Shown here: positions 1-34,631 of the stretch, one piece after another | Layout: each line of letters begins with the position of its first letter | Position numbering within the stretch: position 1 is the first letter of the stretch | DNA from: Candidatus Indicimonas acetifermentans | GTDB lineage: Bacteria > Gemmatimonadota > Gemmatimonadetes > Palauibacterales > KS3-K002 | Length of the DNA stretch: 34,631 bases | Assembly (NCBI GenBank): GCA_947581815.1 | Contig: CANPVX010000006.1 | Coordinates: 1-34,631, forward strand | Reading direction: 5' to 3' | The notes under the pieces: model-generated | What the model saw: the letters and a program-made list of their open reading frames with translations, nothing else | Database searches by the model: none | Told to the model about the DNA's origin: nothing | Made by a program: the position numbers and the translations under genes

Positions 1-966
1 GACCTCGCCAGGCGTGATTTCACGATCAACGCCATAGCCTATCACCCGCTGCGGGACGAGATCCGCGACCCGTATTCGGGAAGAGATGATTTGCGGCGTG
101 GCATCTTGCGCTGCGTAGGTGAGCCGGCGCTGCGCTTCGCCGAAGACTATCTCCGGGCTCTGCGGGGGATGAGGTTCGCGGCGCGCTATGGGCTAGAGAT
201 CGATCCGCCGACCTGGGAAGCGTTACAGGAGGCCGTGCAGTTCCTGCCACGGCTGTCGGCGGAGCGAGTACGAGAAGAGCTGATGAAGGTCCTCGCCGGC
301 CTCAACCCAGCTGCCTCGCTCGAGCTCTATCATGTATCTGGAACGCTGACCCAGCTGCTGCCCGAGTTGGCACGGCTGCCCGACGACCTCTGGACCGAAA
401 CGCTCGGCGCTGTTAGATGCCTGCCCGCGGATCAGAGCTTGCTGCGGCTGGCCGCGCTTCTGGCGCCAGCTGCGTCAGAGGTCGAGACGATCATGAGGCG
501 TCTCAAGTTCTCGAACGCGGAGATACGTGAGGGCCAGGCGCTGACCGAGGCGCTGGAGAGCCCGCTTCCCCAAGCCGCTGATGCTGTCAGCGTCAGACGC
601 TGGTTGCGCCGCGTGAGTCCTGAGAGGGCCGAGTCGACTATTTTGTTGCAGCGGGCTCGTGCGGAGGGACGTGGAGCTGAGAAGGGAGAGCTGGCGACGC
701 TGGATGAGTTACAGCGTCAGGTGTCGGATGCGAAGGAACGCGGGGACGCCGTAACTGTGGCCGACCTCGCGATCAACGGTGATGACCTTATCGTACTCGG
801 CCTGAAGCCAGGCCCCGAGTTCACCCAGATCCTCGACGCTTGCCTCGATGCCGTGGTCGAGGACCCAGAGCTCAACGAGCGGTCGCGGCTGCTGGAGCTC
901 GTTCGCGAGCGCCACTCGAGTCAGCGGCGATCTTACGGTCGGTCAGGGGGTACGAACGGTGAATGA
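1..966 (+). CDS. cca: CCA-adding tRNA nucleotidyltransferase / poly(A) polymerase family (5' truncated by window edge)
   Basis: The reading frame is open from base 1 and lacks its start, so about 321 C-terminal residues are visible. It opens with DLARRDFTINAIAYHP, the conserved strand after the catalytic Asp pair in class II nucleotidyltransferases. The nucleotide-binding segment DYLRALRGMRFAARYGLE follows, and the rest is the alpha-helical body that holds tRNA. The GxS and DxD catalytic motifs must lie left of the window. The family adds CCA to tRNA 3' ends, or adds poly(A) in some branches, and motif reading cannot separate the two roles. The tRNA-Gln at 8154-8224 has no encoded CCA, so the organism needs a CCA-adding activity. 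The gene is followed by hflX about 40 bases downstream, probably in the same transcript. Confidence 0.93.
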   Translation, partial: DLARRDFTINAIAYHPLRDEIRDPYSGRDDLRRGILRCVGEPALRFAEDYLRALRGMRFAARYGLEIDPPTWEALQEAVQFLPRLSAERVREELMKVLAGLNPAASLELYHVSGTLTQLLPELARLPDDLWTETLGAVRCLPADQSLLRLAALLAPAASEVETIMRRLKFSNAEIREGQALTEALESPLPQAADAVSVRRWLRRVSPERAESTILLQRARAEGRGAEKGELATLDELQRQVSDAKERGDAVTVADLAINGDDLIVLGLKPGPEFTQILDACLDAVVEDPELNERSRLLELVRERHSSQRRSYGRSGGTNGE

Positions 967-987
967 TGGCACATCGCGCAGTCTCAA

Positions 988-999
988 AGGAGAGGTGAT
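988..999 (+). promoter_or_regulatory. Extended Shine-Dalgarno sequence that points to an ATC start for hflX
   Basis: The run GGAGAGGTGAT (989-999) closely matches the complement of the 16S rRNA 3' end (GGAGGTGAT). It ends 6 bases before ATC at 1006. No ATG, GTG or TTG in the hflX frame lies between the stop at 964-966 and GTG 1057, which has no such sequence before it. The site therefore favours initiation at ATC 1006. Confidence 0.5.
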
Positions 1000-1005
1000 A
1001 CCAAG

Positions 1006-2310
1006 ATCGCTACCCGAAGTGTAGATGACGGCCAGGGCCCGGAACGGGCCGTCCTGGTGAGCGCCCCCGGGCCGCGGGTCAGCAGCGAGGCCGCCAACGA
1101 GCATATGGAGGAGTTAACCTCTCTCACGGACACAGCGGGAGCCGAGATCGTCGGCACGCTGCATCAGCGGATCGAATCCCCGCACCCCGCCTATTACATA
1201 GGTACCGGAAAAGTACGCGAGCTTCGAGAGGTCGTGGACCAGTCCGCTGCCACGTTGGTGATCTTCGACGAAGACTTATCTCCGGTCCAGGGACGGAAGC
1301 TCGAACGGGATCTGGGTGTCAGGGTGATGGACCGCACGGAGCTGATCATCGATATTTTCGCTCTGCGCGCCCGCAGTGCCGAGGCGAAGATGCAGGTCGA
1401 GCTCGCCCAGTTGCACTATCTGATGCCGCGGCTGCGACGGATGTGGAGCCACCTTTCGCGGATACGGGGCGGCATCGGACTGAGGGGTCCGGGTGAGATG
1501 CAGCTCGAGTCCGATCGCCGCATGATTCGACGCCGGATTGGCGATCTCAAGCGGCGCCTGACACGCGTCGCCACACAGCGAGAGACTCAGCGCAAAGGGC
1601 GGGTCGGGGAGTTTCAGGTTGCCCTGGTCGGCTACACGAACGCCGGGAAATCTTCGATCCTGAGGACGCTCTCCGGGTCCGACCTCTTCGTCGAGAACAT
1701 ATTGTTTGCCACCCTCGATCCCGCAACACGAATGGTCGATCTGGGCGAGGGCTATCAAGCCCTGTTCACGGATACCGTCGGCTTCATCCGCAAGCTGCCT
1801 CACGACCTTGTCGCGTCTTTCCGCGCTACGCTCGAGGAGGTAGGTCAGGCCGATCTGCTCTGCCACGTTGTTGACATCTCCCATCGAAGCTGGGAGCAAC
1901 AGCATGAGGTCGTGGAGGGCGTGCTCGCCGAGCTGGGGATCCAAGCCAAACAGCCCTTGGTCGTGTTCAACAAAGTCGACCGGCTGACGCATGCGGAGGA
2001 GGAGGCCCTCACCGAGCGGGCGAGCGCGGTGCTCGGGCCGAGCGTGTTCACCTCGACGAGAGAGGCGGAGGGCTTGGCGCCGCTCCGCGTGGCCATCCGC
2101 GAGGCGATTCGGCAACGTTGGCCTCCGGTTCGTTTGACGCTTCCGGCGACGGACGGGAGCGTGCTGGCGGAGGTTTACAGGGAGGGCGAGGTGCTATCGC
2201 GGGACGAGCGCGGAGACCGTATCGAGATCACTGTGCGTCTGCCTTCGGAAGTCGTCGGTCGCTTGAGGGCTCGCAACGGGCTTGAGGTCACAGAGCTCCC
2301 CGCGGCCTAA
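1006..2310 (+). CDS. hflX: GTPase HflX (ribosome-splitting GTPase), probable ATC start
   Basis: HflX binds the 50S subunit and splits stalled or stressed ribosomes. The N-terminal HflX domain carries the glycine-rich YYIGTGKVREL and RGPGEMQLESDRR segments. The G domain follows with G1 GYTNAGKSS (about 209-217 from the ATC), G3 DTVGF (from 256) and G4 NKVD (from 322). The usual N-terminal strand ERAVLV is encoded in frame at 1042-1059. The first standard start, GTG 1057, is the last codon of that strand and would cut it off. I therefore place the start at ATC 1006 (434 residues), behind a strong Shine-Dalgarno; a conventional caller would give 417 residues from 1057. The stop lies 2 bases before the next gene. 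Family assignment is firm; the start is inference. Confidence 0.93.
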   Translation: MATRSVDDGQGPERAVLVSAPGPRVSSEAANEHMEELTSLTDTAGAEIVGTLHQRIESPHPAYYIGTGKVRELREVVDQSAATLVIFDEDLSPVQGRKLERDLGVRVMDRTELIIDIFALRARSAEAKMQVELAQLHYLMPRLRRMWSHLSRIRGGIGLRGPGEMQLESDRRMIRRRIGDLKRRLTRVATQRETQRKGRVGEFQVALVGYTNAGKSSILRTLSGSDLFVENILFATLDPATRMVDLGEGYQALFTDTVGFIRKLPHDLVASFRATLEEVGQADLLCHVVDISHRSWEQQHEVVEGVLAELGIQAKQPLVVFNKVDRLTHAEEEALTERASAVLGPSVFTSTREAEGLAPLRVAIREAIRQRWPPVRLTLPATDGSVLAEVYREGEVLSRDERGDRIEITVRLPSEVVGRLRARNGLEVTELPAA

Positions 2311-2312
2311 CC

Positions 2313-3200
2313 ATGCTACCTTGCCGGTACTGGATCGTCGGTCCTGGCCGCTTGGGTCTCTCGATCGGGGCACTCCTCGGGGAGCGCGGCGTTGCGTCGG
2401 AGATCGTCGTGGTCGGACGCTCGCCCGGCGCACCGGATCACCCGCTGTTCGAGCTTTCCCTCACCCGGTACACGCGGAACTTGGAACGGCCGCTCCGCGA
2501 CGGACGGCTGTTGATCACCGTTCCCGATGGAGCGATTGGGCAGGTGGCTGAAGAGCTCGCTGGGCTCGGCCGGGCGGAGCGGGGTGCCGTGGCGCTTCAC
2601 TTCAGCGGCGCGCTGAGCGCGGAGGCCCTATCGCCGCTGGCTCGAGCCGGATACGCGACCGGATCGCTGCATCCCCTCAGCACCGTGGCCGATGTTGAGT
2701 TCGGCGCCGAGCGCCTGCGCGGCGCCTTCTTCGGCTTCGAAGGTGAGGCGAGCGCACGGGAGGCGGCGCTTGCGATCGTGGCCGCTGCCGACGGTCGGCT
2801 GTTGGACCTTCACGCCGCGAACAAGACGCGCTATCATGCAGCGTGCGTGTTCGCCTCGAACTATGTTGTAACGTGCGCCGCGGTGGCAGTGCAGCTGCTT
2901 GCCAGCGCGGCCGAGATCTCGGAGGCAGAAGCGACGCGAGCGCTCCGACCGCTATGGGAAGGCGCGGTCACAAACCTGGCGGCACTGGGCTTGCCCGAGG
3001 CGCTGACGGGCCCGATCAGTCGAGGCGATGTTGTCACAGTCCAGCGGCATCTCTCGGAGCTGGAGCCGCCGATCGACGAGCTGTATGCCGAGCTCGCACT
3101 GCGAGCTCTGGACGTCAGCCGCGAGCAGGGGCTGGCACCCGAAGTGGCCGCGGAGATCGAGTCCGCGATACGCTTGAGTGAAAGTGGAGGGCCACGGTAG
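2313..3200 (+). CDS. Rossmann-fold DUF2520 protein (NAD(P)-binding, ProC-like)
   Basis: The product has 295 residues. The N-terminus [17 protein letters not shown] (residues 6-22) holds the GxGxxG dinucleotide-binding turn (G10, G12, G15). A second strand, VVVGRSP, ends in Arg, which often indicates NADP preference. Residues about 165-290 form the helical DUF2520 domain, recognisable by [18 protein letters not shown] and GPISRGD. The architecture resembles F420-dependent NADP oxidoreductases and pyrroline-5-carboxylate reductase, but the substrate of this family is not established, so no reaction is assigned. It starts 2 bases after hflX and ends 2 bases before pdxJ, so the three genes are probably co-transcribed. 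Confidence 0.85.
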
Positions 3201-3202
3201 GC

Positions 3203-3940
3203 ATGAGGCTCTACATAAACTTGGATCATGTAGCCACGGTTCGCGAAGCCCGCCGAACGGATGAGCCCGATCCGGTGCGCGCGGCCGTTCTCGCGGAGTT
3301 GGGTGGAGCTCACGGGATCACCGTCCACCTGCGCGAAGATCGAAGGCATATCCAGGAGCGCGACACCCTTCTTCTTCTGCAGACGGTCCGCACTGGCGTC
3401 AACTTGGAGCTGGCGATGGAAGAGGGCATACTGGGCTTTGCCCTCGAGCACAAACCGATGCAGGCGACTCTGGTTCCAGAGCGGCGTGAGGAAATCACGA
3501 CCGAAGGTGGACTGGATATCTCCGATCGGGAACGCCAAGAAAGGGCATCTAATGCCCTGGGTCGTTTGCGCCAGGCCGGGATCCGCAGCTCGTTGTTCAT
3601 CGACCCGCAGGAGGCGATTGTACAAATGGCGCGAGAGCTGGGCGCCGACGCGATCGAACTTCACACGGGCGAATACGCCAACGCTAGACCCGCTGAGCGA
3701 GCCGAGCAGCTCGAGAGGTTGAGGCGGGCCGCAGCGCTGGGTCGATCCGTGGGCCTTGCCGTGCACGCTGGGCACGGCCTCACGTACGAGAACGTGAGGC
3801 CGGTGGCAGCGATAAAGGAGGTCGAGGAGCTGAACATCGGACACTCCGTTGTGAGCCGCGCGGTTCTCGTGGGTATGGAGCGCGCGGTTCGCGAGATGCT
3901 GGCTCTGGCTCAGGCAGCGCCCGGGACGGCGGATGACTAG
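3203..3940 (+). CDS. pdxJ: Pyridoxine 5'-phosphate synthase PdxJ
   Basis: PdxJ condenses 1-deoxyxylulose 5-phosphate with 3-amino-2-oxopropyl phosphate to pyridoxine 5'-phosphate, the last step of the DXP-dependent vitamin B6 route. The 245-residue TIM barrel is of usual size. Diagnostic segments are the start [32 protein letters not shown] (the His/Arg active-site strand), the catalytic Glu in [20 protein letters not shown], and the phosphate-binding end [13 protein letters not shown]. It lies 2 bases after the DUF2520 gene and 9 bases before the HPt-like gene. DXP is also the entry metabolite of the pathway served by IspE downstream, but no regulatory link is visible. Confidence 0.97.
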
Positions 3941-3949
3941 GAGACGAGG

Positions 3950-5374
3950 ATGGAGCGGACGCTAACGGATTTCTTCGTCCAGGAGGCGACGGAATACCTC
4001 GATAGGCTGTCCGAAACGCTCGAATCGGAGGGCGAGGCGGGCATCGACAAGATCCGGCGGTTATCGCGCGCGCTGAGGGGAAGCGCCAGGATGGCCGATC
4101 AAGAGGCCATCTCAGAAGCCGCGGGCGCGCTGCAGTCGCTGGCGGCCGATGTCGCGGCGGGCCGTCGTCACTGGGACCGGGACCTTCTCAAGTTGCTGAG
4201 AGACGCGCTGGCGGAGATTCGGGAGATGGTCGAGAGCGCCGGTCATCCCGCCGAGGATCTCACATCTCGCGCTCAAGCCCTCATCGATCGCCTTGGTCGC
4301 CCTGCAGATACGATGCCCCCGGTAGGCGATCGAGAGCGGTTCCAGCGCTACCTCGGCACAGAGCTCAGGGGGCTCGCCTCCGATATCGGCGAGGCGATCG
4401 CCGTACTGGAACGGGACCCCAGAAACCGCGAACCCCTGAAAAGGTTGCTGCGAAGGATTCGCCCACTGCGCGGGATCGAGGGCGTGGATGAGATCCCCGC
4501 GGTGGGGCCGGCGCTCGCTGCTGTGGAGGAAGTGATTCTTCGCATCGCCGACACCAGCGCGACCGTCGGACCTGGCCACCTGGTCCTATTCCGCCGCGCC
4601 CGCCAGGCCCTGGAAGACGTCGCCGCAGATCTGATTCGCGGCGCGGAGCCGTCGGCGGGAAGCGTGCGTCGCTCCGAGATCGAAGACTTGAAGGAACAGG
4701 CTCTCGACACGGCCGCGCAGCGCGAGATCACGTGGATCAGCGACCTGTTCAACGACGACGGAAGCCCAAACATCGAGTCGTGCCCGCTGGCGGAGAAGGG
4801 CGCCGGTTCTTTGGAAGCGTTCTTCACGCTCGAAGCGACGGGAAGCCTCGATACCGCGGACCGACTGCGGACGGAGATGGATAACGATCCGGATGCGGCC
4901 CGGCAGATCGGCCAGAGGTTGGCGTATACGTTTCGCCAGTTAAGAGAGCGCGCGGTGACATTCGGGCACGCCGAACTGGGACGCGTCGCTCGCCGCTCGG
5001 GCGCGGCCGTGACGGCCGGTCTGGAGGCACCGCCCTGGCGCCTCCAGTCGCTGGCGAGCGATCTCGTGGTGACGATCGGTGCACTGCGCGCTTACATCGA
5101 CGCCGAGGATGATGATGGCCGCCAGTTGGCGTTGGAGCGCGCCGAGGCTTCGCTCGAGGTGGCCACCTATCCTGCAGAAGAGCGCACGGTGCTTCCCGTG
5201 GAGTCGCTCTTGTTCTCGCCGGAGGATGCATTGGCGCGGGCCCTCGAGTTGCGTACGGAGCTCGGGGAGAGCCTCGAGGCTGACCCCAAGAATGTGGCGC
5301 GCGCTATTTCCGTGTTGGAAGAGGTCTTTGGTCTCATAGAGCACGCCCTGAGCCGAAGTCCTATCGGCCGATGA
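3950..5374 (+). CDS. Multi-HPt-like protein with phospho-acceptor His replaced by Arg
   Basis: This is a 474-residue, highly acidic, all-helical protein with no signal peptide or membrane segment. The first 110 residues have the shape of an HPt (CheA P1) domain: FxxEAxEYLDRL, then the phosphorylation helix. Where HPt domains read H-x-L-K-G-x-A, this protein reads RALRGSA (R40). The pattern recurs as RPLRGIE (R171) and RQLRERA (R329), so each of three modules has Arg instead of the phosphorylated His. A C-terminal helical bundle follows. Phosphotransfer looks impossible; a scaffold or decoy role is inference. No histidine kinase or receiver gene lies nearby. The stop overlaps the next start as ATGA (5371-5374). 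A general helical protein with chance resemblance is the alternative. Confidence 0.7.
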   Translation: MERTLTDFFVQEATEYLDRLSETLESEGEAGIDKIRRLSRALRGSARMADQEAISEAAGALQSLAADVAAGRRHWDRDLLKLLRDALAEIREMVESAGHPAEDLTSRAQALIDRLGRPADTMPPVGDRERFQRYLGTELRGLASDIGEAIAVLERDPRNREPLKRLLRRIRPLRGIEGVDEIPAVGPALAAVEEVILRIADTSATVGPGHLVLFRRARQALEDVAADLIRGAEPSAGSVRRSEIEDLKEQALDTAAQREITWISDLFNDDGSPNIESCPLAEKGAGSLEAFFTLEATGSLDTADRLRTEMDNDPDAARQIGQRLAYTFRQLRERAVTFGHAELGRVARRSGAAVTAGLEAPPWRLQSLASDLVVTIGALRAYIDAEDDDGRQLALERAEASLEVATYPAEERTVLPVESLLFSPEDALARALELRTELGESLEADPKNVARAISVLEEVFGLIEHALSRSPIGR

Positions 5375-6447
5375 CCCGTGCTTGGCAGACGGTGCTCGGG
5401 ATCACCGTCAGCCTCCTTCTCCTCTACTGGGCGCTCCACGACGTGTCAGCCGCCGAGTTCTGGCGACACCTGAACGACGCTAACCTCAAACTACTCACCC
5501 TCGCTGTCGCCGTTCAGACCGGCGGCTTCGTTATTCGCGCCGCCCGTTGGCAAGTCTTTCTCGCACCGGCGCTGCCCCGGTCCAGCTTTCGCGCGCGCTT
5601 CGGCAGCACGTGCATCGGCTTCATGGCAAATAACGTTCTTCCCGCGCGGGTTGGCGAATTCGCGCGTGCTTACGCCTTAAGCCGCAGCGCGCCGATCGGC
5701 GCCGGCGCGGCGTTCGGTTCCCTGGTCGTGGAGCGCTTGTTCGACGCGTTTACCCTGGCCGTGTTCCTCGCCGTACCGATCCTGTTGCCAGGCTTTCTCG
5801 ATGTTCCAGGCCTCGGCGAACGTCTGGCCGCCGGCCTGGTCGCGATTCTCATCGTCTTCGCGGTGGCCGTATCGGGGCTGCTGATTCTCATCTGGTGGCC
5901 CGAACCGGCCACCCGGATCTTTAGCGGCACCGTAGGCAGGCTATTGCCGGGACGGGCGACTGAGGCGATAGCGCGCGTGATGGAGTCCTTCATCGTCGGA
6001 TTGGGGGCAATGCGGCGCCCTTCGCTGGTGGCCGCCGGTTTGGCGTGGTCGTTCTTCCACTGGCTCTGGGGCGCTCTCGCGTACTACCTAGGGCTGATCG
6101 CCTTCGGAATCACGCAGCCTGGCTATTTGGGAGCCGTGTTCCTTCAGGCCGTCAACGCGTTCGCGGTCGCCATCCCTTCGTCGCCCGGCTTCTTCGGACC
6201 CTTCGAAGCCAGCGTGCGGCTCGCGCTCTCACCGTTCGGCATTGCACCGGCCGAAGCGGTGAGCTTTGCGGCGGCCTTCCACATCGGAACCTTCATCCCG
6301 GTGACAGTGCTCGGCATTTATTACCTGGGTCGGCTTGGCCTGAGCTGGGGAGATGTCGAGCATAGCGAGGAGATCGTCGAGGAGGGGGATCTGGACGCCT
6401 CGGACGGGAGGGCGGGCGGGGCGGGGGCGGGGGCGGGGGCGGCGTGA
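5371..6447 (+). CDS. UPF0104 / lysylphosphatidylglycerol synthase TM-family (AglD2-like) membrane protein
   Basis: This is a 358-residue integral membrane protein with about eight hydrophobic segments. Recognisable family features are the N-terminal helix TVLGITVSLLLLYWAL, GFVIRAARWQVFLAP, the signature FMANNVLPARVGEFARAYAL (about residues 86-105), SLVVERLFDAFTLAVFL and IPSSPGFFGPFEASV. The family is the flippase-like half of MprF without the synthase domain. Most members have no proven substrate; lipid translocation is inferred from the fold. The soluble C-terminal tail is acidic, then low complexity (Gly/Ala repeats from a G-rich tract). Translation is coupled on both sides, by ATGA with the HPt-like gene and GTGA with ispE. 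Confidence 0.85.
   Translation: MTRAWQTVLGITVSLLLLYWALHDVSAAEFWRHLNDANLKLLTLAVAVQTGGFVIRAARWQVFLAPALPRSSFRARFGSTCIGFMANNVLPARVGEFARAYALSRSAPIGAGAAFGSLVVERLFDAFTLAVFLAVPILLPGFLDVPGLGERLAAGLVAILIVFAVAVSGLLILIWWPEPATRIFSGTVGRLLPGRATEAIARVMESFIVGLGAMRRPSLVAAGLAWSFFHWLWGALAYYLGLIAFGITQPGYLGAVFLQAVNAFAVAIPSSPGFFGPFEASVRLALSPFGIAPAEAVSFAAAFHIGTFIPVTVLGIYYLGRLGLSWGDVEHSEEIVEEGDLDASDGRAGGAGAGAGAA
6406..6439 (+). other. Canonical G-quadruplex motif at the 3' end of the UPF0104 gene, 4 bases before the ispE start
   Basis: Seven runs of three to five G are each separated by one base (6406-6408, 6410-6412, 6414-6416, 6418-6421, 6423-6427, 6429-6433, 6435-6439). They are on the coding strand, so they also occur in the mRNA. 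The tract ends 4 bases before the ispE GTG codon and occupies its ribosome-binding region. The last part is a tandem GGGGGC hexamer encoding Gly-Ala repeats, so gain or loss of a unit keeps the frame. Confidence 0.75.
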
Positions 6448-7331
6448 GACCGGATCTCTGGTACGAGGCCGAAGCCCGGGCGAAGGTGAACCTGCGTCTC
6501 CGCGTTTTCCGTCCCGGCGCCGACGGATTCCATCTCCTAGAGACGGTCTTCTGCCGAATCAGCCTCGCCGATCGCGTACGCGTTCGGATCGGGGCAGGGC
6601 AGGGCGTGTCGTTGACGGTCGTCGGACCAGAGTTTGCCCCGAGCGGTGAGGACAATCTGGCGGCTCGGGCGGCCGGGCTTTTTCGAGCCTTGACGGCCCT
6701 CGAAGCAGGGATCGAGATCGAGCTCGAAAAGCACGTACCGGTGGGATCAGGCCTCGGTGGTGGCTCGAGTGATGCGGCCGCTGTCCTTCGGCTGCTGAAT
6801 GAGGCGATCGAATCTCCGTTGTCGCAGGCGGCCCTTGTGGGCCACTCGGCGGCGCTCGGCAGCGATGTGCCCTTCTTCGCGTTGGACGCACCAACCGCCC
6901 TCGCCTGGGGGCGGGGTCACCGCCTGCTAGCCGGGCCTGCCCTCGAGCCGCGACCATTCCTGGTCGTGTTGCCGCAAGAGACGGTATCGACGGCCGAAGC
7001 CTATGAGCTGCTGGACAGGGCTCGCGCCTCGAGCCCGAAGGATGGGTCAGCTGAATCTTTTGCCCTCACTTGGGAGGACTTGGGCGGTTGGGAGGGTCTG
7101 CAAGGGCTGGCCGGGAATGATTTCGAGCCGGTCATCTTCGACCGGTACCCAAAGCTCGCCTCTCTCAAAGAGAAGCTCGAAGGCACCAACCCGCTGATCT
7201 GTATGCTGTCGGGCAGCGGGTCGGCTCTATTCGCGGTCTATGGGAGTGATTCGGAGAGGAATGCAGCGGCGGAGACCCTTCAGGGGGCGCTCCCTGGCGC
7301 ACGCCTGCTCAACGCGAGCGGGCCTGCGTGA
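6444..7331 (+). CDS. ispE: 4-diphosphocytidyl-2-C-methyl-D-erythritol kinase IspE
   Basis: IspE phosphorylates the 2-hydroxyl of CDP-methylerythritol in the MEP isoprenoid pathway. The product has 295 residues, usual for this GHMP kinase. ARAKVNLRLRVFRPGADGFH (about 10-29) gives the catalytic Lys and substrate loop. The ATP loop is VPVGSGLGGGSSDAAAVLRL (about 97-116), LGSDVPFF carries the catalytic Asp, and the GHMP C-terminal motif is MLSGSGSALFAVY. The GTG start overlaps the upstream stop as GTGA, and the only bases available for ribosome binding are the G-rich tract, so translation probably depends on coupling. The last 23 bases overlap the convergent JAMM gene. Confidence 0.96.
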   Translation: MRPDLWYEAEARAKVNLRLRVFRPGADGFHLLETVFCRISLADRVRVRIGAGQGVSLTVVGPEFAPSGEDNLAARAAGLFRALTALEAGIEIELEKHVPVGSGLGGGSSDAAAVLRLLNEAIESPLSQAALVGHSAALGSDVPFFALDAPTALAWGRGHRLLAGPALEPRPFLVVLPQETVSTAEAYELLDRARASSPKDGSAESFALTWEDLGGWEGLQGLAGNDFEPVIFDRYPKLASLKEKLEGTNPLICMLSGSGSALFAVYGSDSERNAAAETLQGALPGARLLNASGPA

Positions 7332-7905
7332 GATCGCCGGCCCTTCGCTCGGTCCGCACGCCGCTTGTGATCAACTGGCCTTCGGGCGCCGCGAGCAGGG
7401 CGACTTCCGCTTCACCATCCGCCACGTCTCCACGCCACCAGTAGGCGAAAGTGTGAGGAGCGCAGGATACGACGCTCACGACTGCATCCCTTCGTCGGAT
7501 GAAGTCGCGAATGTCGGTTCGGGATAAGTAGCAGTTTCGAGCGTGGCTCTCCGGGCTGATGCCGCTGAAGTTCAACCCGAGCGAAGGATGATTGTGCCAG
7601 GTCCCAACCGTCCCCGCTTCGTGCTTGCAACCTGCCGCCTGCACGCGCCCGGTCTCCGAGATGAGAATGTGCGGCATCCTGAAATCAGTGATGTAGAGCG
7701 TGTTGGCCCGTCTCTCTCCTTCTAGACACAGGACCAGCTCTCTTTGAAATTCCTTGAAAATGAGTGCTATGTTGTCCGCCACTGCAGGAGAGAGGACCAG
7801 CTGCTCTAACGTGCTCGCGTCGGACAGGTCGCCGCCAACGTCGGCGGTCGTGCGACCGAAGCCCAACGAAACAGTCAGAATGATCAGCCAGTAAACCCTT
7901 TTCAC
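7309..7905 (-). CDS. Predicted secreted JAMM/MPN (JAB) metallopeptidase-like protein
   Basis: The product has 198 residues and starts at GTG (7905-7903) behind GGGAGG, 7 bases upstream. Residues 1-21 are a signal peptide (KR, then YWLIILTVSLGFG), so it is probably periplasmic or secreted. The JAMM zinc set can be laid out as E56 in ELVLCLEG, H104 and H106 in TWHNHP, and S128 and D131 in LSRTD. The gap between HxH and SxxD is 21 residues, longer than the usual 7-10, and contains GISPESHARNC. Cysteines at 60, 93 and 125 could form disulfides outside the cytoplasm. Prokaryotic JAMM proteins cleave isopeptide or peptide bonds or ubiquitin-like modifiers; the target here is unknown. No ubiquitin-like or E1/E2 gene is nearby. 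Confidence 0.65.
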   Translation of the reverse strand: MKRVYWLIILTVSLGFGRTTADVGGDLSDASTLEQLVLSPAVADNIALIFKEFQRELVLCLEGERRANTLYITDFRMPHILISETGRVQAAGCKHEAGTVGTWHNHPSLGLNFSGISPESHARNCYLSRTDIRDFIRRRDAVVSVVSCAPHTFAYWWRGDVADGEAEVALLAAPEGQLITSGVRTERRAGDLTQARSR

Positions 7906-8153
7906 TCGAAACCTCCCTCAACAAAACAAACGACAACACCTCCGAGAGAACGAAAGTTGCTGCTCTCTCGTTCCGTTCAGAGAACGGCTTCCGACGCGAA
8001 TCCCTGATTCGAGGAGGTCTACCGCCCGGGAGGGGAACGGAGGGTAGTTATTGTTACACGAGCAGGTCAGAAAAGTTCACTCTCCGGGGCCGGCCTGCAG
8101 GCTGCGGCGCCTGGGGTGGCCACGGCACGAAAACGGCACATATTGGCTGAGAA

Positions 8154-8224
8154 TGGCCCGTCGTCTAATGGCAGGACGCTGGACTTTGGATCCAGGAATG
8201 AAGGTTCGAGTCCTTCCGGGCCAA
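8154..8224 (+). tRNA. tRNA-Gln (anticodon UUG)
   Basis: The cloverleaf can be drawn by hand. The acceptor stem TGGCCCG (8154-8160) pairs with CGGGCCA (8217-8223), and the discriminator is A8224. The D arm is GTC/GGAC. The anticodon stem TGGA/TCCA holds the loop CTTTGGA with anticodon TTG. The T arm is GAAGG-TTCGAGT-CCTTC. The anticodon UUG reads CAA and, with wobble, CAG. The bases after the discriminator are CTG, so CCA is not encoded. No clear promoter precedes it. Confidence 0.95.
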
Positions 8225-8400
8225 CTGGTTGCGATGGCTCTGCTTCGGACTGGCTGGACCGGGCTTGAGCCGTCCCGGGGGAAAGCGTCGTCCTTAGCTG
8301 ACGAGCGCGTCATTCCAAGTGACAGTATGGGTGCCGGGAGCGCTGTGCCGCGGAGCACTTGCGGCTGCCCTGTTCAGGCGCATAGTTACGTGTTGCTGCC

Positions 8401-8428
8401 TTGTGTAAAGCCCCCAATTAGATATCAT
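8401..8428 (+). promoter_or_regulatory. Candidate sigma-70-type promoter for the PHM-like gene
   Basis: TTGTGT (8401-8406) and TATCAT (8423-8428, five of six consensus bases) are separated by 16 bases. Transcription would begin near 8435, giving a leader of about 125 bases that includes the partial tRNA copy and the 8-bp hairpin before the ATG at 8562. The -35 box is weak. Confidence 0.4.
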
Positions 8429-8451
8429 CGTGCCCTAGATTCACGACTGGT

Positions 8452-8478
8452 GGTTTGAGTCTAGTCGGGCCGGTTGCG
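8452..8478 (+). repeat. Degenerate copy of the tRNA-Gln 3' end and its downstream flank
   Basis: GGTTTGAGTC, CGGGCC and GGTTGCG (8452-8478) match, in the same order, GGTTCGAGTC, CGGGCC and GGTTGCG at 8203-8233. They cover the T arm, the 3' acceptor strand and 7 flanking bases, except that AACT after the acceptor strand is missing. The T stem no longer pairs fully and no 5' half is recognisable, so this is not a functional tRNA. A tRNA duplication remnant or an old site-specific integration scar could explain it; no integrase gene is visible. Confidence 0.55.
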
Positions 8479-8479
8479 G

Positions 8480-8502
8480 CCAGGCGGTAATAAGCCGCCT
8501 GG
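8480..8502 (+). other. Perfect 8-bp inverted repeat in the leader of the PHM-like gene
   Basis: CCAGGCGG (8480-8487) and CCGCCTGG (8495-8502) are exact reverse complements around the loop TAATAAG. No T run follows, so it does not look like a finished intrinsic terminator. It lies 59 bases before the ATG at 8562 and would be in the mRNA leader if the promoter at 8401-8428 is used. Confidence 0.6.
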
Positions 8503-8561
8503 TGAGCGTTGGATCGCGCCGCGTGTCGCGCACGGCAGTCAAGAAACCAACAGGAGTCTCA

Positions 8562-9683
8562 ATGCGCGGATTCACATTCAAGACCGGTGCCGTGGTCGGG
8601 ATCGCGATGCTGGGAGCTGCTTGGGCGGCTCGGCCAGCGAGCGAGATCCAGCTAGCCAAAACGTCGCTGGCCGCCGAGGGTAGCCCGGCCGCGGCCAGGT
8701 CCGCCAAGGATTGGGTCCAGGTCAGCGACGACCCAGAGAAGGGTGAGCTGACGTTCTTGATAGGTCCCATCCCTCTCGAGGCGAACACGAGTCACCATGC
8801 GGTAAAGAACCCGCCGTTGGTCACGGTCACGGTGCCAACCGAGGGTTACGTCTACGGCTTCGAGGTGCAAATGCAGGACGGTCATGGGAACCCCATGACC
8901 AATGCGGTCCTGCACCACGTGAACCTGATCGACCCGGATCACAGGGAGCTGTTCAGCCCGGTGCCACGCAGGCTATTCGCGGCCGGCAGCGAAACGCGGA
9001 ACGCCGGCATGCCGAAGTTCCTGGGCGTGCCGCTCGAAGAGGGACAGAAACTCATCATCGTGTCCATGTACCACAACCCGACTCCAGAGCACTATCCAGA
9101 CGCCCACTTGCGCGTCACCTTGAAGTACCGAAGCGAGGGCTGGTTCTTCCCGATCGCGGTCGCTCCGGTGTACATCGACGTGATGGGCCACGTGGGCGAA
9201 AAGGACTTCGATCTGCCGCCGGGCGTCTACGAGCGTTCTTGGGAGGGTATCCCGGCCATCTCAGGGAGGCTCTTGGGCGCGGGCGGCCATCTGCACGCGT
9301 ACTCCAAGACTCTCCGCTTCGAGGATGTGACTTCGGGCAAAGTCCTGTGGGAGGTAGGGCCGGTGCTGGATGAAGAAGGTCAGCTGATCACGGTGCCCAT
9401 CGGCAAGTTCTGGTGGAAGGGTGGACTCCCGATAGTGAAGGGCCACACTTACCGGTTCACTGTCATCTACGACAACCCGACGGGCGAGACGCTGGTCGGT
9501 GGCGGCATGGGAGTGCTCGGCGGCATCTTCAAGCCGGCCCGGGGTGAGGAATGGCCAGCCTTGAACGAGGAGGATCCGATGTACTTAGCTAACATGGAGG
9601 AGATTCGGGCCGCCGCCGAGCGTCGGGAGCTGGGAATGCCTGCCGGAGGCGAGCAGCATGACCAGGGCACCCACGCGCACTAA
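8562..9683 (+). CDS. Exported PHM/DBH-fold copper protein, putative copper type II monooxygenase-like
   Basis: The product has 373 residues. The ATG at 8562 follows AGGAG at good distance, and the N-terminus RGFTFKTGAVVGIAMLGAAWA looks like a signal peptide, so a longer frame from GTG 8502 was not chosen. The potential copper ligands follow the order and spacing of rat PHM (H107, H108, H172; H242, H244, M314): H118 and H119 in LHHVNL, H171 in MYHNP, H243 and H245 in GGHLHAY, and M316 in GGGMGVLGG. PHM-type enzymes hydroxylate C-H bonds using two coppers and ascorbate. The bacterial substrate is unknown, and a copper-binding non-enzyme is possible. The tail is His-rich (EQHDQGTHAH). It probably has its own promoter and ends at a strong terminator. 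Confidence 0.65.
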   Translation: MRGFTFKTGAVVGIAMLGAAWAARPASEIQLAKTSLAAEGSPAAARSAKDWVQVSDDPEKGELTFLIGPIPLEANTSHHAVKNPPLVTVTVPTEGYVYGFEVQMQDGHGNPMTNAVLHHVNLIDPDHRELFSPVPRRLFAAGSETRNAGMPKFLGVPLEEGQKLIIVSMYHNPTPEHYPDAHLRVTLKYRSEGWFFPIAVAPVYIDVMGHVGEKDFDLPPGVYERSWEGIPAISGRLLGAGGHLHAYSKTLRFEDVTSGKVLWEVGPVLDEEGQLITVPIGKFWWKGGLPIVKGHTYRFTVIYDNPTGETLVGGGMGVLGGIFKPARGEEWPALNEEDPMYLANMEEIRAAAERRELGMPAGGEQHDQGTHAH

Positions 9684-9712
9684 GCCGGATCTTCAGGCGT
9701 ATCGAATAAGCG

Positions 9713-9741
9713 ACGAAGCCGGCGCGACCCGCCGGCTTCGT
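9713..9741. terminator. Bidirectional intrinsic terminator between convergent genes
   Basis: ACGAAGCCGGCG (9713-9724) and CGCCGGCTTCGT (9730-9741) form a perfect 12-bp stem with a 5-base loop. It is followed on the + strand by TAATTA and on the - strand by an AT-rich stretch (CTTATTCGAT). It lies 29 bases after the PHM-like stop, and its last base is the first base of the exchanger's stop codon on the other strand, so it can serve both genes. Confidence 0.8.
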
Positions 9742-10688
9742 TAATTAGGGAGCGCGACCCAGATCACAAAGGCCGCGTAAGTCGCCACCAAGAGCCCGCC
9801 CTCCAGGCGCGTGAGCCTGAGCGCGGTCCACACAAACGGCAGCAGGAGGACGCTCACGGCTAGCATCACCGGTGCCTCGATCATCATCACGCTGCGCGAC
9901 ACATCCATTGGCCTCGCCATCGAGGCTATCCCGAGGACGGCCAGTACATTGAAAACGTTTGAGCCCACCACGTTGCCGAGGAGGATGTCGCCCTCGTTCT
10001 GAACCGAAGCCGCTACGGCGGTCGCCAGCTCCGGCAGCGATGTTCCAAGGGCGACGACGGTGAGCCCGACCGCGAGCTCGGATACACCGAGCAAGAGAGC
10101 GACGTGCTCGACACCGTTGACCACCGAGTAAGCACCAACCAGAAGGATAAGCGAACCAAAAACGGTGAGGACGACGTGGCCGGCCAGCGTTCCTCCCGGT
10201 GAGATGAACCACTTGTACTCGGCTTCCACCTTGGGAGCTTCTGTTCGAGCGCCACGAAGCAGATAGACCGTGTAGATGATGAGTCCCGCGAGCAGGGCTC
10301 CGCCGTCTGAGCGCGTCAGGATACCATCCAAGGCGAAGAGATAAAAAAGGAGGGAAGCTCCGATCATGATCGGAACCTCGCGCGCTGGCAGTCGCATCTG
10401 CACCGGAATCGGTCGGATGATCGCCGCGAGTCCGAGGATGAGGGCGATGTTGGCGATGTTCGATCCGAGCACGTTCCCGATGGCTATGTCAGGGGAGTTC
10501 TGCACCGATGCCATGATGCCGACGACCAACTCCGGCATCGACGTCCCCATCGCCACGACGGTCAAGCCGATAACGAGCCCACTGATCCCTAGGTCACGGG
10601 CCATGCGGGAGGCGCCCATAATCAGCAAGTGCGCGCCGAAAAAGAGAGCGAGAAGACCCGCAACGAAAAGCAGCAATGGCGTAAGCAT
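9741..10688 (-). CDS. Calcium/sodium antiporter, CaCA family (YrbG-like)
   Basis: The product has 315 residues and about ten membrane helices. The two inverted alpha repeats are unmistakable: VIGLTVVAMGTSMPELVVG with GNVLGSNIANI in the first half, and VGLTVVALGTSLPELATAV with GNVVGSNVFNV in the second. The Glu of each GTSxPE and the Asn of GSN bind Na+ and Ca2+ in this family. I chose ATG at 10688, which gives a compact N-terminus MLTPLLLFVAGLLALFFGAH and a normal length. A GTG at 10778 would add 30 hydrophilic residues, and neither start has a strong Shine-Dalgarno. It is divergent from prs. Exporting Ca2+ using the Na+ gradient would fit the predicted Na+-type pyrophosphatase at 13178. Confidence 0.92.
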   Translation of the reverse strand: MLTPLLLFVAGLLALFFGAHLLIMGASRMARDLGISGLVIGLTVVAMGTSMPELVVGIMASVQNSPDIAIGNVLGSNIANIALILGLAAIIRPIPVQMRLPAREVPIMIGASLLFYLFALDGILTRSDGGALLAGLIIYTVYLLRGARTEAPKVEAEYKWFISPGGTLAGHVVLTVFGSLILLVGAYSVVNGVEHVALLLGVSELAVGLTVVALGTSLPELATAVAASVQNEGDILLGNVVGSNVFNVLAVLGIASMARPMDVSRSVMMIEAPVMLAVSVLLLPFVWTALRLTRLEGGLLVATYAAFVIWVALPN

Positions 10689-10785
10689 GAAAGCTGAAAA
10701 TCTGTACAGACTGAGTCCCCTGGACAAGGTGCAGGACACGTAATGTAAATTACTGAACTGTGGAGAGGAGCGACTCACTCACGCA

Positions 10786-10814
10786 TTGACGCTTCTGACG
10801 AGTCGGGATAGCTT
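10786..10814 (+). promoter_or_regulatory. Candidate promoter for prs
   Basis: TTGACG (10786-10791, five of six -35 bases) is followed after 17 bases by TAGCTT (10809-10814, a weak -10). This lies 41 bases before the prs ATG, in the intergenic region shared with the divergent exchanger gene. Confidence 0.4.
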
Positions 10815-10854
10815 GTCGGGCGTTCGACACCAGTAGCCCTGAGACGGGAGCATT

Positions 10855-11808
10855 ATGTCAGCTATCGATCCCAAGAGCAGCGAGATTCTGCTGCTCTCGG
10901 GAACCGGAAACCGCCCCCTTGCTGAGAGTATCGCGAGAGAGCTTGGGGGCGTTCTCTGCGATGTCACGGTCGAGCCGTTCGCGGACGGCGAGATCTTTGT
11001 CAGGATCAACGAGAACGTGCGCGGCCGCGACACTTTCATCGTTCAGCCGACGGGGCCGCCCGCCGAGAACATCATCGAGCTGCTGTTGCTCATCGATGCG
11101 GCGAAGCGTGCGTCGGCAGCGCGGGTGACGGCGGTGGTGCCGTACTTCGGCTATGCGCGCCAGGATCGAAAGGATCAGCCGCGTGTGGCGATTGGTGCGA
11201 AGCTGATGGCGAACATGATCACACATGCTGGGGCTGATCGGCTCGTCTCGGTGGATTTTCACCAGCATCAGGTGCAGGCATTTTTTGACATTCCGGTGGA
11301 CCATTTGTACGCGCTGCCGGTTTTCGTTGAGCACTACAAGGAGCGCGACCTGGACCCGCTGGTGGTCGTGGCCAGCGATGTGGGCGCGGCCAAGATGGCG
11401 AGAGGTTACGCGCGGCGGCTGGGCGGCGAGATCGCGATGATCGACAAGCGAAGGCCGGCGCCTAACGTCGCCGAAGTTGTGAACGTCGTCGGCGACGTTC
11501 AGGGCAAGAACTGTCTTATCCCGGATGACATGATCGACACCGGCGGCACGATTGCCGAGGCGGTGAAGGCGCTCAAGACGCAAGGCGCGGCGAAGGTTTA
11601 TGTAAACGCGACTCATGGGCTCTTGAGCGGGTCTGCGGTATCGACGCTTGCTGAAGCCCCGCTCGATGAGATCGCTGTGACCGACACGATCTATCTGCCG
11701 GAGCAAAAACAGTGGCCGGCCCTGCGCATACTGTCAGTCGCACCGTTGCTCGCCTCGGCGATCCGCAACATCCACGACAACACGAGCGTGAGTATCTTGT
11801 TCGAGTGA
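10855..11808 (+). CDS. prs: Ribose-phosphate pyrophosphokinase (PRPP synthetase)
   Basis: Prs makes 5-phosphoribosyl 1-diphosphate from ribose 5-phosphate and ATP for purine, pyrimidine, His, Trp and NAD synthesis. The product has 317 residues, the usual bacterial length. Signature segments are TGNRPLAESIARELG, FADGEIFVRINENVRG, VVPYFGYARQDRKDQPR (the ATP flexible loop region), SVDFHQHQVQAFFDIPVDHL (with the metal-binding His) and the PRPP loop DDMIDTGGTIAEAV. GGGAG precedes the ATG at a normal distance. It heads the common group prs-rplY-pth. Confidence 0.97.
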   Translation: MSAIDPKSSEILLLSGTGNRPLAESIARELGGVLCDVTVEPFADGEIFVRINENVRGRDTFIVQPTGPPAENIIELLLLIDAAKRASAARVTAVVPYFGYARQDRKDQPRVAIGAKLMANMITHAGADRLVSVDFHQHQVQAFFDIPVDHLYALPVFVEHYKERDLDPLVVVASDVGAAKMARGYARRLGGEIAMIDKRRPAPNVAEVVNVVGDVQGKNCLIPDDMIDTGGTIAEAVKALKTQGAAKVYVNATHGLLSGSAVSTLAEAPLDEIAVTDTIYLPEQKQWPALRILSVAPLLASAIRNIHDNTSVSILFE

Positions 11809-11867
11809 GTCGCCCTGGCTCCAGCGGTTTGGGGTTACAGGTGCGGCTTGAGAAAGGTGCTGACTAG

Positions 11868-12557
11868 ATGGCTACGAAAATTACTTTGGACGCAGAGCCC
11901 CGTAGCGAGACCGGCAAGGAAGCCGCTCGCGCGCTTCGCCGGCAGGGCTTCGTTCCGGCCGTGATCTACGGACACGGTGAGGAGACGCAAGTGTGTAAGA
12001 TCGAGACCAAGCAGCTCGAGCGGCTTCTGACGTCGACGTCGTACGAGAGCACGCTGATCGATCTCAAGACGGAGGCGGGGAGCAAGAGCGTCCTGATTCG
12101 CGAGGTGCAATTTCATCCCTTCAAGCCTCAAGTCCTCCACGTAGATTTCTTGGCCGTGCGCAAGGGCGAGAAGATACGACTCGAAGTGCCGATCCTTCTC
12201 GTCGGAGAGGCGCCGGGGGTGAAAGAAGGCGGCATTCTCGAACGCCATCGACACGAAGCCGCGGTACGATGCGCTCCTGCCGCGATCCCCGACGCCCTGG
12301 AGCTGGACGTTTCGGAGCTGAACATCGGCGACAGCCTTACGGTCGCTGAGCTGCGGGCTCCCGAGGACGTCGAGCTGCTGGATGACCCCTCGACGACGAT
12401 TTGCTCGGTCGTCCCGCCGACCGTCGTCACGGTCGAGGAGGAGGAGGAAGAAGTTGCGGAGGAGGAATTGGTCGAAGGCGAGGCGCCGGAGCCCGAGTTG
12501 GTCGGACGGGGCAAGCCTGGCGAGGAGGAGGCCTCGGAGGAGGAGGGTAAGCGCTGA
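11868..12557 (+). CDS. rplY: 50S ribosomal protein bL25, Ctc/TL5 type
   Basis: bL25 binds 5S rRNA. The 229-residue product is the long two-domain form. The 5S-binding domain occupies about residues 1-95 (ETGKEAARALRRQGFVPAVIYG), the TL5-like beta domain about 96-184 (VPILLVGEAPGVKEGGILE, LELDVSELNIGDSLTVAEL), and a very acidic tail rich in Glu and Pro covers 185-229. The tail codons (GAG GAG GAG) also contain the Shine-Dalgarno sequence for pth. Its stop overlaps the proposed pth start as CTGA. Confidence 0.95.
   Translation: MATKITLDAEPRSETGKEAARALRRQGFVPAVIYGHGEETQVCKIETKQLERLLTSTSYESTLIDLKTEAGSKSVLIREVQFHPFKPQVLHVDFLAVRKGEKIRLEVPILLVGEAPGVKEGGILERHRHEAAVRCAPAAIPDALELDVSELNIGDSLTVAELRAPEDVELLDDPSTTICSVVPPTVVTVEEEEEEVAEEELVEGEAPEPELVGRGKPGEEEASEEEGKR
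12536..12547 (+). promoter_or_regulatory. Strong Shine-Dalgarno sequence deciding the CTG start of pth
   Basis: GGAGGAGGAGGG (12536-12547) contains AGGAGG (12541-12546), 7 bases before CTG 12554. In the pth frame TAA occurs at 12548-12550, so only GCG and CTG separate that stop from the conserved KAVVGLGNPG coding sequence. Initiation must lie at or very near CTG 12554. Confidence 0.7.
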
Positions 12558-13141
12558 AGGCTGTCGTCGGGCTGGGTAACCCGGGAGCCCGATACGACGC
12601 CACGCGCCATAATGTCGGCTGGTGGCTCGTAGATCTCCTGAGACGTCTCTGGTCTGCAAGTCCGTTTCAGCAAGAGGATTTCTGGCTTCGCTCGATTTCC
12701 GCGCCGTCGACGGTCGGTGAGGTCTGGCTGATCAAGCCGATAACCTACGTGAACCGGAGCGGGCTTGCGGTGCGAGCGCTGACCGCAACGGAGGGGTTCG
12801 AGGTCGAGCGTGACCTCCTCGTCGTCGTCGATGACGCATCCCTCAGTCCTGGCCAACCGCGCTTTCGCGCGCGGGGTTCAGCCGGCGGTCACAACGGGCT
12901 CCAGTCCATCGAGATGGCTCTAGGTACGCGGGAGTACGCGCGCCTCCGCATCGGGGTCGGCGGCCCGCCGCAGGGAGAAGATCTGACCGACTGGGTTCTC
13001 TCGGGGTTTGAAGATTCTCAAGATGAGGATGCTGTGCTCAACGCGCTGCCGCGGCTGGCAGATGGTGTGGAGCTCTGGGCGCGCGACGGTATCGAGGCGG
13101 CGATGAATCGATACAACATGCCGCTGGACGATGAAGGCTAG
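12554..13141 (+). CDS. pth: Peptidyl-tRNA hydrolase, probable CTG start
   Basis: Pth frees peptides from peptidyl-tRNA that has dropped off ribosomes. From CTG 12554 the product has 195 residues, the normal length. It begins (L/M)KAVVGLGNPGARYDATRHN, with N9 and catalytic H19 in the family positions. KPITYVNRSG, VVVDDASLSPG (the catalytic-site Asp) and GSAGGHNGLQS follow. The first ATG in frame is at 12758, and the first start a caller might accept (GTG 12749) gives 130 residues lacking H19, which cannot be an active enzyme. CTG, set in the 4-base overlap CTGA with the rplY stop, is the only plausible start. A sequencing error creating CTG from ATG or GTG is the alternative. Confidence 0.93.
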   Translation: MKAVVGLGNPGARYDATRHNVGWWLVDLLRRLWSASPFQQEDFWLRSISAPSTVGEVWLIKPITYVNRSGLAVRALTATEGFEVERDLLVVVDDASLSPGQPRFRARGSAGGHNGLQSIEMALGTREYARLRIGVGGPPQGEDLTDWVLSGFEDSQDEDAVLNALPRLADGVELWARDGIEAAMNRYNMPLDDEG

Positions 13142-13177
13142 GCAACGATCTAACACGGTTACGAACGAGGAGGGTGA

Positions 13178-15232
13178 GTGAGTGAGCTGCTGATGAATCT
13201 AGCCGTGCCTCTAGGCCTCCTCGGCCTGGTGGTGGCAGCGTTCATCTACGTCTGGGTCAGGCGCCAGCCCGCCGGGTCGGAGAAGATGATGTCGATAGCC
13301 CTGCAAATTCAGACGGGGGCGGCGGCGTTTCTGAGACGCGAGTATTCGGTGCTGATCCCGTTCGTGCTCGTCGTAGCCGTGCTGCTTTATCTGGCGCTTC
13401 GTTCGCTGCCTACCTCACTAGCCTTCCTCGGCGGCGCAACCTCCTCGATGCTGGCTGGATTGTTCGGGATGAACGCGGCGACGAGAGCCAATGTCCGGAC
13501 CGCCGAGGCCGCGCGTGACTCCGGTCAGGGCAAGGCGCTCCTGATCGCCTTCAACGGCGGAGCCGTGATGGGTCTCGCGGTGGCTAGCCTCGGGTTGCTG
13601 GGCGTCGGCATCGTGTTCGCCATCTACGCGGCCGGACTCAGCGATGACTCGGCGTTCAAGGCCTTCAGCGAAGTGATCGCCGGATTCGCGATGGGTGCGA
13701 GCTCCATCGCGCTGTTCGCCCGCGTGGGCGGTGGTATCTATACCAAGGCCGCCGATGTCGGGGCCGATCTGGTCGGCAAAGTAGAGGCCGGCATTCCGGA
13801 GGACGATCCGCGAAACCCGGCCACCATCGCCGACAATGTGGGCGACAACGTGGGGGACGTCGCTGGCATGGGGGCGGATATCTTCGAGTCCTATGTCGGG
13901 TCGGTCATCGCGACGATCGCGATCGGGGCAACTTGGGCTCAGATCACGTCGGGCGAGCGCCTGGAAGCGATCGCGATGCCCATCATCTACGTGATGCTCG
14001 GCCTCGTGGCCAGCTTCATCGGAATCTATTCGATGAAGCTCATGCAGCGCTGGAGCCCCGCCGCGGCCCTTCGCAACAGCACGTACATCGCGGCCATCCT
14101 GTTCTGGGTGGCCGCCGCTTGGATCACTCGGGAGATGGACATCTTCGCCGGCAACGACAGATACGGTCCGCTCGGGCCGTTTTGGGCGATGCTAGGGGGC
14201 TCGCTCGTCGGTATCCTCATCGGTCTCGCGACCGAGTATTTCACCGCGGCGAAACCCATGCGAGCCATCGCCGCGGCCTCGCAGACGGGTGCGGCGACGA
14301 ACATCATCGCGGGCCAGGCCGTCGGGATGTCGTCGACCGTCGTGCCCCTACTGCTCATCTGCGCCGCGATCTGGGTCGCGAACCAACTCGCTGGGCTCTA
14401 TGGGATCGGCATCGCCGCCGTCGGGATGCTGGCCACCGTTGGCGTCACGATGTCGGTGGATGCCTACGGGCCTATCGCCGACAACGCGGGCGGGATCAGC
14501 GAGATGAGCGGTCTCGGGCCTGAGGTGCGCAGTATCACGGATAGCCTCGATGCCATCGGAAACACCACGGCCGCTATTGGCAAGGGCTTCGCCATCGGCT
14601 CCGCCGCCCTAACAGCGCTCGCGCTCTTTAGCGCGTACGCGTCCGCCGTCGGACTCCAGCAGATGGACATCAGCCTACTCGACCCTGTGGTCGTGATCGG
14701 GTTGTTCATCGGCGGCACCTTGCCGTTCGCCATCGCCGCCATGACCATGACGGCCGTTGGGCGCGCCGCCCAGGGCATGGTGACGGAGGTACGCCGTCAG
14801 TTCAGGGAGATAGTCGGACTGATGGAGGGCACGGCCCAGCCCGACAGCGCCCGCTGCGTCGACATATCTACACGAGCCGCTTTGAAGGAGATGGTCCTTC
14901 CTGGATTGACAGCCGTGTTCGCGCCGGTGGTCGTCGGCCTCGTTCTGGGCACGGCGGCGCTCGGCGGGATGCTCGCGGGAGCGACTCTGACCGGAGTTCT
15001 CCTTGCCCTCTACATGGCGAACGCCGGGGGCGCATGGGATAACGCCAAGAAATACATCGAGGCTGGCGCGTTCGGCGGTAAGGGCTCCGAGCCCCACAAG
15101 GCCGCCGTGGTCGGAGACACGGTGGGCGACCCGTTCAAGGACACTTCGGGCCCGTCCATGAACATCTTGATCAAGTTGATGAGCGTGGTCAGCCTCGTGC
15201 TCGCCCCGTTTCTGGCGCGGGTGGCCGGCTAG
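13178..15232 (+). CDS. hppA: Membrane-bound ion-pumping pyrophosphatase, K+-dependent type (possibly Na+-pumping)
   Basis: This 684-residue, roughly 16-helix pump hydrolyses pyrophosphate to move H+ or Na+ outward. Substrate-site segments are [19 protein letters not shown] and [20 protein letters not shown] (Asp-rich), with a second Asp cluster [17 protein letters not shown] near the end. [10 protein letters not shown] (from residue 461) has Ala at the position (A465) where K+-independent enzymes have Lys, so this is predicted to be K+-dependent. The gating Glu is in ADIFESY (E237), the arrangement of Na+-pumping enzymes such as that of Thermotoga. Ion identity is inference. The start is GTG 13178, only 4 bases after AGGAGGG; ATG 13193 is the alternative. 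Confidence 0.95.
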
Positions 15233-15270
15233 TCGTAAAGAGTTATCGGCTGCCAGTGCCTCCCCCCCCT

Positions 15271-15287
15271 GGGCCGCTGAGCGGCCC
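15271..15287 (+). other. Short GC-rich hairpin between hppA and ychF
   Basis: GGGCCGC (15271-15277) and GCGGCCC (15281-15287) form a perfect 7-bp stem with loop TGA. It is preceded by a run of eight C (15262-15269) and has no T run after it. It could attenuate transcription from hppA or be a repeat element; its role is not clear. Confidence 0.4.
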
Positions 15288-15319
15288 TGGAGCCATCAAC
15301 CCGCGGACCAACGGCTTCG

Positions 15320-16414
15320 ATGAGTAGCGCCCTGAAAGCCGGGATTGTGGGCCTCCCCAACGCCGGCAAGTCGACGCTGTTCAACGCGCTGACCGCCTCA
15401 TCCGTCCCAGCCGAAGGTTACCCCTTCACTACCATCGATCCCAACATAGGGGTTGTCGAGGTACCCGATCCGCGCCTAGACCGGCTGTTCGCGCTTATTC
15501 GACCCCCGCACTCCGTGCCGGCGGTAGAGGAGTTCGTCGATATCGCAGGATTGGTCGCGGGTGCCCACCGCGGCGAGGGGCTGGGCAACCGCTTTCTCTC
15601 CCACATTCGTGAGGTGCAGGCGCTGGTCCATGTCGTGCGCTGCTTCGATGATGCGAACGTCGCTCACCCGTCAGGATCGGTAGATCCAACCCGCGATGTG
15701 GCCACGGTCGAGACTGAGTTGTTGCTCGCCGACCTGGAGACTGTTGAGAAGCGGCTCGACCGGGTCGAACGGACCGCGCGGAGCGGCGACCGCGCTGCCA
15801 GAGCGGAGGCCGATCTTCTGCGGCGAGTGAAGTGTGCTGTGGAAGAGGGTAGAGCCGCGCGGGATATGGACTTTGAACAGGCGGACGTCGCGCCGATACG
15901 GCATCTGTCGCTGCTGACGCAGAAGAAGGTCATGTACGTGGCCAATATCGGCGAGCTAGATCTCCCCAGCGGAGGCGAGCGCGTCGCCGAGTTGCGATCG
16001 CATGTCGATCCCAGCCCCGTGGTGATCATCGCGAGCGAGCTCGAGGCGCAGCTTCGCGGCCTACCGGCACAGGAGCGAGATGAGTACATGGCGGCCGTAG
16101 GGCTCGAGGATTCGGGCGTGGACCGGCTGCTCCGGGCCACGTACGACCTGCTTGGGCTGGTCACCTTCTTCACGTTCAACGAGAAGGAGGTGCGGGCCTG
16201 GACGCTGAGGCGCGGCGCGCTCGCGCCCGAAGCCGCGGGCGTGGTTCACTCTGATTTCAGAGACCGGTTCATCAGGGCCGAGACCGTGGCGTTCCGAGAT
16301 CTCGACCGGGTAGGCTCGCTGAAGGGGGTTCGAGATGAAGGCCTGATCAGGATGGAAGGCCGAGACTACGTTGTACAGGATGGCGATATCTTGCTCTTCC
16401 GCACCCAACCCTAG
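15320..16414 (+). CDS. ychF: Redox-regulated ATPase YchF (OLA1 family)
   Basis: YchF is a ribosome-associated P-loop protein of the Obg group that prefers ATP. The product has 364 residues, usual length. The P loop is GLPNAGKSTLFNALT (about 11-25), then YPFTTIDPNIG (switch I) and VDIAGLVAGAHRGEGLGN (switch II, about 73-90). The G4 position reads ANIGE instead of NKxD, as expected in this ATP-using family. A coiled-coil arm follows (about 130-170), and the C-terminal TGS domain has FFTFNEKEVRAWTLRRG, HSDFRDRFIRAE and YVVQDGDILLFR. It sits between hppA and the rpsF operon. Confidence 0.97.
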   Translation: MSSALKAGIVGLPNAGKSTLFNALTASSVPAEGYPFTTIDPNIGVVEVPDPRLDRLFALIRPPHSVPAVEEFVDIAGLVAGAHRGEGLGNRFLSHIREVQALVHVVRCFDDANVAHPSGSVDPTRDVATVETELLLADLETVEKRLDRVERTARSGDRAARAEADLLRRVKCAVEEGRAARDMDFEQADVAPIRHLSLLTQKKVMYVANIGELDLPSGGERVAELRSHVDPSPVVIIASELEAQLRGLPAQERDEYMAAVGLEDSGVDRLLRATYDLLGLVTFFTFNEKEVRAWTLRRGALAPEAAGVVHSDFRDRFIRAETVAFRDLDRVGSLKGVRDEGLIRMEGRDYVVQDGDILLFRTQP

Positions 16415-16508
16415 CTCCTTGCGACCTCATCCAGGCCGATCTTGAGTTTGCCGGCAGACCACATAGTTTTAGATTGCAAACCGGTAACAACTAATCGACC
16501 TGCCCCGG

Positions 16509-16550
16509 CCCGTCACCGGACGGGGCCCAACGGGCTCGAGCCTACGAGCC
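16509..16550 (+). promoter_or_regulatory. Two tandem hairpins in the rpsF leader (candidate autoregulatory site)
   Basis: The first stem is CCCGTC/GACGGG (16509-16514, 16519-16524) with loop ACCG. The second is GGCTCG/CGAGCC (16533-16538, 16545-16550) with loop AGCCTA. The Shine-Dalgarno GGGAGGT begins at 16561. In several phyla the rpsF leader contains a structure with an exposed CCG that binds the S6:S18 complex, and the first loop has CCG. The match to that motif is not proven. Confidence 0.35.
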
Positions 16551-16571
16551 AAGGACCAAAGGGAGGTGGCG

Positions 16572-17039
16572 ATGCGCGATTACGAGATCGTCTACATCTT
16601 CGATTCTGCCCTCGAGCAGTCTGTCATCGACCAGAAGCTAGAGCGGTTCAACAGTCTTGTCGCCGGGAACGGTGGCGGCGAGATCACGGCTGTCGAGCAT
16701 TGGGGTAAGCGACAACTCGCCTACCCCATCAACAAACGCGACAGCGGTTACTACGTCGTGGTCCAGCTGAGGACCACGGCTGACAAGCTTCCCGAGTTCG
16801 AGCGAGCCATTAAGCTCGACGAGGAGGTGCTACGTTACTTGGTCGTGCTCTCAGAGGGCGAGCTTCCGACGCCGAATTCGTCAGTGCTGGGAGAAACCAA
16901 GAACGACGTCGGCGGTCGTGACAAGGACGAAGTTGGCGGTCGTGACAAGGACAAAGTTGGCGGTCGTGACAAGGACGAAGTTGGCGGTCGTGACAAGGAC
17001 GAAGTTGCCGGTCGTGACAAGGACGAAGTTGATGAATGA
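16572..17039 (+). CDS. rpsF: 30S ribosomal protein bS6 with an octapeptide-repeat C-terminal tail
   Basis: bS6 pairs with bS18 on the 30S platform. The start is ATG 16572, 5 bases after GGGAGG; GTG 16566 would add two residues. Residues 1-95 are a normal bS6: MRDYEIVYIFDSALEQSV, the motif HWGKRQLAYPINKRDSGYYV and DEEVLRYLVVL. After a short linker, residues 113-152 are five copies of V(G/A)GRDKD(E/K), followed by VDE. The tail is flexible, densely charged with alternating signs, and ends in acidic residues. In E. coli the bS6 tail is extended with Glu by RimK, but no rimK is in this window. No ssb gene lies between rpsF and rpsR. Confidence 0.96.
   Translation: MRDYEIVYIFDSALEQSVIDQKLERFNSLVAGNGGGEITAVEHWGKRQLAYPINKRDSGYYVVVQLRTTADKLPEFERAIKLDEEVLRYLVVLSEGELPTPNSSVLGETKNDVGGRDKDEVGGRDKDKVGGRDKDEVGGRDKDEVAGRDKDEVDE
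16908..17027 (+). repeat. Five 24-bp tandem repeats within rpsF
   Basis: Units of 24 bases start at 16908, 16932, 16956, 16980 and 17004, with core GGCGGTCGTGACAAGGAC. They differ at only a few bases: GTC for GTT in unit 1, AAA for GAA at the end of unit 2, GCC for GGC in unit 5. A partial unit GTTGATGAA precedes the stop. Each unit is eight codons, so copy-number changes keep the frame. The near identity, even at silent positions, suggests recent expansion by slippage or unequal recombination. Confidence 0.95.
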
Positions 17040-17138
17040 ATGCGAATCGGGGCTGCCTTCGATCGAATGACTAGCCCGCGACGGCGTGCCGAAATTCTCA
17101 GCTGGAAAGTCTGAACTACAACTGACAGGTGATTGACA

Positions 17139-17360
17139 GTGAGAAGGAGACGCAAACCCTGCTATTTGTGCGAGACGAAGGTTCTAGTCGTCGACTACAA
17201 GGATAATGCGCTGCTGGGTCGCTTCATAACGGAGCGTGGGAAAATCGTTCCAAGCCGGATCACAGGTGCGTGCGCGCCCCACCAACGGAGGTTAAGGCGG
17301 GCGATCAAGCGCGCTCGCTACCTGGCGCTTGTGCCGTACGTCGAGAACCATCGACGCTAG
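17139..17360 (+). CDS. rpsR: 30S ribosomal protein bS18, zinc-binding type
   Basis: The product has 73 residues from GTG 17139, which lies at a normal distance from AGGTGA; TTG 17133 is too close to it. The bS18 core is clear: [34 protein letters not shown]8, C11, C45 and H48 make a C-x2-C...C-x2-H set, so this is the zinc-binding form. A basic N-terminus (RRRRK) precedes it. A gap of 99 bases from rpsF contains no gene I can see. Confidence 0.95.
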
Positions 17361-17367
17361 GCGATCG

Positions 17368-18285
17368 GTGAACTCTCGGCGTAGTAGGCTGTTGCAAATA
17401 TCGGGTTTCGGACTCGTGACCGTCGCGTTCGCCATCATTCAGCCCTTGGTTCTCGTCGGGCTGCCCCTCGCCGTCCTGCTCGTGACCTTCGGTCCGCGCA
17501 GCGCCAAGGCGGCTGTTGTCGTGGGCGCGATCGTTGCGATCACGGTGCTCGGAGGCCAAACCAGCCTCTGGTGGTTCGAGCGCGGTTGGCCGCTGTTGCT
17601 GGGTGGGACATACGTATGGATCGCCGGCTGGCGGCCGCGCTGGAATTTCTCGGCCCAGGCGCTGGCCGCCGTCGGGCTGGCGTCTGCGATCTTCGCCGCC
17701 TTCCTGTGGCTGACCCCGCAAATCTGGATGGAGCTCGACGCCTCGATGCGCGTACGATCGGCGCAAGCGGCGCAGGCTGCGTTAGGCCTGCTCGGCGCCG
17801 CCGTCGATGATACGCTGGGTGGGCTTATGGCGAAGATCGCGGCGCTGCAGGTGGCCATTTTCCCGGCCCTTGTCGCGGTGAGCTCGCTGGGCGCGCTCGG
17901 CCTCAGCGTCTGCATTCGAAACTGGCTCGTAGGTAGCGAGCAGCCCCAGCCTCGCATCGGATCGCTAAGAGCGTTTCGCTTCAACGATCAATTGATCTGG
18001 GTCTGGCTTGGCGGCCTCGGGTTGGTGCTCGCGCCGTTGGGTCAGGTCGCCGAAAGGGTCGGGAGCAACGCCGTGTTTTTCATGGGAGCGCTTTACGTGC
18101 TCCGCGGCTTCGCCGTCTTGCTCGCGCTCGTTGACGGGATATCCGTAGCCGCTGGTGTGATCGGCGGGTTGGTGGCTCTGCTGCTGGCGCCCGTGCTGGC
18201 TGTGCTGCTCTTGGGCGCGCTGCTGCTCGGGCTGGGCGATACTTGGCTCAACGTGAGGGAACGGGCGCGGCCAGCCAAAGATTAG
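17368..18285 (+). CDS. DUF2232 (YybS-like) membrane protein
   Basis: The product has 305 residues with about eight hydrophobic segments, including FGLVTVAFAIIQPLVLVGLP, AAVVVGAIVAITVLGG, FFMGALYVLRGFAVLLALVD and LLLAPVLAVLLLGALLLGLG. The segment FMGALYVLRGFAVL with the preceding FNDQLIWVWLGGLGLVL is typical of DUF2232. In Bacillus subtilis yybS sits between rpsR and rplI, and the same position here supports the assignment. Function is unestablished. I chose GTG 17368, 7 bases after rpsR; an open frame reaches back to 17329 but would overlap rpsR and add a hydrophilic piece. Confidence 0.8.
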   Translation: MNSRRSRLLQISGFGLVTVAFAIIQPLVLVGLPLAVLLVTFGPRSAKAAVVVGAIVAITVLGGQTSLWWFERGWPLLLGGTYVWIAGWRPRWNFSAQALAAVGLASAIFAAFLWLTPQIWMELDASMRVRSAQAAQAALGLLGAAVDDTLGGLMAKIAALQVAIFPALVAVSSLGALGLSVCIRNWLVGSEQPQPRIGSLRAFRFNDQLIWVWLGGLGLVLAPLGQVAERVGSNAVFFMGALYVLRGFAVLLALVDGISVAAGVIGGLVALLLAPVLAVLLLGALLLGLGDTWLNVRERARPAKD

Positions 18286-18350
18286 TCAGCCAGCTGTGCT
18301 CGCATTATTATATTGCTGACAGATAGAAAAACAGCGAACGGAGATTCTCG

Positions 18351-18815
18351 GTGGCTAAGACGATAGAGGTGATCCTGAGGCGGAAGGTCGGCGAACTGGG
18401 CGAGGTTGGCGACCTCGTCAACGTCAAGGCTGGATATGCCCGCAACTATTTGGTGCCGCACGGCCTAGCGTACCAGGCGACCGAGGAGAACCGGCGCCGC
18501 TTGGAACAAGAGCGCGAGGCGGCGCTGGCAGCCGAAGAGCAGGAGCGTCAAACTGCAGTGGAGCTCGCGGCGCAGATACAAGGAGCGTCGATCACCTTTT
18601 CCATGCTGGCCGGCGAAGAAGGCAAGCTTTACGGATCGGTCGGCCCGCGCGAAATCGCTCACGAGCTCGGCGAGCAGGGATTTGATGTGGCCGGTCGCCA
18701 CGTCATCTTGAATGAGCCGATAAAGGCCTTGGGAGTCTACTCGGTCCCCATCAAGTTCCACCCCGACGTCCAGTCAGCTATCAAAGTTTGGGTGATCAGA
18801 GAAGAGGGGGATTAA
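18351..18815 (+). CDS. rplI: 50S ribosomal protein bL9
   Basis: The product has 154 residues from a GTG start with GGAG 8 bases upstream. The N-terminal 23S-binding domain has the family sequence KVGELGEVGDLVNVKAGYARNYLVPHGLA (about 13-41), including the Gly-rich loop. A long connecting helix follows (residues 45-75, rich in Glu and Arg), then the C-terminal domain with FSMLAGEEGKLYGSVGPREIA and LGVYSVPIKFHPDVQSAIKVWV. An AT-rich TATATT (18309-18314) just upstream could be a -10 box, but no good -35 is visible. Confidence 0.97.
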   Translation: MAKTIEVILRRKVGELGEVGDLVNVKAGYARNYLVPHGLAYQATEENRRRLEQEREAALAAEEQERQTAVELAAQIQGASITFSMLAGEEGKLYGSVGPREIAHELGEQGFDVAGRHVILNEPIKALGVYSVPIKFHPDVQSAIKVWVIREEGD

Positions 18816-18939
18816 GGGCTGGGAATTGCGTATTGCGACGGGCGGCGCTTAAGGCGCCTGTTCATGGCTGGCGCGCAGAACGTGCTGGTGCATCGCTCCG
18901 AACTCAATCGCATCAACGGCCAGGAGGTTCTTACTACGG

Positions 18940-19380
18940 GTGACGGGTCTTAAGCGAATCCAGGACCGGGGGCCGGTCTCCGAGCCGCTGCCCTACCCAG
19001 GAGGCGGCCGGATCCTCCGCTTCTCCGACCTACCGGCCACGGCCCGGCGTGCCTCCGAACTCTGTCAGGAGCGAAACGCGCGAGATGGCCTGGTGCTGGA
19101 CCTCCGAATACTCTCCGATGCAACCGATTTCTTCATCATCGCTTCGGGTGACTCTGACGTCCATGTCAGAGCCATATCGGATCATGTTGTGCGTGAGCTG
19201 GCGGCGGAGGAGGGGCTGCGGCCCGCGGGGGTTGAAGGCCAGCCGGCGGGGCGTTGGGTGCTTATCGACTACATCGATGTCGTTGTCCATGTCTTCCACC
19301 CTGCTTTGCGCGATTTCTACCAGCTCGAGCGACTTTGGGGTGACGCGCCGATGCTAGGGCTTGGCGGAGGGCCGCCGTGA
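18940..19380 (+). CDS. rsfS: Ribosome silencing factor RsfS
   Basis: RsfS binds bL14 and blocks subunit joining when nutrients are scarce. The product has 146 residues. The core runs from about residue 35 to 135: ARRASELCQERNARDGLVLDL, SDATDFFIIASGDSDVHVRAI, GRWVLIDYIDVVVHVFHPALR and FYQLERLWGDAP. About 30 extra residues precede the core. GTG 18940 is the only reasonable start; AGGAGG (18922-18927) is 12 bases upstream, which is rather far. The stop overlaps the GTG of the next gene. Confidence 0.93.
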   Translation: MTGLKRIQDRGPVSEPLPYPGGGRILRFSDLPATARRASELCQERNARDGLVLDLRILSDATDFFIIASGDSDVHVRAISDHVVRELAAEEGLRPAGVEGQPAGRWVLIDYIDVVVHVFHPALRDFYQLERLWGDAPMLGLGGGPP

Positions 19381-22300
19381 CAGAGTTTGCCGCGAGCGCT
19401 AGGCGCCGCGCGGTCTCGAGGCTTGTTCTCAACCTCGCGCTCCTAATAGGATCCCTCTCGTTGGTGTTCGTCCCGTCTCTTCACGCGCAGTTCGGCCGTA
19501 ACAAGCTCCAGCACCAGGTTTTCGATTTCAAGATCATCTCCACCGAACATTTCGACGTATACTATTACCCCGAAGAGCAGGAAGCGGCGCTCGACGCAGC
19601 GCGTATAGCCGAGCGCTCCTACTCACGCCTCAGCCGCATCCTCGCTCATGAGTTTGATGAGCGGAAGCCGATCATCCTCTACGCGTCGCACAGCCAGTTC
19701 CAACAGACGAACGCGCTTCCCGGCTTTATATCTGAAGGGACGGGCGGCGTCACGGAGTTCGCGAAGCGTCGTGTCATCTTGCCGTTCACCGGGTCCTATG
19801 CTGAGTTCGAGCATGTTCTGACACACGAGCTTGTACACGCCTTCCAGTTCGATATCATCGCGCGGGGCTTCACCAGCCAGTTTAGCCCCTACGCGTTTCA
19901 GATCCCACTCTGGTTCATGGAAGGCATGGCCGAATATCTGTCTATAGGAAAGATAGATTCGCACACCCACAGCTGGCTGCGCGATGCTGTTTTGTCCGGA
20001 TACATTCGGACCATACCCGAGATGTCGGTCCGTGACGATTATCTATCCTATCGGTTCGGCCAATCGCTCTGGGCGTTCATCGGTGCGAAGTACGGGGACG
20101 AGACGGTCGGTCTCTTGCTGCAGCGGACGACGCGCCTTGGGCTCGATCTGGCGTTTCAAACGACGCTCGGCATTCCCCTCGAACAGCTTTCGAGTGAGTG
20201 GATCGAGTCGGTGCGCACGACTTACTTGCCGGAAGCCGCGCAATACGCGGAACTCGGCGAGATAGCCAATCGGATCACCAATCACACATTTTTCGCCATC
20301 GACGGGGAGTTTGCCTCGTTTCTGTCTCCAGCACTCTCACCCGATGGCAGCGAGGTGGTCTACATCTCCGATCGGGGGAGCAAGCTCTATTCTTTCTTCG
20401 ACCTTTGGCTCGCTTCGGCAGAGGACGGGGAGGTCGAGGCCCGGTTGATCAAAACGTCACGCAACCCCGATTTCGAGTCGCTCCGGTTTCTGAACGCGTC
20501 CGCCTCCTGGTCACCAGACGGGCAGCATATCACTTTCGTGGCTAAGGACGGAGGACGAGATGCCCTCTACGTTTTCGATGTTCACCGTCGCAGGGTCGTT
20601 CGGAAAATCAAGATTCAACTCGACGGCGTTCAGAATCCAACGTTCTCACCGGACGGTTTGCGGATCGCCTTCACTGGTTTGAATGGAGGATTGAGCGATC
20701 TCTACGTGATCGATGTCACCGGCGAGCGCTTCCAGCAGTTGACCGATGACAAGTACGCCGATCTGCACCCCGCCTGGTCACCCGACGGCCGCTACATCGC
20801 TATCGCCACCGATCGTGGTGAAGAGACCGATTTTGATGATCTCGTCTACGGCAATTTCAGAATCGCGCTCTACAGAGTGGGCCGAGGTGAAATCGAGATC
20901 ATCCCATACCAAAACGAGGGCAAGAATATCAATCCGGCCTGGTCACCGGACGGCAAGGCGATCGCGTTCATCTCCGATCGAACCGGCATCAGCAACGTCT
21001 TCGCTTACGATCGCGAGGAAGAGAGGCTATATCAGTTAACCGACCTGCTCTCCGGAGTCACCGGAATCACCGCGCTGAGCCCCGCGATCTCCTGGGCCGC
21101 GCAGAGCGATCGGCTGGCCGTGGCCTACTTCGAGGGGGCCGGGTACAACGTCTACGTGATCGACGACCCGCGATCCCTCGGCTGGCCCGTCGAGGGCGAG
21201 CCCGCGCCACCGCCGCTCATCGCTGCGTCGGGCAATGCGGGGCCCGCGCGCGCCGGCGGTCGGGCCACCGCGCTCTTCCAACTCGGCGCGCGAGGCAGTC
21301 ATGAGACAATCGGGGCGAACGGTACGGATGGCGGCAACCCACACGCCGGCGGGGGGTCGAATGGATCGAACGGCGGGCGTGGGCTGGGCGAGCCCGACGG
21401 GAATGATTCAGAGGCCGGTGGCGTACGCACCCAGTCGTTCTACAGGGTCAAGGACGGCTTTCGACCTTCGGCTGAGCAGCCGAGGCAAAAAGAGGTAGAG
21501 CCGGCCGAGATTACGATCGCGGACCTGTTGGAGGACACACGGCGAGGGCTTCCCGACACGGTCGATTTTCAGCAGCGCGACTACGAGGTGACGCTGTCGC
21601 CCGATGTCGTGGGGCAGCCGGTGATTGGAGGGCAGGTCGGGGGGGGCTTCGGCGCGGGGGCGTTCGGTGGGGGCTACATCCTGTTGTCCGACATGCTGGG
21701 TAACCACAACGCCCTTCTGTCAGCCCAGGTCGCCGGCTCGTTCAACGACGCCTACATACTCACCCAGTATGCTTATCTTCGCGAGCGTACGAACCTGGCG
21801 ATGTCCTATAGGCAGTTTCCGATTTATCGGTTTGGCGGGACCGCCGTCGGGTCCGACAATTTTTCGACGTTCGCGGAAGAGCAATTCGTTCGGGACGTCT
21901 ACCGGACGCTTTCCACCGAGGCCCACTACCCCCTGAACACGTTTCAGCGCTTGGAGTTCAGCCTTAGCGGTGTCTACCTGAGCCGAGACAGCGTGATCGA
22001 TCGAACGACGGTCACCCCGACGCTAACCAAGACCGAACGGGTGACTCGACGTGTGGAGAACCTGGTGTTTGCTGGCCCTTCCGTGGCGCTTGTGTGGGAC
22101 AACGCGTTGTACGGGTACACCGGCCCGATCGCCGGGAGCCGCTATCGAATCGAGGCGGGTCGCTTTTTTGGAGACGTAGAGCTCAACAACGTGCTGGTCG
22201 ACTTTCGAAACTACATGAACATCGGAGGCATGTGGTCGTTTGCTACTCGGTTGTCGGGACTCTGGAAATCGGGTGAGAGCGAGGACGAGTTCCGGTACTA

Positions 22301-22754
22301 TTGGGGCAGTCCGTATTTCCTGAGGGGTTACGATGGCGGGTCCTTTAGCGCCGCGGAATGCATCGGGTCGGCCATCATCGTGAAGACTGAGGCGGCGACA
22401 GCGTGCCCCGTTCGTGATCAGCTGATCGGGAGTAGCGTTTTCCTCGTTAGCAATGAGTTCCGTTTCCCGATCATCGGCTTACTCGATCTTGGCGTCGTTC
22501 CCCTCGGTCTCCCCCCTATCGATGGCGCCATCTTCTTCGATGTCGGCGTTGCGTTCAACTCGATCGAACAGCTCGTGTGGTCGCGGCCCGTGGGAGCTGA
22601 CCCAGTGATATTCCGCAAGCCGTTAGCCAGCTACGGCATTGGGATCAGAATGAATATCCTGTTCGCGATCCTCAGGCTGGACTACGCGCTTCCGCTCGAT
22701 CGGCCTAGGCACTCCGGCGGCGTCTGGTCCTTCTCTTTCGGACCTTCGTTCTAG
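19377..22754 (+). CDS. Gluzincin peptidase / TolB-like propeller / BamA-like beta-barrel fusion protein
   Basis: The product has 1125 residues. Residues 1-37 are a signal peptide ending LHA. Residues about 45-290 are a peptidase-MA-like gluzincin domain: THELVHAF gives the HExxH zinc motif (H150, E151, H154), and WFMEGMAEYLS gives the third ligand E182. Residues about 320-600 are a six-bladed TolB-type propeller with repeated SPDG motifs (for example PAWSPDGRYIAIATDRG). A Gly/Asn-rich linker follows (about 615-700). The last 390 residues look like an Omp85/BamA-type barrel (GGGFGAGAFGGGYILLSD, YYWGSPYFLRGYDGG) and end in Phe, the usual outer membrane signal. The protein is probably in the outer membrane with its peptidase and propeller in the periplasm. 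Substrate unknown. Its GTG overlaps the rsfS stop. Confidence 0.8.
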   Translation: MTEFAASARRRAVSRLVLNLALLIGSLSLVFVPSLHAQFGRNKLQHQVFDFKIISTEHFDVYYYPEEQEAALDAARIAERSYSRLSRILAHEFDERKPIILYASHSQFQQTNALPGFISEGTGGVTEFAKRRVILPFTGSYAEFEHVLTHELVHAFQFDIIARGFTSQFSPYAFQIPLWFMEGMAEYLSIGKIDSHTHSWLRDAVLSGYIRTIPEMSVRDDYLSYRFGQSLWAFIGAKYGDETVGLLLQRTTRLGLDLAFQTTLGIPLEQLSSEWIESVRTTYLPEAAQYAELGEIANRITNHTFFAIDGEFASFLSPALSPDGSEVVYISDRGSKLYSFFDLWLASAEDGEVEARLIKTSRNPDFESLRFLNASASWSPDGQHITFVAKDGGRDALYVFDVHRRRVVRKIKIQLDGVQNPTFSPDGLRIAFTGLNGGLSDLYVIDVTGERFQQLTDDKYADLHPAWSPDGRYIAIATDRGEETDFDDLVYGNFRIALYRVGRGEIEIIPYQNEGKNINPAWSPDGKAIAFISDRTGISNVFAYDREEERLYQLTDLLSGVTGITALSPAISWAAQSDRLAVAYFEGAGYNVYVIDDPRSLGWPVEGEPAPPPLIAASGNAGPARAGGRATALFQLGARGSHETIGANGTDGGNPHAGGGSNGSNGGRGLGEPDGNDSEAGGVRTQSFYRVKDGFRPSAEQPRQKEVEPAEITIADLLEDTRRGLPDTVDFQQRDYEVTLSPDVVGQPVIGGQVGGGFGAGAFGGGYILLSDMLGNHNALLSAQVAGSFNDAYILTQYAYLRERTNLAMSYRQFPIYRFGGTAVGSDNFSTFAEEQFVRDVYRTLSTEAHYPLNTFQRLEFSLSGVYLSRDSVIDRTTVTPTLTKTERVTRRVENLVFAGPSVALVWDNALYGYTGPIAGSRYRIEAGRFFGDVELNNVLVDFRNYMNIGGMWSFATRLSGLWKSGESEDEFRYYWGSPYFLRGYDGGSFSAAECIGSAIIVKTEAATACPVRDQLIGSSVFLVSNEFRFPIIGLLDLGVVPLGLPPIDGAIFFDVGVAFNSIEQLVWSRPVGADPVIFRKPLASYGIGIRMNILFAILRLDYALPLDRPRHSGGVWSFSFGPSF

Positions 22755-22858
22755 CGCGGGCCTGACTTGCGGCGCGGCTCGGAGTGCTTCTATCTTTGAA
22801 GGTCCAGCATACCTCCAGCCTCTCTCGGGATCACCGTAAGCGACCAGATACCGTTCTG

Positions 22859-24451
22859 TTGAAAGTTTCGACGAGCTTCCCTTTCTGGGTGGTGCTCCTG
22901 GCGCTCGGCATCGGAGCTTGCCAGTCAGACGCGGATAGGGCGCGAGCCGCCGCAGCCACAGCGCTTGAGCGAACGGCTTGGCTAGGGAGCGCTGATGGGT
23001 GGGGCATCCTCGGATTCCCTGCAGCGGGAGGCGCCCTGGCTTATCGACGGGCCCTCAACCTCGAGGTTCCGACCTGGGCGCCGCCCGAGCTGAGCCCCGT
23101 GACTGCGGCGCTCGCCGGCCGAGGCGCGGCCTGGGTGCAGTTCGCGGATTCCGGTCTCGGGTTTTATGAGTACGCAACGGCACATTTCCGCACTTTCGAG
23201 GACGTCGAGCCAGGAACGGGTCTCTTGATAGCCCTCGAGGGCCGGCGCGTTCTCGTCCATGCCCCAGATAGTAGCTCCCTCTCTATCGTGGGTGCAGGAG
23301 AGTCATGGAGCTACTCCCTGGGCGGCCGTCTCTCGCGGCTCGTTCCGGCGGGAAGGGGAGCGATTGTAGTCGCCGTAGTTTCCGAGGAGGCGGGCACGGA
23401 GCTTCAGGTGCTCGAGCCGCCGGGTTCCGAAGCGCTGGGCCGCCAGGCATTGCCGGGGCTCCGCGACTTCGTAGTGACGGCTTGGGGTCGCGAGCTCTAT
23501 TACGTGACGGCAGGTGAGGGCGACCTGGCCATACATGGCCTGAGCCTCCCCACGCTGGAGCCCTCGCGTCAGATCGAACTGTCGGAACCTGCCGAACTCG
23601 TCACCGCCACACCCTCGGCTCATCGCATCTACGCGGCATCCGATTCGCGCCTCCACGTCTACGACCGCCAAAGCTCGCGCAAGATCGGAGTTGTCGAGCT
23701 CCCGGGTCGAGCGACGGCGCTTCGCTTCGGCCTGACCGGAGCGAACTTGCTCGTCCAACTCGACGGCGACGACCTGATTGCGGTTCTGCAAGTCGGCGTC
23801 GATACTGTTCTCGGGGTCATCACCGCTGAATGGGATGAAGACTTACCCCAGGCGGTGCCCGGCGGCCGGTTGGTGGCGCGTTCCGCGGGCCAGCTGGTAC
23901 TCTACGAGCTGCCGGCGTTGACAGAGCTGACCAGGGTCGCAGAGGCTGCTCCGACCCAATGGCTGGCTGTTGAGTGGCAGCCGCCCAGGCCGCGGGAAGA
24001 AGCGCCGCAGCCGCCGGCTTTAGCTCGAGCTGAGGCGCGGGAAGATGTGCCGGCTCCAGTCGGCGGAGCCGAGGCGGCGGACGACGAACGGCCTGTATTC
24101 GACCCTGACGCGGGCGTGCCGGTAGGGTACTACGCGGTCGTGCTGGCGGCCCGCGCGCGAGCGGGCGTCGAGCGCCTCGTGATTCGTTTGCGCAGCGTCG
24201 GCTACCCTGGAGTCATGGACCTACACCGGGATGTGATGGGCGTCGAGTGGTATCGAGCGATGATCGGTCCTTTCCCGAGCCGCTCACGAGCCGAGGCGGC
24301 TGCCCGGGATTTGGGGGCTCGGTACGGCTATAAGCCCTGGATACTGACGATCGAAAGGCCAGAAGGGGGGGGAGCCGAACCAGGCGACTCGCTGGCTCGC
24401 TCTGGAGATGAACCCGCGCCAGCGGATCTGAGCGAGGAGAGCATCCGCTGA
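22859..24451 (+). CDS. SPOR-domain lipoprotein with a propeller-like N-terminal region
   Basis: From TTG 22859 the product has 530 residues and a lipoprotein signal: VSTSFPFWVVLLALGIGAC, with lipidation at C21. An open frame reaches back to GTG 22784 but would bury the signal, and no start has a good Shine-Dalgarno. Residues about 60-380 are short beta-rich repeats like a seven-bladed propeller, without a family I can name. A Pro/Ala/Glu linker leads to a SPOR domain (about 418-505: YYAVVLAARARAGVERLVIRL, WYRAMIGPFPSRSRAEAAARDLGARY). SPOR domains bind denuded peptidoglycan at division sites. The neighbour downstream also has SPOR domains, so the two may act together in the cell wall. Confidence 0.8.
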   Translation: MKVSTSFPFWVVLLALGIGACQSDADRARAAAATALERTAWLGSADGWGILGFPAAGGALAYRRALNLEVPTWAPPELSPVTAALAGRGAAWVQFADSGLGFYEYATAHFRTFEDVEPGTGLLIALEGRRVLVHAPDSSSLSIVGAGESWSYSLGGRLSRLVPAGRGAIVVAVVSEEAGTELQVLEPPGSEALGRQALPGLRDFVVTAWGRELYYVTAGEGDLAIHGLSLPTLEPSRQIELSEPAELVTATPSAHRIYAASDSRLHVYDRQSSRKIGVVELPGRATALRFGLTGANLLVQLDGDDLIAVLQVGVDTVLGVITAEWDEDLPQAVPGGRLVARSAGQLVLYELPALTELTRVAEAAPTQWLAVEWQPPRPREEAPQPPALARAEAREDVPAPVGGAEAADDERPVFDPDAGVPVGYYAVVLAARARAGVERLVIRLRSVGYPGVMDLHRDVMGVEWYRAMIGPFPSRSRAEAAARDLGARYGYKPWILTIERPEGGGAEPGDSLARSGDEPAPADLSEESIR

Positions 24452-24476
24452 AGACCAGGGTTGCTGAGGAGGGTGT

Positions 24477-26069
24477 GTGGTGGATGGTCCGATAGTTGGG
24501 GATAAGGCCCGCGAGGATACAAGCGTGCCCTGGCCTCACGCGGCGACCCTGGTTCTTCACGCCGAGACATCGCGGCAGCAACTCTGGACGGTGACCAGCG
24601 CCATCAACCTGGTCCGCGGCCTGGCTGAAGAGAGCACGAAGGTCGTGCTGGCCGACCTCCACACCGGCGCTAGCCCTCTCGCCACCGCGCTCCGTCTCGA
24701 GGAAGGCCCGGGGATCGTAGACGTCCTGTTTCGCGCGGACTCGTTCTCCAACGTCGCTCGCCGCCCCGAAGGTGAATCGTTCTTTTTTCTCAATGTGGGC
24801 GTCGACCCACCCCCCATTCAGGTCATCTGCGGGCATCCTCAATGGCAGAAGCTGGCAGCAAGACTGCCGGAGGCTGGCGCGCACCTGTTGCCTTGTCTCC
24901 CGGCCTTCGCGTGGAGTGAAGGAGGGCCCATCCCGGGGTTCGAGCAGTGCATAGTCTTGAACGGTGCAGGATCCGAGGTGATGCTTCCTCCCGGTGCCCG
25001 CAGGATCGTCGAGTACGTAGCGCCGCCAGAAGTGCGCTCGCACTACTCGCCTTCGGACGCCGCCCCCGCCCCTGCCCCCGTGTTCCTGGCCGACGCGCCT
25101 AGCGAGGAGGCCGCCGCCGCCGCTGGCAACGCTGAGCCAGTGCTGGATGGCGTGGGGGAGCTCGCCGAGAAGTCGACGGAAGTAGTCCCGACTGTTCCCG
25201 ATCAGGAAATGGAAACGGCGCGGTTGGAAGCGCCGTTTGGCGACCGCCGATCGGACACGATGGAGGCGACGTTGGGGCGCGGTAGCGGCTCTGATCTCGA
25301 TGACCGTACGGCCTCGACGCATCACGGGGATTGGAAACTCGGAGCCGACCGGGTCACCGCGCCTGCGGGCGTTGGGGCGGGTAGGAAACGGTTCGCCTGG
25401 GCCATCGGCGTGGCGGGTGTGGCGATCGCGGTGCTGGCGCTGACTGTGTGGCGAGCGATCGATTCCGGGCAGGCGCCGCGCGACTCCGGAGGGATGGAGG
25501 CCGCGGCCGAAGCGGATGGGCCGGCGGTCGCGGATGCGGCTGTGCACGCTGGTGAGGTGGAGGATCCGCCTGGCGAGAAGGCTCTTGCATACTCCGTCGT
25601 CATTGCTTCCTTCAGCTCATTCGACGATGCGCTGGCACGCCAGCGTCAGTGGACAACGCCCGCGACTCCTTTTTACGTAGCTCCGACGGTGGTACGCGGC
25701 GTGGTCTACTATCGCGTCTTCGCCGCGATGCTACCGGATCGGGAGGCGGCCAACGAGCTGATGCTCCGCTTGGTCGATGAGGGCATCAAGGACTCAGCCG
25801 CGGACTGGGATGTGAGGCCGACGCAGTTGGCATTCCACTTCGGCAGGTATCACAGCGAGCGGGGCGCCGAGGCGGCGGTGGAGACACTTGTGGCGAAGGG
25901 CATCCCGGCCTACACGGTCTTGGCGGCGGCCGCCCCGGGAAGCATCGCAGTGCACGTCTACGCCGGGGGCTACGAAGATCCGCGAGAGGCCATCCCTCTC
26001 CTTGAGCAGATCGAAGGTGCTGGCCTAGAAGCTGAACTCGTTGAAAGGGTGGGGTTGGTGACGCCATGA
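24477..26069 (+). CDS. ParA/BY-kinase-like (degenerate) - transmembrane - double SPOR protein
   Basis: The product has 530 residues. The cytoplasmic N-terminal 170 residues resemble ParA/MinD or bacterial tyrosine kinase ATPases: KVVLADLHTGASPLATAL (from residue 55) matches their VLLIDxDxRxPxLh strand, followed by EGPGIVDVLF. The place of the Walker A loop reads HAETSRQQLW, with no GKT, so ATP binding is unlikely. After a low-complexity linker there is one membrane helix (AWAIGVAGVAIAVLALTVW, about 306-325), then two SPOR domains (about 369-445 and 449-529). The protein would link a cytoplasmic domain to peptidoglycan. GTG 24477 and GTG 24480 both follow GAGGAGG; the second has better spacing. 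The stop overlaps the smc ATG (ATGA). Confidence 0.75.
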   Translation: MVDGPIVGDKAREDTSVPWPHAATLVLHAETSRQQLWTVTSAINLVRGLAEESTKVVLADLHTGASPLATALRLEEGPGIVDVLFRADSFSNVARRPEGESFFFLNVGVDPPPIQVICGHPQWQKLAARLPEAGAHLLPCLPAFAWSEGGPIPGFEQCIVLNGAGSEVMLPPGARRIVEYVAPPEVRSHYSPSDAAPAPAPVFLADAPSEEAAAAAGNAEPVLDGVGELAEKSTEVVPTVPDQEMETARLEAPFGDRRSDTMEATLGRGSGSDLDDRTASTHHGDWKLGADRVTAPAGVGAGRKRFAWAIGVAGVAIAVLALTVWRAIDSGQAPRDSGGMEAAAEADGPAVADAAVHAGEVEDPPGEKALAYSVVIASFSSFDDALARQRQWTTPATPFYVAPTVVRGVVYYRVFAAMLPDREAANELMLRLVDEGIKDSAADWDVRPTQLAFHFGRYHSERGAEAAVETLVAKGIPAYTVLAAAAPGSIAVHVYAGGYEDPREAIPLLEQIEGAGLEAELVERVGLVTP

Positions 26070-29000
26070 AGCTACTCGGGATCGAGTTTCACGGGTTCAA
26101 GTCCTTCGCGGATTCGGGGGAAATCCGATTCCACGACGGAATGACGGCGATCGTCGGTCCGAACGGTTGTGGCAAGTCGAACATCTCCGATGCACTGCGC
26201 TGGGTGCTGGGTGAGCAAAAGCCGACCGCGATACGTGGCGCTAGGATGGAAGAGGCCATCTTTCAGGGGACCGAGAAGCGGAAGCCCATCCAACGGGCGG
26301 AAGTCTCGCTCCTCCTCTCCAACGAGGACGGCCTCCTGCCCGTACCCTATTCCGAAGTTCAGTTCAGCCGCACCGTGCTCCGCGGGGGCGACGGCGAATA
26401 TCGGCTGAACGGCACTCTCTGTCGCCTCAGAGACGTGCAGGACCTCTGTCGCGATACCGGCCTCGGCACCAACGCTTACGCCATCATCGAAGCCCGAATG
26501 ATCGACGCGATTCTGAGCGATCATGCCGAAGAGCGTCGCGAGATGTTTGAGGAGGCAGCCGGCATCGGGCGGTACAAAGAGCGACGGCGCGTCGCCGGAC
26601 GCCGGCTCGATGAGGCTGCGGCGGACCTGGCCCGCGTGGATGATCTGGTCTCCGAAGTCGAGACGAAGGTCCGCAGCCTGGCGCGGCAGCGGGGTCGCGC
26701 GCGCCGTTACCACGAGCTGCGTGAGCGCAAGCTCGCCCTCGAGTTGGCACTGGCTCAAGCCGAGTTCATCCGTCTACAGGAGCGGCGATCCGAGATCGAG
26801 ACAGAACTCGAACGTATCGCGGAGCAGCGCGTCGGCCACTCGGCTGGGCTCAGAACGGCCGAGGCAGAGCACGAGAACGCCCGCAAACAGCTGGCCGACC
26901 TGGAGCGCCAACGGGCCGACAGCGCCCGCAAGATGATGGAGGTTCGCGATCAGCTGGCTGAGCTGGAGAAGGTGCGGTTGCTGGCCCAGGAGCGCGCCCG
27001 TAACGCGCGGGAGCGGCTCGAGCAGGTCGCGGTGGAGCGCCGCGAGCTGAGCGAGCACAAGGCGGAGCTGGGCGGCGAAGTCGAGAGCCTCAGTCAGAAG
27101 CGCGGTGACAAAGCCGCGGTGGTGCACTCGATTCAGAAGAAGCTCGCGGATAAAGAGGGCGAGCTGACCCGGCTGAGCGAGCGCAAAGACGCCCTGGAGG
27201 CGGCTCAAGATGCCGTTGAATCAGACCAGCAGCAGTACCGGGAGAAGCGGGCGCAGCTCCAAGCCGGTATCGAGGGCGCGCGAGCCCGGGCCGAGGACCT
27301 CGGTCGCCGCCATCAGGACGCGAAACGACAGCTCGCCGCGACGTCGGACGCCATCGAATCCGCTGAGGCTGCGGTTGGCAAGGCGCGTGAGGAGGCGAGC
27401 CAGGCACGTGCGAGGCTCGAGCGCATCTCGCACCAGTTGATGACCAAGCGCGCGGAGCTGACGAAGCGGCAGGTGAGCTACGAGGAGCTGCGCAATCGTC
27501 AGGCCGCGCTCGCGGAACGGATGCACGCCACCCAGGGCCGGATCGATGCCGTTGCGCCGCTCGCCACGGGTGAAGAGGGTTTGAATCCCGCGGTCCAGGC
27601 GGCGTTGAGGCAAGCCGACCAGCTCGGCATCTTGGGCGTGCTCGGGCGCAGCCTAGACGTACCCGAGGAGTATGCGCAAGGCGTCGAGTCTTACCTGGGC
27701 GCGCTGATGGAAGCCCTGATCGTTTCAGATAGCGCCGCCGCCGAGCGCGTCCGACGATGGTTTCTTGAGCAGTACGAGGGTCCTGGCGGACTGACCATTC
27801 TACCCCTGGAGGCCGTTCCGGCGTTGCCCGACGAACACGCCACTTCCATACCAGAAGTGCACGTGAGCGGGCCCGGCGGCCCCTGGGTTCGCTACCTGCT
27901 GCGTGACGCGAGGCTCAGCGAAGAGCGTGGCAGCGGCGGGGCCTGGATCGGCGGGCGGGTCAGCATTGACTCGCTGGGCATCTATCGTCTCGGCCAGCCC
28001 TACGCCGGAGCTGGGCTACTGGCTCACCGGGCTGAGCTTCAGAAACTGCGCTCGCTCCTCGCCGAGTTCGAGGACCAAGCAGGCGAGCTCGCCCGCCGGA
28101 TCAGGACTGGAACAGCCGAGGTCAAGTCACAGGCCGCGCGCGTCGAGGACCTCGAGGCCGAGCGCCGCACCGCGGAGGAGGGTCTCGCTCGGCTCGCCGC
28201 TCGCGCCGAGACAGCCAATGAGCGCCTTGCCCGCGAGAAGGAGGATGCGGAGGTGCTAGGCCAAGTTCTGACGCGCCTCGAGGCGGAACGGGAGCGGGCG
28301 TTGGGCGGTGGAACGGTTGCCGAGGAGGAGCTGCAGGGGTTGAAGCCCGCGGGCGCGGAGAGCGCTCCCGATCCCGAGGAGTTGGCGAGTGTACGTCGAG
28401 CTTGGGATGAAGCTCTGGAGGCGGTGGCGGAGCTTCGCCTGAGCGAGGCCAGATCGACGGCCGATGTGGAGAGCCTCGAACGGGATGTGCGAGGGCGGCG
28501 GCAAGGCTTGGCGGCTGTGGACGAACGGGCCAGCAAGCTTTCTGAGGAAGCCGAGATCTTATCGGAAATCCTCGCCCAATCCGAGGAGACATCGGAGAAG
28601 GTGGCCCGGGAGCTGGAAGTGCACTTCGAGGAGCGATCGAGCCGAGAGGCCGAGACGCGGGGCGTGGACGAGCGAGCGCAGGAGCTCCGCGAGCATGTGA
28701 CGAGTCTCGAGGCGACGCTGAAGCAAATCCAGCAGCAAGAGCGGGGGGAGTCCGAGAAGGGACACGAGCTAGACCTCGAGCGCTCCGAGATTCAGTCGAG
28801 TCTGAATCGGGTTCGCGAGCGGCTGGAGGACGAGTGGGGCCGCCCGTTCGACGAGCTGGCGGCAGAAGTCGAGCCGGCGAGCGGCGAGACAGAGGAGCTG
28901 CGAACGGAGCTTGGAGACGTCGCGGCGCAGCTCGGCGGGATCGGCCTCGTCAACATGTTGGCTGAGCAGGAACACAACGAAGAGAGGGAGCGTCTCGAGT

Positions 29001-29557
29001 TCCTGAGCACGCAACGCGCTGACCTCGTCAAAGCGAGAGATGACTTACGCGCGACGATCCGCGAGATCAACGAGACGGCCTCCGGGGCGCTGGTCGAGAC
29101 TCTGGAGCAGATCCGCGAGAATTTCGGCCGTACGTTCGCCACGCTCTTCCCGGGCGGACAGTGCGACATCTGGCTGGAGCACCCGGCAGAGCCGCTCGAC
29201 TCGCCGATCGAGATATCGGCTAGCCCGGGCGGCAAGCGCACACAACGCATACATCTGCTGTCGGGCGGGGAAAGAGCCCTTACGGCTCTGGCACTCCTGT
29301 TCGCGATCTACCTCGTCAAGCCCAGTCCTTTCTGTGTACTCGACGAGGTCGATGCACCGCTCGACGAGACAAACATCCGACGGTTCGTCGCAATGCTCGA
29401 GCAGTTCAAATCCGACGTGCAGTTCATCGTCATCACGCACAACCCCGTGACCATCGAGGCCGCCGATTGGATCTACGGCGTCACGATGGAGGAGCCGGGC
29501 GTGTCCAAGATCGTGGGCGTCGAGTTCAGCGCATACACTCGCGGCGCCGTGGCCTAG
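26066..29557 (+). CDS. smc: Chromosome segregation ATPase SMC
   Basis: SMC dimers with ScpA and ScpB extrude DNA loops and organise the chromosome. The product has 1163 residues, full length. The N-terminal head has FHGFKSFAD and Walker A GPNGCGKSN (residues 31-39), then LGEQKPTAIRGARMEEAIFQG and the arginine-finger region. Coiled coils run about 165-500 and 690-1000. The hinge lies between (about 510-680, YLGALMEALIVSD). The C-terminal head has the signature LLSGGERALTALALLFAIY and Walker B FCVLDEVDAPLD, then the His-switch region FIVITHN. It is translationally coupled to the ParA-like/SPOR gene through ATGA. No scpA or scpB is in the window. Confidence 0.98.
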   Translation: MKLLGIEFHGFKSFADSGEIRFHDGMTAIVGPNGCGKSNISDALRWVLGEQKPTAIRGARMEEAIFQGTEKRKPIQRAEVSLLLSNEDGLLPVPYSEVQFSRTVLRGGDGEYRLNGTLCRLRDVQDLCRDTGLGTNAYAIIEARMIDAILSDHAEERREMFEEAAGIGRYKERRRVAGRRLDEAAADLARVDDLVSEVETKVRSLARQRGRARRYHELRERKLALELALAQAEFIRLQERRSEIETELERIAEQRVGHSAGLRTAEAEHENARKQLADLERQRADSARKMMEVRDQLAELEKVRLLAQERARNARERLEQVAVERRELSEHKAELGGEVESLSQKRGDKAAVVHSIQKKLADKEGELTRLSERKDALEAAQDAVESDQQQYREKRAQLQAGIEGARARAEDLGRRHQDAKRQLAATSDAIESAEAAVGKAREEASQARARLERISHQLMTKRAELTKRQVSYEELRNRQAALAERMHATQGRIDAVAPLATGEEGLNPAVQAALRQADQLGILGVLGRSLDVPEEYAQGVESYLGALMEALIVSDSAAAERVRRWFLEQYEGPGGLTILPLEAVPALPDEHATSIPEVHVSGPGGPWVRYLLRDARLSEERGSGGAWIGGRVSIDSLGIYRLGQPYAGAGLLAHRAELQKLRSLLAEFEDQAGELARRIRTGTAEVKSQAARVEDLEAERRTAEEGLARLAARAETANERLAREKEDAEVLGQVLTRLEAERERALGGGTVAEEELQGLKPAGAESAPDPEELASVRRAWDEALEAVAELRLSEARSTADVESLERDVRGRRQGLAAVDERASKLSEEAEILSEILAQSEETSEKVARELEVHFEERSSREAETRGVDERAQELREHVTSLEATLKQIQQQERGESEKGHELDLERSEIQSSLNRVRERLEDEWGRPFDELAAEVEPASGETEELRTELGDVAAQLGGIGLVNMLAEQEHNEERERLEFLSTQRADLVKARDDLRATIREINETASGALVETLEQIRENFGRTFATLFPGGQCDIWLEHPAEPLDSPIEISASPGGKRTQRIHLLSGGERALTALALLFAIYLVKPSPFCVLDEVDAPLDETNIRRFVAMLEQFKSDVQFIVITHNPVTIEAADWIYGVTMEEPGVSKIVGVEFSAYTRGAVA

Positions 29558-29563
29558 CCGATC

Positions 29564-30322
29564 ATGCGCCTGGTGACGGTGGGGACGGGCACGGTCGTGC
29601 CTGACCCTGACCGCGGCTCAGCCTGCCACTGGATAGAAGAAGGTGGTACGCTCGTCCTCCTCGACTGCGGCGCGGGCGCGCTACCGGGACTGGCTCGGGC
29701 GGATCTGCCGTGGGGCAGGATCGACTACCTCGTGATCAGTCATTTCCACGTCGACCATATCGGCGAGATCCCCTCCCTCATATTCGCCCTGAGACATGCC
29801 TTGGCCGAGCCCCGAACGGAGCCGCTGGCCATCTGGGGGCCCGAGGGGACGCAGGGACTCTTCGACGCGCTGGCTGCCGCGTTCGGCACGTGGCTGCTGC
29901 AGCCGGGTTTCCCCGTGACCGTTCGAGAGATTTCGATCGGCGGAGTGTATGGGTTGGGCGAACTGACGCTGAAGGCGACGAAGACCCCGCACACACCGGA
30001 GAGCGTGGCGCTCCGGCTGGAAGGGGGCGGAGTTTCCCTAGGCTACACGGGCGACACGGGCCCCAGCGACGATCTGGCGAAGTTCTTCCGCGGAGTCGAT
30101 CTTCTCTTGGCTGAGTGCTCGCTGCCGGAGGAGTTGGTGGGAGACAACCATCTGTCACCCGAGCGGCTTGCTGAGATAGCGACGGCAGCGGAGGCGAGCC
30201 GGCTAGCGGTGACCCACGTCTACCCCCAGCTTGGAAGGCTCGATGTGCCCGAGCTATTGAGAGCGGCGGGCTATGAGGGAGAGATCACGATGGTCACGGA
30301 CGGGCTCGAGATGATCGTCTGA
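29564..30322 (+). CDS. Metallo-beta-lactamase-fold hydrolase, ribonuclease Z-like
   Basis: The product has 252 residues. ISHFHVDHIGEI gives the HxHxDH zinc motif (H60, H62, D64, H65). KTPHTPESVALRLE, YTGDTGPSDDL (bridging Asp) and VTHVYPQ supply the other ligands in the order of the RNase Z/ElaC and arylsulfatase subgroup. RNase Z enzymes trim tRNA 3' tails before CCA addition, which would suit the CCA-less tRNA-Gln. However, this protein is short and I do not see the flexible arm that holds tRNA, so a general phosphodiesterase or other hydrolase is equally likely. It begins 6 bases after smc. Confidence 0.85.
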   Translation: MRLVTVGTGTVVPDPDRGSACHWIEEGGTLVLLDCGAGALPGLARADLPWGRIDYLVISHFHVDHIGEIPSLIFALRHALAEPRTEPLAIWGPEGTQGLFDALAAAFGTWLLQPGFPVTVREISIGGVYGLGELTLKATKTPHTPESVALRLEGGGVSLGYTGDTGPSDDLAKFFRGVDLLLAECSLPEELVGDNHLSPERLAEIATAAEASRLAVTHVYPQLGRLDVPELLRAAGYEGEITMVTDGLEMIV

Positions 30323-30354
30323 TCTCCGCCAGTTGAGAGTTCGATGACGAACCT

Positions 30355-31386
30355 ATGCTAATTGTCATGAAGCATGGCGCGCGCGGCGCGGAGATCGATG
30401 AGGTCGTGCGCGTCATAGAGGAGATGGGCTACGAGGGTCGCCCGATGCCTGGGACGCAGCGGGTCGCCATCGGGTTGGTCGGAAACGACGGGAACGTCGA
30501 TGCCAGCCGGCTCATCGCGCTTCCGGGCGTACTCAACGTCATCCCGGTGACGCAGCCCTACAAGCAAGTCAGTCGCGAATGGCGCGAGGAGTCCACCGAG
30601 ATTCGGCTCCGCAACGGGACCGTCATCGGCGGGCGCGACGTCGTCTTGATGGCCGGACCTTGCTCGGTTGAAGATGAGGAGCAGATCCTGGGGGTCGCGG
30701 CCGAGCTGAAACGGGCGGGCGCTACGGTTCTCCGTGGTGGTGCCTTCAAGCCGCGAACCTCTCCTTATGCCTTCCAGGGGTTGGGTGAGGCGGGATTGAA
30801 GTTGCTGGCGGCCGCTCGCGACGCGACGGGGATGGCCGTCGTGACCGAGGCTCTCGACTCCGAGGGGGCCGAGCTCGTGGCGGAATACGCCGACATCATC
30901 CAGATCGGCGCCCGCAACATGCAGAATTACTCGTTGCTCAGGGCAGCGGGACGTGCGGGGGTCCCGGTTCTGTTGAAGCGCGGGATGTCGGCGACCCTGA
31001 AAGAGTTGCTGCTTGCCGCGGAGTACATCGTCAATGAAGGCGAATCGCGAGTCGTTCTTTGCGAGCGCGGACTTCGGAGTTTCGATGATCACGCTCGCAA
31101 CCTACTCGATCTGACCGTCGTGGTTAGCGTGCATGAGCTTTCTCACCTTCCTGTCATCGTCGACCCGAGTCATGGCACGGGAGATCGGCGCAAAGTGCCG
31201 GCCATGGCGCGGGCGGCGGTTGCAGCCGGCGCCGATGGAGTGATGACAGAGGTACACCCGGAGCCCGCTCGGGCGCTCTCGGACGGAGCGCAGTCGCTGA
31301 CGCCCCAGGAGTTCAACGACCTGGTCGTGGAGCTCCGGGCCATCGCCCGCGCGATCGGTCGCGATCTCGTGCCTGCGCTCGAGTGA
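30355..31386 (+). CDS. aroF: 3-deoxy-7-phosphoheptulonate synthase (DAHP synthase, type I beta)
   Basis: DAHP synthase joins phosphoenolpyruvate and erythrose 4-phosphate, the first step to aromatic amino acids. The product has 343 residues and follows the Thermotoga-type enzyme closely. An N-terminal ferredoxin-like (ACT-like) domain occupies about residues 1-75, the site of feedback inhibition by aromatic amino acids in that type. The barrel has LMAGPCSVEDEEQIL (metal-binding Cys), LRGGAFKPRTSPYAFQGLG, IQIGARNMQNYSLL, VLLKRGM, VLCERG, VDPSHGTGDRR and MTEVHPEPARALSDGAQSL. ATG 30355 is chosen because it keeps the first strand LIVMKHG; ATG 30367 is an alternative. The gene symbol follows common use for this type. 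Confidence 0.96.
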   Translation: MLIVMKHGARGAEIDEVVRVIEEMGYEGRPMPGTQRVAIGLVGNDGNVDASRLIALPGVLNVIPVTQPYKQVSREWREESTEIRLRNGTVIGGRDVVLMAGPCSVEDEEQILGVAAELKRAGATVLRGGAFKPRTSPYAFQGLGEAGLKLLAAARDATGMAVVTEALDSEGAELVAEYADIIQIGARNMQNYSLLRAAGRAGVPVLLKRGMSATLKELLLAAEYIVNEGESRVVLCERGLRSFDDHARNLLDLTVVVSVHELSHLPVIVDPSHGTGDRRKVPAMARAAVAAGADGVMTEVHPEPARALSDGAQSLTPQEFNDLVVELRAIARAIGRDLVPALE

Positions 31387-31387
31387 C

Positions 31388-31759
31388 GTGAGCGCCGCTC
31401 CTCACGCCCTCGGCGCTAGAGGAGAGCGACTCGCCGCTCGATTTCTCGAGCGGGCAGGCTATACTATTCTCGCCCGCAATTACCGCCTCGGACATCGCGA
31501 GATCGACCTAATCATCTCCCGCGACGAGCTAGTCGCTTTCGTTGAGGTGAAGGCGCGGGCCGGCGCGGGCTTCGGTCATCCCCTCGACGCGATAACCGCG
31601 CTCAAGCGCCGCGAGATCGAGCGCGTAGCCCACGCTTGGGTGGCTCGAAGCGGGCGACCCCAGCTCAACTATCGCTTCGATGCCATCGCGATACTCTACC
31701 GGCCAGATGGCAAGCCGCTGATAGACCATGTACCCGGGGCCTGGAGATTGGGGGAGTGA
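31388..31759 (+). CDS. yraN: UPF0102 family protein YraN
   Basis: The product has 123 residues from GTG 31388, one base after the aroF stop. The family pattern is clear: LGARGERLAARFLERAGYTIL, then ARNYRLGHREIDLIISRDELVAFVEVKARAG, which has the E-I-D-L and F-V-E-V-K motifs of a restriction-endonuclease-like (PD-(D/E)xK) nuclease fold, and KRREIERVAHAWV. The catalytic-type residues D and ExK are present. No activity or role is well established for the family. The gap to dnaX (31760-31874) contains no RNA or gene I can recognise. Confidence 0.9.
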   Translation: MSAAPHALGARGERLAARFLERAGYTILARNYRLGHREIDLIISRDELVAFVEVKARAGAGFGHPLDAITALKRREIERVAHAWVARSGRPQLNYRFDAIAILYRPDGKPLIDHVPGAWRLGE

Positions 31760-31874
31760 AGACGGCCCGTCCATCCGTTGCTGGCCCCCGATTGGCTGAG
31801 TACATTAGTGTATCGGGCACACGAAGAGGGGACGGTCTCCTCCATCAGCGGCCAGTCCAGAGCCAACCTCAAGG

Positions 31875-33542
31875 ATGCATCGACCCGCACTCGCGCGTCT
31901 CTATCGTCCACGTCGCTTTTCCGAGATAATCGGGCAGGATCACGTCTCCGCCACCTTGAGGACCGCGGTGGAGCGGGGGAGAGTGGCCCACGCCTACCTG
32001 TTCTGCGGTCCTCGTGGCGTTGGCAAGACAACGGCGGCCAGGGTGCTGGCGATGGCACTCAACTGCGCGGACCGGGAGGACGGCGAGCCCTGCGGCAAAT
32101 GTGAGAGTTGCGATCGGATCTGGTCAGGTAAGACCTCCCTCGATGTGGTCGAGATCGATGCGGCGTCGAACCGGGGCGTCGACGACGCGCGTGACTTGCG
32201 CGAACGGGCGATGTACGCGCCTTCGGGCGAATCGCGCTATAAGGTCTACATCATCGATGAGGCCCACATGCTCACCCGGGAGGCTTGGAACGCATTCCTC
32301 AAGATCTTCGAAGAGCCCCCACCACGCGTGATCTTCGTTTTGGCTACGACGGAGCCAGGCAAGATCCTGCAGGCGGCTCCGCCTATTCTGTCCCGTTGCC
32401 AACGCTTCGACTTCCGCCGCATCGCGACAGAGCAGATCCGCGCCCGCATGGTGGAAGTGCTGAGCACGGAGGGAGTCGAGGCTGAGGAGGCTGCCCTTGT
32501 ACCCATTTCGCGCAAGGCCGAAGGCGCGCTTCGCGATGCGCTGTCATCCCTCGATCAGGTGCTCGCGTTCAGCGGCACCACGATCACAGCCGACGACGTT
32601 CGGCGGGTGCTCGGACTCATCGAGGAGGAAACGTTCTTCGAGCTGTTCGAGATCCTGACGGACCGCCGCGCGGCGGATGTCTTCGGCTTCGTCGATAGGC
32701 TGGTCGATGACGGGTATGATCTCGAGGAATTCCAGCGGGGCTTGGGCGATTCGTTGCGCCTCCTGCTCAGAGCCAAGCTCGAAGGCGCCGACGCGCTCGA
32801 AGCCGTGGCTTCTCATCTGACTAAACGCTACGCGGAGTTGGCGGAGCGCTTCGACGTCGGTGACCTCTTGCGGATGTTGTCCGCGCTGGCAGAATTCGAC
32901 ACCGACGGACGTTTTCGAAAGAGCGAGCAGCAAAGAATATTGATCGAGGTTCTACTGCTTCGATTCGCTATGCTGGATCGTACGGTCGATCTCGAGCGCC
33001 TCATTGAGGCGGCGGGGTCTGCCGAGGAGCCCGCCGCGAAGGGAGCCACCGGGAGCGGCGGCGGCGAGGGAGCGAAGCCGATCGGGCGCCGTCGATCCAC
33101 TGAGCAGCGTTCAGGAAAAACGGGACGCCCCTCCGCCCCCCTCGCCCCCCCCGCACCGGGCGGCGATTCAGTGGCCAGCGCTAAAGAGGCGTGGCACAGT
33201 GTGATCGCCGACGGCCAGGTCCTCCGCCCGGGCCAGGGCATCGCGCTACGCGCGGTCCAGGTCACGGATCTGCGCCCCGACGGCGAGCTGGTGGTCGCAG
33301 TCGGCGTTGGGACGCCGGGCAGCGAGGTGCTGGCGGAGGCGGTCACGCGGCGGCGGCTCGAGGAGGAACTTTCGGGACGTCTGGGGCGTCCCATTCGGAT
33401 CAGCATAGTTGAGCCGACGGCTGGCCGGGCGAGCCGGGTCAGCGAGGATTCGAGCCGGAAGCAGAAACTGGAGCGACTGGTGGAGGGGGACGAAGATCTT
33501 CAGCAGCTGGTTGAGAAGCTCGACCTGGAGATCGTCGATTGA
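31875..33542 (+). CDS. dnaX: DNA polymerase III subunit gamma/tau
   Basis: DnaX is the motor of the clamp loader. The product has 555 residues. The N-terminal AAA+ module has RPRRFSEIIGQDHV, Walker A GPRGVGKTT (about 45-53), the zinc knuckle C64, C73, C76 and C79, Walker B IIDEAHML, and the sensor/finger SRCQRF. Domain III covers about 240-365. A Gly/Pro/Ser-rich linker (about 385-435) follows, then a C-terminal tau-type domain. The linker contains a run of eight C (33145-33152); slipping back one base there would end translation at TAA 33182-33184, giving a gamma-sized product of about 436 residues. Whether that happens is unknown. The ATG 31875 begins MHRPALARLYRPRRF, as usual. Confidence 0.97.
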   Translation: MHRPALARLYRPRRFSEIIGQDHVSATLRTAVERGRVAHAYLFCGPRGVGKTTAARVLAMALNCADREDGEPCGKCESCDRIWSGKTSLDVVEIDAASNRGVDDARDLRERAMYAPSGESRYKVYIIDEAHMLTREAWNAFLKIFEEPPPRVIFVLATTEPGKILQAAPPILSRCQRFDFRRIATEQIRARMVEVLSTEGVEAEEAALVPISRKAEGALRDALSSLDQVLAFSGTTITADDVRRVLGLIEEETFFELFEILTDRRAADVFGFVDRLVDDGYDLEEFQRGLGDSLRLLLRAKLEGADALEAVASHLTKRYAELAERFDVGDLLRMLSALAEFDTDGRFRKSEQQRILIEVLLLRFAMLDRTVDLERLIEAAGSAEEPAAKGATGSGGGEGAKPIGRRRSTEQRSGKTGRPSAPLAPPAPGGDSVASAKEAWHSVIADGQVLRPGQGIALRAVQVTDLRPDGELVVAVGVGTPGSEVLAEAVTRRRLEEELSGRLGRPIRISIVEPTAGRASRVSEDSSRKQKLERLVEGDEDLQQLVEKLDLEIVD

Positions 33543-33643
33543 ACGCTCGATAACGGCACCTCCGGAGCCGGAAACACTAAGCCTTGCGTGCGTTTACGGG
33601 ATCAGTAACATTTTGACGGGGAGGGGGAACGGGAGTGGACAGA

Positions 33644-33973
33644 ATGAATAGTTTCCACCAATTGTTCCAGTTGGGCCAGCAGGTGCAGGCCCGGATGACC
33701 GAGATTCAGACTGAACTCGCGTCCAAGACCATCGAGGCCAGTAGCGGTGGTGGGCTCGTGAGAGTGACAGCCGATGGGCAGGGGCGCATACGTCAGGTCA
33801 AGATAGATCCGTCCGTCGTCAATGCCTCGGACGTCGAGATGCTCGAGGATCTGGTCCAGGCGGCCGTTTCCGAAGCCCAAGGTCGGGCGCGGAAGCTGTA
33901 TGAGGAGGAAGTGGGTCGCGTGGCTGGTGGATTGGGACCGCTCAACCTCGGGAATCTGTTCGGGGGCTCGTAA
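33644..33973 (+). CDS. ybaB: YbaB/EbfC family nucleoid-associated protein
   Basis: The product has 109 residues from ATG 33644; GTG 33635, also behind a G-rich Shine-Dalgarno region, would add three. The family features are the N-terminal helix FHQLFQLGQQVQARMTEIQ, then GLVRVTADGQGRIRQVKIDPSVV (the beta strands with the G-x-G-x-V pattern) and LEDLVQAAVSEAQGRARKLYEEE. YbaB dimers bind DNA and compact it. The gene lies between dnaX and recR, the usual order across bacteria. Its C-terminus is Gly-rich (GGLGPLNLGNLFGGS), as in many homologues. Confidence 0.95.
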   Translation: MNSFHQLFQLGQQVQARMTEIQTELASKTIEASSGGGLVRVTADGQGRIRQVKIDPSVVNASDVEMLEDLVQAAVSEAQGRARKLYEEEVGRVAGGLGPLNLGNLFGGS

Positions 33974-33982
33974 GACCCCGAC

Positions 33983-34567
33983 ATGTCAGTGATCGACGAT
34001 CTGGCCAGCGAGTTTGCGCGGCTCCCTGGCATCGGTCGCAAGACTGCCTACCGGCTCACCCATCACCTGCTGAAGAGCCCCCCGGAGGAGGCAGGTCGTT
34101 TGGCGGGAGCCATCGTGACGATGGCTGAACGAGTGAAGCGGTGCGCAATTTGCGGGAGCCTCGGCGAGACCGATCCGTGCGAGTTTTGTTTGAGCGGGGT
34201 CCGTGATCGGACGACGATCTGTGTGGTCGAGGAGGCGTCGGACATCGCGGCGATCGAGGGTTCGGGCAGCTTTCGCGGCCTCTACCACGTACTGGGCGGC
34301 TGCCTTTCGCCGTTGGATGGCATCGGTCCCGAGGAACTGAAGATCGATGCGCTGTTGGCCCGATTGGACGACGGAGTCGGCGAGGTCATCCTTGCCACGA
34401 ACCCGAGCGTGGAGGGTGAGGCGACGGCCACCTACCTACACAAGGTGCTGGCGTCGCGGGGGATGAGCGTCACGCGGCTTGCGCGCGGGCTGCCGGTCGG
34501 CGGCGACCTGGAATATGCGGACGGAGTGACAATAGCCCAGGCGCTGGCCGGGCGGCGCGATATGTAG
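33983..34567 (+). CDS. recR: Recombination protein RecR
   Basis: RecR works with RecF and RecO to load RecA at gaps. The product has 194 residues, slightly shorter than the usual 200. The N-terminal helix-hairpin-helix is LARLPGIGRKTAYRLTHHLL region 11-30. The zinc finger has C54, C57, C66 and C69 (CAICGSLGETDPCEFC). The Toprim domain has TICVVEEASDIAAIEGSGSF, YHVLGGCLSPLDGIGPEEL and EVILATNPSVEGEATATYL. The C-terminus TRLARGLPVGGDLEYADGVT is typical. It starts 9 bases after ybaB. Confidence 0.98.
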   Translation: MSVIDDLASEFARLPGIGRKTAYRLTHHLLKSPPEEAGRLAGAIVTMAERVKRCAICGSLGETDPCEFCLSGVRDRTTICVVEEASDIAAIEGSGSFRGLYHVLGGCLSPLDGIGPEELKIDALLARLDDGVGEVILATNPSVEGEATATYLHKVLASRGMSVTRLARGLPVGGDLEYADGVTIAQALAGRRDM

Positions 34568-34592
34568 AAACTAGAAACTACTCAAAGAGGTA

Positions 34593-34631
34593 ATGACCAC
34601 GAGAAGAGTGATACGGACTGTAGGCCTCAGC
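34593..34631 (+). CDS. Start of a further gene, cut by the window edge
   Basis: ATG 34593 follows AGAGG (34586-34590) closely. Thirteen codons are visible (MTTRRVIRTVGLS) with no stop. Too little remains to name a family. A direct repeat of GAAACTA lies just upstream (34567-34580). Confidence 0.35.
   Translation, partial: MTTRRVIRTVGLS

Follow-up and report, generated by a model that had tools for sequence, protein, structure and literature searches.

The rpsF gene of Candidatus Indicimonas acetifermentans (Gemmatimonadota) encodes a ribosomal protein bS6 that ends in a tandem-repeat tail, in which five near-identical 24-bp units each specify the charged octapeptide V(G/A)GRDKD(E/K). The tandem repeat in the bS6 tail was confirmed as genuine, and nothing indicates a special job for it. 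The account to which we give the greatest weight, at a probability of roughly 75%, is a flexible polyampholyte tail that was expanded by slippage, is near-neutral or mildly tuned and belongs to the known kind of bS6 extension. The tail is a new example of a repeat-expanded tail within that kind. A fused bS6-bS18 open frame, carried by a different family (f6) within the same class, is a stronger finding than the repeat tail itself.

The rpsF gene and its repeat array

The analyzed DNA (the window) is a stretch of 34,631 nucleotides and corresponds to contig C6 of a 2.39-Mb draft genome that comprises 179 contigs and is 92% complete. In the window, ychF is followed by rpsF, rpsR, the gene of a DUF2232 membrane protein and rplI (bL9). 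The rpsF-rpsR-rplI operon context is thus present, with the DUF2232 membrane protein gene located between rpsR and rplI. The features of the rpsF region are listed below.

16572..17039, plus strand: rpsF, ribosomal protein bS6, 155 amino acids, ATG start (ORF, Pfam and NCBIfam)
16581..16847, plus strand: bS6 core, PF01250, residues 4-92 (Pfam match)
16866..17036, plus strand: low-complexity C-terminal tail of 57 residues (alignment with relatives; no secondary structure predicted)
16884..16907, plus strand: possible diverged old copy of the unit, VLGETKND (approximately half of the bases match; weak)
16908..17027, plus strand: five 24-bp units, V(G/A)GRDKD(E/K) (TRF, unit alignment and codon comparison)
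17028..17039, plus strand: VDE and the stop codon TGA (TGA at 17037-17039; translation)
17139..17360, plus strand: rpsR, ribosomal protein bS18, as its own gene in the window (ORF and Pfam; putative GTG start)

The rpsF product is bS6 according to family models that extend over the whole core, in agreement with the preliminary description. PF01250 (Ribosomal_S6) matches residues 4-92 with an E-value of 2.3e-26 (92 bits; cut-off, 27), and TIGR00166 matches with 82 bits (cut-off, 42.9). The ATG start codon is consistent with every aligned relative and is preceded by a strong Shine-Dalgarno-like sequence, AAGGGAGG. The tail starts at residue 99. An extension of about 45 residues had been described; a tail of 57 residues does follow the core, but the net gain over the nearest relatives, whose tails measure 25-32 residues, is only about 25-32 residues.

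TRF applied to the window delineates the rpsF array at 16898-17031 (period 24, 5.6 copies, 94% matches, score 233), which is clearly the strongest tandem array of the window. The array contains the five near-identical coding units that had been described previously, in frame at 16908-17027. The units read VGGRDKDE, VGGRDKDK, VGGRDKDE, VGGRDKDE and VAGRDKDE in order and are followed by VDE and TGA. Only three base differences are observed among them (GTC/GTT in unit 1, GAA/AAA in unit 2 and GGC/GCC in unit 5), and units 3 and 4 are identical. The net charge of the tail is only -6. An open frame on the minus strand (16835-17155), which reads as SLSRPPTS repeats, is a mechanical shadow of the rpsF array. 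In a whole-genome search, the unit was absent outside rpsF, and other partial matches were found at chance-level mismatch counts. A dispersed DNA repeat was rejected because the genome carries the unit at rpsF only.

The codons of the array bear on its age, and they uphold the recent expansion that had been proposed from the sequence. Between units, 68 of the 72 same-residue codon pairs are identical, compared with 31 expected from the codon usage of the window, and the number of identical pairs never rose above 56 in 20,000 simulations based on the same usage. Arginine is encoded by CGT in all five units; CGT accounts for 13% of the arginine codons in the longer genes of the window. Codon-shuffled versions of the tail yielded TRF scores of no more than 53, versus the observed score of 233. 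Because synonymous codons agree between units far beyond the codon-usage expectation, the amplification is recent, and the codon comparison identifies the units as recent copies of one DNA stretch, not as a peptide motif long kept by selection. A 24-bp in-frame stretch of the rpsF tail region would have been amplified locally, recently and in tandem, presumably through replication slippage or unequal recombination.

The tail is predicted to lie outside the folded part of bS6. In an AlphaFold model of the window bS6 built with 20 relatives, the mean pLDDT is 87-97 over residues 1-90 and drops to about 50-72 in the tail, where neither helix nor strand is formed. The 57 post-core residues fit a predicted C-terminal extension of the disordered type. 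A PDB sequence search with the tail alone identified no solved relative, and a PHROGs search with the tail gave nothing meaningful. mRNA folding of the array region was no better than that of shuffled sequence (z +1.5), and an Rfam search of this region found no family match; both structure at the RNA level and membership of a known RNA family were rejected on these grounds. RTX-like calcium repeats have a period of 9. They were set aside for the present array, which has a period of 8 and no corresponding Pfam match.

bS6 tails in other Gemmatimonadota

The tail comparison comprised 106 distinct bS6 proteins, almost exclusively of Gemmatimonadota. The genus of the window, in which slippage would predict copy-number polymorphism, is represented by one genome. 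In the alignment of relatives, the bS6 core is conserved and the tail is not. The 106 tails range from 14 to 156 residues, and almost all of them are charged and of low complexity. A TRF score of at least 100 was obtained for 18 of the 106 tails, where codon shuffles predict 0.5; 34 of the 106 score above all 100 shuffles of themselves. The window tail exhibits both the highest TRF score (233) and the highest Lys+Arg fraction (0.21) of the set. No motif is shared between bS6 tails of different lineages among the tails aligned.

Seven genomes of the same family (G001-G007) encode acidic bS6 tails of 25-32 residues that lack the octapeptide array, one of which ends in ...FKSEDEDEVDEDE. The end of the window tail, KDEVDE, resembles that of this relative, which suggests that part of an acidic ancestral tail may have been expanded. 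Palauibacter and Benthicola belong to another family of this order, and their tails consist of up to about 150 residues of EAEEA, EPE, ED or DADA repeats. The long tails of the Palauibacter group (loci L019, L021, L027, L029, L031, L055, L056, L058, L060 and L062) consist of 119-156 residues, almost purely Ala, Glu and Asp, and exceed the bS6 core in length. In a distant family of the class, genome G053 (L137; G053:C68:1500-2900) carries a bS6-tail array of 24 bp x 5.3 copies that encodes TSTDEPA(A/T), with a TRF score of 226, the second highest among the 106 tails. The unit of this five-copy array is unrelated to the window octapeptide, and the array is independent. Because 18 repeat-rich tails were found where 0.5 were expected and the G053 array is independent, repeat growth in bS6 tails is recurrent in Gemmatimonadota.

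The view that such a repeat is no general feature of bS6 fails in this phylum, where repeat-rich tails are common. Nor are bS6 extensions new as a kind, given that bS6 and ten other ribosomal proteins carry extensions throughout bacteria (PMC9534751). Literature searches on tandem-repeat bS6 tails returned nothing relevant within the literature searched.

The window tail shares features with several known bS6 proteins. As in other Gemmatimonadota (Palauibacter, Benthicola and others), it is rich in tandem repeats and of low complexity, and the G053 array likewise consists of 24 bp x ~5. The tails of other Gemmatimonadota differ in their units, which arose separately and are mostly purely acidic (EAEEA, EPE and ED). 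Mycoplasma pneumoniae S6 similarly has a normal bS6 core to which a lineage-specific extension is attached at the C-terminus, but the window extension is composed of near-identical octapeptide tandem repeats and has no predicted structure, whereas the M. pneumoniae extension adopts secondary structure in part and includes a loop that can be traced (PMC9534751). A flexible, charged C-terminus with an acidic end is common to the window bS6 and to those of E. coli and Pseudomonas (PMC4741518, PMC7343187). In contrast to these species, the genome of the window has no RimK match, and the window tail is gene-encoded and contains many basic residues in its repeats, whereas the poly-glutamate of E. 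coli and Pseudomonas bS6 is added post-translationally (PMC4741518, PMC7343187).

The bS6 tail in Gemmatimonadota is a charged, low-complexity and fast-evolving arm outside the folded core. This tail probably tolerates repeats being gained or lost in frame, and several lineages have expanded it independently. Although ribosomal proteins commonly serve as conserved markers, the end of bS6 varies from 14 to 156 residues across this phylum through tandem-repeat growth. The bS6 tails thereby constitute a natural experiment in how much flexible charged protein the ribosome surface tolerates.

Readings of the repeat tail

In the preferred reading, the octapeptide most likely provides just a flexible, highly charged and nearly neutral extension on the 30S platform and would have neither a fold nor a ligand of its own. 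The slippage mechanism, the presence of the tail in mature ribosomes and its near-neutrality are presumed. Near-neutrality is countered by the Lys+Arg fraction of the tail, the highest of all tails compared, versus its acidic relatives; this departure could reflect selection. Moreover, the fitness of M. pneumoniae is affected when its ribosomal protein extensions are disrupted (PMC9534751), so near-neutrality may be wrong, and a mild effect is possible.

It is unlikely that the tail is a selected functional arm. In that case, a polyampholyte located close to the mRNA exit and the 16S 3' end would influence mRNA binding or attract factors, and the repeat number would determine how strongly it acts. 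Such an arm would be in keeping with Flavobacterium, where bS6, bS18 and bS21 jointly contact the 16S 3' tail, hold it and prevent Shine-Dalgarno pairing (PMC9976891), with the importance of ribosomal protein extensions to M. pneumoniae fitness (PMC9534751) and with the persistence of charged tails across the phylum despite fast sequence change. However, the tails of different lineages have no common motif, no structure is predicted for the tail, and the codon identity points to recent copying and not to long-conserved peptide units. The rpsF gene itself has an ordinary strong Shine-Dalgarno-like sequence, which does not indicate a changed initiation mode. It gives no apparent sign of blocking of the Flavobacterium type, although one gene is little proof.

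A phylum-wide version of selection is equally doubtful. The Gemmatimonadota bS6 C-terminus would then be a fast-remodelled arm that is selected for length and charge and by which the 30S platform is tuned. One adjustable, VNTR-like form of this arm would be the octapeptide array, and in one whole family the arm would have become the linker within a covalent bS6-bS18 protein. If repeat number varied among strains and affected translation, the array would offer a simple genetic means of ribosome tuning.

An assembly artefact is highly improbable. The genome is a draft of short contigs, and the identical units 3 and 4 might have been miscounted. The array, however, contains distinguishing bases in units 1, 2 and 5 and spans just 134 bp, short-read assembly usually collapses such arrays rather than expanding them, and other assemblies of the phylum carry similar arrays.

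Even less credible is a tail that serves as a platform on which RimK or a RimK-like ligase makes modifications, as had been proposed in the preliminary description. In E. coli and Pseudomonas, RimK acts on bS6, and it extends the extreme C-terminus of the protein (PMC4741518). The window tail ends in VDE and thus presents acidic acceptor residues, which are insufficient alone, and the genome encodes one unnamed ATP-grasp protein. The suggested genome search for rimK was performed with Pfam and NCBIfam models and yielded no equivalog of RimK (S6--L-glutamate ligase) in the 92%-complete genome; there is a small chance that a rimK gene lies in the missing 8%. The RimK Pfam model produced weak genome matches only. 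NCBIfam names these as a cyanophycin synthetase (1149 bits) and a D-Ala-D-Ala ligase, and the third is the unnamed ATP-grasp protein, which scores 77 bits with the rimK-family model (cut-off, 143) and 21 bits with the S6 ligase model (cut-off, 331). Because RimK lengthens the very end of the protein and does not act on internal repeats, the repeats would not be a RimK platform.

The unnamed ATP-grasp protein (L071; G000:C4:900-2400) consists of approximately 364 amino acids, contains a proline/alanine-rich insert and falls under all NCBIfam cut-offs. The cyanophycin synthetase gene of the same genome (L072; G000:C31:4800-8300) is complete and encodes 927 amino acids (TIGR02068, 1149 bits).

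A trimeric beta-helix of the gp5/VgrG type, with the octapeptide read as VxGxxxxx, has almost no probability and was rejected: a tail-only Pfam search gave a sub-threshold match to PF22178 (T4 gp5 beta-helix; E-value, 0.0023), but the match reaches 18.5 bits versus a Pfam cut-off of 30.9, the monomer AlphaFold model has no strands, and control repeats give equal or better chance matches, since 2 of 10 order-permuted repeats equal or beat this E-value against one family or another (PF22178 itself in one case) and the G053 repeat, which is unrelated, has a Cornifin match at 3e-4.

Fused bS6-bS18 open frames

Throughout family f6, a single open frame encodes bS6, a mostly acidic low-complexity linker and bS18. 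The distance between the bS6 core and the recognizable bS18 part is approximately 50-100 residues, and the linker ends in a conserved (S)PPEFSGGRGRRRR-like stretch. A representative of 214 residues matches TIGR00166 at residues 1-93 and TIGR00165 at residues 155-211, both above the cut-off. In total, 37 distinct fused frames and one more were read. Fused frames are located as follows.

L052:2001-2642, plus strand: fused bS6-bS18 open frame
L020:1261-1893, minus strand: fused bS6-bS18 open frame
Loci L075-L108 and L140-L144: further fused bS6-bS18 open frames

By a count of match rows, approximately 68 genomes have a match that is free of stop codons and covers almost the entire fused query. 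In other families with a match that spans both genes, a stop codon is found between bS6 and bS18, as in the window. No separate bS18 was seen in the fusion genomes, most of which have one match each, the fused one. Within the limits of the literature searched, no report of a bS6-bS18 fusion was found. The fusion is plausible because E. coli bS6 and bS18 heterodimerize before rRNA binding (PMC4647458). On the evidence of its reading frame, the f6 fusion shows that the bS6 C-terminus of Gemmatimonadota can act as a putative linker towards bS18. By joining two assembly partners in one chain, the fusion would allow a direct test of whether the heterodimer is obligate. In the AlphaFold model of the fusion, the bS6 core is confident, the linker is disordered, and the bS18 part is helical and less confident.
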